Positions 1-64,000 of a stretch of 64,000 bases of DNA are shown one piece after another. A program made the translations under genes and the position numbers. The notes under the pieces were generated by a model. The model ran no database searches. It was not told the origin of the DNA and worked only from the letters and a program-made list of their open reading frames with translations. Origin of the DNA: Ensifer sp. BR816 (GTDB taxonomy: Bacteria > Pseudomonadota > Alphaproteobacteria > Rhizobiales > Rhizobiaceae); assembly GCF_000378985.1 (NCBI RefSeq), contig NZ_KB905370.1:1641830-1705829 (forward strand), in the 5' to 3' direction. Numbering within the stretch: the first letter of the stretch is position 1; the number at the start of each line of letters is the position of its first letter.

Positions 1-713
1 TGCCCGCCGTTTGCCGAGATCGTCGAGCCGGTGATGAAGCCGGACTCGTCCGAGGCCAGGAAGACCACGCAGCGGGCGATCTCGTCCGGCTCGCCGAGGC
101 GGCCGACGGGGATCTGCGGTATGATCCTTTCGTTCAGCACCTTTTCCGGCACGGCGCGCACCATCTCGGTGCCGATATAGCCCGGGCAAATCGCATTGAC
201 GGTGACGCCCTTTGCCGCCCCTTCCTGTGCCAGCGCCTTGGTGAAGCCGAGGTCGCCGGCCTTGGCGGCGGAATAGTTCGCCTGGCCCATCTGCCCCTTC
301 TGGCCGTTGATCGAGGAGATATTGATGACGCGGCCGAAGCCACGGTCGCGCATGCCCGACCAGACGGGATGAGTCATGTTGAAGAGGCCGGTGAGGTTGG
401 TGTTGATGACCTCGCCCCACTGCTCTGGCGTCATCTTGTGGAACATCGCATCGCGGGTGATGCCGGCATTGTTGACGAGGATGTCGACCGGCCCGAGATC
501 GGCCTCCACCTTGGCGATGCCGTCGACGCAGGCCTGGTAGCTGGAGACATCCCATTTGTAGACCGGAATGCCGCTTTCCTGCTTGAAGGCCTGGGCCTTC
601 TCGTCATTGCCGGCATAGTTCGCCGCCACCTTGTAGCCGGCCGCCTTCAGCGCGACGGAAATCGCGGCGCCGATGCCGCGGGACCCACCCGTAACCAGTG
701 CTACTCTGCTCAT
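1..713 (-). CDS. phbB: acetoacetyl-CoA reductase PhbB (3' end outside window)
   Basis: Short-chain dehydrogenase that reduces acetoacetyl-CoA to (R)-3-hydroxybutyryl-CoA with NADPH, the second step of polyhydroxybutyrate synthesis. The translation opens MSRVALVTGGSRGIG with the TGGSRGIG cofactor loop at residues 8-15, then NNAG, and ends with the SDR catalytic set (Ser in NISSI, YSAAK). 237 codons are visible; the family is about 241 residues, so only the last few codons are cut off. It lies 114 bp downstream of phbA on the same strand, the usual rhizobial phbAB order. Confidence 0.95.
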   Translation of the reverse strand, partial: MSRVALVTGGSRGIGAAISVALKAAGYKVAANYAGNDEKAQAFKQESGIPVYKWDVSSYQACVDGIAKVEADLGPVDILVNNAGITRDAMFHKMTPEQWGEVINTNLTGLFNMTHPVWSGMRDRGFGRVINISSINGQKGQMGQANYSAAKAGDLGFTKALAQEGAAKGVTVNAICPGYIGTEMVRAVPEKVLNERIIPQIPVGRLGEPDEIARCVVFLASDESGFITGSTISANGG

Positions 714-827
714 GCTCGCCTCCCACTCGGGTTAAACCAAATTGCAAAGGAATATTCTCCGCGGCCCGGAGTCCCGGACCGCGCGCGTAGTCGTATCGGG
801 CGGATGCCCTGGCATGCCGCTGACCGG

Positions 828-2009
828 TTACAGGCGCTCGACGCACATGGCGACGCCCATGCCGCCCCCGATGCAAAGGGTCGCAAGCCCCTTGGAGACG
901 CCGCGCCGCTTCATCTCGAAGAGCAGGGTATTGAGCACGCGGGCGCCGGAAGCGCCGATCGGATGGCCGATGGCGATCGCGCCGCCATTGACGTTGACGA
1001 TCGACGGATCCCAGCCGAGATCCTTGTTGACCGCGCAGGCCTGCGCCGCGAAGGCTTCGTTGGCTTCGACGAGTTCGACGTCGCCGATCGCCCAGCCGGC
1101 CCTTTCGAGCGCCTTGCGGGAAGCCGGGATCGGGCCGGTGCCCATGATCTGCGGATCGACGCCGGCGGTCGCCCAGGAGACGATGCGGGCGAGCGGCTGA
1201 ATGCCGCGCCTGGAGGCCTCCGCCTCGGTCATCAGCAGCGCCGCGGCGGCACCGTCATTGAGACCGGAGGCATTGCCGGCGGTGACCGTGCCTTCCTTGT
1301 CGAAGGCGGGTCTGAGCTTGGCGATCGAATCCAGCGTGGCGCCGTGGCGGATATATTCGTCCTGGTCGACGGTCACGTCGCCCTTACGGGTCTTGACGAC
1401 GAAGGGGACGATTTCGTCGGCGAACCGGCCGGCCTTCTGCGCGGCTTCAGCCTTGTTCTGCGAGCGGAGCGCGAATTCGTCCTGCTCCTCGCGGGTAAGC
1501 TGCCACTTGCGGGCAACGTTCTCGGCGGTAGTGCCCATGTGGTAGCCGTAGAAGGCGTCCGTCAGGCCGTCCTTGATCATCGTGTCGATCATCTTGTAGT
1601 CGCCCATCTTCACGCCGCCGCGCAAGTGCGCGCAATGCGGCGCCATCGACATCGACTCCATGCCGCCGGCAACGATGATGTTCGCATCGCCGGTGGCGAT
1701 CTGCTGCATGCCGAGGGCGACGGCGCGCAAGCCCGAGCCGCAGAGCTGGTTCATGCCCCAAGCGGTCTTTTCCTGTGGCACGCCGCCCTTGATCGCCGCC
1801 TGACGGGCCGGGTTCTGCCCTTCGCCGGCCGGCAGCACCTGGCCGAGGATCACCTCGTCGACCTCTGCCGCCTCGACTCCGGCCCGTTCGAGGACCGCCT
1901 TGATGACCGTTGCACCCAGTTCATGAGCGGCTGTGTTGCCGAAGGCGCCGTTGAAGGACCCGACTGCGGTGCGAGCGGCGCTGGCGATCACGATGGAGGG
2001 ATTGCTCAT
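828..2009 (-). CDS. phbA: acetyl-CoA acetyltransferase (beta-ketothiolase) PhbA
   Basis: Condenses two acetyl-CoA to acetoacetyl-CoA, the first step of polyhydroxybutyrate synthesis. 393 aa, the standard thiolase length. The nucleophilic cysteine is Cys90 in NQLCGSG, the C-terminal histidine is in GHPIGASG, and the second cysteine is in LCIGGGMG. The start at 2009 ([14 protein letters not shown]) is chosen over an in-frame start 48 codons upstream because an AGAGGA ribosome-binding site lies just before it and thiolases begin here. Divergent from phaR, the PHB regulator, across about 226 bp. Confidence 0.96.
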
Positions 2010-2235
2010 GGGACGTTTCCTCTTGTTTCCTTTGCCTGGAGGAGCAGACTGGCAAAGCCGGGAGCGCAAGTCAAACGCCTTGATGCTCTGCAACAAAAGC
2101 TTCACGGCGCGGCGCCGTTCATCACGTTTTGCACCTGCGTCGCCGCAACGCACAAAGAGATTGTCAGCAGCGCTCTTTTGCGGATACTCTTAAAAAATCC
2201 AATAAAGACGGGACGATGGGTAAGAGGAGACCCTG

Positions 2236-2814
2236 ATGGCGAAGAACGAAGGCCAGATCGTTATCAAGAAATACGCAAACCGGCGGCTCTACAATACCGG
2301 CACGAGCACCTATGTGACCCTCGACGATTTGGCGGTGATGGTGAAGAGGGGAGAGGACTTCGTCGTGCAGGACGCCAAGTCCGGCGAGGACATCACCCAT
2401 TCCGTGCTGACGCAGATCATCTTCGAGCAGGAGTCGAAGACGGGCAACACGCTTCTGCCGATTTCCTTCCTGCGCCAGCTGATCTCCTTCTACGGCGACC
2501 AGATGCAGATGGTCGTGCCGAGCTACCTCGAACATTCGATGCAGGCCTTCACCGACCAGCAGGCGCAGATGCGCGAGCAGATCAACAAGGCCTTCGGCGA
2601 CACGCCGCTCGGCAAGAACCTGCAGGTGCCGCTGCAGCTCGTCGAGGAGCAGGTGCGGCGCAACACCGAAATGTTCCATCAGGCGATGCAGATGTTCTCC
2701 CCCTTCATGGCCGCTCCTCCGGCCAAGGAGACCAAGAAGGCCGAAGCGAAGGACATCGACGAGCTCAAGGAACAGTTGCGCGCGCTTCAGACGAAGCTCG
2801 ACAATCTCGGCTGA
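2236..2814 (+). CDS. phaR: polyhydroxyalkanoate synthesis regulator PhaR (AniA)
   Basis: DNA-binding repressor that also binds PHB granules and adjusts carbon flow to storage polymer and exopolysaccharide. 192 aa. The N-terminal PHB/PHA accumulation regulator domain is clear (IVIKKYANRRLYNTGTSTYV at residues 8-27), followed by the TQIIFEQE and LRQLISFYGDQMQ segments and a Lys/Glu-rich C-terminal helix. A GAGGAG ribosome-binding site sits 7 bases before the ATG. It faces away from phbA, so the shared 226-bp region is the likely place for autoregulation and phbAB control. Confidence 0.95.
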   Translation: MAKNEGQIVIKKYANRRLYNTGTSTYVTLDDLAVMVKRGEDFVVQDAKSGEDITHSVLTQIIFEQESKTGNTLLPISFLRQLISFYGDQMQMVVPSYLEHSMQAFTDQQAQMREQINKAFGDTPLGKNLQVPLQLVEEQVRRNTEMFHQAMQMFSPFMAAPPAKETKKAEAKDIDELKEQLRALQTKLDNLG

Positions 2815-2963
2815 CGGGAGCCAATCTCCCACCCCCTTTGAAGCCCGTCGCCTGTGCTATCTAGAGGCGCTTTCGCGCCGCGACGACATGGCGGATGGCC
2901 GCCTCTTCGGCAGCGACCGCCCTGCCGGCGAGTCGTTCACAATGGTTCGCGTTGAACGGATTG

Positions 2964-2998
2964 AATGAATATGATAAGGAAACCTTATTAAATTCATT
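2964..2998. promoter_or_regulatory. extended dyad, likely MarR operator
   Basis: Perfect nested symmetry centred on 2981: ATAAGG (2974-2979) - AAA - CCTTAT (2983-2988), flanked by AATGAAT (2964-2970) and ATTCATT (2992-2998). It ends 14 bp before the MarR start codon. MarR proteins bind such AT-rich palindromes over their own promoters, so autorepression of the marR-MFS pair is inferred. Confidence 0.6.
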
Positions 2999-3012
2999 TG
3001 TGAACGATCCGG

Positions 3013-3486
3013 ATGCCCAGAAAACTCGAATCCGATACGATCGGATTGCTGCTCACCGATGTCTCGCGCCTGCTGCGCGGCGCCTTCGACCGCAAGGTCA
3101 ATGCGATGGCACTTGGGGTAACGCCGGGAGAAGCGCGCACGCTGATGCAGGTCGCCATGACCGAGGGCATCAAGCAGGCGGAGATCGCCACCCGCATGGG
3201 GATCGAGCCGATGACGCTGTCGGCCTATCTCGATCGCCTCGAGGCGCTCGGGCTCGTTGCGCGCGTGCCCGATCCGGCCGACCGGCGCGCCAAGAACGTC
3301 GTCATCACCGACAAGGCCGATCCGCTGCTTTCCGAACTGATGGCAGGTTTGCGCCAGATGATGAACGCCTATACCGAGGGCCTGGGCGACGAGGGACGCG
3401 AGGAGTTGCGCGGCAGCCTCCGGACCCTGCGCGACAACCTTCGCCGCCTTGATCCCTGTCTTGCCGGCAAGGAGAAGGCGGAATGA
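3013..3486 (+). CDS. MarR-family transcriptional regulator
   Basis: 157-aa winged-helix regulator. The recognition region reads KQAEIATRMGIEPMTLSAYL (about residues 56-75) and the wing contains DPADRRAKNVVIT, the conserved MarR D-x-R-R signature. It overlaps the MFS gene by 4 bases (ATGA), so the two are translationally coupled and the exporter is the probable target. Its promoter region holds a long dyad ending 14 bp upstream. The ligand cannot be read from the sequence. Confidence 0.9.
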   Translation: MPRKLESDTIGLLLTDVSRLLRGAFDRKVNAMALGVTPGEARTLMQVAMTEGIKQAEIATRMGIEPMTLSAYLDRLEALGLVARVPDPADRRAKNVVITDKADPLLSELMAGLRQMMNAYTEGLGDEGREELRGSLRTLRDNLRRLDPCLAGKEKAE

Positions 3487-4721
3487 CGCTCAGGATGAGC
3501 GAGCGGCGCACGAGTATCATCGGCGCCTTCCTGGTGGCGCTCGGGCCCGTCTCGATGGCGCTCTATACGCCCGCCATGCCGGAACTCGTCCGCGCCTTTG
3601 CCTCCAGCGAGGCGGCGATCAAGATGACGCTGTCGCTCTATTTCGGCGGCTTCGCCTTCGCCCAGCTCGTTTCCGGCACGCTCTCCGATGTCATCGGCCG
3701 TCGCCCGGCGACGTTGATCTTCATGGCGATCTATCTCGCCGGCAGCTTGATGGCCGCCTTTGCCCCCTCAGTCGCCGTGCTGCTCGCCGGACGGCTCGTG
3801 CAGGGGATTGGGGCCTCCGTCGGCATGACGGTTGCCCGCGCCATCGTGCGCGATCAGTTCACCGGCACGAGCGCCGCCCGGATCATGAACATGATCGGCA
3901 TGATGCTGGCGCTCGGCCCGGCGGTCTCACCGACACTCGGCGGCATCGCATTGGGAATTTTCGGCTGGCAGTCGATCTTCTTCCTGATGGTCGGCTTCGC
4001 CCTGATGGCCTGCTTCACCGTGCAGTTCTTCATGGTCGAAACAGCGACGCCGGACCGCAGCAAGGCCCATTTGCGGCCGATCCTCGCCGCCTATCGCGAG
4101 CTGCTGACGGACAGCCGCTTCGTGGCCTCGACGCTGGTGATCGCCGGCGCTGTCGGCGCGCTCTATGCCTGGGCGACCATGCTGCCCTTCGTGCTGATCA
4201 GCGAGGTCGGCCTGACACCGACAGAGTTCGGTGTCGGCATGCTGATGCAGTCCGGCCTGTTCTTTTCGGGCACGGTCACCGTGCGGCTCTTGATGCGGCG
4301 GTTCACGCCGCAGGCGCTTGTACCCCCCGGACTTTTCTTCATCGGCATGGCGAGCATCGTTCTCGCCTTCACAATGCATGCGCTGGATCCGACCTTCCTG
4401 TCGGTCATGGCGCCGATCGGCGTCTATGCTTTCGGCATCGCCTTCGTGATGCCCTATATGATGACCGCGGCGATGGCGCCCTTCCCGCATATCGCCGGCA
4501 CGGCGTCGGCGATGATGGGCTTCATTCAGATGGGTTCCGGCCTGCTCGGCGGCGCGCTCGCCGCTCTCGTCGGTGCACCGGCACTGGCGCTCGGCACGAT
4601 CATCCCGGGCTTCGGCTTTATCTCCATAGCAAGCTATGTCTGGTATCGCAGGACGGTTCGGCTGAGGCCGCTCGTCGCGCCGGCATCAGCTGAAGCGCCG
4701 TTGCGCGAAGCAGCGGAATAG
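3483..4721 (+). CDS. MFS transporter, Bcr/CflA-type drug exporter
   Basis: 412-aa inner-membrane transporter with about 12 hydrophobic segments. The N-terminus has the Bcr/CflA pattern: YTPAMPELVRAF in the first loop and the MFS loop 2-3 motif GTLSDVIGRRP near residue 65. The LVQGIGASVGMTVARAIVRD stretch (near residue 105-125) is typical of 12-TMS drug:proton antiporters. The start overlaps the MarR stop (ATGA), which suggests substrate-inducible efflux. The actual substrate (drug, plant compound or sulfonamide-like) is unknown. Confidence 0.88.
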   Translation: MTLRMSERRTSIIGAFLVALGPVSMALYTPAMPELVRAFASSEAAIKMTLSLYFGGFAFAQLVSGTLSDVIGRRPATLIFMAIYLAGSLMAAFAPSVAVLLAGRLVQGIGASVGMTVARAIVRDQFTGTSAARIMNMIGMMLALGPAVSPTLGGIALGIFGWQSIFFLMVGFALMACFTVQFFMVETATPDRSKAHLRPILAAYRELLTDSRFVASTLVIAGAVGALYAWATMLPFVLISEVGLTPTEFGVGMLMQSGLFFSGTVTVRLLMRRFTPQALVPPGLFFIGMASIVLAFTMHALDPTFLSVMAPIGVYAFGIAFVMPYMMTAAMAPFPHIAGTASAMMGFIQMGSGLLGGALAALVGAPALALGTIIPGFGFISIASYVWYRRTVRLRPLVAPASAEAPLREAAE

Positions 4722-4760
4722 AGACAATTGCGGGGAAGCGTAACGGTTTTCCGTTTGGAT

Positions 4761-4958
4761 ACCCCCCTCTGCCCTGCCGGGCATCTCCCCCACAAGGAGG
4801 GAGATCGGCAAGCAGCGCTGTCCCGCTCAGGCCATTACTGTTCACGCATATCTTGGTACGTGATCTCGTCGGCTTTCGCAAACTCGCTGTCAGGCAGAGC
4901 TATGCTTCTGCCGATCTCCCCCCTTGTGGGGGAGATGCCCGGCAGGGCAGAGGGGGGT
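4761..4958. repeat. mosaic repeat with 48-bp inverted arms (RIME-like)
   Basis: Arms 4761-4808 and 4911-4958 are inverted copies matching at 47 of 48 positions, separated by 102 bp. Each arm contains CCCTCTGCCCTGCCGGGCAT followed by a short C-run/G-run hairpin. The layout fits the rhizobial intergenic mosaic elements (RIME class). It fills most of the 335-bp gap between the converging MFS and argG genes; the rest of that gap is the argG terminator. Confidence 0.75.
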
Positions 4959-5002
4959 GCTATGGCCGCTCTCCCTGAAACCTGCCTCAAACCGCTCGGT
5001 AC

Positions 5003-5035
5003 AAAAAAGCCGCGGCAGATCGCTCCGCCGCGGCT
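5003..5035 (-). terminator. rho-independent terminator of argG
   Basis: Minus-strand hairpin with 9-bp arms AGCCGCGGC (5008-5016) and GCCGCGGCT (5027-5035), followed on the minus strand by a run of six T. It begins 21 bases after the argG stop codon. Confidence 0.85.
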
Positions 5036-5056
5036 CTGTCTCGAAGAATCCCGGTC

Positions 5057-6274
5057 TTATCGGTTGCGTGCCGCGAGCGTGCGCAGGCGCAGGGCATTGA
5101 GCTTGATGAAGCCGGCCGCGTCCTTCTGGTCGTAGGCGCCCTGGTCGTCCTCGAAGGTGACCAGCTTGTCCGAATAGAGCGATTTCGGGCTCTCGCGGCC
5201 GATGACCATGACGTTGCCCTTGTAGAGCTTCAGCGTCACTTCGCCTTCCACATGCTCCTGGCTCTTGTCGATCGCCGCCTGCAGCATCTCGCGCTCCGGC
5301 GAGAACCAGAAGCCGTAATAGATCAGCTCGGCATAGCGCGGCATCAGCTCGTCCTTGAGGTGTGCAGCGCCGCGGTCGAGCGTGATGCTCTCGATCGCCC
5401 GGTGGGCGGCGAGCAGGATCGTGCCGCCGGGGGTCTCGTAGACCCCGCGCGACTTCATGCCGACGAAGCGGTTCTCGACGAGGTCGAGACGGCCGATGCC
5501 GTTGTCGCGGCCGTAGTCGTTGAGCCTGGCAAGCAGCGTCGCCGGCGACAGGCGCACGCCGTCGATCGAGACGGCATCGCCGCGCGCGAAGCCGATCTTG
5601 ATGACGGTCGCCTTGTCGGGCGCGGCCTCCGGCGAAATCGTGCGCATATGCACATATTCCGGCGCCTCCTGGGCCGGGTCTTCCAGAACCTTGCCCTCGG
5701 AAGAGGAGTGCAGCAGGTTGGCGTCGACGGAGAAGGGGGCCTCGCCCTTCTTGTCCTTGGCGACCGGGATCTGGTGCTTCTCGGCGAATTCGAGCAGATC
5801 GGTGCGGCTCTTGAACGACCAGTCGCGCCAGGGGGCGATGATCTTGATGTCGGGGTTCAAGGCATAGGCCGAAAGTTCGAAGCGGACCTGGTCGTTGCCC
5901 TTGCCGGTCGCGCCGTGGGCGATGGCGTCGGCGCCGGTCTTGCGGGCGATGTCGATCAGGTGCTTGGAGATCAGCGGACGGGCGATCGAGGTGCCGAGCA
6001 GGTAGACGCCCTCATAGACGGCATTGGCGCGGAACATCGGGAAGACGAAGTCACGCACGAATTCCTCGCGGACGTCCTCGATGTAGATCTCCTTGATGCC
6101 GAGCATCTCCGCCTTCTTGCGCGCCGGCTCCAGTTCCTCGCCCTGGCCGAGATCGGCGGTGAAGGTCACCACTTCGGCGCCGAGTTCGGTCTGCAGCCAT
6201 TTGAGGATGATCGAGGTGTCGAGACCGCCGGAATAGGCGAGTACGACCTTCTTCACGTCTTTGTGCGATGCCAT
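5057..6274 (-). CDS. argG: argininosuccinate synthase
   Basis: Joins citrulline and aspartate using ATP, the penultimate step of arginine synthesis. 405 aa, normal family length. The PP-loop ATP site is [12 protein letters not shown] at residues 11-22, and the citrulline/aspartate-binding blocks [14 protein letters not shown] and APWRDW are intact. Monocistronic: a strong terminator follows directly, and an LysE-type exporter gene diverges upstream across 167 bp. The exporter could be functionally linked to basic amino acids, but that is inference. Confidence 0.97.
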
Positions 6275-6441
6275 GATGTCTGTCCGTGCTTTTCGAGGGC
6301 GGAAATGCCGCCGTGCAAAATCTGCGGCACTTTAGCCAGAACTCGAAGCGATACAAGCGGAACAAGCGGCATTCGGACGAATCTGCTGGCGAAAGGATGT
6401 AAGCTTCGGTATCAGCAATGACCTTCGCCTGAGGAATAGCC

Positions 6442-7083
6442 ATGGACTTCCTGCCGAGCCTCCCGACACTCCTCGCCTTTGCCGCTGCGAGCCTGCTGCT
6501 GGCGGCAACGCCCGGACCCGACATGACGCTGTCGATCAGTCGGGCGCTGGCGCAGGGCAAGAAGGCCGCACTCTTCGTCGTGGTCGGCACCGGGCTCGGC
6601 ATCGTCGTTCACACGCTGCTCGTCGCCTTCGGCATCTCGGCGCTGATCACCGCCTCGCCCACAGCCTTCCTGGTGTTGAAGACGGGTGGTGCCGCCTATC
6701 TCCTGTGGCTGGCGATCCAGGCCATCCGCTACGGCTCCAGCCTTTCGGTGACAAAGGTGACGGAGGCGAAGGGTACGGCGCTTTCCAACATAGCGACCGG
6801 CTTCTCGGTCAACATCCTGAACCCGAAGGTCGTCATTTTCTTCATGACCTTCCTGCCGCAATTCGTCAGCGCCGAGGACCCGGGGGTGACCGGCAAGCTC
6901 CTGTTTCTCGGCTTCTTCTTCATCGCCATCGGCATGCCGGTCAACGCGCTGGTGGTGCTCGCCGCAGACTGGCTGGCGGCCTGGCTGCAGCGCAACAGGC
7001 GGGTGATGCGAGCCCTGGACTATAGTTTCGCCGGGGTGTTTTCCGTATTCGCGGTGAAGATCTTCCTGACGCAGGCGCGGTGA
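6442..7083 (+). CDS. LysE/RhtB-family amino-acid exporter
   Basis: 213-aa membrane protein with about six hydrophobic segments. It has the LysE/RhtB N-terminal signature AATPGPDMTLSISRALAQGK (residues 21-40) and the later NPKVVIFFMTFLPQFV segment (about residue 124). The family exports amino acids such as lysine, homoserine or threonine. A GAGGAA ribosome-binding site lies 5 bases before the ATG. Divergent from argG. The exact substrate cannot be deduced. Confidence 0.9.
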   Translation: MDFLPSLPTLLAFAAASLLLAATPGPDMTLSISRALAQGKKAALFVVVGTGLGIVVHTLLVAFGISALITASPTAFLVLKTGGAAYLLWLAIQAIRYGSSLSVTKVTEAKGTALSNIATGFSVNILNPKVVIFFMTFLPQFVSAEDPGVTGKLLFLGFFFIAIGMPVNALVVLAADWLAAWLQRNRRVMRALDYSFAGVFSVFAVKIFLTQAR

Positions 7084-7205
7084 GTTCTACCGCGCCGATT
7101 TCACCATCGATTGTGTGATCGCCACGGAGGGGGGCGGCGACCTCACGGGATCGTGCGTCCCAAAGGGCTGTCGTTCCTTCGCCCGCCATCGCAGCCATAG
7201 CCTTT

Positions 7206-7225
7206 GCGCGCCCGGTCAGGCGCGC
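7206..7225. terminator. GC hairpin between convergent genes (weak terminator candidate)
   Basis: Perfect 7-bp stem GCGCGCC/GGCGCGC with a 6-base loop lies between the LysE-type gene and xthA, which converge. No T-run follows on either strand, so intrinsic termination is uncertain. Confidence 0.3.
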
Positions 7226-7255
7226 GGCGCTATACGGCGAGGGGCCATTTCTGTC

Positions 7256-8062
7256 TCACAATTCGAAATGCGCGATTACCGGCACGTGGTCGGACGGGCG
7301 CTCCCAGCCGCGTGCTTCCCGCAGGATGTCGACGCGGACGAGCTTCGAAGCGAGGTCGGCTGAGGACCAGATATGGTCGAGCCGGCGGCCCCGGTCGGCC
7401 GCCGCCCAGTCCTTCGCCCGATAGCTCCACCAGGTGTAGAGCCTTTCGGGCGGCGGCGTGTGCTGGCGCATCAGGTCGACCCAGGCGCCGCCGGTCATGA
7501 CCGTGGTCAGGCCGTCGGTCTCGATCGGGGTGTGGCTGACGATCTTCAGGAGCTGCTTATGCGACCAGACATCGTGCTCGAGCGGCGCGATATTGAGGTC
7601 GCCGACCAGGATCGAGGAGATGCCGGCTTCGGCCTCGGCATGCAGGAGCTTCATCTCGTCGACGAAGTCGAGCTTGTGGCCGAATTTCGGATTGATCGTG
7701 CGGTCCGGCTCGTCGCCGCCGGCTGGCACATAGAAATTATGCAGGCGAACCATCTTGCCGCCGGCTGAGAAGACGACCGAGAGATGGCGCGCGTCGCCGA
7801 CACCGCAATAGTCGCGACGATCGGTCAGTTCGGTGAGCGGCAGGCGGGAGATGGTCGCTACGCCGTGGTAGCCCTTCTGTCCGTGCATTTCGATATAGTT
7901 GTAGCCGAGCTTCTTCAACGGTGCGGACGGAAACTGATCGTCCGGGCACTTGGTTTCCTGCAGGCAGAGAATGTCCGGCTGCCACGTCTCCAACAGATGC
8001 TCGACCAGCGGCATGCGCAGGCGGACGGAGTTGATGTTCCATGTGGCGATGGAAAGGGTCAT
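7256..8062 (-). CDS. xthA: exodeoxyribonuclease III / AP endonuclease
   Basis: Mg-dependent base-excision repair nuclease of the EEP superfamily. 268 aa. Motifs in order: ATWNINSVRLR (residues 6-16, Asn metal ligand), LCLQETKC (catalytic Glu), YHGVATISR, the GDLNIAP active-site segment, and the C-terminal RRLDHIWSS and SDHVPV motifs. The start at 8062 is preferred over 8068 or the upstream in-frame Met because AGAGGA lies 6 bases before it. Rhizobia often carry more than one xth paralogue, so the copy number is unknown. Confidence 0.93.
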   Translation of the reverse strand: MTLSIATWNINSVRLRMPLVEHLLETWQPDILCLQETKCPDDQFPSAPLKKLGYNYIEMHGQKGYHGVATISRLPLTELTDRRDYCGVGDARHLSVVFSAGGKMVRLHNFYVPAGGDEPDRTINPKFGHKLDFVDEMKLLHAEAEAGISSILVGDLNIAPLEHDVWSHKQLLKIVSHTPIETDGLTTVMTGGAWVDLMRQHTPPPERLYTWWSYRAKDWAAADRGRRLDHIWSSADLASKLVRVDILREARGWERPSDHVPVIAHFEL

Positions 8063-8156
8063 TCTCATTCCTCTGGAAAGTTCGCGCCGGCGGCAGAAGC
8101 AAAGGTGTCCTTCGCCGAGGCGTTTTAAGCAGGTCCGGCGCCAATCGACAAGCATG

Positions 8157-8179
8157 AAAAAGGCCGCCCGAAGGCGGCC
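8157..8179 (-). terminator. rho-independent terminator of the LolA-like gene
   Basis: Minus-strand stem GGCCGCC/GGCGGCC (8162-8179) with a 4-base loop, followed by a run of five T. It lies 34 bases past the LolA-like stop codon and upstream of xthA, separating the two transcripts. Confidence 0.75.
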
Positions 8180-8212
8180 GATAGCTGGGTGCGCGAGGGA
8201 AGCCTCGTCCGT

Positions 8213-8875
8213 TCATTTGCCGCCCTTGTTGCGCACCTCGTCATAGGGAATGCGGAACACCTTGTCGTCCAGCTGGATGCCGGTCTGCACGTTGAAGATC
8301 ATCACTGAGGTGTCCTTCTTCTGCGCGTCGGTAATCGTCCACTGGCGGAGATTGTAGGTCTTCGGATCGAACATCATGGTGATGGTCGAATCGCCGAAGA
8401 TCGAACGGTCGCCCAGCACGATGGTGATCAGGTCGGACTCGACCCGGACGTTGCGCACCATGCGGCTGCTGAGATCGATCCTTTCGCTCAGGAGCAGGTT
8501 GAGCGGCGTCTTCGACAGCGGATAGATGTCCCAGGTCTTCAGCTTCATGTTGCCGATGACCACCGAGCGGCCGTCGGCGATGACGCGCATCGGCGAGGGC
8601 GCCTCATAGTTGAAGCGGATGCGTCCGGGACGGCGGATGTAGAACTTGCCGCCGGTCTGTTCGCCGCGCGGACCGAACTGGACGAATTCGCCCGCCATCG
8701 TCTTTACCGATGAAAAATGATCGGCAATCTTCTGGGCGACGGCGGAAGCCTGTGCGGAGGCCGGAGCCGCATCGAGGGCCGTTCCGGCGATGCCCGCCAA
8801 CGCTGCCAGGCCGCAAACGAAGACGCGCCGCGAGATCGCCCCAGTGTTGCCGTCGTCGTTTCTTGTCTCTGTCAT
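8213..8875 (-). CDS. lolA: LolA-like outer-membrane lipoprotein carrier protein
   Basis: Periplasmic carrier that ferries lipoproteins from the inner to the outer membrane. 220 aa. A signal region with twin arginine (SRRVFVCGLAALAG) and an Ala-rich cleavage zone (DAAPASAQA) starts the protein; the mature part carries GEFVQF, the FYIRRPGRIRFNYEAPSP core of the LolA fold and a C-terminal FRIPYDE. Start chosen at 8875, with AAGGAG 6 bases upstream; the Met five codons earlier contains that ribosome-binding site in its own codons. The Tat-type leader is unusual for LolA, so family membership is clearer than the exact export route. Confidence 0.85.
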   Translation of the reverse strand: MTETRNDDGNTGAISRRVFVCGLAALAGIAGTALDAAPASAQASAVAQKIADHFSSVKTMAGEFVQFGPRGEQTGGKFYIRRPGRIRFNYEAPSPMRVIADGRSVVIGNMKLKTWDIYPLSKTPLNLLLSERIDLSSRMVRNVRVESDLITIVLGDRSIFGDSTITMMFDPKTYNLRQWTITDAQKKDTSVMIFNVQTGIQLDDKVFRIPYDEVRNKGGK

Positions 8876-8990
8876 CGCAGTCTCCTTCATATGAGCGTCA
8901 TTTGGAGCGCAAGTGGGGCACCTTCAAGGCATCATGCGCTGCCGCGGCGCCGCCGCTCTCAAATGACCGTTACCGGCCGGCCCTCGGCAC

Positions 8991-11639
8991 TTACCGGCCC
9001 GTGATCTCCGCCTCCGTCGGCACCAGGATCTCGCGCTTGCCGGCGTGGTTCGCCGGGCCGATGATGCCTTCCTGTTCCATCCGCTCGATCAGCGATGCCG
9101 CCCTATTATAGCCGATACCGAGGCGCCGCTGCACGTAGGAGGTCGAGGCCTTGCCGTCGCGCAGCACGATCGCCACCGCCTGGTCGTAGGGATCCTCGGA
9201 ATCGGCCAGGTTCGCGGTGCCGGCCGGTCCGCCGCCGTCGTTCTCCTCGTCGTCGTCCTCGGTGATCGCATCGAGATATTGCGGCACGCCCTGCGTCTTC
9301 AGATAGGCGACCACCTCTTCCACTTCGGTGTCGGAAACGAAGGGGCCGTGGACGCGCTGGATGCGCCCGCCGCCGGCCATGTAGAGCATGTCGCCCTGGC
9401 CCAGCAGCTGCTCGGCGCCCTGCTCGCCGAGGATCGTGCGGCTGTCGATCTTCGAGGTGACCTGGAAGGAGATGCGGGTTGGGAAGTTGGCCTTGATCGT
9501 GCCGGTGATGACGTCGACCGACGGGCGCTGCGTCGCCATGATGACGTGGATGCCGGCGGCGCGCGCCATCTGGGCGAGCCGCTGCACCGCCCCTTCGATA
9601 TCTTTGCCGGCGACCATCATCAGGTCGGCCATCTCGTCGATGATGACGACGATATAGGGCATCGGCGAGAGATCGAATTCCTCGGTCTCGTAGACGGCCT
9701 CGCCGGTCTGGCGGTCGAAGCCGGTCTGCACCGTGCGGGTGATCGCCTCGCCTTTCGCCAGCGCCTGCTCGACGCGGGCGTTGAAGCCGTCGATGTTGCG
9801 GACGCCGATTTTCGACATCTTCTTGTAGCGCTCTTCCATCTCGCGCACGGTCCATTTCAGCGCGACGACGGCCTTCTTCGGATCGGTGACCACCGGCGAG
9901 AGCAGATGCGGGATGCCGTCATAGACGGAGAGTTCGAGCATCTTCGGATCGATCATGATCAGTCGGCACTGATCCGGGGTAAGGCGATAGACGAGCGACA
10001 GGATCATCGTGTTGATCGCCACCGACTTGCCCGAGCCTGTGGTGCCGGCGACGAGCAGATGCGGCATCTTGGCGAGGTCGGCGACGACCGGTTCGCCGCC
10101 GATCGTCTTGCCGAGCGCCATGGCGAGCTTCGTCTTGGTGGTCTCGAAATCGCGCGAGCCGATCAGCTCCCGCAGATAGACCATTTCGCGGCGCTGGTTC
10201 GGCAGTTCGATGCCGATGGCATTGCGGCCCGGCACCACGGCGACGCGGGCGGCAATCGCGCTCATCGAGCGGGCGATGTCGTCGGCAAGGCCGATGACAC
10301 GCGACGACTTGATGCCCGGCGCCGGTTCCAGCTCGTAGAGGGTCACGACGGGGCCGGGGCGGACATGGATGATCTCGCCCTTGACGCCGAAATCCTCGAG
10401 CACGCCCTCGAGCATGCGGGCGTTTTGCTCCAGTGCGTCAGACGACAGCGAGGCGTCGCGGGCGACATTCTTCGGCTCCGCGAGAAAATGGATCGGCGGC
10501 AGCGCGAAGTCGCCATCGTCCTCGACGAAGGAGCGCTGGGCCTCGCGTTCGATGCGCTGGCCGCTCTTCGGCCGCGGCGGCGGCGGCGCGACCCGCGAGG
10601 CCGCGACCGCCGGCCTTGCCGGGGCCGGGCGCGGCGCCCAGTCGGCGGCAATGTCGTCTTCGTCGTCCGGCAGGATGCCGGCGGGGCGAGGTTCGTCTAT
10701 GTCGAAGGGCGGGTCGTCGTTATCGGCGAGGATCGGCGGCGGCGTGACGATGCGGCGCTCGGCGCGATCGAGCGACGGCTCGATGCGGTCGGCGCCACCC
10801 TGCGCCTTCGGACGGGCCGGCTCGTTGAGCGTGCCGAATTCGTCATTGTTGAAATCGTAGGGCTCGTCATACTGGCGCTTGGTGCGGCTGGCGCTCAGGC
10901 CGAAGGCGCGCCGCAGCCGGGCTTGCGCCGTGAAGCGCATATGCGCGAGCGAGCCCATCAGCAGGGTCAGCGGACCTTCGTCGTCGTCTTCCTCGAGTTC
11001 TTCGCGAATGGTGCGCGCCTTGCTGGGGACGGGCACCGGTGCGTCCTCTTCCTCATCCGCCTCGCTGACGCCGATCAGGCCGGCGCTGAAGATCAGCGCC
11101 CAGGCCGCCGGCCCGGCGAACAGGCAGGCGAGAACGGTGGCGAAGGTGCCGCTCGGGAAAGTGCCGGTGAAGAGCGCCGGGAAACGCAGGATCATGTCGC
11201 CGAAGACGCCGCCGAGGCCGTTCGGCAGCGGCCAGGTGATCGGCGCCGGAACGCAGCTCAAGGCGGCGCTGGCGAGCACCGAGCCGACGAACCAGAGGGC
11301 GAACCGCTTCACGACCTTGTCGAAGGGCTTGTTGCCGATGAGCACGAGCGCCCAGGCGACGACCGGCAGCAGCGCTACGACGCTCGCCAGGCCGAAGAAT
11401 TGCATGAAGATGTCGGCAAAGGCGGCGCCGCCATGGCCGAGCAGGTTGGTCGGCTCCTGAGCGGTCGCATAGGAAAAGCTTGGATCGGAGACGTTCCATG
11501 TCGAGAGGGCGGCGACGGCGAGCGCCAAGGCGCCGAACAGCGCAAAACCAGCCAGCGACGCGGTCTGGCGCCAAAGGAAGATGGTCAGCACGAACTGGTT
11601 GGAACGGCTGTCAAGCGTTGCGGGGTTGCTTCTGCTCAT
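8991..11639 (-). CDS. ftsK: DNA translocase FtsK
   Basis: Septum-located motor that pumps chromosome termini during division. 882 aa, in the range for alphaproteobacterial FtsK. About four membrane segments occupy residues 25-190, followed by an acidic/proline-rich linker (about 200-400), the RecA-like motor with Walker A GTTGSGKS (about 531-538) and Walker [14 protein letters not shown], and a C-terminal winged-helix gamma domain ([16 protein letters not shown]). Monocistronic on this strand, 115 bp upstream of the LolA-like gene. Rhizobia commonly carry a second FtsK. Confidence 0.96.
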
Positions 11640-11978
11640 GTTGCCTGCTGCCCGTTTCGATCCGCCGGAGCGCCACGCATTTTTGAAGTGAACGGTGGGA
11701 GCATTCCAGCCATTGATTGCAGGGCATCCTTGCCGCCCTCCGAAACCGGTGCGGCGCAGAATGCTCCGGACACATTGCGTGCCATGGAATCAACCTACGC
11801 GGAGGTGGGTTAATGCGACATTAACCATCCCGCGTGTGGGGTCGAAATAGCGGTGGATCGGCCTCGTCGAGACAAAAAAAGCCCGGATCGCGAGGATCCG
11901 GGCGAAGGGCGATCCGCGAAATATGCGGATCGCGACGGGACTGGTGGCGGCGCCGTTCTGTGGGCGCCGCAATCGAGA
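11640..11978. other. intergenic region between ftsK and amtB
   Basis: A 339-bp stretch upstream of ftsK and downstream of amtB, both on the minus strand. It must hold the ftsK promoter, though no clear -35/-10 pair was picked out. Its amtB-proximal third contains two adjacent hairpins: the amtB terminator (11881-11903) and a second perfect 9-bp stem GCGATCCGC/GCGGATCGC (11909-11933). No gene of its own was recognised. Confidence 0.6.
11874..11903 (-). terminator. rho-independent terminator of glnK-amtB
   Basis: Minus-strand stem GCCCGGATC (11881-11889) / GATCCGGGC (11895-11903) with a 5-base loop, followed by seven T. It lies about 75 bases past the amtB stop. Confidence 0.85.
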
Positions 11979-13403
11979 TTAGCTGGCGTGGTAGGCGGCT
12001 TCGCCGTGCGAGGAGAGGTCGAGACCTTCGCGTTCCGCTTCGACCGAGACGCGCAGACCGACGATCGCATCGACTACCTTGAAGAGGATGAACGAGCCGA
12101 TACCGGACCAGACGACCGTGACGAGCACGCCCTTCAACTGCGCCAGAACCTGGGTTGCGGTACCGGCATAGCCGGCGGCGAAGTCCGCGGTCGAGTAGTC
12201 GACGATGCCTGCGCCGCCGAGCGCCGGGTTGACGAGGATGCCGGTGCCGATGGCGCCGAGGATGCCGCCGACGCCGTGGATGCCGAAGACATCGAGGCTG
12301 TCGTCATAGTGGAACTTGTTCTTCACCACGTCGACGAAGAAGTAGCAGACCGGCGAGACGACGAGGCCGAGGACGATTGCGCCCATCGGACCGGCGAAGC
12401 CGGCGGCCGGGGTGACGGCGACGAGACCGGCAACGGCACCGGACGCAGCGCCGAGCATCGAAGCCTTGCCGCGCACCAGCGTTTCAACCACGGCCCAGGA
12501 GATGATGGCGGCGGCGGTTGCCAGGAAGGTGTTGAGCATGGCGAGGACGGCATAGGCGTTGGCTTCGAGGTTGGAGCCGGCATTGAAGCCGAACCAGCCG
12601 ACCCACAGCAGCGAGGCGCCGACCATGGTGAGCGTCATCGAATGCGGCGCCATGATCTCCTTCTTGTAGCCCGTGCGCTTACCGAGCATGATCGCCCCGA
12701 CAAGGCCGGCGATACCGGCATTGATGTGGACGACGGTGCCGCCGGCGAAGTCGATCGCGCCGAAGGAGAAGATCAGGCCGGTCGGAGCCGTATAGGCGCT
12801 CGGACCACCCCAGAACCAGACCATGTGGGCGACCGGGAAGTAGATGAAGGTGACCCATAGGATGACGAACAGCATGACGGCCGAGAACTTGATGCGCTCG
12901 GCGAAAGCGCCGACGATCAGCGCCGGCGTGATGCAGGCGAAGGTCATCTGGAAGACGACGAAGACGTATTCGGGAATGAAGACGCCCTTGGAGAAGCTTT
13001 CCGCAAGTGTCGTCGTGTCAACGCCGGCGAGGAACATCTTCGAGAAGCCGCCGATGAAGGAGTTGAGCGAGCCGCCATCGGTGAAGGCGAGCGAATAGCC
13101 GTAGGTCACCCAGATGATCATCACGACGGCGGTGATCATCAGAACCTGCATCAGCACCGACAGCATGTTCTTGGCGCGCACGAGACCGCCATAGAAGAGC
13201 GCGAGACCGGGAACGGTCATCAGAAGGACGAGGATGGTCGACAGCAGCATCCAGGTGGTGTCGCCCTTGTCCGGAACCGGGGTTGCCGCAACGGCCTCGG
13301 CGGCGGCGGGCGCCGCCTCCTGGGCGAAGGCAACGGCCGGCGCGAGCAAGGCGGCAGCGGCGGCGCCCACGCGTCGAAGAGAGGAGGAAAGGTAGAATGA
13401 CAT
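11979..13403 (-). CDS. amtB: ammonium transporter AmtB
   Basis: Trimeric inner-membrane ammonium channel. 474 aa. A cleavable leader (AALLAPAVAFAQE) and an Ala-rich spacer precede about eleven membrane helices. Family signatures include PGLALFYGGLVRAKNML, DFAGGTVVHINAG (with the pore histidine) and the later HYDDSLDVFGIHGVGG (second pore histidine). It follows glnK by 27 bp, so the partner PII protein is co-transcribed and can plug the channel when ammonium is plentiful. Nitrogen control through the upstream sigma-54-like promoter is likely. Confidence 0.96.
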   Translation of the reverse strand: MSFYLSSSLRRVGAAAAALLAPAVAFAQEAAPAAAEAVAATPVPDKGDTTWMLLSTILVLLMTVPGLALFYGGLVRAKNMLSVLMQVLMITAVVMIIWVTYGYSLAFTDGGSLNSFIGGFSKMFLAGVDTTTLAESFSKGVFIPEYVFVVFQMTFACITPALIVGAFAERIKFSAVMLFVILWVTFIYFPVAHMVWFWGGPSAYTAPTGLIFSFGAIDFAGGTVVHINAGIAGLVGAIMLGKRTGYKKEIMAPHSMTLTMVGASLLWVGWFGFNAGSNLEANAYAVLAMLNTFLATAAAIISWAVVETLVRGKASMLGAASGAVAGLVAVTPAAGFAGPMGAIVLGLVVSPVCYFFVDVVKNKFHYDDSLDVFGIHGVGGILGAIGTGILVNPALGGAGIVDYSTADFAAGYAGTATQVLAQLKGVLVTVVWSGIGSFILFKVVDAIVGLRVSVEAEREGLDLSSHGEAAYHAS

Positions 13404-13430
13404 CGAGAAATGCTCCCTGATCGGCGCTGC

Positions 13431-13964
<534 letters not shown>

Positions 13965-14020
13965 TTAAAAAGCCGATAAAATAGGCAAAAGCCAAAAAAT
14001 GGCTCATGGATGGCTATTTT

Positions 14021-14905
14021 TTACTCAACTGCCTTTTTACGGATCAGGCCTTCCTGCGCCACCGAGGCGATCAGCACGCCGGAACGATCGAACAAGCTGC
14101 CGCGCGTCATGCCGCGCGCGCCGTGTGCGCTCGGGCTATCCTGCGTGTAGAGCAGCCAGTCGTCCATCCTCGACGGGCGGTGGAACCACATGGCGTGGTC
14201 GAGGCTCGCGACCTGCAGCGTCCTGTCGAAAACCGACGTGCCATGCGCATAGAGCGAAGTGTCGAGCAGCGTCATGTCGGAGAGATAGGCAAGGACGGCG
14301 GCCTGTAGATGACGCTCGTCCGGCACCTTGCCGACGGCCTTCACCCAGACGTCCTGCCGCGGCGCGGCCTTGTCGCGCGAGAAATAGTGCTCCAGCGCAG
14401 TCGGCCGGATCTCGATCGGCCGCGGCCGCTCCCAATAGCGGCGGATCGCCTCCGGCGCATGGACGAGGAATTTTTCGCGCAGTTCCTGTTCGCCCGGCAG
14501 CGTTTCCGGCATCGGCACGTCGGGCATGTCGAACTGATGATCGAACCCGTCCTCGTCATACTGGAAGGAGGCCGACATGGAGAAGATCGCCTTGCCGTGC
14601 TGAATCGCCACGACGCGCCGCGTCGCAAAGCTCGCTCCGTCGCGGATGCGGTCAACCTCGTAGATGATCGGCACGGCGGGATCGCCGGGCCGCAGGAAAT
14701 AGGCGTGCAGCGAATGGACGTAGCGGCCGGCATCCACGGTACGTTGCGCCGCGACGAGCGCCTGGCCGATCACCTGTCCGCCGAACACGCGCTGCCAGCC
14801 GACCTGGGGGCTCAGGCCCCGGAACAGATTCTCCTCCAGCTTCTCGAGATCGAGGATCTGAAGCAGCGCATCCATGGGCGTGGCGGTCTCGGCGGGGCGC
14901 GACAT
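14021..14905 (-). CDS. tesB: acyl-CoA thioesterase II
   Basis: Hydrolyses acyl-CoA to free acid and CoA. 294 aa, a double hot-dog protein of normal TesB length. The N-terminal hot-dog carries GLSPQVGWQRVFGGQVIGQAL and HSLHAYFLRPGD, and the C-terminal one HAMWFHRP and DDWLLY. Start at 14905 (MSRPAETATPMD) is supported by AGGAGA 8 bases upstream; a longer reading from 14938 is possible. In enterobacteria tesB follows glnK-amtB; here it precedes them on the same strand, separated by an AT-rich 251-bp gap that carries the glnK promoter. Confidence 0.94.
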   Translation of the reverse strand: MSRPAETATPMDALLQILDLEKLEENLFRGLSPQVGWQRVFGGQVIGQALVAAQRTVDAGRYVHSLHAYFLRPGDPAVPIIYEVDRIRDGASFATRRVVAIQHGKAIFSMSASFQYDEDGFDHQFDMPDVPMPETLPGEQELREKFLVHAPEAIRRYWERPRPIEIRPTALEHYFSRDKAAPRQDVWVKAVGKVPDERHLQAAVLAYLSDMTLLDTSLYAHGTSVFDRTLQVASLDHAMWFHRPSRMDDWLLYTQDSPSAHGARGMTRGSLFDRSGVLIASVAQEGLIRKKAVE

Positions 14906-15089
14906 CTCGGCGGTCTCCTCTACAGCGCCGCGCGTCATTTCAGACGCGCAAAGGCCGCTGTAACACTTTGAGTTGCTGCATGTCTCCTCAAATCGCCTCC
15001 GCTTCAAGGAGGCATGCAGCAGTAGGAACGGTGGTGGCATTGATCTATATAGGCACGAGGTGATGCTCAAATGCGACGGGAGAGAAGCG

Positions 15090-16304
15090 ATGATCGATGT
15101 GTTGATTGCCGGAGGCGGCTATGTCGGCCTGTCGCTCGCCGTATCGCTGAAGAAAGCGGCTCCGCATCTTGAGGTGACGGTCGTGGACGGTGCGCCCGAG
15201 GGCGCCTGGAAAAGGGACGAGCGGGCGTCCGCAGTCGCGCTTGCCGCCGAGCGCATGCTCGATGTTCTCGGAGTCTGGGGTGCGATCGCGCCGGAGGCCG
15301 AGCCTATCCTCCGGATGGAGATTACCGATTCGAAGACGGCCGATCCCGTCCGTCCGGTGTTCCTGACCTTCGAGGGCGATGGCGGCGAGGGGCGTCCCTT
15401 CGCCCATATGGTTCCGAACACCGCGCTGGTCGGTGCTTTGCGCGAGGCCTGCCGGGATCTCGGTATCGCGATCCGGCAATCGGCGATGGTCGAGAGCTTC
15501 AGGAGCGGCGACCACGCCGTCGCCGTGACGCTCGCCGGCGGCGAGGCGTTGGAGGCGCGGCTGCTGGTCGCCTGCGACGGCGTGCGTTCGAAATTGCGCG
15601 AGGCGGCCGGCATCAAGGTCGTCGAGTTCGACTACGGCCAGTCGGGCATTGTGACGACGGTCGAGCACGAGCGTCCGCATGGCGGCACGGCGGAGGAGCA
15701 TTTCCTGCCGGCCGGTCCTTTCGCCACGCTGCCGCTCAAGAACAACCGCTCCTCGCTCGTCTGGACGGAGAGCAGCTACGATGCCGAAAGGCTGTTGAAA
15801 GAGGATGACTTCATTTTCGAGGAGGAACTGGAGCGCCGCTTCGGCCACAAGCTCGGCCATCTCAAGGTGGTCGGCGGTCGCAGGGCCTTTCCGCTCGGGC
15901 TGACCCTGGCCCGCGATTTCGTGGGCCCGCGTTTCGCGCTCGCCGGCGACGCCGCCCACGGCATTCACCCGATCTCCGGCCAGGGCCTCAATCTCGGCTT
16001 CAAGGACGTGGCGGCGCTTGCCGAAACGATCGTCGAGGCGGACCGACTCGGCCTCGACATCGGCTCGCTTGCCGTCCTCGAGCGCTACCAGACCTGGCGG
16101 CGTTTCGACACGTTCCGCATGGGGGTGACGACGGATGTGCTGAACCGGCTGTTCTCCAACGACATCACACCGGTCAGGGTCGCCCGCGACATCGGCCTCG
16201 GCCTCGTCGATCGGGTGCCGTCGCTCAAGAATTTCTTCATTCGCCAGGCCGCAGGCGTTGCAGGCGAAGCGGACCCGCGATTGCTGTCGGGGCAGCCGAT
16301 CTGA
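15090..16304 (+). CDS. UbiH/UbiF-family FAD monooxygenase
   Basis: Flavin-dependent aromatic hydroxylase of the kind that acts in ubiquinone ring synthesis. 404 aa. FAD-binding motifs: IAGGGYVGLSLAVSLKK (dinucleotide fold, residues 5-21), LLVACDGVRSKLR, and GDAAHGIHPISGQGLNLG near residue 290. Start at 15090 is chosen because family members begin at the FAD fold and a GGGAGAG site precedes it; the frame is open upstream. Which ring position it hydroxylates cannot be told, so UbiF and UbiH remain alternatives. Divergent from tesB. Confidence 0.87.
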   Translation: MIDVLIAGGGYVGLSLAVSLKKAAPHLEVTVVDGAPEGAWKRDERASAVALAAERMLDVLGVWGAIAPEAEPILRMEITDSKTADPVRPVFLTFEGDGGEGRPFAHMVPNTALVGALREACRDLGIAIRQSAMVESFRSGDHAVAVTLAGGEALEARLLVACDGVRSKLREAAGIKVVEFDYGQSGIVTTVEHERPHGGTAEEHFLPAGPFATLPLKNNRSSLVWTESSYDAERLLKEDDFIFEEELERRFGHKLGHLKVVGGRRAFPLGLTLARDFVGPRFALAGDAAHGIHPISGQGLNLGFKDVAALAETIVEADRLGLDIGSLAVLERYQTWRRFDTFRMGVTTDVLNRLFSNDITPVRVARDIGLGLVDRVPSLKNFFIRQAAGVAGEADPRLLSGQPI

Positions 16305-16333
16305 CGGGTGGAGCGCGTTTCTCGCGTGGCGCG

Positions 16334-16456
16334 CCCCTCAGCCGGCCTGCCGGCCACCTTCTCCCCGCAAGCGGGGAGAAGGGACTCGCGGCAGCGCCCA
16401 AGCTCTCCCCGCGAGCAGGAAGAGGGTTTGTCCCCGCGTTAAACCCGAGGAGCGGG
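16334..16456. repeat. rhizobial mosaic repeat, copy A
   Basis: Begins CCCCTCAGCCGGCCTGCCGG, then the CTCCCCGCAAGCGGGGAG hairpin, and ends at TTAAACCCGAGG. The same ends recur in inverted orientation near 21212-21322 and 61205-61378. The right end overlaps the nudix gene and supplies its last codons and stop. Confidence 0.75.
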
Positions 16457-16897
16457 GCAATCCCGCCAACATCGAAAGAAGTCCAGACCTTCCTGCATCC
16501 CGTACCCCAGTCGCGTGACGGCCTCGGTGGGGCTCAGCCAGAAGAACCGAAATCGGATAGGCGCGCCGCCGCTGTCCGGCGTCAGTTCGTGGTGCAGCCA
16601 TGTTTGCCGATGTTCGCCTTCAAGGGCCACGTGGAAATGGTGACGGCGGTGGCAGATTTCCCTGTTCCCCTTCGCGTAGCGATAATCCTGTGTGGCGAAT
16701 TGGGTCAACGTGTCCGGCGGCGTGAGCCCGGTCTCCTCCGAGAATTCCCGGCGGGCGGCCTCCTCGGGGCTCTCGCCCGGCTCCATCGTGCCGCCCGGCA
16801 CCTGCAGCTCGATTTCGGGAAAGTCCGGCTCGTCAAAGACCAACAGCAAACCCCGCCAGGTGGCGTAGATCAGCACCTTGTGCGCGTCCGGCGTCAT
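16439..16897 (-). CDS. NUDIX hydrolase
   Basis: 152-aa Nudix pyrophosphohydrolase. The Nudix box is complete: GTMEPGESPEEAARREFSEE followed by TGL, with Gly, Glu and REFSEE at the required spacing (about residues 36-58). It hydrolyses a nucleoside-diphosphate-linked substrate that cannot be named from sequence. The start overlaps the MoxR stop by 4 bases (ATGA), so it is the last gene of the leuD-ridA-moxR-nudix unit. The final residues, CPAPRV and the stop, are encoded inside a mosaic repeat, so the natural C-terminus was probably replaced or extended. Confidence 0.88.
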   Translation of the reverse strand: MTPDAHKVLIYATWRGLLLVFDEPDFPEIELQVPGGTMEPGESPEEAARREFSEETGLTPPDTLTQFATQDYRYAKGNREICHRRHHFHVALEGEHRQTWLHHELTPDSGGAPIRFRFFWLSPTEAVTRLGYGMQEGLDFFRCWRDCPAPRV

Positions 16898-17751
16898 GCG
16901 TCGCGGCGCGCCATGAAGGCCAGCCGCTCGAAAAGGTGCACGTCCTGCTCGTTCTTCAGAAGCGCGCCGTGCAGCTTCGGCAGCATCGATTTCGGATCGG
17001 CGCGCAAGTCCGCCGGATCGATCTCGTCGGCGACCAGCAGGCGGATCCAGTCGAGCGCCTCCGATGTCGAGGGCTTCTTTTTCAAGCCCGGCACCTCGCG
17101 GATGCCGTAGAAGGCGGCAAGGGCTGCCGACAGCAGGGTCTTGCGGATGCCGGGATAGTGGACCTCGACGATGCGGGCGAGCGTCTCGGCATCGGGAAAG
17201 CGGATATAGTGGAAGAAGCAGCGGCGCAGGAAAGCGTCCGGCAGTTCCTTCTCGTTGTTGGAGGTGATGATGACGATCGGCCGGTGCCGGGCGCGGATCA
17301 TCTCTCCGGTCTCGTAGACGTGGAACTCCATCCGGTCGAGTTCCTGCAAGAGGTCGTTCGGAAATTCGATGTCCGCCTTGTCGATCTCGTCAATCAGCAG
17401 CACGACTTTCTCGGCCGCCTCGAAGGCCTGCCAGAGCTTGCCCTTGCGGATATAGTTCTTCACGTCGTTGACGCGGGCATCGCCGAGCTGGCTGTCGCGC
17501 AGCCGCGAGACGGCGTCGTATTCGTAAAGCCCCTGCTGCGCCTTGGTGGTCGACTTGACGCTCCACTCGATGAGGTCGAGGCCAAGTGCCGCGGCGATCT
17601 GGCGGGCAAGCTCCGTCTTGCCGGTGCCGGGCTCTCCCTTGACGAGCAGCGGCCGCTCCAGCCTTATCGCCGCATTGACGGCGACCATCAGGTCCTTGTC
17701 GGCGATATAGTCGGCGGTGCCTTCAAACTGCATGAGCCTGCTCTGTTCCAT
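16894..17751 (-). CDS. MoxR-family AAA+ ATPase
   Basis: 285-aa AAA+ protein acting as a chaperone-like ATPase. Walker A is GEPGTGKTE (about residues 38-46), Walker B VVLLIDEIDKAD (about 115-126), sensor 1 ITSNNEKELPDAFLRRCFFH with the arginine finger. MoxR ATPases usually pair with a VWA-domain protein; none is adjacent here, and the next gene is a Nudix hydrolase. It starts 6 bp after the RidA-like stop. Its client is unknown. Confidence 0.9.
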   Translation of the reverse strand: MEQSRLMQFEGTADYIADKDLMVAVNAAIRLERPLLVKGEPGTGKTELARQIAAALGLDLIEWSVKSTTKAQQGLYEYDAVSRLRDSQLGDARVNDVKNYIRKGKLWQAFEAAEKVVLLIDEIDKADIEFPNDLLQELDRMEFHVYETGEMIRARHRPIVIITSNNEKELPDAFLRRCFFHYIRFPDAETLARIVEVHYPGIRKTLLSAALAAFYGIREVPGLKKKPSTSEALDWIRLLVADEIDPADLRADPKSMLPKLHGALLKNEQDVHLFERLAFMARRDA

Positions 17752-17757
17752 CCCGCT

Positions 17758-18138
17758 TTACCCGCGAAACGCCGTGACCTCGATTTCGATCAGCATTTCC
17801 GGGCGGATCAGGTCGCAGACAATCATCGTCGCGGCCGGGCGGATCTCGCCGAAAACCGCGCCGAAAATCGGGAAGACCCGGTCGGCGAAACTGGCGTCGG
17901 TGACGTAGTAGTGATGGCGCACGACATCCGAGAGCGAGAAGCCGGCTTCATGCAGCGCACCTTCGATCGTCTTCAGGCAATTGCGCGCCTGTTCCTCGAC
18001 CGTCTCCGGCATGGTCATGCTGGCGTAGTCGTATCCGGTCGTGCCCGAGACGAAGCACCAGTCGCCCTTGACGACGGCACGCGAATAGCCTGCCGTCTTC
18101 TCAAAGGGCGATCCGGTCGAAATCAGCCTGCGCGTCAT
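17758..18138 (-). CDS. RidA/YjgF-family protein
   Basis: 126-aa protein of the RidA/YER057c/UK114 superfamily, whose best-known members deaminate reactive enamine/imine intermediates. The fold signature is visible: FVSGTTGYD, then NCLKTIEGALHEAGFSLSDV and the C-terminal VCDLIRPEMLIEIEVTAF, with an Arg in GEIRPAATMI at the usual active-site position. It starts 11 bp after leuD. The branched-chain context fits removal of 2-aminoacrylate-type by-products, but this is inference. Start at 18138 (MTRRLISTGSPFE). Confidence 0.87.
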   Translation of the reverse strand: MTRRLISTGSPFEKTAGYSRAVVKGDWCFVSGTTGYDYASMTMPETVEEQARNCLKTIEGALHEAGFSLSDVVRHHYYVTDASFADRVFPIFGAVFGEIRPAATMIVCDLIRPEMLIEIEVTAFRG

Positions 18139-18149
18139 CCGCGAACCGT

Positions 18150-18755
18150 TCAGGCCCAGGGACGCGATGCGGCGGTCGACTTCTCGAAGCTGTCGATAGC
18201 GCCTGCCTTTTCGAGCGTCAGGCCGATATCGTCGAGGCCATTCAGGAGGCAGTGGCGCTTGAAGGCATCGATCTCGAACTTGATCGAGCCGCCGTCCGGG
18301 CCGGTAATTTCCTGGGCTTCCAGATCGACAGACAAGACGGCGTTGGAACCGCGGTTGGCATCGTCCATCAGTTTGTCGAGGTCGGCCTGGCTGACGACGA
18401 TCGGCAGGATGCCGTTCTTGAAACAGTTGTTGTAGAAGATGTCGGCGAACGAGGTCGAGATGACGCAGCGGATGCCGAAATCGAGGAGCGCCCAAGGCGC
18501 ATGCTCGCGCGAGGAGCCACAGCCGAAGTTGTCGCCGGCAACGAGGATCTTGGCGTTCTGATAGGCCGGCTTGTTGAGGACGAAATCCGGATTCGCCGTG
18601 CCGTCCTCATTGTAGCGGGCCTCGGCGAAAAGTCCCGTGCCGAGCCCGGTGCGCTTGATCGTCTTCAGGTAATCCTTCGGGATGATCATGTCCGTGTCGA
18701 TGTTGACGACGGGCAGGGGCGCAGCGACGCCGGTGAGCTTGACGAACTTGTCCAT
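18150..18755 (-). CDS. leuD: 3-isopropylmalate dehydratase small subunit
   Basis: Swivelling-domain subunit that with LeuC isomerises 2-isopropylmalate to 3-isopropylmalate in leucine synthesis. 201 aa, normal length. Signatures: [18 protein letters not shown] (residues 14-31), [18 protein letters not shown] (about 73-90) and [17 protein letters not shown]. leuC is not in the window, as expected for rhizobia in which leuC and leuD are separate. First gene of the leuD-ridA-moxR-nudix unit. Confidence 0.96.
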
Positions 18756-18900
18756 GGTCTAGCCTTCGATTTCAGCGGAAGTGTTGGGAGAGCGTTTAGA
18801 TCAGTTTTGCGCTGAAATGAAGGAGAATCTGCGCATCCGGGCTCTGCCGGCTCGATTCCAAAGCGTCCGCTGCGCATTCAACTGAACGCGCAGCGCCCTA

Positions 18901-19741
18901 AGGTCCGTACTCAATCAGAGCTATGAATTTGTATTTGAACATGATTCTCTTCGCCGTCGGAGGAGACGAATCATGGCCCATGAATACTGGTTGAGTGATG
19001 CCCAATGGGCAGCAATTGAACCTTGCCTGCCGAAAAATCAGCCGGGCGCACGGCGGGTGGACGACCGGCGGGTGCTCAGCGGCATCATTCATGTGCTGCA
19101 ATCCGGTTGCCGCTGGCGGGACTGTCCGGCCGTCTATGGTCCCTATACGACGGTCTACAACCGTTGGAACCGCTGGTCGCGGCGCAAGGTCTGGCACCGT
19201 CTGTTCCAGGCGCTGCGAACGATCTCGCCGGATGAGGATTTCCACGCCATCGATTCCACCACCGCCAAGGCGCATCGGGCGGCCAGCGGTGCAAAAGGGG
19301 GGCGGAAGCGCAGGCGATCGGGCGATCGCGCGGCGGCAGAACCACGAAAATCCACGCGATCTGCGACAGTCTCGGGCGCGCCATCGCGCTCGAAGTGACG
19401 CCGGGGCAGCGTGGCGACGTACGCATGGCCGACCCGTTGTTGGCGGCCTTGCCGCCAGCGCGCGCCTGCGCGGCCGATACCGCCTATGACGCCGATCGGC
19501 TGCGCACCTTCCTGATCGCGCGCGGAACCATCCCCGTCATTCCCAACAACCCGACCCGCAAACGCATCCATCCCTTCGATCGAGCCGCCTACAGGCGGCG
19601 AAACCTGGTCGAGCGCATGTTCTGCAGGCTCAAGGACTGGCGGCGCATCGCGACCCGATACGACAAGCTCGCTCGAAACTTCATCGCTGCCGTCGAACTC
19701 GCCGCAACAATCATCTGGTGGGCCTGATTGAGTCCAGACCT
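18901..19741 (+). mobile_element. IS5-family (IS427-group) insertion sequence, 841 bp
   Basis: Terminal inverted repeats of 18 bp (18901-18918 and 19724-19741) match at 16 of 18: AGGTCCGTACTCAATCAG on the left and AGGTCTGGACTCAATCAG as the reverse complement of the right. The flanks carry a TA duplication (18899-18900 and 19742-19743) and reconstruct to CTAG, the known preference of the IS427 group. Inside is one transposase in two frames. The insertion sits between leuD and a small membrane-protein gene. Confidence 0.9.
18973..19727 (+). CDS. IS5/IS427-type DDE transposase, two frames (probable -1 frameshift)
   Basis: The first frame runs 18973-19398 and covers the N-terminal domain (EYWLSDAQWAAIEPCLPK) and the first catalytic Asp in DSTTAKAHRAASGAKGG. 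The rest continues in the -1 frame to 19727 with the second Asp (CAADTAYDAD) and the exact Y(2)R(3)E(6)K signature in YRRRNLVERMFCRLK. The frames join cleanly at A4G6 (19293-19302). IS427-group elements are known to use programmed frameshifting between two reading frames, so this may be an active element rather than a dead one; an inactivating indel is the alternative. Confidence 0.85.
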
Positions 19742-19983
19742 TAGAGATCGATGATCGTGCCGCGCCCGTCGTTCCAGATCCGCATTTCGCGCTGCTGGCC
19801 GGCAGCCGGACCGGCACGCGCCGGCATCGGCTTCGCATTGAACCTTGCGGCGATCGCGCTGCCGATCACGACGACGGCGGCGATACCGGCGAGCGCCAAG
19901 GCAAGCGAGGCGGTCAGCACGAAGGCCGCAAATGCGATGGTCAGGGCTGCGGCCGTGAAAAGAACAGAGCGGATGCTTTGCAT
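19741..19983 (-). CDS. small hydrophobic membrane protein, unknown function
   Basis: 80 aa with two closely spaced hydrophobic segments (about residues 8-28 and 29-46) rich in Ala/Val, then a basic, polar tail ending RIWNDGRGTIIDL. An AAAGGTGA ribosome-binding site precedes the ATG. Its stop codon TAA uses one base from the end of the insertion sequence: before insertion the codon would have been TAG within CTAG, so the reading frame survived the insertion unchanged. No family was recognised. Divergent from the CitE-like gene across 102 bp. Confidence 0.7.
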   Translation of the reverse strand: MQSIRSVLFTAAALTIAFAAFVLTASLALALAGIAAVVVIGSAIAARFNAKPMPARAGPAAGQQREMRIWNDGRGTIIDL

Positions 19984-20085
19984 GTTTCGTCACCTTTCTA
20001 TCAGGCATGTGGTGGCTCGCGGCACCGCTTGCAAGAGGACCCTTCGACCTTGCGCAAGGCAAGAAAGGCGGGCACAACCAATTCC

Positions 20086-20991
20086 ATGACTCGAGCGACC
20101 GATCACCATCCCGTGCGGCTGCGCCGTTCCGTGCTTTGCGTTCCGGCGGACAACGCCCGTGCGCTTGCCAAGATCAAGGACCTTGCCGCGGATGCGGTCA
20201 TCTTCGATCTCGAGGATGCCGTAGCGCCCGAACGCAAGACGGAAGCCCGCGACGACCTTGTCCGCCATCTGTCCGCGAACCGGACGGACGGCGAAGCGAT
20301 CATCCGCATCAATGTGGCGGAATCGGGTTTCAGCGACGCGGATCTCGTCGCCGCAGTCGCCGTACGCGCGGATGCAATCCTCCTGCCGAAGGTCGAGAGC
20401 CCGGCCGACATTCAAGGCGCCCTCGATTGGCTTTCTGAAAACGATGCGCCGGAGACCATGCGGCTCTGGGCGATGATCGAGACGCCGCGCGGCGTCATCA
20501 ACGCGCCGGCCATCGCCGAATTGGGTCGCACCTTCGGCGGACGGCTCGATTGCTTCATCGTCGGCCTCAACGATCTCGGCAAGGAAACGGGCGTTCCCGC
20601 CCTTCCCGGCCGCACCTATCTCGTGCCCTGGCTGATGCAGGTCCTGCTGGCCGCCCGCGGCAGCGGCCTCGACGTCATCGATGCGGTCTACAACGATTTC
20701 CGCGATCCGCAAGGTTTTGCGGCCGAGTGTCGGCAGGGGCGCGACATGGGCTATGACGGCAAGATGCTGATTCACCCCGCTCAGATCGATGAGGCCAATC
20801 GCCGCTTCGGCGTCGACCAGGCAGCACTTGACGAAGCGCGCGCGATCATCGCCGCCTTCGCCCGGCCGGAGCATGCCGAGAAGGGCGTCATCAATCTCGA
20901 CGGCCGCATGGTCGAACGCCTCCATCTCGGCCAGGCGCAGAAACTTGCCGCGAAAGCGCAGATCATCGAACAGCGAAGGGCGAAACCTTGA
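20086..20991 (+). CDS. HpcH/HpaI-CitE family lyase (CoA ester lyase)
   Basis: 301-aa TIM-barrel lyase of the CitE-like group, which cleaves or hydrolyses citramalyl-, malyl- or methylmalyl-CoA-type esters. Motifs: RRSVLCVPADNARALAKI, the metal-binding DLEDAVAPERK, ETPRGVINAPAIAE and the C-terminal GYDGKMLIHPAQIDEANR. It lacks CitD/CitF neighbours, so it is not part of a citrate lyase complex. The start is uncertain because no good ribosome-binding site is close; 20086 is the family-like choice. The next gene begins within its stop codon. Confidence 0.87.
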   Translation: MTRATDHHPVRLRRSVLCVPADNARALAKIKDLAADAVIFDLEDAVAPERKTEARDDLVRHLSANRTDGEAIIRINVAESGFSDADLVAAVAVRADAILLPKVESPADIQGALDWLSENDAPETMRLWAMIETPRGVINAPAIAELGRTFGGRLDCFIVGLNDLGKETGVPALPGRTYLVPWLMQVLLAARGSGLDVIDAVYNDFRDPQGFAAECRQGRDMGYDGKMLIHPAQIDEANRRFGVDQAALDEARAIIAAFARPEHAEKGVINLDGRMVERLHLGQAQKLAAKAQIIEQRRAKP

Positions 20992-21194
20992 AACTCTACC
21001 GATTCCTGACCGGCCCCGACGACGCCTCGTTCTGCCATAAGGTGACGGCGGCATTAAACCAGGGTTGGAGCCTGCACGGCTCGCCGACCTATGCCTTCAA
21101 CGCCGACACCCAGCATATGCAATGCGGCCAGGCGGTAGTGAAAGAGGTGGAAGGCAAGGATTATCTTCCGGACATGAAGCTGTCGGAGCAGTGA
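20988..21194 (+). CDS. DUF1737 family protein
   Basis: 68-aa protein with the DUF1737 pattern: KLYRFLTGPDDASFCHKVTA, a GWSLHGSPTYAF centre and a QAVVKEV strand. It begins with TTG overlapping the lyase stop (TTGA), so translation is coupled. The function is unknown; the pairing with a CitE-like lyase is the only contextual hint. Confidence 0.8.
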   Translation: MKLYRFLTGPDDASFCHKVTAALNQGWSLHGSPTYAFNADTQHMQCGQAVVKEVEGKDYLPDMKLSEQ

Positions 21195-21211
21195 CGCGAG
21201 TAAGTGGATTT

Positions 21212-21322
21212 GCCCCTCTTCTCGGGTTTAACCCGAGGACTAACCCTCTCCCCGCACGCCGGCGCCGCGAGTCTCCTTCGCCCGCTTGCGGGAGAAGGTG
21301 GCAGGCAGGCCGGATGAGGGGC
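21212..21322. repeat. rhizobial mosaic repeat, copy B
   Basis: Same family as the repeats at 16334 and 61205. Left end is the palindrome CTCGGGTTTAACCCGAG (about 21221-21237), and the right end reads GGCAGGCAGGCCGGATGAGG. It occupies most of the 146-bp gap between the converging DUF1737 and MFS genes. Confidence 0.72.
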
Positions 21323-21340
21323 AAATCGCCCTTTCGTAGG

Positions 21341-22537
21341 CTATGAATCCCCCTTGCCATGATCCGCATGAACGGCGTGATGCGACAGGAGCAGCACGAC
21401 GATGAAGAGGACGGGGACCGAGGCAAAGATCACCGCGAAGCCGCTGTGCTCGGCAATGAAACCGATCAGCGACGGCGCGAACAGCATGCCGGAATAGCCC
21501 ATGGTCGTGGCGACCGCGAGACCGATACCCGGCTGCAGGCCCGGCATATTGCCGGCCGCCGAAAAGGCGATCGGCACCATGTTCGAAATGCCGATGCCGG
21601 CGACGGCAAAGCCGAGGATCGCGAGCGACGCGGTGGGTGCGAGCCCCGCGACGACAAGCCCGACGAGGGCGGTGAGCGTGCAAACGCGCAGCGTCTTGAT
21701 CGCACCGAAGCGGTCGCGCACATGATCGCCGGCAAAGCGCATCGCCGCCATGGTCGCCGAGAAGGCGGCAAAGCCGAAACCCGATAGCTCGACCGAGGCG
21801 CCGAGTTCGTTGCGGAGATAAAGCGCGCCCCAGTCGAGCACCGCCCCTTCCGGCACCATCGAGAACAGCGCCATCAGCCCCACCAGCCAGGGCAGCGGCG
21901 TCATCGGCAGACGCAACTTCTCCTTCGCCGCTGCCGGGTGCGGCTCATCGGCGAGGATCATCGGCCAGGCAATCGCAAGAACCGCGGCGCAGAAGCCGGT
22001 CACCAGGATGGCATGCGGCAGCACGCCGACGCGGGCCATGAGGACACCGCCGATCCCGGCGCCGATCAGCCCGCCGAGACTCCAATAGGCGTGGCAGGAG
22101 GACATGATGGCGCGACGCATCGATTTCTCGACCTCGACGGCATTGGCGTTCATCGCCACATCCATGGCGCCGACGAAGCCGCCGAGCAGGAACATGCCGA
22201 TCGCCGCCGTCCAGACATCGGGCACGAGCGTCAGGACGAGAAGCAGGGGCGAGAGAATGATCGCCGTCGCCTTGGCCACTTTTTGCGAGCCGATGCGGGC
22301 AATGTAGGCGCCGGCGATCGGCATCAGCACCAGCGAGCCGATGCCGAACACCAGGATCAGGAGGCCGAGCACGCTCTCGCCTATCCCGAGCCGGTCCTTG
22401 AATTCCGGGATCTTCGGCGCCCAGCTGCCGGTGACGAAGCCGTTCATCAGGAACAGGAGGGAAACGGCAAGCCGGTTCCTCGACATGTAGCCCTGCCGGA
22501 CTGCGGTCTTCGGGGCGGCCTCTGCGCGCTGATCCAT
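21341..22537 (-). CDS. MFS transporter
   Basis: 398-aa inner-membrane transporter with about 12 hydrophobic segments. The N-terminus (NGFVTGSWAPKIPEFKDRLG, GAYIARIGSQKVAKA) and the AMDVAMNANAVEVEKSMRR segment resemble the YbjJ/fucose-permease-like MFS branch. It is the third gene of a deoR-VOC-MFS unit (33 bp after the VOC gene). With a DeoR regulator it may carry a sugar or related metabolite, but this is not shown by the sequence. Confidence 0.85.
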   Translation of the reverse strand: MDQRAEAAPKTAVRQGYMSRNRLAVSLLFLMNGFVTGSWAPKIPEFKDRLGIGESVLGLLILVFGIGSLVLMPIAGAYIARIGSQKVAKATAIILSPLLLVLTLVPDVWTAAIGMFLLGGFVGAMDVAMNANAVEVEKSMRRAIMSSCHAYWSLGGLIGAGIGGVLMARVGVLPHAILVTGFCAAVLAIAWPMILADEPHPAAAKEKLRLPMTPLPWLVGLMALFSMVPEGAVLDWGALYLRNELGASVELSGFGFAAFSATMAAMRFAGDHVRDRFGAIKTLRVCTLTALVGLVVAGLAPTASLAILGFAVAGIGISNMVPIAFSAAGNMPGLQPGIGLAVATTMGYSGMLFAPSLIGFIAEHSGFAVIFASVPVLFIVVLLLSHHAVHADHGKGDS

Positions 22538-22570
22538 TTTTTGATCTTCCTGTTCGCCGGTTCGTCCGGC

Positions 22571-22957
22571 TCAAATGGTGATTTCGATGAGATTGCCGTC
22601 GGGGTCGCGGATAACGGCTTCGTAGAAACCGTCCCCGGTCCACCGCGCTCCGGAAACGAGCTGGCCCTGCTCGCCGGCCCGCGCCGCCATGTCGTCCACG
22701 GCCTCACCGCTACCGAGCGAAAGGGCGATGTGGGCGTAGCCGGCGCGCTCGACCATGACGCCGTCGTGCGGCTCAAGCCACGGCCCTTCCATGACCTCGA
22801 TCGTCGGTCCCGCGCCGATGGTCAGGAAGCACGAACGGAACCCGGGACGACGCCGGCTTTCATAGACAGAGCCGGCATCGGCGCCGAGGAATTCGACCCA
22901 GAAGGCCGCGATCCGCTCGAGATCTCTGGTCCAGAGGGCGACATGCGCAATGCTCAT
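22571..22957 (-). CDS. VOC-family (glyoxalase-fold) protein
   Basis: 128-aa protein with the paired beta-alpha-beta-beta-beta layout of the vicinal oxygen chelate superfamily. N-terminal SIAHVALWTRDLERIAAFW supplies a metal-ligand His at residue 4, the centre YAHIALSLGSGEAVDDMAA a second His, and the end EAVIRDPDGNLIEIT a Glu. Its start overlaps the DeoR stop by 4 bases. The substrate is unknown; lyase, isomerase and dioxygenase activities all occur in this fold. Confidence 0.86.
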   Translation of the reverse strand: MSIAHVALWTRDLERIAAFWVEFLGADAGSVYESRRRPGFRSCFLTIGAGPTIEVMEGPWLEPHDGVMVERAGYAHIALSLGSGEAVDDMAARAGEQGQLVSGARWTGDGFYEAVIRDPDGNLIEITI

Positions 22958-23736
22958 CCGGCGCGCTCCTCCGCAATGACGACGCTCGCGCCTTGCGCGA
23001 TGAAGGCGGCGACCTCACCCTCCGGCGCACCCGCCTCGAGGACCAAGGTCGAGCCGGAGCCGATGCCGATCACCGCGTGCGGAGCTGCCGTACCGAGCTT
23101 GTCGCTAGTGACGGCGGCAAGCACCGAACGGCTGCGCGCGGCGATCAGCCGCTTGAATTCCGCGTCCTCCAGATGGAAGGCCGTGAGCCCCGCCTCGGCG
23201 TCGGCGCCGCACGTTCCGAGAATACACAGATCCGGCCGCAGCAACTCCGCGTCGCGCTGCGCCCTGGCCCCGACCGCAGCGCCGACGGTTCGGTCGAGCG
23301 TGCCGCCGATCAGGATCAGGTTGAGGCCCGGCTTCTCCATCAGTGCAGAGGCGATCAGCGGCGTATTGGTGACGATCGTCGCCGACAGGTCCGGAGAGAT
23401 CGTCCGCGCGATTGCGAGGTTGGTTGAACCGGCATCGAGAAACACCGTCATGCCGTGCTGAATGAAGCCGATCGATGCCCGCGCCAGGGCCGCCTTGCGC
23501 TCCGGGGCGAGCGCGGCCCGCTCGCTGAGCGAGCCCGCATCCGGCGCAAGCGGCAGGGCGCCGCCATAGACGCGCTCGCAGAGGCCCGCCGCAGCCATTT
23601 CGCGCAGGTCGCGCCGGATCGTGTCTTCGGAGACGTTGAGCTCGCGCGCCAGATCGGCGGCGAGAACACGGCCCTCGGTCTTCAGCCGATCCTGGATCAG
23701 CGATTTTCTTTCGCGCAGCAACAGTTCGGTCGACAT
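22954..23736 (-). CDS. DeoR-family transcriptional regulator
   Basis: 260 aa. The N-terminal helix-turn-helix reads VLAADLARELNVSEDTIRRDLREM (about residues 24-47), the classic DeoR signature, followed by YGGALPL. The C-terminal sensor domain has the sugar-phosphate-isomerase-like segments FLDAGSTNLAIA, TNTPLIASAL and LIGGTLDR. Such regulators bind phosphorylated sugars. Start at 23736 (MSTELLLRERK) fits the family; the frame continues 17 codons upstream. First gene of deoR-VOC-MFS, divergent from the amino-acid binding protein. Confidence 0.9.
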   Translation of the reverse strand: MSTELLLRERKSLIQDRLKTEGRVLAADLARELNVSEDTIRRDLREMAAAGLCERVYGGALPLAPDAGSLSERAALAPERKAALARASIGFIQHGMTVFLDAGSTNLAIARTISPDLSATIVTNTPLIASALMEKPGLNLILIGGTLDRTVGAAVGARAQRDAELLRPDLCILGTCGADAEAGLTAFHLEDAEFKRLIAARSRSVLAAVTSDKLGTAAPHAVIGIGSGSTLVLEAGAPEGEVAAFIAQGASVVIAEERAG

Positions 23737-23747
23737 TTTCCCAATCG

Positions 23748-23766
23748 TGCATAAACGTGCATTAAT
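23748..23766 (-). promoter_or_regulatory. direct repeats upstream of deoR
   Basis: On the minus strand ATGCACG occurs twice, 10 bases apart, just before the deoR start (ATGCACGTTTATGCACG), and a further ACGTTT lies upstream near 23775. DeoR-type proteins often bind direct repeats, so autoregulation is possible. No experiment or consensus backs this particular motif. Confidence 0.35.
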
Positions 23767-24004
23767 CGATAGAAACGTGAATACCACCGTTGCCGTGCGA
23801 GTTCAACCTTGGATAATCTGGAACAGGTCCGCAGGTTGCCTGTTTTGATTGCGGCCGTTTCGATGGGGTGCGGCCCGCTTGAGAAAATATTCTATCGAAA
23901 CAGCCGAGAATTGGTCTTTTATGCGCTCAGGCGGCTCGCAATTTGTGCGAGGCTGACCACAATCCGGATGACGGGCCGGAGAACAGAAAGATGGAAACAA
24001 CACA

Positions 24005-24778
24005 ATGAAATTCCTTCCGACACTTTTCGCCGCCACTCTCCTGCAAATTGCCGCCTTTGCGCCGGCCGAGGCCGGGGCGAACCTCGATGAGATCAAATCG
24101 GCCGGCGTGCTGAAGATCGGCACCGAGGGCACCTATGCCCCCTTCACCTATCATGATGCGAACGGCACGCTCGTCGGCTTCGACGTCGAGATCGGCCAGG
24201 CGCTCGCCGAGCGCCTCGGCGTCAAGGCCGAGTTCCTCGAAGGCAAGTGGGACGGCCTGATCGCCGGCCTCGACGCCAACCGCTACGACACCGTCATCAA
24301 TCAGGTCGGCATCACCGAGGAACGCAGGAAGAAATACGACTTCTCCGAGCCCTATATCGCGTCCAAGGCGGTGCTGATCGTCAAGGCCGACAACGAGGAG
24401 ATCAAGGGCTTCGCCGACTTGAAGGGCAAGAAGTCGGCCCAGTCGCTGACCAGCAACTTCGGCAAGCTTGCGCAAGCCTCGGGCGCCGAACTCGTCGGCA
24501 CCGACGGCTTCGACCAGTCGATCCAGCTCGTCTTGACCGGCCGCGCCGACGCGACCATCAACGACAGCCTGTCCTTCCTCGACTTCAAGAAGCAGAAGCC
24601 GGACGCCCCCGTGAAGATCGCGGCAGAGCAGGCCGATGCCGACTATTCCGGCATCATCCTTCGCAAGGGCGAGCCGGAACTGCTCGCAGCCATCAACAAG
24701 GCGCTTGAAGAGATCAAGGCCGATGGCACCTACGAGAAGATCTCGCAGAAATATTTCGGCGCCGACGTCTCGAAGTAA
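24005..24778 (+). CDS. polar amino-acid ABC transporter, periplasmic binding protein
   Basis: 257 aa with a secretion signal (residues 1-23, cut near AEAGA). The mature part is a family 3 solute-binding protein: GVLKIGTEGTYAPFTYHD, GFDVEIGQALAERLG, DGLIAGLDANRYDTVINQVG, and FSEPY. The set resembles the cystine-type (TcyA/FliY) branch. The permease and ATPase follow on the same strand after 331 bp that contain a mosaic repeat. Divergent from deoR across 268 bp. Confidence 0.9.
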   Translation: MKFLPTLFAATLLQIAAFAPAEAGANLDEIKSAGVLKIGTEGTYAPFTYHDANGTLVGFDVEIGQALAERLGVKAEFLEGKWDGLIAGLDANRYDTVINQVGITEERRKKYDFSEPYIASKAVLIVKADNEEIKGFADLKGKKSAQSLTSNFGKLAQASGAELVGTDGFDQSIQLVLTGRADATINDSLSFLDFKKQKPDAPVKIAAEQADADYSGIILRKGEPELLAAINKALEEIKADGTYEKISQKYFGADVSK

Positions 24779-25109
24779 GCGAGGGGGGGCGACCGGCGAC
24801 TGACCCCTCCCAACCCTCCCCACAAGTGGGAGGGCTAACTTGCCTCGGCGCCGAGCTCCACAGGAAGCCTGCGCATCCTAAACAAGGTCCAGAGCCGTAG
24901 GCCAGTGCGACAGGCAAAGCGTCGCGAGACGGGCGCAGGATTCGGAAGCCTCCCATCCCTCCCCCTTGTGGGCCCCTTGTGGGGAGGGTGACCCGAAGGG
25001 CCGGGAGGGGTTCTGACGGAACGGTTGCATGGGACGCGGTCGTCCCACCTTTCCCGACCATGCTCCATGAACTACGATCCGTTCCGTTCCCGGAGCGGAT
25101 CCGCGCATT
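24779..25109. repeat. repeat-filled gap inside an ABC transporter operon
   Basis: The gap between the binding protein and permease genes holds two inverted, related blocks near 24803-24835 and 24962-25014. Both contain CCCCTCCC and ACCCTCCCCACAAG, the ends of a rhizobial intergenic repeat; the second adds the CCCGAAGGGCCGGG hairpin. Nothing coding was recognised. The stem-loops may lower expression of the permease and ATPase relative to the binding protein. Confidence 0.6.
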
Positions 25110-25805
25110 TTGAAAGGTTTTCCCTTGCCCAACTGGCTGAACCTCATGGCGGAATCGCTGCCGACCCTGCTCTGGGCCGGCTTGATCTTCACGGTGCCGC
25201 TGACCCTGCTTTCTTTCATCCTCGGCCTGTTGCTCGGCCTTGTCACCGCCATCGTCAGGCTTTTCGCGCCGGCTCCCTTCGTCGCCGTGGCGCGCTTCTA
25301 TGTCTGGGTGATCCGCGGCACGCCGCTGCTCGTCCAGCTCTTCGTCATCTTCTACGGCCTGCCCAGCATGGGCATCCTGCTCGACGCCTTTCCGGCCGCG
25401 CTGATCGGCTTCACGCTGAATATCGGCGCCTATACCTCCGAGATCATTCGCGCAGTGATTTCCTCCGTGCCGCGCGGCCAATGGGAGGCAGCCTATTCGA
25501 TCGGCATGAGCTGGAGCCAGGCGATGCGCCGCACCATCCTGCCGCAAGCGGGCCGTGTCGCCGTGCCGCCGCTCTCGAATACCTTCATCTCGCTGGTCAA
25601 GGACACCTCGCTCGCCGCGGCGATCACCGTGCCCGAACTCTTCCAGACGGCGCAGCGCATCGTCGCCACCACCTACGAGCCGCTGATCCTCTACATCGAG
25701 GCGGCGCTGATCTACCTTGCCATGAGCTCCGTGCTTTCGGCCCTGCAGGTCAGACTGGAGAAACGCTTCGCCCGCTATGGCGGCTTCCTGGAGGCGCGCG
25801 CATGA
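25110..25805 (+). CDS. polar amino-acid ABC transporter, permease
   Basis: 231-aa inner-membrane permease of the HisM/TcyL type with about five helices. The N-terminal hydrophobic segment LWAGLIFTVPLTLLSFILGL is followed by YVWVIRGTPLLVQLFVIFYG and the EAA loop (QWEAAYSIGMSWSQAMRRTI). The end has FISLVKDTSLAAAITVPELF. The start is TTG at 25110; a second TTG at 25125 with AAAGG in front is an equally good choice. The ATPase start overlaps its stop. Confidence 0.9.
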   Translation: MKGFPLPNWLNLMAESLPTLLWAGLIFTVPLTLLSFILGLLLGLVTAIVRLFAPAPFVAVARFYVWVIRGTPLLVQLFVIFYGLPSMGILLDAFPAALIGFTLNIGAYTSEIIRAVISSVPRGQWEAAYSIGMSWSQAMRRTILPQAGRVAVPPLSNTFISLVKDTSLAAAITVPELFQTAQRIVATTYEPLILYIEAALIYLAMSSVLSALQVRLEKRFARYGGFLEARA

Positions 25806-26563
25806 TCGAGCTCGAGCATATCGTCAAGCGCTTCGGTACCAACACGGTCCTGAACGACATCAACGTCAGCCTGGCGGAGGGCACGGTGACTGCCCTTGTC
25901 GGCCCCTCAGGCGGCGGCAAGAGCACGCTCCTGCGCTGCGTCAACCTGTTGGAGGTCCCGACCAGCGGCGCGATCCGCCTCGGCGACGAGCGCCTGGAAT
26001 TCGCTCCCGGCCGCAAGGTCGGCTGGCAAGCGATCCAGCGGCTCCGCCGCCAGACTGGCATGGTGTTCCAGAACTTCCAGCTTTTCCCGCACCAGACGGC
26101 CCTCGGCAACGTCATGGAAGGCCTGGTGACCGTCCTCAGATGGCCGGCCGACCGCGCCCGCGCCCGCGCACTCGAACTCCTGGAGAAGGTCGGCATGGCC
26201 CACAAGGCGGACGCCTGGCCGGCCACGCTTTCCGGCGGCCAGCAGCAGCGCGTGGCGATTGCCCGCGCCCTTGCACCGTCCCCACGCGTGCTCCTCTGCG
26301 ACGAGCCGACCTCGGCGCTCGACCCGGAGCTGGCAGAAGAAGTGGTGGAAGTCCTGAGCCGGCTCGCCCGCGAAGGCACCACGATGATCATGGCCACCCA
26401 CGACCTGCGCCTCGCCTCCCGCGTCGCCGACCACGTGGTCTTCCTCGACGGCGGTGTCGTCGTCGAAAGCGGCCCGCCGCGGAAGATTTTTTCCGTGCCG
26501 GAGCGTGAGCGGACGAAAAGGTTCATAGCCTCGCTCAGCGCGCCGATGAGCTATGACATTTGA
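25802..26563 (+). CDS. polar amino-acid ABC transporter, ATPase
   Basis: 253 aa. Walker A is GPSGGGKST (residues 35-43), the Q-loop follows in FQNFQLFPHQTALGN, the signature is LSGGQQQRVAIARAL, and Walker B VLLCDEPTSALDPEL. All key residues are present. It overlaps the permease by 4 bases (ATGA). With the binding protein and permease this makes a complete polar amino-acid (cystine-like) importer. Confidence 0.93.
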   Translation: MIELEHIVKRFGTNTVLNDINVSLAEGTVTALVGPSGGGKSTLLRCVNLLEVPTSGAIRLGDERLEFAPGRKVGWQAIQRLRRQTGMVFQNFQLFPHQTALGNVMEGLVTVLRWPADRARARALELLEKVGMAHKADAWPATLSGGQQQRVAIARALAPSPRVLLCDEPTSALDPELAEEVVEVLSRLAREGTTMIMATHDLRLASRVADHVVFLDGGVVVESGPPRKIFSVPERERTKRFIASLSAPMSYDI

Positions 26564-26578
26564 GGTAAATCGGAGCCA

Positions 26579-26976
26579 ATGGAACGAGCCGTGACTTCAC
26601 TCGAATACCCCACAATGAGGGCAGAACTTATTTCTTACTTAAGAGGTTTGGCCGATTACCAGTATCAGCGAGAAAATTGGCAGGTCTATCGAACGTCACC
26701 CGCTACGATGAATTGGATTACACAATTCACTTTCTCTATGACGACACCGAGCTAGCCAGCGATCCCGAATCCACCATCGGGGTGTTTCTCTATGATCACC
26801 GCGAGGCGGAAGGGATACGCTCGATCATTGCCGCGATCGACCGCGTGTTCGAGAAGTATGGGCTGGAGCTGAGCGATGCTGAATACCTCAGTAAACTCGA
26901 GTGGATGCAGGTCGTAGCTGCGGCGTCGAAAGCCCTACCCGTATTCGTGGCAAATGGCGTTGGGTCTCTCGATTAA
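26579..26976 (+). pseudogene. SCO4402-like small protein gene broken by a frameshift
   Basis: The first frame, from ATG 26579, encodes MERAVTSLEYPTMRAELISY, then LRGLADYQYQRENWQVYRT; the continuation RYDELDYTIHFLYDDTELAS to VGSLD lies in another frame (through 26976). Together they give about 131 residues resembling the SCO4402 family as I recall it. The frames meet at about 26700 in CACCCGC, where one missing base would restore a single protein. The second half alone could be read from a TTG at 26677. A sequencing error is the alternative. Function unknown. Confidence 0.6.
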
Positions 26977-26990
26977 CGCGCCGCGCGCAG

Positions 26991-27299
26991 CTATGATACC
27001 CGAGCGCTTTTGTGAAGCTTGATCGCGAAAAGTATCGTTGCCATCAACCAAACCAGCCCGACGACAAGTGCGGTGCCGCTGGCTCCGAGGCACTCGTTCT
27101 CAGCTATTGTGCAAGAATGATCGACCCCGATGTACAAGCTGACAGCACCAGCGAGTAAACCGAAGCATGCGATCAGAGCGCCGGTCAGCGGTCTCATGCC
27201 GAAACTCAGGCCAATTACCGCAGCCGACAAGACAATAAGAGGTCCGGCCAATGTGAGCAGAAGTGCCATCTTGGCTCCAGTTCGCACGAAATCTGACAA
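26991..27299 (-). CDS. small membrane protein, unknown function
   Basis: 102 aa with three hydrophobic segments (about residues 11-32, 38-58 and 75-94). Between the second and third is a short loop with two cysteines (DHSCTIAENEC) that could form a periplasmic disulfide. The C-terminus is basic (KLHKSARVS). Base composition is more AT-rich than the flanking transporter and pyc genes. No family was recognised. Confidence 0.6.
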   Translation of the reverse strand: MSDFVRTGAKMALLLTLAGPLIVLSAAVIGLSFGMRPLTGALIACFGLLAGAVSLYIGVDHSCTIAENECLGASGTALVVGLVWLMATILFAIKLHKSARVS

Positions 27300-27315
27300 C
27301 AGCCTGCGTTCAGGA

Positions 27316-27340
27316 GCCGGCCGGGACTAATCCGGCCGGC
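27316..27340. terminator. strong GC hairpin after pyc
   Basis: Perfect 9-bp stem GCCGGCCGG / CCGGCCGGC with a 7-base loop, 22 bases past the pyc stop codon. No T-run follows on the minus strand, so it may act as a transcript 3' stabiliser rather than an intrinsic terminator. Confidence 0.45.
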
Positions 27341-27362
27341 CCCATGTGGCCCCACGAGAGCA

Positions 27363-30300
27363 TCACGCCCCAAACACCACCAGCAGATCCTTCGCATCGA
27401 TCTGGTCGCCGGCCCGGACCAGCACCTCGGCGATCGTGCCGTCCTTCTCGGCGTGCAGCGCCGTCTCCATCTTCATCGCCTCGATGGAGAGCAGCACGTC
27501 GCCGGCCTTGACCGGCTGGCCGGGATGAACGGCGACGGTCGAGATGACGCCCGGCATCGGCGCGCCGAGATGGGCGGCGTTGCCGGCTTCGGCCTTGCGG
27601 CGGATGGCGGCGGAAGCGCCGCGGTTGCGGTCCGGCACCTTGATCGGCCGCGGCTGGCCGTTCAGCTCGAAGAACACCTTGACCATGCCCTTCTCGTCGA
27701 TCTCGCCCTGCGTCTGGTTGAGGATGACGAGCGTCTTGCCCTTCTCGATGTCGGCGAACAGCTCCTCGCCCGGCGCCATGCCGTAGAAATAGGCGGGCGT
27801 CGGCAGCACGGAGACCGGGCCATAGGTCTCGGCGGCCAGCGCATAGTCGGTGAACACCTTCGGATACATCAGGTAGGAGGCGAACTCGAAGTCGTCGACC
27901 TTGCGGCCGAGCTTCTCCTCAATGGTTTTCCGCTCCTGGTCGAGATCGGCGGGCGGCAGCAGCGAGCCCGGCACGGCCGTATAGGCCGATTCGCCCTTCA
28001 GCGCCTTCTTCTGCAAGGCCGCCGGCCAGCCGCCCGGGGGCTGGCCGAGATCGCCCTTCAGCATCTGCACGACCGAATCCGGGAAGGCGATGTCCTTGGC
28101 CGGGTTTTCGACGTCGGCAACCGTCAGGTCCTGGGAGACCATCATCAGCGCCATGTCGCCGACCACCTTCGACGACGGCGTCACCTTGACGATGTCGCCG
28201 AACATCTGGTTGGCGTCGGCATAGGCCTGCGCCACCTCGTGCCAGCGGGTCTCGAGGCCGAGCGAGCGCGCCTGTTCCTTGAGGTTGGTGAACTGGCCGC
28301 CCGGCATTTCGTGCAGGTAGACTTCGGAGGCCGGCCCCTTGAGGTCGCTCTCGAAGGCCGCATACTGGTGGCGCACCGCTTCCCAGTAGAAGGAGATGCG
28401 GCGGATCCATTCCGGGTTCAGGCCGGGGTCGCGCTCGGAACCGGACAGCGCCTCGACGATCGAGCCGAGGCAGGGCTGCGAGGTGTTGCCGGAGAGCGAG
28501 TCCATCGCCGCATCGACGATATCGGCGCCGGATTCGACCGCGGCCAGCACCGTCGCCGCGGCAATGCCCGACGTGTCGTGCGTGTGGAAATGGATCGGCA
28601 GGTCGGTCGCGTCCTTCAGTGCCTTGAACAGCACCCGCGCCGCGGCCGGCTTCAGGAGCCCCGCCATGTCCTTGACGGCGATGATATGGGCGCCGGCCTT
28701 CTCCAGTTCGGCGGCGAGCGCGGTATAGTATTTGAGGTCGTATTTCGGCCGGGCGGCATTCAGGATGTCGCCGGTATAGCAGATCGCCGCCTCGCAGATG
28801 CGGTTCTCCTCGGCGACCGCGTCCATCGACACCCGCATGTTGTCGACCCAGTTCAGGCAGTCGAAGACGCGGAAGACGTCGATGCCGCCCTTGGCCGCCT
28901 GGCGGACGAAGTATTTGACGACATTGTCCGGATAGTTCTTGTAGCCGACGCCGTTGGCGCCGCGCAGCAGCATCTGCAAGAGCAGGTTCGGCGCGCCCTC
29001 GCGCACCATCGCCAGCCGCTCCCACGGGTCCTCTGTCAGGAAGCGCATCGACACGTCGAAGGTGGCGCCGCCCCAGCATTCGAGCGAAAACAAATTGGGC
29101 AGCGCCCGCGCATAGGTGCCGGCGATCCGGGCGATGTCATAGGTGCGCATGCGGGTGGCGAGCAGCGACTGATGGCCGTCGCGCATGGTCGTATCGGTGA
29201 TCAGCACCTGCGGCTGCGCCTTGACCCATTCGGCGAATTTCTTCGGCCCGAGCTCGTCGAGTTTCTGCTTGGTGCCGGGCTTGGCCTCGCCATTGATGAA
29301 CGGTACGACCGGGGCGGCGATGTCGTCGTTGGGCTTCGGCCGGCCCTTCGCCTCCGGATGGCCGTTGACGGTGACGTCGGCGAGATAGGTCAAGAGCTTG
29401 GTGGCGCGGTCCTGGCGCTTGACCTGCTGGAACAGCTCCGGCGTCGTGTCGATGAAGCGGGTCGTGTAGCTGTTGTCCTTGAACTTCGGGTGGCCGATGA
29501 TCGCCTCGAGGAAGGTCAGGTTGGTCGCGACGCCGCGGATGCGGAATTCTCTGAGCGCCCGGTTCATCCGCGTTATCGCCTCCTGCGGGTTCGGCGCCCA
29601 GGCGGTCACCTTTTCCAGAAGCGGATCGTAGTAGCGGGTGATCACCGCGCCGGAATAGGCGGTGCCGCCGTCCAGCCGGATGCCGAAGCCGGTGGCGCCG
29701 CGATAGGCGGTGATGCGGCCATAGTCCGGAATGAAGTTCTGCTCCGGGTCTTCGGTGGTGATGCGGCATTGCAGCGCATGCCCGTTGAGGCGGATGTCTT
29801 CCTGCTTCGGCACGCCCGATTCCGGCGTGCCGATGGCAAAGCCGTCGAGGATGTGGATCTGCGCCTTGACGATGTCGATGCCGGTGACCACTTCGGTCAC
29901 CGTGTGCTCGACCTGGATGCGCGGATTGACCTCGATGAAGTAGAATTTGCCGGTGTCGGCATCCATCAGATACTCGACCGTGCCGGCGCCGATATAGTTG
30001 GTCGCCTCGGCGATCTTCAGCGAATAGGCGGCGAGCTCCTGGCGCTGTGCGTCGCTGAGATAGGGCGCCGGGGCGCGCTCGACGACCTTCTGGTTGCGCC
30101 GCTGGATCGAGCAGTCGCGCTCGAACAGATGTACGACATTGCCGTGCGTGTCGCCAAGGATCTGGCTTTCGACGTGGCGGGCCCGCTCGACGAGCTTTTC
30201 CAGATAGACCTCGTCCTTGCCGAAGGCGGCCTTCGCCTCGCGCTTCGCCTCGGTCACCTCGCGGATCAGGTCCTTCGGGTCGCGGATCGCCCGCATGCCG

Positions 30301-30821
30301 CGGCCGCCGCCGCCCCAGGAGGCCTTCAGCATCACCGGATAGCCGATCGCGTCGGCGAGCCGATGGATTTCCGCCTCATCGTCCGGCAACGGATCGGTGG
30401 CCGGCACGACCGGCACGCCGACGGAAATGGCGAGGTTGCGCGCGGCGACCTTGTTGCCGAGCTGACGCATGGTCTGCGGCCGGGGACCGATGAAGGTGAT
30501 GCCGGCGGCATCGCAGGCATCGACGAATTCCGGGCTTTCCGACAGCAGCCCGTAGCCCGGGTGGATTGCGTCGGCGCCGGACAGCTTGGCGACGCGGATC
30601 ACCTCGTCGATCGCAAGGTAGCTTTCGATCGGCCCGAGATCGCGGGAAAGGTGCGGGCCGCGGCCGATCTGATAGCTCTCGTCGGCCTTGAAGCGATGCA
30701 GCGCCAGCTTGTCCTCCTCAGCCCATATCGCGACCGTTTTAAGTCCCAGCTCATTGGCCGCGCGGAAGACGCGGATGGCGATTTCGGAACGGTTGGCAAC
30801 AAGGATCTTCGAGATGGACAA
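27363..30821 (-). CDS. pyc: pyruvate carboxylase
   Basis: Biotin enzyme that carboxylates pyruvate to oxaloacetate. 1152 aa, full length for the single-chain form. The order is biotin carboxylase (residues 1-460, ATP-grasp with WGGGGRGMR and the EVNPRIQVEHTVTE catalytic block), carboxyltransferase (about 540-810, DTTMRDGHQSLLATR with metal-binding site HFHTHDTSG), and a C-terminal biotinyl domain with Lys1117 in EAMKMET. It is monocistronic, 114 bp downstream of the expR remnant on the same strand. Confidence 0.97.
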   Translation of the reverse strand: MSISKILVANRSEIAIRVFRAANELGLKTVAIWAEEDKLALHRFKADESYQIGRGPHLSRDLGPIESYLAIDEVIRVAKLSGADAIHPGYGLLSESPEFVDACDAAGITFIGPRPQTMRQLGNKVAARNLAISVGVPVVPATDPLPDDEAEIHRLADAIGYPVMLKASWGGGGRGMRAIRDPKDLIREVTEAKREAKAAFGKDEVYLEKLVERARHVESQILGDTHGNVVHLFERDCSIQRRNQKVVERAPAPYLSDAQRQELAAYSLKIAEATNYIGAGTVEYLMDADTGKFYFIEVNPRIQVEHTVTEVVTGIDIVKAQIHILDGFAIGTPESGVPKQEDIRLNGHALQCRITTEDPEQNFIPDYGRITAYRGATGFGIRLDGGTAYSGAVITRYYDPLLEKVTAWAPNPQEAITRMNRALREFRIRGVATNLTFLEAIIGHPKFKDNSYTTRFIDTTPELFQQVKRQDRATKLLTYLADVTVNGHPEAKGRPKPNDDIAAPVVPFINGEAKPGTKQKLDELGPKKFAEWVKAQPQVLITDTTMRDGHQSLLATRMRTYDIARIAGTYARALPNLFSLECWGGATFDVSMRFLTEDPWERLAMVREGAPNLLLQMLLRGANGVGYKNYPDNVVKYFVRQAAKGGIDVFRVFDCLNWVDNMRVSMDAVAEENRICEAAICYTGDILNAARPKYDLKYYTALAAELEKAGAHIIAVKDMAGLLKPAAARVLFKALKDATDLPIHFHTHDTSGIAAATVLAAVESGADIVDAAMDSLSGNTSQPCLGSIVEALSGSERDPGLNPEWIRRISFYWEAVRHQYAAFESDLKGPASEVYLHEMPGGQFTNLKEQARSLGLETRWHEVAQAYADANQMFGDIVKVTPSSKVVGDMALMMVSQDLTVADVENPAKDIAFPDSVVQMLKGDLGQPPGGWPAALQKKALKGESAYTAVPGSLLPPADLDQERKTIEEKLGRKVDDFEFASYLMYPKVFTDYALAAETYGPVSVLPTPAYFYGMAPGEELFADIEKGKTLVILNQTQGEIDEKGMVKVFFELNGQPRPIKVPDRNRGASAAIRRKAEAGNAAHLGAPMPGVISTVAVHPGQPVKAGDVLLSIEAMKMETALHAEKDGTIAEVLVRAGDQIDAKDLLVVFGA

Positions 30822-30935
30822 GTCGGACTCCTCATAGACTTGGAACGCGGGAATGCTGCACCCGCGAAAAGAACTATTAGCGAGTCAAGGAATGAGATGC
30901 AATTTCAGATGCGACATGGGCCATAACCCATTGGG

Positions 30936-31250
30936 TCAGGAGATCAGCCCCAGGCGGAAGGCGACGAGCGTGTCGCGCCAGCGGAAGCCGCGCTGGGCGT
31001 GGCCGAGATAGCGGATGGTCGGGTCGATGACGACATATTTCTTGCGGATGTAGATCTGCGGCCAGCCCTCGGGCCAACGCCCGGCGAGCAACAGCCTCAA
31101 TGGGTTCTCGTGCGGTTTGGGCTGGCGCACCACGCCGTAGAAATCGAAGCCGCAGCGATCGAGCAGCCGTTCGAACTCGGGCAGGATCTCCTCGCGCGTC
31201 TTCATCTCTTCCAGAAGCGCCAGAAACTGTACGAGCAACGTTATATTCAT
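30936..31250 (-). pseudogene. expR: internally deleted ExpR-type LuxR regulator
   Basis: 104 codons. Residues 1-95 are the N-terminal half of the acyl-homoserine-lactone-binding domain of the ExpR type (MNITLLVQFLALLEEMKTRE, DRCGFDFYGVVRQPKPHENP, RGFRWRDTL). It then jumps to VAFRLGLIS, which matches the last residues of LuxR-family C-termini. The rest of the ligand domain and the whole GerE helix-turn-helix are missing, so it cannot bind DNA. The position between pyc and ndvA is that of expR in Sinorhizobium meliloti. A short GCCTTCCGC-like repeat at both deletion ends would explain the event; the frame is kept, so a small protein may still be made. Confidence 0.8.
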
Positions 31251-31618
31251 GGAACACCTACGGGTCAGAACGGACAGCGAGCGCTTGCGAAGCCTTCCAT
31301 GAACGCGCCGTTCAGAAGCCATTCATGTTGCAACCGCGATAATCCCTTCTATCACGCCCGGTCCTGTACGAAACCCGCAAAAATCGGAGTGTGGCAAGAG
31401 ATAGCGAACGATGGATCGTCCACCAAATCCTCCCTTGGAACCGGATGATCAAGCCGTCTGATTTGCCCGCTTCGCGTTTTCCGCAGGTTTTTCTGAAGGA
31501 CCGTCTCGCGCGGCTTCGTCGGCTTTGCAGGGCAATCCTGCGTTGACCGCCGGGGGCGCAACGCATTGCCGCATTGCTGTTGCGGCAGAAAAATCCGATG
31601 CCCAGAAGGGGTGAGACA
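31251..31618. other. expR-ndvA divergent intergenic region
   Basis: 368 bp between two divergent starts. It must hold promoters for both. A 7-bp hairpin TGCCGCA/TGCGGCA (31567-31587) lies in the likely ndvA leader, 31 bases before the start codon. No clear -35/-10 pair or Lux-box palindrome was identified, and no gene of its own was seen. Confidence 0.5.
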
Positions 31619-33376
31619 GTGTCTTTATTCCAGGTGTATGCAAGAGCGCTTCAGTATCTTGCTGTCCACAAGTTTCGTGTCGGGGCGATCGTCATCGCCA
31701 ATATCGTCCTGGCTGTGATCACCATTGCCGAGCCGATCCTCTTCGGCCGCATCATCGACGCGATCTCGTCGCAGAAGGAAGTCGCGCCGATGCTGCTCAT
31801 GTGGGCCGGCTTCGGTGTCTTCAACACCCTCGCCTTCGTGCTCGTTTCCCGCGAGGCCGACCGTCTTGCGCATGGTCGTCGCGCAACGCTGCTGACCGAG
31901 GCCTTCGGCCGGATCGTCTCCATGCCGCTTTCCTGGCATAGCCACCGCGGCACCTCCAATGCGCTGCACACGCTGCTGCGCGCCTGCGAGACCCTGTTCG
32001 GCCTCTGGCTCGAATTCATGCGGCAGCATCTCGCGACCGCCGTGGCGCTCGTCCTGCTGGTGCCGACCGCCTTCGTCATGGATTTCCGCCTGTCGATGGT
32101 CCTCGTCGTGCTCGGCGCCGCCTATGTGGTGATCAGCAAGGTCGTGATGAACCGTACGAAGGACGGCCAGGCCTCGGTCGAGAACCACTATCACACGGTC
32201 TTCTCGCACGTCTCCGACTCGATCAGCAACGTTTCGGTGGTTCACAGCTACAACCGCATCGAAGCGGAAACGCGCGAACTGAAGAAGTTCGCCGAACGGC
32301 TTCTCTCGGCGCAGTACCCGGTGCTCGACTGGTGGGCCTTGGCGAGCGCGCTCAACCGCATCGCCTCGACCATCTCGATGATGACGATCCTCGTTATCGG
32401 CACGATCCTGGTGCAGCGCGGCGAGCTCGGCGTCGGCGAGGTCATCGCGTTCATCGGCTTCGCCAATCTGCTGATCGGCCGTCTCGACCAGATGAAAGCC
32501 TTCGCGACACAGATCTTCGAGGCACGCGCCAAGCTTCAGGACTTCTACCAGCTCGAAGATTCGGTCCGCGAACGCGATGAGCCGGCCGGCGCCGGGGAGC
32601 TCACCGGCGTCGTGGGTGAAGTCGAGTTCCGCGACGTCTCCTTCGACTTCGCCAACTCCGCCCAGGGCGTGCGCAATGTGTCCTTTACGGCGAAGGCCGG
32701 CCAGACGATCGCCATCGTCGGCCCGACCGGCGCCGGCAAGACGACGCTCGTCAACCTGCTGCAGCGTGTCCACGAGCCGAAACACGGCCAGATCCTGGTC
32801 GACGGCGTCGATATCTCGACGGTGACGCGCAAGTCGCTGCGCCGGTCGATCGCCACCGTCTTCCAGGACGCCGGCCTGATGAACCGCTCGATCGGCGACA
32901 ACATCCGGCTCGGCCGCGAGGACGCCTCGCTCGAAGAGGTCATGGCCGCTGCCGAAGCGGCCGCCGCAAGCGACTTCATCGAGGGCCGCCTCAACGGCTA
33001 CGACACGCTCGTCGGCGAACGCGGCAACCGGCTCTCGGGCGGCGAACGCCAGCGGATCGCGATTGCCCGCGCCATCCTCAAGAACGCGCCGATCCTGGTG
33101 CTCGACGAGGCGACCAGCGCGCTCGACGTCGAGACCGAGGCACGTGTCAAGGATGCAATCGATGCGCTGCGCAAGGACCGCACCACCTTCATCATCGCCC
33201 ACCGGCTGTCGACGGTGCGCGAGGCGGACCTGGTGATCTTCATGGATCACGGCCGGATCGTCGAGATGGGTGGCTTCAACGAGCTCAGCCACAGCAACGG
33301 CCGCTTCGCCGCACTGCTGCGCGCCAGCGGGATCCTGACGGACGAGGATGTCCGCAAGAGCCTCACGGCGGCGTGA
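31619..33376 (+). CDS. ndvA: beta-(1,2)-glucan export ABC transporter NdvA
   Basis: Exports cyclic beta-1,2-glucan from the cytoplasm; needed for osmoadaptation and nodule invasion in rhizobia. 585 aa, a fused permease-ATPase half transporter. Residues 1-300 hold six membrane helices (PILFGRIIDAISSQKE, VSMPLSWHSHRGTSNALHTL); the ATPase has Walker A GPTGAGKTT, signature LSGGERQRIA and Walker B ILVLDEATSALD. Start is GTG at 31619 (VSLFQVYARALQYL) with AAGGGG about 8 bases upstream; the frame runs 15 codons further but the known family starts here. Followed by a strong terminator. Confidence 0.96.
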   Translation: MSLFQVYARALQYLAVHKFRVGAIVIANIVLAVITIAEPILFGRIIDAISSQKEVAPMLLMWAGFGVFNTLAFVLVSREADRLAHGRRATLLTEAFGRIVSMPLSWHSHRGTSNALHTLLRACETLFGLWLEFMRQHLATAVALVLLVPTAFVMDFRLSMVLVVLGAAYVVISKVVMNRTKDGQASVENHYHTVFSHVSDSISNVSVVHSYNRIEAETRELKKFAERLLSAQYPVLDWWALASALNRIASTISMMTILVIGTILVQRGELGVGEVIAFIGFANLLIGRLDQMKAFATQIFEARAKLQDFYQLEDSVRERDEPAGAGELTGVVGEVEFRDVSFDFANSAQGVRNVSFTAKAGQTIAIVGPTGAGKTTLVNLLQRVHEPKHGQILVDGVDISTVTRKSLRRSIATVFQDAGLMNRSIGDNIRLGREDASLEEVMAAAEAAAASDFIEGRLNGYDTLVGERGNRLSGGERQRIAIARAILKNAPILVLDEATSALDVETEARVKDAIDALRKDRTTFIIAHRLSTVREADLVIFMDHGRIVEMGGFNELSHSNGRFAALLRASGILTDEDVRKSLTAA

Positions 33377-33400
33377 CGCCACCTCCCCTGCGAACAAAGG

Positions 33401-33434
33401 AATGCCCCGGAACCGTTCCGGGGCATTTTCTTTT
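33401..33434 (+). terminator. rho-independent terminator of ndvA
   Basis: Stem AATGCCCCGGAA (33401-33412) / TTCCGGGGCATT (33416-33427), 12 perfect pairs with a 3-base loop, running into a T-rich tail TTTTCTTTT. It lies 25 bases past the ndvA stop codon. Confidence 0.9.
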
Positions 33435-33485
33435 GAGGCAATGCGATGATCGCGGAAGGCGCATGTGCTTCTCGCCCGCGCGAGG

Positions 33486-34339
33486 TTAATAGACGTCCCT
33501 GTCGAGACTTCTCGCGTCGTCCGCCATCTTTTCGCGGTAAATGTCTCCTGCCTTGCTTTGGCACGCCAGGGACGCGCTCTTTGAAGCGGGATTTCGTAAG
33601 CAGGATCTGCCCGATCGAGCATTGCTACCGCGAGACTCGGCTCAAGCGCCTCCGAGCCTCGAGTGATCCATCTCCCATCGGGGCCGATCATCCCACCGGC
33701 GCCCTCGTGAGCGGCTTGTGCCGGCGTCGCCGCCGCTATCCAAATGCAGTTCAGCCCAGCATGCGCCTGCAGCGCGATCTGGAAGTGTTGGGGAATGCCA
33801 TAGGAGGAAAATAGAACCGCATCGACACCAAGACGCTCGTACTCGGCGAATATCTCAGGAAATTGCGACTCGATGCACACAGCGCAGCCAAAACGATAAC
33901 CATCGACCTCGAACGTGACAGGCTGCAGTCCTGGCGTATACCAGCCGCCAAGCTCGCTGCTCGACAGATATCTCTTATCGTATCTCGTCAGCAGCTTCCC
34001 ATCGTCCGCAAACACGTAAAGGCTGTTGTGTGGCGGGTAGGTTCCGGAGAGCCGATGCGCAGCACCTACGACAGCAAAGATGCGGAATTGCCTGCAGACT
34101 TCGGCGATGCTCCGAAGCTCGGTTTCCTGCCGATCCCAATCGAAGTCCCGCCAATGATCAGGACTTCCTATTTGTGCCTTCCCGTAGCCTGACAGCGCGC
34201 CTTCGCAAAAGCTGATCAGCCGCGCGCCTTGAAGCGCCGCTCTCCTGATCATGTCGCCTATTGCGGTTGCGTTTAGCGAAATCGCCGCCGACACGGGCGT
34301 CTGCGCTGTGGCCACTTTCAAGGAATGAGCCCTCCCCAT
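33486..34339 (-). pseudogene. nitrilase-family amidohydrolase with a 3' frameshift
   Basis: C-N hydrolase. The catalytic triad is visible: Glu in SFCEGALSGYG, Lys in TRYDKRYLSS and Cys in CAVCIESQFPE, so the catalytic part is intact. After RARPWRAKAR the frame changes: continuing in the -1 frame gives GDIYREKMADDARSLDRDVY and a stop at 33486, the ending typical of these proteins. In the original frame the ORF instead runs on through the ndvA antisense strand. One missing base near 33570 explains this. A TTG at 34321 (LKVATAQTPVS) with GGGAGGG upstream is a better supported start than the ATG at 34339. Substrate unknown. Confidence 0.65.
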
Positions 34340-34416
34340 CCACGAATCGGTGAATCCTTGGACACATCCTACGCCACATCGAATTCATGCAAATCTCGAC
34401 CGATCCGGAGGCGCTC

Positions 34417-35571
34417 TCACGCAGCCCTCAGCGGCTTCACGCTCCCCACCTCCTTTAGCCAGTCGAGGTAATAGGCATAGACGAAGTGCAGACCGACGCC
34501 GGCGACGACGAAGAGGGAGCCGATGATCGGGTTCTTGCCGGTGACGAAGAGCAGCACCTGCCCCGCCATGGCAAGGATCGTTCCGAAGATGAAGACCGGC
34601 AGGGAGTTGCGCCCGATCATCACCAGCGGATGATTGGCATCGAGCCGCGTCAGGCGGCTGACGAGCGGGGTGATCGCCAGAAGATAGGCGAGCGCCAGCA
34701 CATGCAGCAGTCGCGTCAGCGACAGGAAAGTCTTGTCGAAGCCGGTCAGGACCGCCGGTAGGCCGAAGGAAAAGTCGATGTTCCACCAGGAAAACAGCAC
34801 CCAGGCGCCTGACACCAGCAGATAGGCCACGGAAGGCAGGATCAGCCACCAGGTTCTGGGCAGGCTGCCGCCGCGGCGCACATGCGTCATCGCGATGATG
34901 CCGATCACGAACAGGAACTGCCAGGACCACGGATTGAGGAACCAATAGCCCTCGTCGAGGAAATTGTATGGCACCAGCTTGAAGCAGCCGGCGGCCAGCC
35001 AAAGCGTTGCCGAGAGGCCGAACAGCAATCGCGGGCTCGCAGCATTCAGCCAGAGCATGCCGGGCAGCATCAGGAACAGCACCGCATACATCGACAGAAT
35101 GTTGTTATAGCCAAGCTGGTGGCCGAGCAGCACCATGGCGACGATGCCCTGCTCCGCCTGGTCGACGATCGGGCGGATGTTGATTTCGCCGATCAGGTCC
35201 TGGCGGCCGAAATAGAGGGCGCCGCCGGCGAAGATCGCCAGCGTCACCACGCTCGTCATGATATGCGCGACATACAGCGTCAGCGCCCGCCGCCAGACCT
35301 TGAGCGTCAGGGCCAGCCGCGCGCCCGCCACGAACCTGCCGCCATAGGCGACGCCGACCGAAAGGCCGGAAATCAGGACGAAGGCCTCTGCCGAATCGGA
35401 GAAGCCGATGTTCTTGTGCGTGAGATATTCGAGATACTGGCCCGGAACGTGATTGATGAAGATCGTCAGCAGGCAGAGGGCTCGAAAGACGTCGAGGCGC
35501 GTGTCGCGCCCTGCCATAGCCGGGGCGGTTCCGATTGGGTCTCTGCCGCCCCAAGAAGTCTTTTGCAGCAT
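34417..35571 (-). CDS. OpgC-domain membrane acyltransferase
   Basis: 384 aa with about ten membrane helices. The start RLDVFRALCLLTIFINHVPG and the SDSAEAFVLISGLSVGVAYG segment match the OpgC family, which adds succinyl or similar groups to periplasmic glucans. Start at 35571 (MLQKTSWGG) is supported by AAGGA 4 bases upstream; the later Met (MAGRDTRLDVF) is possible. It sits between ndvA and ndvB, so it probably modifies cyclic beta-1,2-glucan. The acceptor is inferred from context. Confidence 0.85.
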   Translation of the reverse strand: MLQKTSWGGRDPIGTAPAMAGRDTRLDVFRALCLLTIFINHVPGQYLEYLTHKNIGFSDSAEAFVLISGLSVGVAYGGRFVAGARLALTLKVWRRALTLYVAHIMTSVVTLAIFAGGALYFGRQDLIGEINIRPIVDQAEQGIVAMVLLGHQLGYNNILSMYAVLFLMLPGMLWLNAASPRLLFGLSATLWLAAGCFKLVPYNFLDEGYWFLNPWSWQFLFVIGIIAMTHVRRGGSLPRTWWLILPSVAYLLVSGAWVLFSWWNIDFSFGLPAVLTGFDKTFLSLTRLLHVLALAYLLAITPLVSRLTRLDANHPLVMIGRNSLPVFIFGTILAMAGQVLLFVTGKNPIIGSLFVVAGVGLHFVYAYYLDWLKEVGSVKPLRAA

Positions 35572-35710
35572 GCGGTCCTTATCCGGGATTTGGCGCCCCG
35601 CCCCACCCCTTGTTGAAACCGGACGCAGCCGCACCAGAGGGTCTTCCGGCAGCGTCTATGAAATCGCGACCCGAAATTCGGGGCGCGCCGACCGCAACTG
35701 AACGGCAAAG

Positions 35711-35746
35711 AAAAACCGGCCTCGCACGTTCCGTACAAAGCCGGCT
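35711..35746 (-). terminator. likely terminator of ndvB
   Basis: On the minus strand AGCCGGC and GCCGGTT pair (one G-T) around a 19-base loop, followed by TTTTT. It starts 22 bases past the ndvB stop codon. The long loop makes it weaker than the other terminators here. Confidence 0.5.
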
Positions 35747-35767
35747 CCTCCGTGTCATTTCCGGCAG

Positions 35768-38700
35768 TTACAGCAAAATGCCTTCATGCGCGTTTTTTGT
35801 GACACTATTATTGACGCTGACGATCAACTCACCGGATTTTTTGTCGCGGCTGACGGAAATCCGGTGCGTCGCACCGTTCAGCCGAACCTCGGCGGAGTAG
35901 CCGTCCCAGTGTTCCGGCAAGACTGGCCGGATCGCCAGCCTCTCGCCGCGCTGGCGGATACCGAGGATGCCTTCCACGCCGGCGCGATAAAGCCAGCCCG
36001 CCGAGCCCGTGTACCAGGTCCAACCGCCGCGGCCGGCAAGCGCTCCCTCGCCATAGACATCGGCGGCGACGACGTAGGGCTCAACGCGGTAATGCTCCGC
36101 GTCGCTGCGACTCTGCGCATGCGAAATCGGGTTCAGCATCTGGAAGGCACGCCAGGCTTCCTCCGCCCGTCCCTGGGTGGCGAAGGCCAGCACGACCCAG
36201 GTAGCCGCGTGGGTATACTGGCCGCCATTCTCGCGGACGCCCGGCGGGTAGGACTTGATATAGCCGGGATCCTGCTTTGTCTTTTCGAGCGGCGGCGTGA
36301 AGAGCCGGACGATGCGCTTCTCCGGGTCGACCAGTTCCGCCATCACCGCATCCATGGCGCGCCGGGAACGCTCCGCGTCACCCTCGCCCGACAGCGTGCT
36401 CCACGACTGCGCGATCGAGTCGATCCGGCATTCGTTGCCTTCCGCCGAGCCGAGCGGCGTCCCGTCGTCATAGTAGCCGCGGCGATAATAGTCGCCGTCC
36501 CAGCCGGCCTCATCGAGCGCCCGCTTGACGATGTCGAGATGCGTTTCGAAGAGCGCGATGCGCGGCTGGTCCTTGCGCTCGCGCGCGTGCGGCAGGAAGG
36601 CGCGCAACGTACCGGCCAGGAACCAGCCGAGCCAGACGCTCGTACCCTCGCCCTCTTCGCCGACGCGGTTCATGCCGTCGTTCCAGTCGCCGCCGAGGAT
36701 CAGCGGCAGGCCGTTGGCCCCGGTGCGCTTGATGGCGAGTTCGAGCGCGCGGGCGCAATGCTCGTAGATGTCGGCCACCTCGTCGGCGATCTCCGGCGTG
36801 TAGAAGCTGTCGTGCTGTCCTTCTTCGAGCGCCGGCCCGACGATAAAGGGCAGCTTCTCGTCGAGAATGTCCTTTGTGCCGGTGACCACGCAATAATGCG
36901 CGACCGCATAGGCGAGCCAGACGACATCGTCGGAAATCATCGTGCGGACGCCGGAGCCGGAGCCCGGCAGCCACCAATGCTGCACGTCCCCTTCGACGAA
37001 CTGCCGGGAGGCGGCGTTGATAATTTGCGCCCGCGCCAGTTCCGGCCGGTGGGTGAGGAAGGCGAGCGTATCCTGCAACTGGTCGCGGAAGCCAAAGGCA
37101 CCGCTCGCCTGATAGAAGGCCGATCGGGCCATGATCCGGCAACCGAGCGCCTGGTAGGGCAGCCAATGGTTGACCATGTGGTTGAAGCCCGGGTCGGGCG
37201 TCTCGACCTTCACCACATCGGTGAACTCGCGCCAGAAGGTTCTTGACGCCTCCAGCACCTTGTCGAAGGCACCGGCGCGCAGTTCCGAGAGAATGCCCTC
37301 CACCTGATCGCTGCTGTCGGCATCGCCGAGGTAGAAGGTGATCTGCCGCTCGCTCCCCGGTTCGATGGCGAGATCCGTCGCCAGTGCCGCGCAGGGGTCG
37401 CCGTCCGTCTCGGTCGACCCGGAAAGCGCGGTGCCCGAGAGGACGGCCTCGGGGGCGAGGATCGCGCCATTCCGGCCGAGGAACTCCCGGCGGCTCGCCG
37501 TATGGCCCGCCGTCGCGCCATCGATGGCGAAGAAGGCGGTGCGGCCCGCATAGTCGATGCTGTAGGGATTGGTCGCCAGAAGCGCCTTCGCGGCTTCCTG
37601 CCATTCCGCCAGCACGAAGGGTGCCGTGCGGCTGCGATTGTTGCCGAGAACCCACTCGGCATAGCCATAGACGCGCAGCTTGCGGGCAGACGAACCGCGG
37701 TTACGGATCGTCAGCCGGACGAGCTTGGCCGGCAGCGACCTGTGCACCGTGTGGGTCGCTTCGATCTCGAGGTCGTCCTGCCTGCTTCGGAAGAGCGAAT
37801 AACCAAGGCCATGACGCGCTTCGAACAGCGCCGACTTGCGCCGCGAAAGGGCGGCGTGGGGCGTCAACACCGCACCGCTGGCAATGTCGCGGATAAAGAT
37901 CGCTTCGCCCGGCCGGTTGACGACGGTGTCGTTGGTCCAGGGGGTCAGCTGGTAGTCGCGCGAGTTGCGGCTCCAGGAGAAGCCTGCTCCCTCGGCCGAC
38001 ACATGGAAGCCGAAGGCCTCGTTGGAAATGACGTTGATCCACGGCTGAGGCGTCGCCTCGCCGCCACGCAGCCGCACGACATATTGGCGGCCCTCGTCGG
38101 CAAATCCGCCGAAACCGTTCCAGAATTCGAGGCCGTCACCAGAGACGGTCACTGCTGCCCCCGAGGCTCCATCCTGGATCACCGGCAGCATGCGAGTGCT
38201 CTCCTTCGCCTCGCCCGCAGGCTTTGCGTAAAGGGCAGTGGCGCGGGCGATCTGGTCGGTGATCGTGCCGTTGCGGGCGTGGAAGACGGCGCGCGATGCC
38301 GAGATCAGGGTCGACCAGGTCTCCGGCTCCATCAGGTCGCGCCTGACGGCGAATATGTGCTGGCGCGGGCCGTCCGAAAGCCCCCGCAGCCTCAGGTTCT
38401 CGCACATGGAATCGAGCGTGTGCTGCAGATCCTGCGCATAGGACGAAGCGCGCTCGTTGACGACCACCAGGTCGGCGGTGATGCCGCGGGCCCGCAGATA
38501 CTCCTGCGCGCGCAGCGCCTCGCGGGCGATGCCGAGGTCGCCGTCGTCATTGATCCTCAGGCAGAAGATCGGGAAGTCGCCGGAGATCGCCAGCGGCCAG
38601 AGCGCCGCCTGGGAGGCAAGGCCGCTCTTGACGCTCGCGGTATCGGCGCGAAGATGCATGTCCGGATAGACCAGATAGCGGCCGAGCATCTGGAAGCTCG

Positions 38701-41700
38701 CGGCTTCCTTAGAGGTGATCCCGACATGGCGCATCTGCACCTGGCTGCGGGTCCAGGCGTGGATCAGCTCGTGATTGAAAGTTTCCGGGTGGCGGTAGCG
38801 GTCGATCGCCCGGTCGACCGCTTCCCGGTCCGGGGCGGCGATCGTCCAGAAGATGACGCTCACCTTCTTGCCGGCCGGCACCCGCACCACGCGCCGAAGC
38901 GCCATGATCGGATCGAGCGTATAGCCGTCGGTGCCCGAAAGGCTGGCGCCCGTGTCGAAGGCGGCAGCCTCCGACAGCGTGCGGCCCTGGCCAAGGAAGC
39001 GGCGGCGGTCTGTTTCCGCCTGGGTGTGGCGGTCGCTGCCGGCATTGTCGGTGATCAGATGCGCGACCTCGATATCCGGGTCACCGGGACTGCGCTTGTT
39101 GCGCGACACCCGGATGACGTCGCCCTGCCGGCTGATCTCCGTGCGGATGAACATCTTCGAGAAGGCCGGATGCGCGCTGTCGGCGTCGTCATAGGCAAGC
39201 ACCGGCTCGGTATAGGAGGTGACCTCGATGAACCGGTCTTCCGTCCCCGTATTGAGCAGGATCACCCGGCGGCCTTCCGCGTCGTGTTCGGTGGCGACGA
39301 TGCATTCCACCTCGCTCGTGAGATCGCCGACGGTCTTGACGAACTCCGCCTTGTCGTCGCCGAAGCGGGTGAGCGTCGTCTCGCCCTCGGCACGCCGCGG
39401 CTCGGCGGTCGCCGACCACCAGTCGCCTGTGAGCGTGTCGCGCAGGAAGATGAACGTTCCCGTCCTGTCCTCCACCGGGTCCGGCTTCCAGCGGGTGACC
39501 GACTGGCCGTTCCAGCGCGCATAGCCGGCGCCGGTCGCCGTCAGCATGATCGAATAGTGGCCGTTCGACAGGAACACCGTCTCGCGGTCCTGCGACAGCG
39601 GCTCCTCGATGATCCGGACTTCCGGGCGCAGCAGGTCGGCCTGGCCCTTGCCGAGCGATTCCGGCTCGCGCTTGGCGGCCATCACCGGAATGTCGCGCGG
39701 CGCCTTCTCCTGCAAGAGGAGCTCGGCCGCCTCGATCACCGGATCGGCGTGGAACCATTCGCGCAATTGCCCATTGAAGACGACGTTTGCGACGGCTGCG
39801 ATCGACATGCCGTGATGGTGGGCATAGTAGTTGCGCACTACGGCGCATTTCTGCCCTTCGGGCACCCGCGTCGGCGTGAAATCCACCGCATCGTGATAGC
39901 CATAGGCACCCAGCGCCCCGACTTCCCGCAGCCGCTCCAGATTGGCGAGTGCCGACTTCGGATCGTACATGCAGGCGAGGATCGACGCGTAGGGCGCGAT
40001 CACCGCATTCTGGCCGAGGCCGCGTTTCAGGCCCAGCGTCGGCACGCCGAAATTGGTGTACTGGTAGGTCAACTCGTGGTCGCGCGCGTTGAAGGCGGCC
40101 TCGGAGATGCCCCAGGGGGTCCCGAGGCGCCGGCCATGGTTGATCTGCTCCTGCACCACCAGGTTGTTCGTCTGGTTGAGGATGCCGCCTTGGCGCTCCT
40201 GCATGACGAGCGGCGGCATCAGATATTCGAACATCGAGCCGGACCAGGAGACGAGCGCGCCGCGCGCGCCGATCGGCACGATCGGCCGTCCGAGCTTGTA
40301 CCAGTGCTCGGTCGGCAGGTCGCCCTTGGCGATCGCAAACAGGCTGGTCAACCGCGCTTCCGAGGCCAGGAGGTCGTAGCAGGCCTCGTCGAGTTCGTTG
40401 GCGTTCACCCGGTAGCCGATCGACAGCAGCCGCCGCTCCGGCCGGAACAGGAAGCTGAAGTCCATCGAGAAGGCGATGTCGCGGGCCCGGTCCTTCAGCA
40501 CCAGCAGGCGCTGGCGCAGCGAGTCGATCGCACCGAGATCGAAGACGCCGTCGGCGATATGCGCCTCGCAGGTCGCCACCAGCGCGCTCGCCCATTTCGC
40601 CACTTCGCCGCTCTGGGCGGTGCGGACCTCATGGTCGAGATTGACGGTCAGCTTGTGCATGTCGCGGGCAAGCACCGCCAGGTTGATCACCCGGATCGAG
40701 GCGAACTCGTGCTCGCGTTTGACCGCGGCGAGCGCGTTCTGGAAGCCGGCGATGCGCTCTTCGATCAGCCGCCTGAGCGGACGCACGGTCTTGCGGTCGT
40801 CCGGCAGTTCGTTCAGCACCTCGGAGAGAATCGCGGCGACGTCGCCGATCCCGTCGAGGTTGCCCTGGACATGGGCAGAGGGCGCCTCGGCCCATTCCCG
40901 GCACATGGAAGACACGGCGATCAGGTGCCCGGCGAGGTTGCCGCTGTCGACCGACGAGATGTAGCGCGGCTCCATAGTTTCGAGGCCGCGCGTGCGGTAC
41001 CAGTTGAACAGATGGCCACGATATTTGGGCATGCGATCGATCGTTGCGATCGTCTGCTCAAGCCGCGTGATCGTCTCCTCGAAGCCGATCCAGCCGAAGG
41101 AGCGCGCCGACATCGCCGACAGCAGATAGACACCGATATTCGTCGGCGAGGTGCGTTCCGCCAGGACCGGTTGCGGTGTTTCCTGGAAATTGTCCGGCGG
41201 CAGGAAGTTCTGCTCGGCCGTGACGAAAGCCTCGAAGTAGCGCCATGTCCGCCGAGCGATCTTGCGCATGTCGTCGATCGCCTCGTCCGAGACGACGAGC
41301 TGGTCTTCGGTTTCCGCAGACTGGCTGACGAACCATGCGACCGCCGGCGACGCCGCCCAGAGAAGGGCGAAGGGGATGCCGATGAAGGGCAGCCCGGTGT
41401 CGGAGACGGCGGCGAGCGCCAGCGAGACGAGAGAAAGCGCCGGCGCTGCCCACATGGCGCGGAAATAGTCGCCGATCGAGCCGTGGCCGGCGCTCTGGAC
41501 CTGCGCGGCCGTGCGCCATTCGAGCATCAGCTTGCGGCTGACGAAGGTGCGGTAGAGCGAGCGGACGATCGAGTCCGCCATCATCGCCGCATTGTGGGCG
41601 ATGAAGACGATGCGCAAGGCAACCTGGGCGTTGGCGGCACGGATGTCGGAAAGCACCGTGTGGATATGCGCGCGGGCGACGATATCGTTGCGTCGCGGCA

Positions 41701-44263
41701 TGATGCCGTTGATGAGCGACAGGGTCGGCGCGACGAAAAGGCTGAAGATCAGCACGATCTGCCAGATCAGCGCATCCGCCGGCTCCATGTAGTACCAGCC
41801 CATGACGGAGGCCGCGAGCCAGGCGACGGGGATCAACGAGCGGCGCAGGTTGTCGTACATCTTCCAGCGGCCGAGCATGGAAAGCCCGTTCGCCAGGCTG
41901 AAAATGTAAGGCAGGAGCTGCCAGTCGCCGCGCGCCCAGCGATGCTGGCGCGACATTTCCACCTCGTAGCGGGTGGGAAAGTCCTCGACGAGCTCGATGT
42001 CGGTGACCAGCGCGCAGCGCGCATAGGAGCCCTCGAGCAGGTCGTGGCTGAGCACGGCATTCTCTTCGATGCGGCCCTTGAGGGCGGCCTCGAAGGCATC
42101 GACGTGGTAGAGCCCCTTGCCGGTGAAGCTGCCTTCGCCGGTGATGTCCTGGTAGACGTCGGAAACGGTGAAGATATAGGGATCGATGCCGCGGTTGATC
42201 GAGTATATGCGCTGGAAGGCCGAGGCCTCGCTGCCCGTCGTCAGCGACGGCGTCACGCGCGGCTGCAGGAGGCTGTAGCCGGCGACGACGTTCTGGTTTT
42301 TCGGGTCGACGACCGGCCGGTTGATCGGGTGGTAGAGCTTGCCGACCAGCTTCGTCACCGCGTCGCGCATCAGGCGCGTGTCGGAATCGAGCGTCATGAC
42401 ATATTGCACGTCCGCCGGCACCGTGTTGGCGCCCTGGAGGAACGACGTGTCGCGATCGCCGCGCAAGAGGAGGTTGAGCTCATGCAGCTTGCCGCGCTTG
42501 CGCTCCCAGCCCATCCAGACGCCTTCGGCCTCGTTGAACAACCGCCGGCGGTGCAAGAGGAAGAAGCGCGTCCTGCCGTCATAGGCATAGCGTGCGGCGA
42601 GCGCGGCCACTTCGCGCTTGGCATATTCCAGCACGTCCGAATCGGCCGCCGTTTCCTCGAATTTGCTGTCGGCCCAGTCGCTCAACAGCGCGAAGGAGAT
42701 CTCGCCCCGCGGATTGGCGAGATAGTGAACCTCGAGATTGCGCACCAATTCGTCGACATGGTCGCGCTTGGCGATCAGGCACGGCACCACGACGAGCGTG
42801 CGGGCGTCCTCGGGGATGCCGTCGAGGAATTCGTAGCCGACGAGCCGCGACGGTTTGACGAAGAGCGTGATCAGCGTGTTGAACAGGCCCATCGCGCCTT
42901 CGGAGGCCGGCAGCGCGAAAAGCAAGAGCATGATCAGCTTCGCGCCGCTCGGAATGTCCATCGGGCTGACGAACACGTAGACGGCGATCATCGCCAGGAT
43001 GGTCAGGAGGATGTTCGGCCCGGCGATCGCAAACCAGTCGAGCTTGCGCACCAGGCGGATCATGCGCTGCAGCACCGACGGCGAATAGCCGATCCGCCTC
43101 TCCAGGTCCTTGCGCCGCTTGCCGACGAGGAAGGCGCCGACATTCGGCTCCTGCAGCGGCGCCTCGACCGCGGCGGCGGCCCGCGCCTCCTCGACCATCT
43201 CGATCGCCGTTTCGGTGACCTCATGCTCGCTGTAGCCGGACCGGCGGGCAAGCTTTTCGATCGTGTCCCGATACTTGTTGCGCGAGCCGAAATCGAGGGC
43301 CGAATAGTCGGAACCGTCGCGCAGCGTCGCGTCGATCCTGCTGACGCTCTCGAACCAGACGGCCCAGTCGGTGTCGTCGATTTCGCGCAGGCCGCGAATG
43401 ATGTTGCTCATCGTCGCATTGCCCGACGACAGGCGGTTCTGCTCGGCGACCAGCGCCTCCTCGACGTCGGTGCCGCGCTGCTCCAGCCTTTCCTCGATCC
43501 AGGCGATGACCGCGCCGGAGGTCTGCGAGCCGTCGCGCATGCGGTAGAGGAGCTGAGCGATGAAGGTATTGTCGGCGGCGAGCGCCTCCGAGTCCGCCAG
43601 CAGCGCCCGGCATCGATCCGGATCGCCGAGACGAATGATCTGGTCGGCGACCTCGTTCGCCTTGCGGCGCATGCCGCGCGAGCGCTCGACGCGGATCGCG
43701 ATGCGTCGAAGGTTCTCGATGAGCACGAAACGAAGGATCGACGGCAATGCCCACAGCTCGCCGATCTTTAAGGTCTCATGCTCCTGGAAGCCTTCGACCA
43801 TCGCGGTGATGGTCTCACGCGAAACCGTGCTGTGCGTGTGGGCCACGAAGAGCCAGGCCAGCGCCATTGTGCGCGGTATGGTCGTTCCGGAGACCGACAG
43901 CGTCGGCAATTGGCGGTAGAACCTGCGCGGAAAGTCGCGCCGGACCTCCTGGATCGCTTCCTCGACGACGTGGTGGTTGTCGAGCAGCCACTCCGCCGCC
44001 GGCGTGATCGAGGCGCCGGCTTCGACATCGGCGGCCGTCGCCCGGTAGACGCGGAAGATCTCCCTTTCATTCTCCCGGTGCCTGGTGCGGAACTCGAAGG
44101 GAAAGAATCCCGGCAGGGAGGCAACGCCGTTTAGCGCAAGCTCGGCCCCGCACGCCCTGAGGTCGTCGATCGAAAAATAGGTCGAGCGGATCGAATCGTT
44201 ATAATCGATTTGCTTCGCTTCCGTTTCGCGCGGTGTATTGGACGACGTCGTATGTTGGAGCAT
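35768..44263 (-). CDS. ndvB: cyclic beta-(1,2)-glucan synthetase NdvB
   Basis: Giant inner-membrane enzyme that primes, elongates and cyclises beta-1,2-glucan. 2831 aa from the start at 44263, matching the known rhizobial length of about 2830. The order is an N-terminal region with GT84-type glycosyltransferase (EFLDGIPEDARTLVVVPCL, LDSDTRLM, QQHRWARGDW-type R-W motif near residue 830), several membrane helices near 400-470 and 870-1000, and a large C-terminal GH94-like phosphorylase part (LILGGDWNDGMNRVG). The frame is open further upstream to 44389, and a Met at 44377 with a G-run before it is an alternative start. It lies downstream of the LysR gene on the same strand after a 467-bp gap. 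Confidence 0.96.
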   Translation of the reverse strand: MLQHTTSSNTPRETEAKQIDYNDSIRSTYFSIDDLRACGAELALNGVASLPGFFPFEFRTRHRENEREIFRVYRATAADVEAGASITPAAEWLLDNHHVVEEAIQEVRRDFPRRFYRQLPTLSVSGTTIPRTMALAWLFVAHTHSTVSRETITAMVEGFQEHETLKIGELWALPSILRFVLIENLRRIAIRVERSRGMRRKANEVADQIIRLGDPDRCRALLADSEALAADNTFIAQLLYRMRDGSQTSGAVIAWIEERLEQRGTDVEEALVAEQNRLSSGNATMSNIIRGLREIDDTDWAVWFESVSRIDATLRDGSDYSALDFGSRNKYRDTIEKLARRSGYSEHEVTETAIEMVEEARAAAAVEAPLQEPNVGAFLVGKRRKDLERRIGYSPSVLQRMIRLVRKLDWFAIAGPNILLTILAMIAVYVFVSPMDIPSGAKLIMLLLFALPASEGAMGLFNTLITLFVKPSRLVGYEFLDGIPEDARTLVVVPCLIAKRDHVDELVRNLEVHYLANPRGEISFALLSDWADSKFEETAADSDVLEYAKREVAALAARYAYDGRTRFFLLHRRRLFNEAEGVWMGWERKRGKLHELNLLLRGDRDTSFLQGANTVPADVQYVMTLDSDTRLMRDAVTKLVGKLYHPINRPVVDPKNQNVVAGYSLLQPRVTPSLTTGSEASAFQRIYSINRGIDPYIFTVSDVYQDITGEGSFTGKGLYHVDAFEAALKGRIEENAVLSHDLLEGSYARCALVTDIELVEDFPTRYEVEMSRQHRWARGDWQLLPYIFSLANGLSMLGRWKMYDNLRRSLIPVAWLAASVMGWYYMEPADALIWQIVLIFSLFVAPTLSLINGIMPRRNDIVARAHIHTVLSDIRAANAQVALRIVFIAHNAAMMADSIVRSLYRTFVSRKLMLEWRTAAQVQSAGHGSIGDYFRAMWAAPALSLVSLALAAVSDTGLPFIGIPFALLWAASPAVAWFVSQSAETEDQLVVSDEAIDDMRKIARRTWRYFEAFVTAEQNFLPPDNFQETPQPVLAERTSPTNIGVYLLSAMSARSFGWIGFEETITRLEQTIATIDRMPKYRGHLFNWYRTRGLETMEPRYISSVDSGNLAGHLIAVSSMCREWAEAPSAHVQGNLDGIGDVAAILSEVLNELPDDRKTVRPLRRLIEERIAGFQNALAAVKREHEFASIRVINLAVLARDMHKLTVNLDHEVRTAQSGEVAKWASALVATCEAHIADGVFDLGAIDSLRQRLLVLKDRARDIAFSMDFSFLFRPERRLLSIGYRVNANELDEACYDLLASEARLTSLFAIAKGDLPTEHWYKLGRPIVPIGARGALVSWSGSMFEYLMPPLVMQERQGGILNQTNNLVVQEQINHGRRLGTPWGISEAAFNARDHELTYQYTNFGVPTLGLKRGLGQNAVIAPYASILACMYDPKSALANLERLREVGALGAYGYHDAVDFTPTRVPEGQKCAVVRNYYAHHHGMSIAAVANVVFNGQLREWFHADPVIEAAELLLQEKAPRDIPVMAAKREPESLGKGQADLLRPEVRIIEEPLSQDRETVFLSNGHYSIMLTATGAGYARWNGQSVTRWKPDPVEDRTGTFIFLRDTLTGDWWSATAEPRRAEGETTLTRFGDDKAEFVKTVGDLTSEVECIVATEHDAEGRRVILLNTGTEDRFIEVTSYTEPVLAYDDADSAHPAFSKMFIRTEISRQGDVIRVSRNKRSPGDPDIEVAHLITDNAGSDRHTQAETDRRRFLGQGRTLSEAAAFDTGASLSGTDGYTLDPIMALRRVVRVPAGKKVSVIFWTIAAPDREAVDRAIDRYRHPETFNHELIHAWTRSQVQMRHVGITSKEAASFQMLGRYLVYPDMHLRADTASVKSGLASQAALWPLAISGDFPIFCLRINDDGDLGIAREALRAQEYLRARGITADLVVVNERASSYAQDLQHTLDSMCENLRLRGLSDGPRQHIFAVRRDLMEPETWSTLISASRAVFHARNGTITDQIARATALYAKPAGEAKESTRMLPVIQDGASGAAVTVSGDGLEFWNGFGGFADEGRQYVVRLRGGEATPQPWINVISNEAFGFHVSAEGAGFSWSRNSRDYQLTPWTNDTVVNRPGEAIFIRDIASGAVLTPHAALSRRKSALFEARHGLGYSLFRSRQDDLEIEATHTVHRSLPAKLVRLTIRNRGSSARKLRVYGYAEWVLGNNRSRTAPFVLAEWQEAAKALLATNPYSIDYAGRTAFFAIDGATAGHTASRREFLGRNGAILAPEAVLSGTALSGSTETDGDPCAALATDLAIEPGSERQITFYLGDADSSDQVEGILSELRAGAFDKVLEASRTFWREFTDVVKVETPDPGFNHMVNHWLPYQALGCRIMARSAFYQASGAFGFRDQLQDTLAFLTHRPELARAQIINAASRQFVEGDVQHWWLPGSGSGVRTMISDDVVWLAYAVAHYCVVTGTKDILDEKLPFIVGPALEEGQHDSFYTPEIADEVADIYEHCARALELAIKRTGANGLPLILGGDWNDGMNRVGEEGEGTSVWLGWFLAGTLRAFLPHARERKDQPRIALFETHLDIVKRALDEAGWDGDYYRRGYYDDGTPLGSAEGNECRIDSIAQSWSTLSGEGDAERSRRAMDAVMAELVDPEKRIVRLFTPPLEKTKQDPGYIKSYPPGVRENGGQYTHAATWVVLAFATQGRAEEAWRAFQMLNPISHAQSRSDAEHYRVEPYVVAADVYGEGALAGRGGWTWYTGSAGWLYRAGVEGILGIRQRGERLAIRPVLPEHWDGYSAEVRLNGATHRISVSRDKKSGELIVSVNNSVTKNAHEGILL

Positions 44264-44730
44264 GGGTATGGATTCTGGTTCCAACCGGGGTTGATCGGCC
44301 CGGTTCTCGTTGATCTGCCGAATTGGCTGCGGCCCTGAAGATCCAGGCGGCGCCGGCGCGTTTCTAGACACGGTCATGTGTCCCCCCATCAGCCCTCGTC
44401 ATCCTGGAGCCGGAAACCCGCGGGAGCGGGCGCCGGCCGGGACTTGGGGCTTAGAGATCGCAAGGCCGACGGCGCGTTGGATGTCACGGCGGCGTGATGC
44501 ATGAACGTGGCATTTTTTAGCCGTAGTGTCAGCGGCTTGCAAGGATTGCGAGCACCGTCTCGGACGATTTGCGCTGGCCTGCCGCGGCGGCCATGCGGCG
44601 CGGCCGCACGCTCCCGCAGCCTTGATGAATGCTTCCGTCAAATCCGGCCCCTTCCTGGTATGTGGCGACGCCGCGATCCCCAAGGAACCGCTGGACATGC
44701 CGCCGTCCACCCTCCCCGGCTGTATCTGTT
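44264..44730. other. ndvB upstream region
   Basis: 467 bp between the LysR stop and the ndvB start. It must hold the ndvB promoter and leader. No clear promoter, terminator or strong repeat was identified, apart from a short stem GACAC/GTGTC near 44367-44382. No credible gene was seen. Confidence 0.45.
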
Positions 44731-45624
44731 TCAGTCGACCTGCTCGCTGATCCATTCCCGGAACGCGCGGCTGATCGGGTTTTCCAGTTTGCCTTCCGGC
44801 ACGACGAGATAATAGCTGTTTTCCGTCTGCATCGGTCGATCGACTACAATCCGCAGCGTGCCTGCGGCCAGTTCCTGCTCGATCAGATAGCGGGGCAAAA
44901 GGGCAAAACCGAGACCTGCGGTCGCCGCTTCGATCACCATCGAGAATTGGTCGAAGCGGTTGCCCCGGTAGGCGCCATGGCTGTCGACACCGTTCGCGTC
45001 GAACCATTGCGCCCAGAGCTTCGGCCTCGTCGCCAGATGAAGCAGCGGCCCGCCGCCGATGTCGTCAGGCACCTCGGCCGCGTTTGCCGCAAGAAGCGCC
45101 GGGCTTGCGACCGGCACGATGACCTCGCTGCAGAGATAGCTGCAGATGGCGCGCGCCCAGACCGGCTGGCCGTAGTGAATTGCCAGGTCGAAATTCTGCT
45201 CGTCGAAATCGAACGGTGCGGAACGCGAGGCGATGTTGAGCACCGTACCGGGATGGCGTCTCAGGAAGTCGGGCAGGCGCGGCACCAGCCAGCGGCTGCC
45301 GAAGGTCGGCAGCGAAGCGACGGAAAGACTCGAATCGGCCCGTGCCGAGGCCATGGCGCGCACCATCAATTCCTCGGTCTGGTGTAAGAGGCGGCGGACC
45401 TCCGGCAGGAATTTCTGGCCCGCATCCGAGAGGATGACGCGCTGGCGCACCCGCTCGAAGAGCAGCACGCCCAATTGGGTTTCGAGATCCTTGATCTGCC
45501 GGCTGACGGCGCTTTGGGTGAGGTTGAGCTCGGCTGCGGCCTGGGTGAAGCTGCCGTGGCGCGCCGCGCATTCGAATGCCTGCAGCGTTGTCACGTCGGG
45601 AACCAATCGGCGGCTCAACTTCAT
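44731..45624 (-). CDS. LysR-family transcriptional regulator (GcvA-like)
   Basis: 297 aa. The N-terminal winged helix begins LVPDVTTLQAFECAARHGSF, then TQAAAELNLTQSAVSRQIKD, the standard LysR signature. The C-terminal effector domain contains LSVASLPTFGSRWLVPRLPD and FDLAIHYGQP, in the manner of the GcvA branch. It is divergent from the hglS operon across 112 bp, so it is the probable regulator of lysine/aminoadipate catabolism. The effector is unknown; 2-oxoadipate or aminoadipate are plausible. Confidence 0.91.
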   Translation of the reverse strand: MKLSRRLVPDVTTLQAFECAARHGSFTQAAAELNLTQSAVSRQIKDLETQLGVLLFERVRQRVILSDAGQKFLPEVRRLLHQTEELMVRAMASARADSSLSVASLPTFGSRWLVPRLPDFLRRHPGTVLNIASRSAPFDFDEQNFDLAIHYGQPVWARAICSYLCSEVIVPVASPALLAANAAEVPDDIGGGPLLHLATRPKLWAQWFDANGVDSHGAYRGNRFDQFSMVIEAATAGLGFALLPRYLIEQELAAGTLRIVVDRPMQTENSYYLVVPEGKLENPISRAFREWISEQVD

Positions 45625-45736
45625 TCCGGCCTCGCATCAACATAGTCAGAAGCAACGCGATCCAAGCCCGTCACCTTTCGATATGATCAGAATTAAGAAT
45701 GATCTTGTCGTCACCCTTAGCGCGAGGCGAGCCCCA

Positions 45737-47137
45737 GTGAAAGAGAATAGTTACGTATCGGCCGACGATATTCGCTCGGCCTTTTCCGCCGCGATGTCCG
45801 CCATGTACCGCGATGAAGTACCGGCCTACGGCACGCTGATGGAGCTGGTGGCGAAGGTCAATGCCGACACGCTTGCCGCGGACGCCAACCTCAAGGAGCG
45901 CCTCGATGCAACCGATACGCTCGACCGCATCTCCGAGGAGCGCCACGGGGCGATCCGCCTCGGCACCCCGGCCGAGCTTTCGATGATGCGCCGCGTCTTC
46001 GCCGTCATGGGCATGTATCCGGTCGGTTACTACGATCTCTCGACGGCAGGCGTGCCGGTGCATTCCACCGCCTTCCGGCCGGTCGGCGAGGCGTCGCTGA
46101 AGCGCAATCCCTTCCGCGTCTTCACCTCGCTGCTGAGAATGGATCTGATCGCCGACGAGGCGCTGCGCGCCGAGGCCGACGCGATCCTGAACGAGCGCCG
46201 GATCTTCACGCCCGCTGCGGTCGAACTCACCGAAAAGGCCGAGCGCGACGGCGGGCTCGACAAGGTCGATGCCGAGCATTTCGTGGCGCAAGTACTGGAA
46301 ACCTTCCGTTGGCACGACAAGGCCAATGTTGGCGGCGACATGTACGAGCGCCTGCATGACGCCCACCGGCTGATCGCCGACGTCGTCTCCTTCAAGGGGC
46401 CGCACATCAACCATCTGACGCCGCGCACCCTCGACATCGACCGCGTGCAGGCGCTGATGCCCGAATACGGCATCGCCCCGAAGGCCGTCGTCGAAGGGCC
46501 ACCGACCCGCAACTGCCCGATCCTGCTTCGCCAGACCTCCTTCAAGGCGCTCGAGGAAGCGGTCTCGTTCCGCGACGCCGCGGGCGGCTGGAAGACCGGT
46601 TCGCACACCGCCCGCTTCGGCGAGATCGAACAGCGCGGCCTCGCGCTGACCCCGAAAGGCCGCGGCCTCTATGACAGGCTGCTCGACGAATCGCGCAAAA
46701 TCGTGCGCCCCGCCGCCGACGGCTCCAATGCCAGGGACTATGCGGCGGCGCTTGCAACGGCTTTCGAGCCCTTTCCGGACAGCTGGGCGGAAATCCGTGA
46801 AGCAGGGCTCGGCTATTTCAGCTATTCTCTGACGGAGAAGGGCCGGCAGACGAAGCTTCCGGGCCGCCGCAATCTCGATTCGCTGATCGCCGATGGCCTC
46901 GTTCAGTTCGATCCGATCGTCTACGAGGACTTCCTTCCGGTCAGCGCCGCCGGTATCTTCCAGTCGAACCTCGGCGACGGCGCGCAGCAGGAATTCGTCG
47001 CTAGCCCGAACCAGAAGCGCTTCGAGGCCGATCTCGGCGCCGCCGTCCTCAATGAATTCGATCACTATGCCGGCATCGAAAAGGCCTCGATCGAAAGCTG
47101 CCTCAAGGCCTTGACCGCCGCCGTGGCAGCGGAATGA
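45737..47137 (+). CDS. hglS: 2-oxoadipate dioxygenase/decarboxylase (HglS, DUF1338)
   Basis: Fe(II) enzyme that converts 2-oxoadipate to D-2-hydroxyglutarate plus CO2. 466 aa from GTG 45737 (VKENSYVSADDIRSAFS); the usual length is about 450-465. The protein is of the DUF1338/YdcJ type: YPVGYYDLSTAGVPVHSTAF with a metal His, FKGPHINHLTPRTLDIDR with substrate and metal residues, and the C-terminal YEDFLPVSAAGIFQSNL with the metal Glu. An alternative start at ATG 45683 adds 18 residues. It is followed by the D-2-hydroxyglutarate dehydrogenase 10 bp later, the next enzyme in the route. Confidence 0.88.
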   Translation: MKENSYVSADDIRSAFSAAMSAMYRDEVPAYGTLMELVAKVNADTLAADANLKERLDATDTLDRISEERHGAIRLGTPAELSMMRRVFAVMGMYPVGYYDLSTAGVPVHSTAFRPVGEASLKRNPFRVFTSLLRMDLIADEALRAEADAILNERRIFTPAAVELTEKAERDGGLDKVDAEHFVAQVLETFRWHDKANVGGDMYERLHDAHRLIADVVSFKGPHINHLTPRTLDIDRVQALMPEYGIAPKAVVEGPPTRNCPILLRQTSFKALEEAVSFRDAAGGWKTGSHTARFGEIEQRGLALTPKGRGLYDRLLDESRKIVRPAADGSNARDYAAALATAFEPFPDSWAEIREAGLGYFSYSLTEKGRQTKLPGRRNLDSLIADGLVQFDPIVYEDFLPVSAAGIFQSNLGDGAQQEFVASPNQKRFEADLGAAVLNEFDHYAGIEKASIESCLKALTAAVAAE

Positions 47138-47147
47138 TACGCCGACG

Positions 47148-48569
47148 ATGATTGAACGGAACCATATCGACGCGCTGACGGGCCTCCTTGGCGACAGGGG
47201 CGTCGTCACGCGTCCGGAAGAAATGGAAGCCTACGAGACCGGGGCGCGCTACGACCGCGGCAGCGCCGGCGCCGTGCTGCGTCCGGCAACGACGGCGGAG
47301 GTTTCCGGTGCGATCTCCTATTGCGTCCGCAACGGCATCGCCCTTGTCCCGCAGTCCGGCAATACCGGCCTCGTTTCGGGCTCGACGCCCGACGGTTCCG
47401 GCACCGAAGTGGTCCTCAGCGTCGACCGCTTGACGCGGCACTTCGAGCTCGACCTCGACAACCGCTCGATCCGAGTCGATGCGGGCTTCCGCCTGTCCGA
47501 TCTCAACCGCCGGCTCGAGGAGCACGACCTTTTCTTCCCGATCGATCTCGGCGCCGATCCGAGGCTCGGCGGCATGATCGCCACCAATACGGGCGGTTCG
47601 CGCTTCCTGAAATATGGCGATGTCCGCCGCAACACGCTGGGCCTGAAGGTGGTGCTCGCCGACGAGGCCGGCACGGTGCTGGACCTCGATTGCGACCTCA
47701 GGAAGAACAATACCGGCGTCGACTGGAAACAGATTTTCATCGGCACCTCCGGCGCCTTCGGCATCGTTACCGAATGCGTGCTCAACCTCGAGCGCCTTCC
47801 GAAGCAGACGGCAACGGCTCTCCTCGTGCCGGCAAGCGGCGCCCATGTGCTGCCGCTCTTGAACGCCATGGAGGAGCGGCTCGGCGCCTATCTTTCCGCC
47901 TTCGAGGGCATGTCGAAGAACGCGATCGCCGCCGCTTTCGCCCATGTGCCGTCGCTGAAGAATCCGTTCCAGGGCGGCAATATCCCCGACTACGTCATTC
48001 TCTGCGAAATCTCCCGCACCTGGGAACCACGCGAGGGCGAGCAGCCGCTGGATGCGGTTCTCGAAACGGTGCTGGCGGAAATCTGGGAGTTGGAGCAAGC
48101 GCCGCTCGCCGACGCTTTCATCGGTCCGCCGCATGAGACCTGGGCGCTGCGCCATGCGCTCTCGGAAGGCGTGAAGCACCTCGGCAAGCTGATCGCCTTC
48201 GATCTGTCCTTTCGCAGGGGTGACATCATGGCCTACTGCGACCATATGAAGGCCGCCATGCCAGAGAAATTTCCCGGCGTCACGGTCTGCGATTTCGGCC
48301 ATATCGGCGACGGCGGCGTCCACTTCAACCTGATCGTTGCAAAGGATAGCCCGCTATTGACCGACCCGACCTTCGAGCAGCGTTTGCGCGAATGGGTCTT
48401 CACCGTGGCGGTCGATCAGCATCACGGCAGCTTCAGCGCGGAGCATGCGATCGGCCGCCGCAACCAGGCAATTTACGATCTCTACACGCCGGAAAAACTG
48501 AAAGAAATGGCCGCCGGCCTGAAGTCGTTCACCTCGCCGGGCAAGCTCGGCAGCGTTCGTTTCGGCTAG
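47148..48569 (+). CDS. FAD-linked D-2-hydroxyglutarate dehydrogenase
   Basis: 473 aa of the FAD-binding PCMH/GlcD type. It oxidises D-2-hydroxyglutarate to 2-oxoglutarate. Motifs: PQSGNTGLVSGS (FAD pyrophosphate, about residue 67-78), ATNTGGSRFLKYGDVR, FGIVTECVLNLE, and C-terminal HIGDGGVHFN plus SFSAEHAIGRRN with the metal and substrate residues. It sits directly between hglS and amaB, which strongly favours this substrate over D-lactate or glycolate. Confidence 0.88.
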   Translation: MIERNHIDALTGLLGDRGVVTRPEEMEAYETGARYDRGSAGAVLRPATTAEVSGAISYCVRNGIALVPQSGNTGLVSGSTPDGSGTEVVLSVDRLTRHFELDLDNRSIRVDAGFRLSDLNRRLEEHDLFFPIDLGADPRLGGMIATNTGGSRFLKYGDVRRNTLGLKVVLADEAGTVLDLDCDLRKNNTGVDWKQIFIGTSGAFGIVTECVLNLERLPKQTATALLVPASGAHVLPLLNAMEERLGAYLSAFEGMSKNAIAAAFAHVPSLKNPFQGGNIPDYVILCEISRTWEPREGEQPLDAVLETVLAEIWELEQAPLADAFIGPPHETWALRHALSEGVKHLGKLIAFDLSFRRGDIMAYCDHMKAAMPEKFPGVTVCDFGHIGDGGVHFNLIVAKDSPLLTDPTFEQRLREWVFTVAVDQHHGSFSAEHAIGRRNQAIYDLYTPEKLKEMAAGLKSFTSPGKLGSVRFG

Positions 48570-48614
48570 GTCGCCGCAACCGGCGCCAACAAGGAAAACA
48601 CGGGAGTCAGACAG

Positions 48615-50147
48615 ATGAACATTGCAGCCAAGAAGATCGACGTCGCAAAGGAGGCAGCCGCCCTGCTCGACAAGATGGGCGTCGCCAAGGAACTCTATAC
48701 CGGCGGCGACATGCCGTCCTATAGCCCGGTCACCGGCGAACAGATCGCCAGCCTCAAGACCGTATCGGCAGCCGAAGCCGCCCGGAAGATCGAGCAGGCC
48801 GACGAGGCCTTCCGCGCCTGGCGGCTCGTGCCTGCGCCGAAGCGCGGCGAGCTCGTCCGCCTGCTCGGCGAGGAACTGCGCGCCTTCAAGGCCGATCTCG
48901 GCCGCCTCGTCTCGCTCGAAGCCGGCAAGATCCCGTCGGAAGGCCTCGGCGAAGTCCAGGAAATGATCGACATCTGCGATTTCGCCGTCGGCCTTTCCCG
49001 CCAGCTCTACGGCCTGACCATCGCAACCGAGCGTCCCGGCCACCGCATGATGGAAACCTGGCACCCGCTCGGCGTCGTCGGCATCATCTCGGCCTTCAAC
49101 TTCCCGGTCGCCGTCTGGTCGTGGAACGCAGCGCTGGCGCTCGTCTGCGGCGACGCGGTCGTCTGGAAACCCTCGGAAAAAACGCCGCTCACCGCCCTCG
49201 CATGCGAGGCGATCCTCGAGCGCGCCCTCGCCCGCTTCGGCGATGCGCCGGAAGGCCTGTCGCAGGTGCTGATCGGCGACCGCTCGATCGGCGAAGTGCT
49301 CGTCGACCATCCGAAGGTGCCGATCGTCTCGGCGACCGGCTCCACCCGCATGGGCCGCGAGGTCGGTCCTCGGCTTGCCAAGCGCTTTGCCCGTGCCATC
49401 CTCGAACTCGGCGGCAACAATGCCGGCATCGTCTGCCCCTCGGCCGATCTCGACATGGCGCTGCGCGCCATCGCCTTCGGCGCCATGGGCACCGCCGGCC
49501 AGCGCTGCACGACGCTCCGCCGTCTGTTCGTCCATGAAAGCGTCTACGACCAACTCGTGCCGCGCCTGAAGAAGGCCTACCAGTCGGTCTCCGTCGGCAA
49601 CCCGCTGGAATCGACCGCCCTCGTCGGCCCGCTCGTCGACAAGGCCGCCTTCGACAACATGCAGAAGGCAATTGCCGAAGCCAAGGCGGAGGGCGGTGCC
49701 GTCACCGGCGGCGAACGCGTCGAGCTCGGCTACGACAACGGCTACTACGTCAAGCCGGCGCTCGTCGAAATGCCGAAGCAGGCCGGTCCGGTTCTCGAAG
49801 AGACCTTCGCGCCGATCCTCTATGTCATCAAATACAGCGACTTCGATGCGGTGCTCGCCGAGCACAATGCGGTCGCGGCTGGGCTTTCGTCGTCGATCTT
49901 CACCCGCGACATGCAGGAGAGCGAACGTTTCCTCGCGGCTGACGGCTCGGATTGCGGCATCGCCAATGTCAACATCGGCACCTCCGGCGCCGAAATCGGC
50001 GGCGCCTTCGGTGGCGAGAAGGAGACCGGCGGCGGCCGCGAATCCGGCTCCGACGCCTGGAAGGCCTACATGCGCCGCGCCACCAACACGGTGAACTATT
50101 CGAAGGCTCTGCCGCTGGCGCAGGGCGTCTCGTTTGACATCGAATAA
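48615..50147 (+). CDS. amaB: L-aminoadipate-semialdehyde dehydrogenase (AmaB/Pcd, ALDH7)
   Basis: NAD(P)-dependent ALDH7-family enzyme that oxidises L-2-aminoadipate 6-semialdehyde (in equilibrium with piperideine-6-carboxylate) to L-2-aminoadipate. 510 aa. Motifs: NFPVAVWSWNAALALVCGDA, catalytic Glu in LELGGNN, catalytic Cys in GTAGQRCTTLRR, and the C-terminal GGEKETGGGRESGSDAWKAY. This is the piperideine-6-carboxylate dehydrogenase gene of S. meliloti-like genomes. It follows the dehydrogenase by 45 bp. Confidence 0.92.
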   Translation: MNIAAKKIDVAKEAAALLDKMGVAKELYTGGDMPSYSPVTGEQIASLKTVSAAEAARKIEQADEAFRAWRLVPAPKRGELVRLLGEELRAFKADLGRLVSLEAGKIPSEGLGEVQEMIDICDFAVGLSRQLYGLTIATERPGHRMMETWHPLGVVGIISAFNFPVAVWSWNAALALVCGDAVVWKPSEKTPLTALACEAILERALARFGDAPEGLSQVLIGDRSIGEVLVDHPKVPIVSATGSTRMGREVGPRLAKRFARAILELGGNNAGIVCPSADLDMALRAIAFGAMGTAGQRCTTLRRLFVHESVYDQLVPRLKKAYQSVSVGNPLESTALVGPLVDKAAFDNMQKAIAEAKAEGGAVTGGERVELGYDNGYYVKPALVEMPKQAGPVLEETFAPILYVIKYSDFDAVLAEHNAVAAGLSSSIFTRDMQESERFLAADGSDCGIANVNIGTSGAEIGGAFGGEKETGGGRESGSDAWKAYMRRATNTVNYSKALPLAQGVSFDIE

Positions 50148-50166
50148 TCATCGCACAGGATCGGCC

Positions 50167-51399
50167 ATGACCATCAATGCAACGGTCAAGGAGGCGGGCT
50201 TTCTGCCCGCCTCGCGGATTTCCACGATCGGCGTTTCCGAAATCCTGAAGATCGGCGCGCGCGCCAACGCCATGAAGCGCGACGGCAAGCCGGTGATCAT
50301 CCTCGGCGCCGGCGAGCCGGACTTCGACACGCCCGACCACGTCAAGCAGGCCGCCTGGGAGGCAATCCAGCGCGGCGAGACGAAATACACGGCCCTCGAC
50401 GGCTCGCCGGAACTGAAGAAGGCGATCCGCGAAAAGTTCCAGCGCGAGAACGGCCTCGCCTACGAGCTGGACGAGATCACGGTTGCGACCGGCGCCAAGC
50501 AGATCCTGTTCAACGCCATGATGGCGTCGATCAATCCCGGCGACGAAGTGATCATCCCGACGCCGTACTGGACCTCCTATTCGGACATCGTGCAGATCTG
50601 CGAAGGCAAGCCGGTGTTGATCGCCTGCGATCAATCGTCCGGTTTCCGCCTGACCGCTGACAAGCTGGAAGCGGCGATCACGCCGAAGACGCGCTGGGTG
50701 CTCCTGAATTCACCCTCGAACCCGTCGGGTGCGGCTTACAGCGCTGCCGACTACCGGCCGCTGCTCGATGTTCTGCTGAAGCATCCGCATGTCTGGCTGC
50801 TCGTCGACGACATGTACGAGCACATCGTCTATGACGGCTTCCGCTTCGTCACGCCGGCTGAGCTCGAGCCGAGGCTCAAGGAGCGGACGTTGACGGTCAA
50901 CGGCGTATCGAAGGCCTATGCGATGACCGGCTGGCGGATCGGCTATGCCGGCGGCCCGCGCGCGTTGATCAAGGCGATGGCCGTCGTCCAGAGCCAGGCG
51001 ACCTCCTGCCCGTCATCGGTGAGCCAGGCGGCCTCGGTGGCGGCCCTCAACGGGCCGCAGGATTTCCTAAAAGGACGCACGGCGAGCTTTGAGCGCCGCC
51101 GCGACCTGGTGGTGAGCGGCCTGAACGCCATTGAAGGCCTCGATTGCCGCGTTCCCGAAGGCGCCTTCTACACCTTCTCCGGCTGCGCCGGCATGCTCGG
51201 CAAGGTGACGCCCGCCGGCAAGCGGATCGAGACGGATGCGGATTTCTGCACCTATCTGCTCGAAGACGCCCATGTCGCCGTCGTCCCGGGCTCCGCCTTC
51301 GGCCTTTCGCCCTTCTTCCGCATCTCCTATGCGACCTCGGAGGCCGAACTGAAGGAAGCGCTCACCCGCATCGCCGCGGCCTGCGCGCGGCTTAAATAA
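50167..51399 (+). CDS. aatB: class I aminotransferase (aspartate/2-aminoadipate type)
   Basis: PLP enzyme, 410 aa, fold type I. The substrate and PLP residues appear in order: GAGEPDFDTPDHVKQAAWEA, YTALDGSPELKKAI, NSPSNPSG, and the PLP lysine in VNGVSKAYAMTGWRIGYAGG, then the C-terminal FFRISYATSEAELKEAL. In this operon its best role is to transaminate L-2-aminoadipate to 2-oxoadipate, feeding HglS; in S. meliloti the homologous gene is named aatB for aspartate activity. Start at 50167 with AGGATCGG upstream; 19 bp after amaB. Confidence 0.88.
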   Translation: MTINATVKEAGFLPASRISTIGVSEILKIGARANAMKRDGKPVIILGAGEPDFDTPDHVKQAAWEAIQRGETKYTALDGSPELKKAIREKFQRENGLAYELDEITVATGAKQILFNAMMASINPGDEVIIPTPYWTSYSDIVQICEGKPVLIACDQSSGFRLTADKLEAAITPKTRWVLLNSPSNPSGAAYSAADYRPLLDVLLKHPHVWLLVDDMYEHIVYDGFRFVTPAELEPRLKERTLTVNGVSKAYAMTGWRIGYAGGPRALIKAMAVVQSQATSCPSSVSQAASVAALNGPQDFLKGRTASFERRRDLVVSGLNAIEGLDCRVPEGAFYTFSGCAGMLGKVTPAGKRIETDADFCTYLLEDAHVAVVPGSAFGLSPFFRISYATSEAELKEALTRIAAACARLK

Positions 51400-51433
51400 G
51401 GGACACAACCGGCTTTCCTTCCCATGACCAGAC

Positions 51434-51470
51434 TGATGGTCGACAGTTCAGACCGGTTTGATGGTCGACA
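51434..51470. repeat. tandem motif, possible IS-end remnant
   Basis: TGATGGTCGACA occurs twice at 51434-51445 and 51459-51470, 25 bases apart, with a shared CAGAC before each. Multiple short repeats near a TG...CA terminus resemble the ends of IS21-type elements. The rest of such an element is not present, so this is at most a relic. Confidence 0.35.
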
Positions 51471-51602
51471 AGTCAAGAGCGTCGGAGGGAGGAAAAGTCA
51501 TTGCTTGCCGCACCTCGCGAGTCATAAATTACTCTTGTTGTCAAGCGAATCATGCGCTATATATGTATACAGGCCCTGCCTTCGATGAAGCCTTTAGTTC
51601 CA

Positions 51603-52478
51603 CTAAAGGTATGAGTAGTCGTCGGTGGGGCCGTTTCGTTTTTTGACAACCGTCTCATCTACCGTGTGGGAGCGTGGCGTAAATTTCCAATGTCTGTATG
51701 GATGCTCCCACCGATCGATAGACCCATTCGGTGTGCCGGTGGAAACTCCGATATTGAAGTTTGGATAAATTGTTCGAATTCTTTTGTTTATATGCTTGTA
51801 CAACTTCTCTTTTGCAATAGTTCTCTTTCCCCTATTTCGCTCACCTTCTGGCTTCATTTTGTGAAGATCATTCAAACGGAAATACATACTGCCGAGAACG
51901 ATATCCAGACCTTGCAAAATCGAATGATTCTTTGAATCGACATCTGCGATCTGGTCGCGAACTACACTGATTCGTGCATTTCGGAACAGCTTTCTGCTTG
52001 AAAGGGATTCCAGTTCAGTTCGAAATGACTCTACTTTGTCGCGAGAATGAGGAATTTGATCAAGCAGCATCGTGAGATAAACTCGATCAATGCCGTTCGG
52101 ATTGCAGTAACCTAATCCGAATGCATGCTTCAGCATCTGATAGTATAGAAGAAAATATGAATTGTCCTTTTGCTCTTGAGTAAGATTATTTGCCACATAC
52201 CTGTTATGAGTGAACATTATTCTGACTTTTATTCGGCCCGATTCGATCAAATCAAAAAATTTATCGACAAACTGAATATACTTTTCCAAGTAATTCAGTG
52301 TGACTTTTGTCCATTTTAATTCATCAAAGAGGTTCAACTCTTCTTTCTTTTCCAGAAGAATTCTTTCTATAGCCTCTCTGTCTTCAGCTTTGAGAAGTGC
52401 TCCGCCATAAAAATTGGAGTAGAAGGGCCCCTTCTTCGCCGACTCATCGCAATAAAGAATGTAATTACGCTTCGCCAT
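51603..52478 (-). CDS. DUF3800-domain protein
   Basis: 291 aa. The N-terminus YILYCDESAKKGPFYSNFYG has the Asp-Glu pair and the GGALL that begin the RNase H-like fold of DUF3800 proteins; further conserved acidic residues follow (DELKWTKV, LLDQIP, RDQIADVDSKNHS). DUF3800 genes are common in mobile and phage-related regions; the activity is unknown. Codon use and base composition are clearly AT-rich compared with its neighbours. It may encode a nuclease-like enzyme; no partner gene is visible. Confidence 0.8.
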   Translation of the reverse strand: MAKRNYILYCDESAKKGPFYSNFYGGALLKAEDREAIERILLEKKEELNLFDELKWTKVTLNYLEKYIQFVDKFFDLIESGRIKVRIMFTHNRYVANNLTQEQKDNSYFLLYYQMLKHAFGLGYCNPNGIDRVYLTMLLDQIPHSRDKVESFRTELESLSSRKLFRNARISVVRDQIADVDSKNHSILQGLDIVLGSMYFRLNDLHKMKPEGERNRGKRTIAKEKLYKHINKRIRTIYPNFNIGVSTGTPNGSIDRWEHPYRHWKFTPRSHTVDETVVKKRNGPTDDYSYL

Positions 52479-52652
52479 GTTGGCGCGACTCCGAATCGAG
52501 AATTGCCTCGCTCGGGGCCAGATTTATCAGCGAACGGTTGTCAAATCACGTACAGAGTCGGCTCGATCCGAATTACCGCACCGCTGCATTCAATTCAACT
52601 TTAAATAGACACCTTTGCAATTTAGCTCGATTCGAACCAAATCCGTAGTCAG

Positions 52653-53924
52653 TCACCGTATCAGCATCGCCCGGAAATCATTGACATTCGTCCCGGTAGG
52701 ACCCGGAACGAAAAGGTCGCCGCTGGCGGCGAAGGCCGACCAGGCATCGTGGCGGGCAAGATGGGCGCGCGGATCGGCACCGGCCGCCCGCATGCGGCCG
52801 ACACTCGCCCCGTCGGCAAAGGCGCCGGCATTGTCTTCGGAGCCGTCGATGCCGTCCGTGTCGGCCGCAAGCGCGTCGATGCCGGCGACGCCGTCGATGT
52901 CGATCGCCAGCGACAGGAGGAACTCGCTGTTGCGGCCGCCCTTGCCGTAATCCTTGCCGGAAATCGTCACCGTCGTCTCGCCGCCGGACAGCAGCACGAC
53001 GGGCCTGGTGAAGGGCCGGCTGCGCAGCGCCACTTCGCGGGCAAGCGCCGCATGCATGCGGCCAATGTCGCGCGCCTCGCCCTCGATCGCATCCGAGAGG
53101 ATCATCGCCTCGACGCCGCTCTGCCGCGCGCGTGCCGCCGCCGCCTCCAGCGAGACGCTCGCCGAGGCGATCACATGGACTTCGTTGCCGGCAAAGGCCG
53201 GATCGTCCGGGCTCGGCGCGCGCGCCGCATCCGAGCGAAGATGCGCGACGACCCGCTCCGGCAGCGCCATGGCGTAGCGCGCGACGATCTCGCGTGCCTC
53301 TTCCAGGCTCGACCGGTCCGGCACGGTCGGACCGGAGGCGACGAAGGCCGGATTGTCGCCCGGAACATCCGACACGACCAGGCTGACAACACGCGCCGGC
53401 GAGGCGGCGAGGGCCAGCCGTCCACCCTTGATCCGCGACACGTGCTTGCGCACCACGTTCATCGCGGAGATCGGCGCGCCGGAAGCAAGCAGTGCCTTGT
53501 TGACGGCGATTTCGTCGTCGAGCGTCAGGCCGTTCGGCGGCGCCGGCAGCAGCGCCGAGCCGCCGCCGGAGACCAGCGCAATCACGAGGTCGTCCGCCGT
53601 CAGTCCCTCGACCCGTTCGAGGAGCGCCGTGGAGGCGATCAGCCCCGCCTCGTCCGGCACCGGATGGGCCGATTGCAGCACCTTGATGCGTTCGCAAGTT
53701 TCGATCGGCCCATGGCGAGCAACCACCACCCCTTCGATCGGTCCGTCCCAGAGCCTCTCGAAGGCGGCCGCCATCTGGCTTGCCGCCTTGCCCGCGCCGA
53801 CGACGATGGTGCGTCCCTTCGGCCGTGCCGGCAGATGGGCGCGAATGGCGGCGTAAGGATCAGCCGCCACGACAGCGGCCTCGAAGAGGGAGGTCAGGAA
53901 GGGACGCGGCTCGATCGATGTCAT
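52653..53924 (-). CDS. glycerate 2-kinase (GckA/TtuD, MOFRL family)
   Basis: 423 aa. Phosphorylates D-glycerate to 2-phosphoglycerate. N-terminal GAGKAASQMAAAFERLW holds the nucleotide-binding loop, then SGGGSALLPAPP, the conserved KHVSRIKGGRLA, and the C-terminal MOFRL domain with LLSGGETTVTISG and GRNSEFLLSLA. It is the last gene of the sugar operon, 4 bp after the Dabb gene. The start at 53924 (MTSIEPRPFL) is chosen over an upstream in-frame Met that would run into the Dabb gene. Confidence 0.91.
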   Translation of the reverse strand: MTSIEPRPFLTSLFEAAVVAADPYAAIRAHLPARPKGRTIVVGAGKAASQMAAAFERLWDGPIEGVVVARHGPIETCERIKVLQSAHPVPDEAGLIASTALLERVEGLTADDLVIALVSGGGSALLPAPPNGLTLDDEIAVNKALLASGAPISAMNVVRKHVSRIKGGRLALAASPARVVSLVVSDVPGDNPAFVASGPTVPDRSSLEEAREIVARYAMALPERVVAHLRSDAARAPSPDDPAFAGNEVHVIASASVSLEAAAARARQSGVEAMILSDAIEGEARDIGRMHAALAREVALRSRPFTRPVVLLSGGETTVTISGKDYGKGGRNSEFLLSLAIDIDGVAGIDALAADTDGIDGSEDNAGAFADGASVGRMRAAGADPRAHLARHDAWSAFAASGDLFVPGPTGTNVNDFRAMLIR

Positions 53925-53928
53925 GGAA

Positions 53929-54246
53929 TCAGTCCGGGATTTCGAGTTCGTAGACGAAGATACCTTGGATGCCACCTTCAGCCGCCGCAACCAATTTCGC
54001 GCCAGTCGTGCGATGATCTGCGTCATCGAGATAGGCGTCGCGGGCCCTGGCATCGGCAAAATCGACGATGAATCCTTCGGCATAACCCTTGTCCATCCCC
54101 GTCTCCGGACTGACATTGGTGCCGACATGCGCAGCCAGGAGCCCCGGCAGGCGCGGCTTCAAGGCGGAAATCTCGGCGAAGATCCCCATCTTTTCGGCCT
54201 CGCTCACCTCCGGGCGGAAGCGGATGAAAACGCAGTGGCGGATCAT
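53929..54246 (-). CDS. Dabb (stress-responsive alpha/beta barrel) protein
   Basis: 105 aa, a ferredoxin-like dimeric barrel of the Dabb family. The first strand [18 protein letters not shown] holds the typical His near the N-terminus; [20 protein letters not shown] is the characteristic central block. Dabb proteins are small enzymes or binders of hydrophobic or sugar-derived compounds; function here is unknown. It lies between a GMC oxidoreductase (13 bp) and the glycerate kinase (4 bp) in one unit. Confidence 0.82.
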
Positions 54247-54259
54247 GCTTCCCTCACCC

Positions 54260-55915
54260 TCAGCGAATATCGGCGCGGGCCCTGGGCCGCGTGTCGTTGC
54301 GTTCGTGCTGGAACACGGCCGGCGGGAGCGGCGGCAGGCTGCGAACGATATCTGCCCCCTTCTCGCCCATCATGATCGTCGGCCCATTGGTGTTGCAGGA
54401 GGGTACCCGCGGCATCACCGAGCTGTCGCAGACCCGCAGCCCTTCAAGCCCGCGGACCTTCAGTTCCAGGTCGACGACCGCCGTCCCGTCGGTTCCCATC
54501 TTGCAGGTACCGACGGGATGATGATCCGTCTTGGCATTGGCGCAGCCGTAGTCGAAGAGCTGCTCCTCGGTCTTGATCTCCCTGCCCGGCAGACGTTCCG
54601 CCATCACATAGGCTTCGAGCGCCGGCTGCTGCATGATCTCGCGGGCGATCTCAAGCCCTTCGAGCGACATCTTCCGGTCATGCGGGTCCTCCCAGTAGTT
54701 CGGGTCGATCAGCGGTGCGGCGGCCGGGTCGGCGGAGGACAGCCGGACCGTGCCGCGCGAGCGCGGATGCAGATAGGCGGAGTTGAGCGTGACGCCGGCA
54801 TTTTTCAGCCGCGCGACGCCCGCCTCGATGCCCGAGCCGAGGCCGAGATGGAATTGGATATCCGGCGAACGAGCGTTCGGATCCGCATACCAGAAGCCGC
54901 CGGTCTCGAAGAGCGACGAGGCGACCGGGCCGGTACGGAACAGCACATATTGCAACCCGGCCCACAGCGTCCGGTGCAGCTTGGCGACATTGTCATAGGT
55001 GTGGTCGCCGGTGCATTCGGCAATCACGAAGAGGTCGAGATGGTCCTGGAGATTGCCGCCGACGCCGGGAAGATCGTGGCGGACATCGACGCCGACGGAA
55101 CGCAGATGGTCGGCCGGGCCGATGCCGGACTGCAGGAGCAGCTTCGGCGAGCCGATGGCGCCGGAAGACACCAGCACCTCCCGTTCGGCGCCAATCACCT
55201 CGCTGCCTTTGCTCGTCACAACTTCAACGCCGACCGCGCGCCGACCTTCAAGCACGATTCGGGCGACGCGGGCGCCGGTGCGTACTGTCAGATTCTTGCG
55301 ATCCTTGATCGGCGACAGATAGGCAAGCGAGGCGGAGGAGCGCCGGCGGTTGCGCTGGGTAAGCTGGTAGAAGCCGACGCCCGCCTGCTGTTTGCCATTG
55401 AAGTCGTGATTATAGGGAATGCCGAGCTCCTGGCCGGCGCGGATATAGGCGTCGCAGATTGGCAGGGGCGAAACCGGCATCGAGACGCCGAGCGGCCCGC
55501 CATAGGAATGATAGTCGTCGGCGAAACGCTGGTTGTCCTCGGCGCGCTTGAAATAGGGCAGCACGCTTCGGTAGTCCCAGCCGGCGCAGCCGTCCTCGCT
55601 TGCCCAGAGATCATAGTCGGCGGCATTGCCGCGGGTATAGAGCTGCGCATTGATCGACGAACCGCCGCCGATCACCTTCGCCTGGGTATAGCGCAGCACC
55701 CGGCCCTTCATGTGTTTTTGCGGCACCGTGTGCCAGCCCCAGCTCGCCACGCCCTTGGTCATCTTGGCGAAGCCGGCCGGCATGTGGAACAGCGGGTTCC
55801 AGTCGCCGCCGCCGGCTTCCAGCAGCAGCACCTTGACGGCCGGATCCTCGCTCAACCGATTGGCAAGCACGCAGCCGGCCGGGCCGGCACCGGTGATGAT
55901 GTAGTCGAATGCCAT
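54260..55915 (-). CDS. GMC oxidoreductase, choline/alcohol dehydrogenase type
   Basis: 551 aa. FAD is bound by [20 protein letters not shown] (residues 4-23), with [20 protein letters not shown] (flavin-contact region), and the C-terminal HPVGTCKMG and [17 protein letters not shown] carry the active-site His and Asn. It is a typical alcohol- or choline-dehydrogenase-like GMC enzyme that oxidises a hydroxyl to carbonyl. Start at 55915 with GGAG just upstream. It begins 90 bp after the SDR gene and is followed by the Dabb gene. Substrate unknown; sugar alcohol or sugar is likely in this context. Confidence 0.88.
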
Positions 55916-56005
55916 TCTCCGTTCCTCCACCGCCTCATTGGAACGTTCCAAATGCAAGGCGTGATAAATCTGACGGACGCCTCAGGCGAGACGGTCCTTG
56001 CTGTC

Positions 56006-56779
56006 CTAAAGCCGACTGATCGACAGGCCTCCGTCGGCCTGGATGACGGAGCCCGTCGCGAAGGCAAATTTGCCGCTGGCGAGCCCCGCGACGATATTGC
56101 CGATATCCTCGGGCTCGCCCCAGCGCCTCACCGGCACCAGCCCGCCGGCGATCAGCGCATCGTATTTGCCCGAAACTGCGGCGGTCATGTCGGAGCGGAT
56201 GATGCCAGGGCGCATCTCGAAGACCGAGATGCCGGTATCGGCGAGCCTCAGCGCAAGGCCCTGGCTGAAGGCGGCAAGCCCCGCCTTGCTCATGCAATAG
56301 TCGAGCCGTTCCGGCGAGCTCATCGCCGCGGAAACCGAGGTGATGTTGATGATCGAGCGCGGCGCGTCCGCCTCGACCGCGAGCATGGTCTTCAGCACCG
56401 CTTGGGTAAAAAAGACCGTGCCGCGCAGGTTGATGCCGACGATCGTGTCGAAATTTTCCGGCTTCAGATCGAGGAAATCGCCGCGCACCACGGAGGCGAT
56501 GCCGGCATTGTTGACGAGGCAGTCGATCCGGCCGAAGACGGCGATCACGGCGTCGACCGTCGGCTGATGGCCGGAAATATCCGCGACGTCGGCCCTGAGG
56601 AAGATGGCGCGTGCGCCCAGCGTCTCGAGTTCGGCGATGACCGGCGCCACGCCCTCCGCGTCACCAATGCCGGTAATGGCGATGTCGAAACCGTCCGCCG
56701 CAAGGGCACGGGCGATGCCGAGGCCGATGCCGCGGCGGCCGCCGGTGACGATCGCGACGGGGCGTGCCTTGTCCGTCAT
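56006..56779 (-). CDS. SDR-family oxidoreductase
   Basis: 257 aa short-chain dehydrogenase. Cofactor loop TGGRRGIGLGIA (about residues 12-23), NNAG, Ser in NITSVSAAMSS and catalytic YCMSK, then the C-terminal GSVIQADGGLSISRL end. It is most like the 3-ketoacyl-reductase / sugar-dehydrogenase branch that reduces or oxidises a keto/hydroxy pair. Overlaps the GMC gene upstream by 4 bases (ATGA), so the two are coupled and may act on the same metabolite. Confidence 0.88.
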   Translation of the reverse strand: MTDKARPVAIVTGGRRGIGLGIARALAADGFDIAITGIGDAEGVAPVIAELETLGARAIFLRADVADISGHQPTVDAVIAVFGRIDCLVNNAGIASVVRGDFLDLKPENFDTIVGINLRGTVFFTQAVLKTMLAVEADAPRSIINITSVSAAMSSPERLDYCMSKAGLAAFSQGLALRLADTGISVFEMRPGIIRSDMTAAVSGKYDALIAGGLVPVRRWGEPEDIGNIVAGLASGKFAFATGSVIQADGGLSISRL

Positions 56780-58290
56780 GACCGAAGGTCTCCCTTGACG
56801 ATGTGGTCGGCGACGCGCAACGCCTGGGCAGCGATCGTCAACGCCGGGTTGACCGCGGCCGAAGTCGGCAGGAAGCCGGCATCGACGACAAAGAGGTTGG
56901 GATGATCGAAGGCGCGGCAATGGACGTCGAGCGGCGCCTGCCCGGGATCATTGCCGATCCGGACCGTTCCACACTGATGCGACGGCGTCCGCTTGTCGAA
57001 GGCCCTGGCCAGCACCACCGGGAAGCCTGCCTGCTTCAGTACCGCCTTCAGCTTGGAGACGAGCTTCAGATGCGCCTCCCAGTTGGTGCGCACCCATTTG
57101 AGCAGGATTCGGTCGCCATCGACCACCACCCGGCTTTCCGGCGACGGCAGATCCTCGCTCATGGCGTAGAAGTCGATGGCGCGCGAGGACACCTGGCTGA
57201 GCAGCCATTCCGGCATCGACCGCATGTTGGCCTTCAGGATTGCGCCGGAGACGCGGCCGAGCAGCTGGATATTGCCGAGCGGTGGTCCGCCCTGGCCGTC
57301 GGAGAGATAGAAATCGTTGAGGCCGAAGGTCTTCTGGTAGACCGAATCGTTGCGATACCAGGGGCTGATCGCAATCACCGCACTCGAATTGTGGTTCATG
57401 AAATTGCGCCCGACCTGGTCGGAGCGGTTGGCGAGCCCAGTCGGGTTGACGTCATCGGCCGAGCGCAGCAGCAGCACAGCCGATTGCACGGCGCCGGCCG
57501 AGAGAATGACGAGCTTCGGCGAGACGCTGTGTTCCACACCGTCTTTCACATAGTGCACCGAAGCAATCGCCTTGCCGTCCGGCGCTGTCGTCAGCCGCGT
57601 GACCCGCGAACCGGTCTGCAGCCGCACGTTCGGATATTCGAGCGCCGCGGTCAGCGCCGCGGTTTCCGCATCCATCTTGCCGTCGAAACTGTTCGGATGC
57701 GCATCCCAGGGTGTCTTGCCTTTGGCGAGCCAGCGGTCGAGGTCGATGCCGAGCGGCAGCGAATAGGGATGCATACCGTTTTCGCGCAGCTGCTTGCGCA
57801 CCTTGGCGATAGCCGGCTCGTCCGGCACCGGCGGATGCGGATAGTCGTTCGAATGCGCCGGCTCGGTCGGGTCCTCGCCGAGGCGCCCGCGCACCTGGTA
57901 GAGTTCTTCCGCCTTGGCATACCAGGGCTCCAGCTCTTCATAGGCAAACGGCCAGGCGGGCGAGACACCGTCGAGATGCTGCATCTCCTCGAAATCCTCG
58001 CGGCGGTAGCGGGTCAGCACTGCACCGTAGAATTTCGAGTTGCCGCCGACATTGTAGTAGTTGCCGGGGTTGAAGCCGGTGCCGCCCGCCTCGTACCAGG
58101 TCTCCTTCGGCCGGAAATGGCCGCGCTGGAAGATCGCCCGCTGGTCGCGATTGACCGGCAGGTCCTCGATGTGGTGGCCGGCCTCGAGGATGAGGATTTC
58201 GGCCCCCGAGGCGGCAAGTCCCGCCGCCACGGTAGCGCCGCCGACACCCGAGCCGATGATGACGATATCCGGCTGGCTTGCCATGCTCAT
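56776..58290 (-). CDS. GMC oxidoreductase (sugar-dehydrogenase type)
   Basis: 504 aa. The FAD site is IVIIGSGVGGATVAAGLAAS (residues 9-28). It has GGTGFNPGNYYNVGGNSKFY and the C-terminal HQCGTVRIG with the catalytic His and NPALTIAAQALRVADHI with the Asn. The layout resembles the GMC branch that includes sugar and glucoside 3-dehydrogenase-type enzymes. Its start overlaps the ATPase stop by 4 bases (ATGA). No secretion signal is visible, so oxidation would occur in the cytoplasm. Confidence 0.86.
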   Translation of the reverse strand: MSMASQPDIVIIGSGVGGATVAAGLAASGAEILILEAGHHIEDLPVNRDQRAIFQRGHFRPKETWYEAGGTGFNPGNYYNVGGNSKFYGAVLTRYRREDFEEMQHLDGVSPAWPFAYEELEPWYAKAEELYQVRGRLGEDPTEPAHSNDYPHPPVPDEPAIAKVRKQLRENGMHPYSLPLGIDLDRWLAKGKTPWDAHPNSFDGKMDAETAALTAALEYPNVRLQTGSRVTRLTTAPDGKAIASVHYVKDGVEHSVSPKLVILSAGAVQSAVLLLRSADDVNPTGLANRSDQVGRNFMNHNSSAVIAISPWYRNDSVYQKTFGLNDFYLSDGQGGPPLGNIQLLGRVSGAILKANMRSMPEWLLSQVSSRAIDFYAMSEDLPSPESRVVVDGDRILLKWVRTNWEAHLKLVSKLKAVLKQAGFPVVLARAFDKRTPSHQCGTVRIGNDPGQAPLDVHCRAFDHPNLFVVDAGFLPTSAAVNPALTIAAQALRVADHIVKGDLRS

Positions 58291-59399
58291 GCGATCCGCA
58301 TCTGGCTCTCAGGGTCGAAGAACACGGCCTTGTCGAGATTGAAGGCGAGCCGCGACGTCTGGCCTGGCGCGATGCGGGCGTCTGCCCTCAGCCGCGCGAC
58401 GATTTCCTTGCCGCCGAGTCGGGTAACGGCAAAGGTGTCCGAGCCGGCCGGCTCGACGACCTCGATCAGGCAATCGCCCTCGGCGACGAACTTCGCATTG
58501 CGGTCGGCGCCGTCCGGATCGGTCAGCGCCTCCGGACGGATGCCGAAAACGACATCCCGGCCGGCATAGGCGGAGAGCGCGCCGTTATGCGGCACGGCGA
58601 GCTTCAGCGGTTCGGCATTCGGCCGCTCCAGAGTGACCGCGACGTTCGCCCCCGCGGCTTCGATCCGGGCCTTCAGCAGGTTCATCGCCGGGGATCCCAT
58701 GAAATCCGCGACGAACATATTGGCCGGGTTGTTGTAGATCTCGGCCGGCGTTCCGAACTGCTGCAGCACGCCGTCCTTCAACACGGCGATCTTGGTGGCG
58801 AGCGTCATCGCCTCGATCTGGTCATGCGTCACATAGACGATCGTCGTCTTCATGCGATGGTGCAGGCGCTTGATTTCCGTCCGCATGTCGACGCGCAGCT
58901 TTGCGTCGAGGTTCGACAGCGGCTCGTCGAAGAGGAAGAGTTTCGGGTCGCGCACCAGGGCTCGGCCCATGGCGACGCGCTGGCGCTGGCCGCCGGAAAG
59001 CTGGCCGGGCTTGCGCTCGAGCAGATGGCCGATCTGCAGCATGTCGGCAACCTGCTTGATCGCCTTGTCGCGCTCCTCCTTCGGCACGCCGCGGATTTCC
59101 ATGCCGAAGGCGATGTTCCCGGCGACCGTCATGTTCGGGTAGAGCGCATAGGACTGGAACACCATGGCGATGTCGCGCTTGGACGGGTGCAGCCCCGAAA
59201 CCGAGCGGCCATCGATGGCGATGTCGCCCGAGGTGATCGGCTCCAGCCCGGCGATCGTGTTCAGAAGCGTCGACTTGCCGCAGCCGGAGGGACCGACAAG
59301 CACGAGGAAGCCGCCCTGTTCGATCTCGATGTTGATGTCCTTCAGGATCTCCAGTGAGCCGTAGGATTTGCGCAGGTTGCTGATTTTCAGGAATGACAT
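58287..59399 (-). CDS. sugar ABC transporter ATPase (UgpC/MalK type)
   Basis: 370 aa. Walker A GPSGCGKST, Q-loop MVFQSYALYPNMTV, signature LSGGQRQRVAMGRAL and Walker B LFLFDEPLSNLDAKLR are all intact, followed by a TOBE-type regulatory end (GIRPEALTD). It is the ATPase of the sugar importer; the start at 59399 (MSFLKISNLRKSYG) is 4 bp after the second permease. Confidence 0.94.
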   Translation of the reverse strand: MSFLKISNLRKSYGSLEILKDINIEIEQGGFLVLVGPSGCGKSTLLNTIAGLEPITSGDIAIDGRSVSGLHPSKRDIAMVFQSYALYPNMTVAGNIAFGMEIRGVPKEERDKAIKQVADMLQIGHLLERKPGQLSGGQRQRVAMGRALVRDPKLFLFDEPLSNLDAKLRVDMRTEIKRLHHRMKTTIVYVTHDQIEAMTLATKIAVLKDGVLQQFGTPAEIYNNPANMFVADFMGSPAMNLLKARIEAAGANVAVTLERPNAEPLKLAVPHNGALSAYAGRDVVFGIRPEALTDPDGADRNAKFVAEGDCLIEVVEPAGSDTFAVTRLGGKEIVARLRADARIAPGQTSRLAFNLDKAVFFDPESQMRIA

Positions 59400-59403
59400 T
59401 GGC

Positions 59404-60285
59404 TTACCCTTTCACGGCGCCGGACATCAGCCCGCGGACGAAGTAGCGGCCGGACACGATGTAGACGATGAGCGTTGGCAGGGCAGCGAGGATCGCGCCC
59501 GCGAAGTGGACGTTGTATTCCTTGACGCCAGTCGACGAGCTCACCAGGTTGTTGAGCGCCACCGTCATCGGCGTCGAATAGGGACCGGAGAAGGAGGCGC
59601 CGAACAGGAAGTCGTTCCAGATATTGGTGAACTGCCAAATGACCGAGACGACGATGATCGGCCCGGAGGACGGCAGCATGATCCGCCGGAAGATCTGGAA
59701 GAAGCTCGCCCCGTCGATCTGCGCGGCGCGCACCAGCTCGGTCGGGAACGCCTCGTAGTAATTGCGGAAATAGAGCGTCGTGAAGCCGATGCCATAGACA
59801 ACATGGACGAGGATCAGCCCCCAGATCGACCCCGCAATGCCGAGAATGCCGAGGATGCGCGCCATCGGGATCAGCACGATCTGGAACGGGATGAAGCAGG
59901 ACAGGAGCAGCATGCCGAAGAAGATGTTCGCGCCCGGAAAGCGCCACTTGGTCAGCACGTAGCCGTTGAGCGCGCCGATGATCGTCGAGATCGCGACGGC
60001 CGGCACGACCATCAGGATCGAGTTGATGAAGAAAGGGCGAAGGCCGGTCGGCTGAACGCCGATCTGCGCCGTCGACCAGGCCGAAAGCCAGGGCTCGATC
60101 GTCCAGGTCTCAGGCAGGTTCAGCATGCCGCCCTGGCGGATTTCATCGAGCGGCTTCAGGGAATTCACCAGCATCACGTAGAGCGGCAGCAGCGAATAGA
60201 GCGCGAAGAGGATCAGCGCCGCATAGATCAGCGCCCGCGTCAGGCGATTGTGCGAGATGACGTTCTCAGGACTGGGAGCGCCCAT
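59404..60285 (-). CDS. sugar ABC transporter permease 2 (MalG type)
   Basis: 293 aa with six membrane helices. The first is ALIYAALILFALYSLLPLYV; the EAA loop AAQIDGASFFQIFRRIMLPS and the following PIIVVSVIWQFTNIWNDFLF are of the carbohydrate (CUT1) permease family. Start at 60285 overlaps the first permease stop by one base (TGATG), so the two are coupled. A longer upstream reading exists but overlaps the first permease. Confidence 0.92.
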   Translation of the reverse strand: MGAPSPENVISHNRLTRALIYAALILFALYSLLPLYVMLVNSLKPLDEIRQGGMLNLPETWTIEPWLSAWSTAQIGVQPTGLRPFFINSILMVVPAVAISTIIGALNGYVLTKWRFPGANIFFGMLLLSCFIPFQIVLIPMARILGILGIAGSIWGLILVHVVYGIGFTTLYFRNYYEAFPTELVRAAQIDGASFFQIFRRIMLPSSGPIIVVSVIWQFTNIWNDFLFGASFSGPYSTPMTVALNNLVSSSTGVKEYNVHFAGAILAALPTLIVYIVSGRYFVRGLMSGAVKG

Positions 60286-61163
60286 CAGCGTTTTCCTCCC
60301 CGGATTTCGGAATAGAGATAGGGAACGATGATCGAGAAGATCATCACCAGCATGATGATCGCCGACGAGGCGCCGATGGCCATCTGGTTGCGCGTGAATG
60401 TGTAGGAATACATGAAAGTCGCCGGCAGCTCCGTCGCCTGCCCCGGCCCGCCGCCGGTCAGGGCGATGATCAGGTCGTAGGCCTTGATGGCGAGATGGGC
60501 GAGGACCACGAAAGCCGAGAGGAACACCGGCCGCATCAGCGGAATGATGATCCGCCGGTAGATGGTCGGCGTCGTCGCCCCATCGATCTGGGCGGCCTTG
60601 ATGATCTCGTTGTCGACGCCGCGAAGCCCCGCCAGGAACATCGCCATGATGAAGCCGGTCGACTGCCAGACGGCGGCAATGACGACGCAGTAGATCGCGT
60701 AGTTGCGGTCCTTGATCCAGTTGAAGGAGAAGCTTTCCCAGCCCCAGAGATGCATGGTGTTCTCGAGCCCGATGCCGGGATCGAGGAACCACTTCCAGGC
60801 GGTCCCCGTGACGATGAAGGACAGCGCCATCGGATAGAGATAGATCGGCCTGAGGAACCCTTCCGCGCGGATCTTCTGGTCGAGCAGGATCGCCAGCGCC
60901 AGGCCGAGCACGGAGCAGATGACGATATAGAGGGTGGCGAAGATCGCCAGGTTGCTGACCGCCCGCCACCAGTGTGGCAGCGCCCAAAGCCGGCTGTAGT
61001 TCGTGAGCCCGACGAAATTGTAGGACGGCAGCATCTTGCTGTCCGTCAGCGAGAGGAAGCCCGTATAGACGATGAAGCCGTAGACGAACACCAGAACTAT
61101 GAGAAAGCTGGGGGCGAGCACGAGCTTGGGCAGAAGCTCCTGCAGCCGGGTGCGGCTATCCAT
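60285..61163 (-). CDS. sugar ABC transporter permease 1 (MalF type)
   Basis: 292 aa from ATG 61163 with GGTGG upstream; a GTG four codons earlier is possible. About six membrane helices; EAA loop AAQIDGATTPTIYRRIIIPL and the preceding GFIMAMFLAGLRGVDNEI place it with carbohydrate (CUT1) permeases. It stands 236 bp after the binding protein gene, in a gap that contains a mosaic repeat. Confidence 0.92.
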   Translation of the reverse strand: MDSRTRLQELLPKLVLAPSFLIVLVFVYGFIVYTGFLSLTDSKMLPSYNFVGLTNYSRLWALPHWWRAVSNLAIFATLYIVICSVLGLALAILLDQKIRAEGFLRPIYLYPMALSFIVTGTAWKWFLDPGIGLENTMHLWGWESFSFNWIKDRNYAIYCVVIAAVWQSTGFIMAMFLAGLRGVDNEIIKAAQIDGATTPTIYRRIIIPLMRPVFLSAFVVLAHLAIKAYDLIIALTGGGPGQATELPATFMYSYTFTRNQMAIGASSAIIMLVMIFSIIVPYLYSEIRGGKR

Positions 61164-61204
61164 GTTTGTTACCACCGTTATCGTTTCGTTCGTGCCGCGG
61201 GTCT

Positions 61205-61378
61205 GCCCCCTCTCCTCGGGTTAAACCCGAGGACTAGCCCTCTCCCCGAAGGCGGGGAGAGGGGACAGGGGCGCAGCGGCTCACCCCACCCCAAAGGGCA
61301 AGAGGACGCCGGACTTCGCCGCTTGTCCCTTCTCCCCGCGCGCGGGGAGAAGGTGGCCGGCAGGCCGGATGAGGGGCA
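61205..61378. repeat. rhizobial mosaic repeat, copy C
   Basis: Left end holds the palindrome CCTCGGGTTAAACCCGAGG (61214-61232), then hairpin CCTCTCCCCGAAGGCGGGGA and, further, CCGCGCGCGGGGAGAAGG with the GGCCGGATGAGG end. It has the same ends as copies A and B, and is the longest of the three. It lies between the binding protein and first permease genes. Confidence 0.75.
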
Positions 61379-61399
61379 ATCCCCTCCGTCGCGCCGCGC

Positions 61400-62644
61400 T
61401 TACTTCGCAGCCTCGACAGCCGCGACGAGTTCCTTGACCGCCTCTTCCGAGCTCAGCTCACCGTTGAACTGGCGGGTCACCACGTCGTAGATCGCGTTCT
61501 TGACGGCGGCCGGGTTGGCGTGGCCATGCGCCATGGAGCCCATGAGCGTACCGTTGGCATTGGCTTCGGCAAGGTCCTTGATGCCCTTCTTGCCGCAGGC
61601 GTCGAAGTCGGTATCCGGAACGTCGGTGCGGGCCGGAACCGATCCCTTGACGACGTTGAAGGCCGACTGGAAGGTCGGGCTCTCGATCGCCGAGGCCATC
61701 TGCAGCTGCGCCGGGACCTTCTCGTCCGAGACCTTGAACATCGCGAACTGGTCGGAATTGAAAGTGACCGAGCCCTGCGTTCCCGGGAAGCGCATGCAGA
61801 CGAAATCGGTGCCGGGCACCTTCTTCGCCTTCAGGAATTCGCCCTTCGCCCAGTCGCCCATGAACTGCAGGCCGGCCTTGTTCTCGATGACCATCGCCGA
61901 GGCGAGGTTCCAGTCACGGCCGGAGAAGTTGTCGTCGACATAGGATCTGAGCTTCGTCATCCGGTCGAAGGCTTCCTTCATCTTGTCGCCGCCGAGCGTC
62001 GCCGGATCGAGGTCGATGAAGGCCTTCTTGTAGACGTCGTTGCCGAGCGAAAGCACGACCGCGTCGAAGATCGTCGCATCCTGCCAGGGCTGGCCGCCGT
62101 GAGCGACCGGCGTGATGCCCTGCTCCTTGAACTTGTCGAGCAGCGCGATCAGCTCATCCCAGTTGGCCGGCTCCTTGCCGCCTGCCTTGTCGAGCGCCGC
62201 CTTGTTGATCCAGACCCAGTTGGTCGAATGGACGTTGACCGGAGCGGCGATCCAGTGGCCGTCATACTTCGAGAACTGCTGCAGAGCCGTCGGAACGACC
62301 TTGTCCCAGCCTTCCTTGGCGGCGATGTCGTCGAGATTGCCGAGCGCGCCTTCCTTGGCCCAGTCGAGAATATCGAAGCCGAGCATCTGCACCGCCGTCG
62401 GCGCATTGCCGGAGGTGACGCGGGCGCGCAGCACCGTCATGGCCTCGGTGCCGCCACCGCCGGCGACCGGCATGTCGGTCCAGCCGATGCCCTTGCCTTC
62501 CAGATCCTTCTTCAGGACGTCGAGCGCCGCAGCCTCGCCACCGGACGTCCACCAGTGCAGCACTTCCACATTCTCTGCTGCGCGCGCGGCCGTCGCCGCC
62601 AACATCAATGCTGCAACAGCCGTCGTCGTCATCAACTTGCGCAT
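61400..62644 (-). CDS. sugar ABC transporter, periplasmic binding protein (GtsA-like)
   Basis: 414 aa family 1 solute-binding protein. A signal peptide (residues 1-22, cut near ARAAE) precedes [20 protein letters not shown], and later [35 protein letters not shown] and [16 protein letters not shown], a set that closely recalls the Pseudomonas glucose/mannose binding protein GtsA. A glucose-type monosaccharide is the first guess. The next gene is 236 bp away. First gene of the sugar operon, divergent from the LacI regulator. Confidence 0.9.
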
Positions 62645-62978
62645 CGTTTTCCTCCCGTTTGCAAGTTACCGAAGCGGAAGCTCCTCCCGCTTTTTTGGAT
62701 TGTCTGCCCCCTCCCAGGGGGCAGTCTGGGCTTGCGGCATGCGCCGCCCGCACAATTTAAAACGTTACAAATCGCCACAAGTCAAGCGGACGGCCCTATT
62801 CCACCCTCTTCCGACCGAACAACACTGATTTCCCTGCATTATAGGCCATGCCGACGATGCCGCGGCGCAGCAAATCGTGGTCCTTGCACCGATTTAAAAC
62901 GTTTGCATGATGCGATTGCCTATTGGTTCGCGGCACGTTACAAATGCCGCACTTGACCTCTCGCAGGAAAGCATTCGT
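62645..62978. other. divergent control region of the sugar operon and lacI-type gene
   Basis: 334 bp between the two starts. It holds a perfect 9-bp hairpin CTGCCCCCT/AGGGGGCAG (62704-62724, loop CCC) upstream of the binding protein gene, and three related boxes with an ACGTT core described separately. No gene was recognised. Confidence 0.6.
62756..62907. promoter_or_regulatory. candidate LacI-type operators (AAACGTT boxes)
   Basis: Box 1 at 62756-62771 (TTTAAAACGTTACAAA) and box 2 at 62893-62907 (TTTAAAACGTTTGCA) share TTTAAAACGTT and are centred on CG, 137 bp apart; box 2 contains the palindrome AAACGTTT. A third, weaker copy ACGTTACAAAT follows at 62935-62945. LacI-family proteins bind CG-centred palindromes, and two spaced boxes would allow looping across the divergent promoters. 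The third box lies beyond the stated range. Confidence 0.55.
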
Positions 62979-64000
62979 TTGGCCGATCCTTCGAAACTCG
63001 TCCGCCCCGGAGGGGCCTCGGAAAAGCGCGGTAAGCCAACCCTGCGCACCATCGCCGACATCACTGGTCTCGCCGTCACCACGGTCTCGCGGGCGCTTGC
63101 CGATGCGCCGCAGATCTCGCTCGAGACGCGCCAGCGGGTGCGTCAGGTGGCGCTCGAGATCGGCTACTCGCCGGACCGCGCCGCCCAGCGCCTGAAGACC
63201 GGACGCACCAATGTGATTGCCGTGCTGCTCGCCCCACACGAAGAGATCCTCGGCTACGGGACCTCCGTGATGGCCGGCATCGCCCGGGCCTTGCAGGGCA
63301 CCGCCTACCACCTGATCGTCATGCCGAATTTCCTCGATGCCGCGAATATCGAGGCGGTGAACTACATCATCCGCAACGGCATGGCCGACGGCTTGATCTT
63401 CTCCCGTACCGAACCGCTCGACCCGCGCGTCAAACTGCTTTCGGAGACCGGCTTTCCGTTCGTCACGCATGGCCGCACCGAGCTTGCGACGACGCATCCC
63501 TTCGTCGACTACGACAACTTCACCTTTACCTACGAGGCGACGCGGCGGCTGATCGCCAAGGGACGACGCAAGCCGGCGCTGATCAGCGGCCCGTCCGGCT
63601 TCACCTTCAGCGGCCACATCCTTCATGGCTTCATGACGGCTGTCCGCGAGGCGGGCTGCGCCTACGAAATCCTCTCCGGCATCGATCTCGATAGCCCGGC
63701 CGGCGCGATCCGCGATCGGATCCGCCAGCGCCAGGCCGAAAAGGATCCGCCGGACGGCTTCACCTGCGGCGGCGAGGTCTGTGCCTTGGCGACGATCACC
63801 GGCATGAGCGATTGCGGCCTGACGCTCGGGCTCGAATACGACATCGTCGCCAAGCAGACGTCTCCCTTGCTGGGTGCCATCCAGCCGCGGGTCGATACGA
63901 TCTACGAGGACCTGACCGAAACCGGCGAGCACATGGGGCGCATCCTGCTGCGCCGCATCGGCGGCAGCACCGATATCGGCGAACTGCAATTGCTGCTCGA
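62979..64000 (+). CDS. LacI-family transcriptional regulator (3' end outside window)
   Basis: 340 codons visible. The start is TTG 62979 (LADPSKLVRPGGASEKRGKP) with AGGAAA 8 bases upstream; an ATG at 62907 in the same frame would add 24 residues. The N-terminal DNA-binding domain is TLRTIADITGLAVTTVSRAL, then ADAPQISLETRQRV with the hinge, followed by a periplasmic-binding-like sensor domain (GRTNVIAVLL, RRKPALISGPSG). Its position opposite the sugar operon makes it the probable repressor, with a sugar ligand. It has no stop inside the window. Confidence 0.88.
   Translation, partial: MADPSKLVRPGGASEKRGKPTLRTIADITGLAVTTVSRALADAPQISLETRQRVRQVALEIGYSPDRAAQRLKTGRTNVIAVLLAPHEEILGYGTSVMAGIARALQGTAYHLIVMPNFLDAANIEAVNYIIRNGMADGLIFSRTEPLDPRVKLLSETGFPFVTHGRTELATTHPFVDYDNFTFTYEATRRLIAKGRRKPALISGPSGFTFSGHILHGFMTAVREAGCAYEILSGIDLDSPAGAIRDRIRQRQAEKDPPDGFTCGGEVCALATITGMSDCGLTLGLEYDIVAKQTSPLLGAIQPRVDTIYEDLTETGEHMGRILLRRIGGSTDIGELQLLL

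Follow-up and report, generated by a model that had tools for sequence, protein, structure and literature searches.

An in-frame 426-bp deletion reduces expR of Ensifer sp. BR816 to a 104-codon remnant

The expR gene of Ensifer sp. BR816, at positions 30936-31250 (minus strand) of the window, has lost 142 codons from its interior and stays in frame; by the window we mean the whole 64,000-nucleotide stretch of DNA analysed here. We regard the locus, with high confidence, as a loss-of-function allele that arose by one 426-bp deletion, most likely by slippage or illegitimate recombination between GCCTTCCGC-like copies; a null allele made by recent slippage is the likeliest reading. The source genome (6.95 Mb, three contigs) has a completeness of 99.99%, and the features of the locus are these:

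30936..31250, minus strand: expR remnant, 104 codons plus stop (246 codons in intact relatives)
30954..31250, minus strand: retained codons 1-99, the N-terminal part (autoinducer-binding domain), placed by protein and DNA identity to relatives
30954..30962, minus strand: deletion junction GCCTTCCGC (encodes AFR), a short direct repeat, placed by base-by-base comparison with relatives
30963-30964, minus strand: two bases upstream of the junction that can also be assigned to the repeat, which then reads TCGCCTTCCGC
30936..30953, minus strand: retained LGLIS plus stop, ExpR codons 242-246, matching the ends of relatives
27363..30821, minus strand: pyruvate-carboxylase-type gene (pyc), downstream neighbour, assigned from its domains
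about 31622..33376, plus strand: ABC exporter gene of the ndvA type, upstream and divergent neighbour, assigned from its domains, start codon approximate

The 104-codon frame runs from an ATG at 31250 to a TGA ending at 30936. A preliminary description had placed it at the expected expR locus between pyc and ndvA, names that we take to be those of the two neighbours, and both the neighbours' domains (pyruvate carboxylase downstream, ABC exporter upstream) and the collinearity of the flanks with relatives agree. It had also estimated that about 140 residues, with the whole DNA-binding domain, were missing, and proposed an alignment with intact expR genes of related strains. That alignment mapped both deletion ends and the repeat: it pairs codons 1-99 and the final five codons with those of relatives one base at a time, the second block shifted by exactly 426 bp, or 142 codons, against the first, and the DNA-binding domain lies in the lost part. 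The fusion itself, described as WRDTL followed directly by AFRLGLIS, is real, but its exact text is WRDTLVAFR-LGLIS, with V96 kept and the repeat-encoded AFR belonging to both sides.

The retained part is expR by descent. Over residues 1-99 the protein does not differ from that of three relatives (100% identity), the corresponding DNA is 94.6–95.3% identical to seven close relatives, and across 30 of the 33 genus genomes (our own included) protein identity over this part is 95–100%; the last five codons, LGLIS, match the ends of relatives. A search with the fragment found matches in 31 of the 33 genus genomes, over residues 1-104 in our own, over 1-99 in 29 relatives and in two pieces in one more (G022); five of those 29 relatives gave an extra weak match, which by its 27–39% identity belongs to other LuxR-type genes. 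When the 29 were translated, 26 proved to begin at the same start, to run for 246 codons and to close with AFRLGLIS. With a full-length query, our genome was alone, among the 31 with the gene, in having its match confined to residues 1-99. No near copy of the missing 142 residues was found elsewhere in our genome, where the best of nine matches reached 33% identity; this rules out that the part was relocated, as it was in S. fredii HH103.

What was lost defines the allele. Remnant residues 19-97 match Autoind_bind (PF03472; E 5.8e-16, 58.8 bits) over profile positions 2-80 of 149, so the autoinducer-binding domain is incomplete, and a profile search of the 104-codon frame found no GerE/HTH DNA-binding domain. 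The one intact relative scanned is the nearest on a tree of the flanks (locus L013); its Autoind_bind match spans 19-164 and its GerE match 185-239. Judged from this loss of domains, ExpR function is very probably gone in the source strain.

The junction lies within a short direct repeat. GCCTTCCGC is present once in the remnant, whereas intact alleles have two copies: of 28 genus relatives, 23 repeat 8 bp or more of codons 96-99 without mismatch 426 bp further on, with GCCTTCCGC-type exact matches of 8–11 bp (our own genome, G032 and G022 were not counted; the stop-broken G008 and G015 were). The other five have 2–7 bp of the repeat. The nearest relative is among them with only 5 bp, and the exact ancestral repeat is therefore drawn from the other relatives. 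Outside the genus, a repeat of at least 8 bp was found at 2 of 33 loci, with offsets fitted per gene (6 of the 33 are one codon longer or shorter); these loci come from genomes named Rhizobium, Pararhizobium, Agrobacterium, Ciceribacter or ‘Rhizobiales bacterium’ and have 49–87% identity. Within the genus, the presence of the repeat at expR codons 96-99 and 238-241 may be due to codon use alone.

Deletion between short direct repeats, as first suggested in the preliminary description, is thus borne out by the position of the junction and by the paired copies in relatives, and loss by way of the repeat is well supported. The ancestral expR would have had two GCCTTCCGC-like copies 426 bp apart, at codons 97-99 and 239-241. 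Replication slippage or illegitimate recombination between them is the most probable event, a single 426-bp deletion that would have taken out codons 100-241 (or an equally long stretch that includes the alternative repeat copy) and left as its product a 104-residue in-frame fragment. Each copy is read as Ala-Phe-Arg, in one and the same frame, which accounts for the preserved reading frame. The pair is not singular within the gene. It ranks first or joint first in length among the gene's direct repeats in four of seven close relatives (L012, L010, L019 and L018), but not in L013, L038 or L011; no within-gene pair in L011 reaches 9 bp. Another pair as long or longer is present in three of the seven (L012, L038 and L013), and the idea that this pair is the only possible hotspot was not upheld.

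The deletion is probably recent. By parsimony on the flank tree, codons 1-99 underwent four changes on our strain's own branch, all synonymous and none altering an amino acid, although these codons offer 2.5–3.3 non-synonymous opportunities per synonymous one (P about 0.005–0.007 if the whole branch were unconstrained). Either the deletion came late on this branch or the fragment has been under constraint, and four changes do not suffice to tell which. A young event would also suit an origin in laboratory culture of one isolate, in which case the allele would not be typical of the species. This is compatible with the explanation preferred here, and known cases include laboratory strains, with an insertion element in Rm1021 and Rm2011 according to the portions consulted of the cited papers (PMC5977203, PMC4468178); against it, nothing in the sequence tells culture from nature, and a single strain of the species was compared. 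We consider a culture origin possible but rather doubtful.

The preliminary description allowed for a small, possibly dominant-negative protein, and here the evidence points the other way. An AlphaFold model of the full-length protein of the nearest relative (25 sequences, mean pLDDT 82.9) has strands at 36-42, 54-56, 122-129 and 132-140. Residues 148-169 form a long helix in it, which would serve dimerisation, as is usual in the LuxR-type family. The fragment keeps the first two strands and loses the two later ones and the helix. It models poorly (19 sequences, mean pLDDT 59.8, residues 66-104 below 50), although part of the difference may come from its shallower alignment. The nearest solved relatives by sequence are RhlR, SdiA, the quorum-sensing control repressor and LasR.

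Could the fragment nonetheless act by dimerising with a LuxR-type protein or by binding AHL, and so damp quorum sensing in the way of TrlR and CerN? Its fusion is in frame, its 99 retained residues are unchanged on the branch and shared in full with three relatives, and the 100 bp upstream are 95% identical to the nearest relative. It also keeps counterparts of five of the six residues (W57, Y61, D70, P71, W85 and G113) listed as highly conserved in LuxR regulators in the part consulted of the source (PMC11655674): W63, Y67, D76, P77 and W91, matched by spacing and conservation and invariant in the alignments, with no counterpart of G113. TrlR, from an Agrobacterium Ti plasmid, and CerN, from Cereibacter sphaeroides, are likewise LuxR-type proteins without a DNA-binding domain, but in the available portions of their descriptions (PMC3907764, PMC11655674) they lack that part only, CerN being described with an autoinducer-binding domain, whereas the remnant has lost about half of that domain, with the strands and helix. 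Those proteins, moreover, act on a full-length partner in the same cell (TraR and CerM, respectively), and our genome contains no second, full-length ExpR to inhibit. The intact frame and unchanged residues are explained equally well by a recent event, so a dominant-negative role is not supported, and a functional small protein of any of these kinds seems very unlikely. Still more improbable is the wider proposition that expR in this genus carries a built-in, in-frame, deletion-prone repeat pair that fired here and left a constrained small protein tuning quorum sensing.

Had an error of assembly or sequencing merged two short repeats, the junction would lie exactly in a direct repeat, as is seen, and the locus was judged from the assembly; yet about 10 bp of repeat falls far below the length at which assemblies collapse, the genome is in only three nearly complete contigs and the flanks follow those of relatives, which makes an artefact exceedingly improbable. 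That the locus is an ordinary short gene common to relatives, its AFRLGLIS ending a coincidence, can practically be dismissed: neither a normally ended frame nor a shared short gene was seen, 26 of the 31 genus genomes with the gene having 246 codons with the same start and end, and 60 of 61 loci in a collection of named genomes (overlapping the genus set, our own genome left out) reading 245–247 codons, the exception being Ensifer sp. USDA 6670.

The remaining genus genomes add further lesions, so that of the 31 with expR, 26 are intact, one has the present deletion and four are broken otherwise. There are stops at codon 63 in G008 (L038) and at codon 5 in G015 (L024), where a later start at codon 16 is possible, a frameshift with an 11-bp shortfall near codon 58 in G022 (Ensifer sp. 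USDA 6670; L092 2001-2730) and a one-base length difference near codon 227 that replaces the end of ExpR in G032 (L020); the single-base lesions among these could be sequencing errors. Neither the fragment nor the full-length query matched expR in G019, which is 99% complete. There the pyc flank is kept to about the expR end and is followed by an rlmN-type gene (L108, G019:C71, about 1900-3500), which suggests a rearrangement breakpoint at expR. G030 also had no expR match, but is 70% complete and hence uninformative.

Beyond the genus, 78 of 297 family genomes matched at E 1e-50 or better, 5 from this genus and 73 from other genera. In all 73 the match extends to residue 245 or 246 and is free of internal stops; three begin only at residue 22-28. 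Broken expR genes thus make up 5 of 31 in this genus and 0 of 73 in the others (Fisher P 0.0018), a lead only, as the genomes are related, the test was made after seeing the data and the thresholds differ (1e-30 against 1e-50), the stricter of which would hide short remnants in divergent genera. Rough as it is, the comparison gives a hint that expR can often be dispensed with, or is selected against, in this genus.

The signalling side of the circuit seems to persist. Our genome has three LuxI-type synthases and eight Autoind_bind matches, including the remnant; the seven others are all distant relatives. On the main contig, a LuxR-type and a LuxI-type gene lie side by side, both intact (L007, 1411-2166 and about 2324-2965). 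In the consulted part of PMC5977203, sinR is upstream of and adjacent to sinI, and we read our pair as SinR/SinI from its chromosomal place and this pattern, although the family models give no such name. The cell would then keep making AHL through the SinR/SinI-like pair. ExpR is understood as an orphan LuxR-type receptor for long-chain acyl-homoserine lactones, and with it the ExpR-dependent control of exopolysaccharide, motility and sinI feedback would be lost. The strain is likely to have a signal without its main receptor.

On both plasmid-size contigs, G000:C2 and C3 (L002, L004, L005, L100 and L101), there are quorum-sensing genes of the tra kind, LuxR-type as well as LuxI-type. Megablast found no plasmid record that spans 80% of the piece searched from either: the C2 piece matched 11 records, at 80–90% identity over a part of it, and the C3 piece 61, five of them at 95–99% and two at 90–95%; records very close to our own genome may be absent from this search. 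The main contig, G000:C1, has 6,127,971 bp, far above the 3.5–4.3 Mb of expR-bearing contigs in other near-closed genus genomes; along with that of G008 (6.48 Mb), it may have arisen by the joining of the chromosome and a large second replicon.

Loss of expR has been published for related strains, and ours is a new allele of this known kind of loss. In the portions consulted of the cited papers, expR of the widely used S. meliloti strain Rm1021 is inactivated by an insertion element (allele expR102::ISRm2011-1; PMC5977203, PMC3418255, PMC4468178), as it is in Rm2011 (PMC5977203, PMC4468178), whereas the present lesion is an in-frame deletion that removes the DNA-binding part. S. meliloti GR4 is called ExpR-deficient in the available text of PMC4381460. 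The consulted part of PMC7022240 gives expR as truncated in S. fredii HH103 and USDA257, which also have the sin system, and not in the others of 13 S. fredii strains compared. In HH103, according to that source, about 137 kb separate the two halves of expR, and the DNA-binding one is preserved as an ORF, this C-terminal part being proposed to act without AHL; in our strain that half is lost, so that this proposal cannot apply. The independent loss suspected in the preliminary description is upheld, in that the lesion differs from the published ones compared and occurs in 1 of the 31 genus genomes with the gene. The deletion was not described in the literature consulted, which was covered in part and says little about what is in print.

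The finding adds an expR loss with a lesion of its own to those of Rm1021/Rm2011, GR4, HH103 and USDA257. As the C-terminal part is missing, the strain should be a plain ExpR loss. It stands in contrast to HH103 in that the DNA-binding end is gone while a SinR/SinI-like pair stays, and comparing such strains could separate the loss of ExpR from signal-independent activity of the ExpR C-terminal part.
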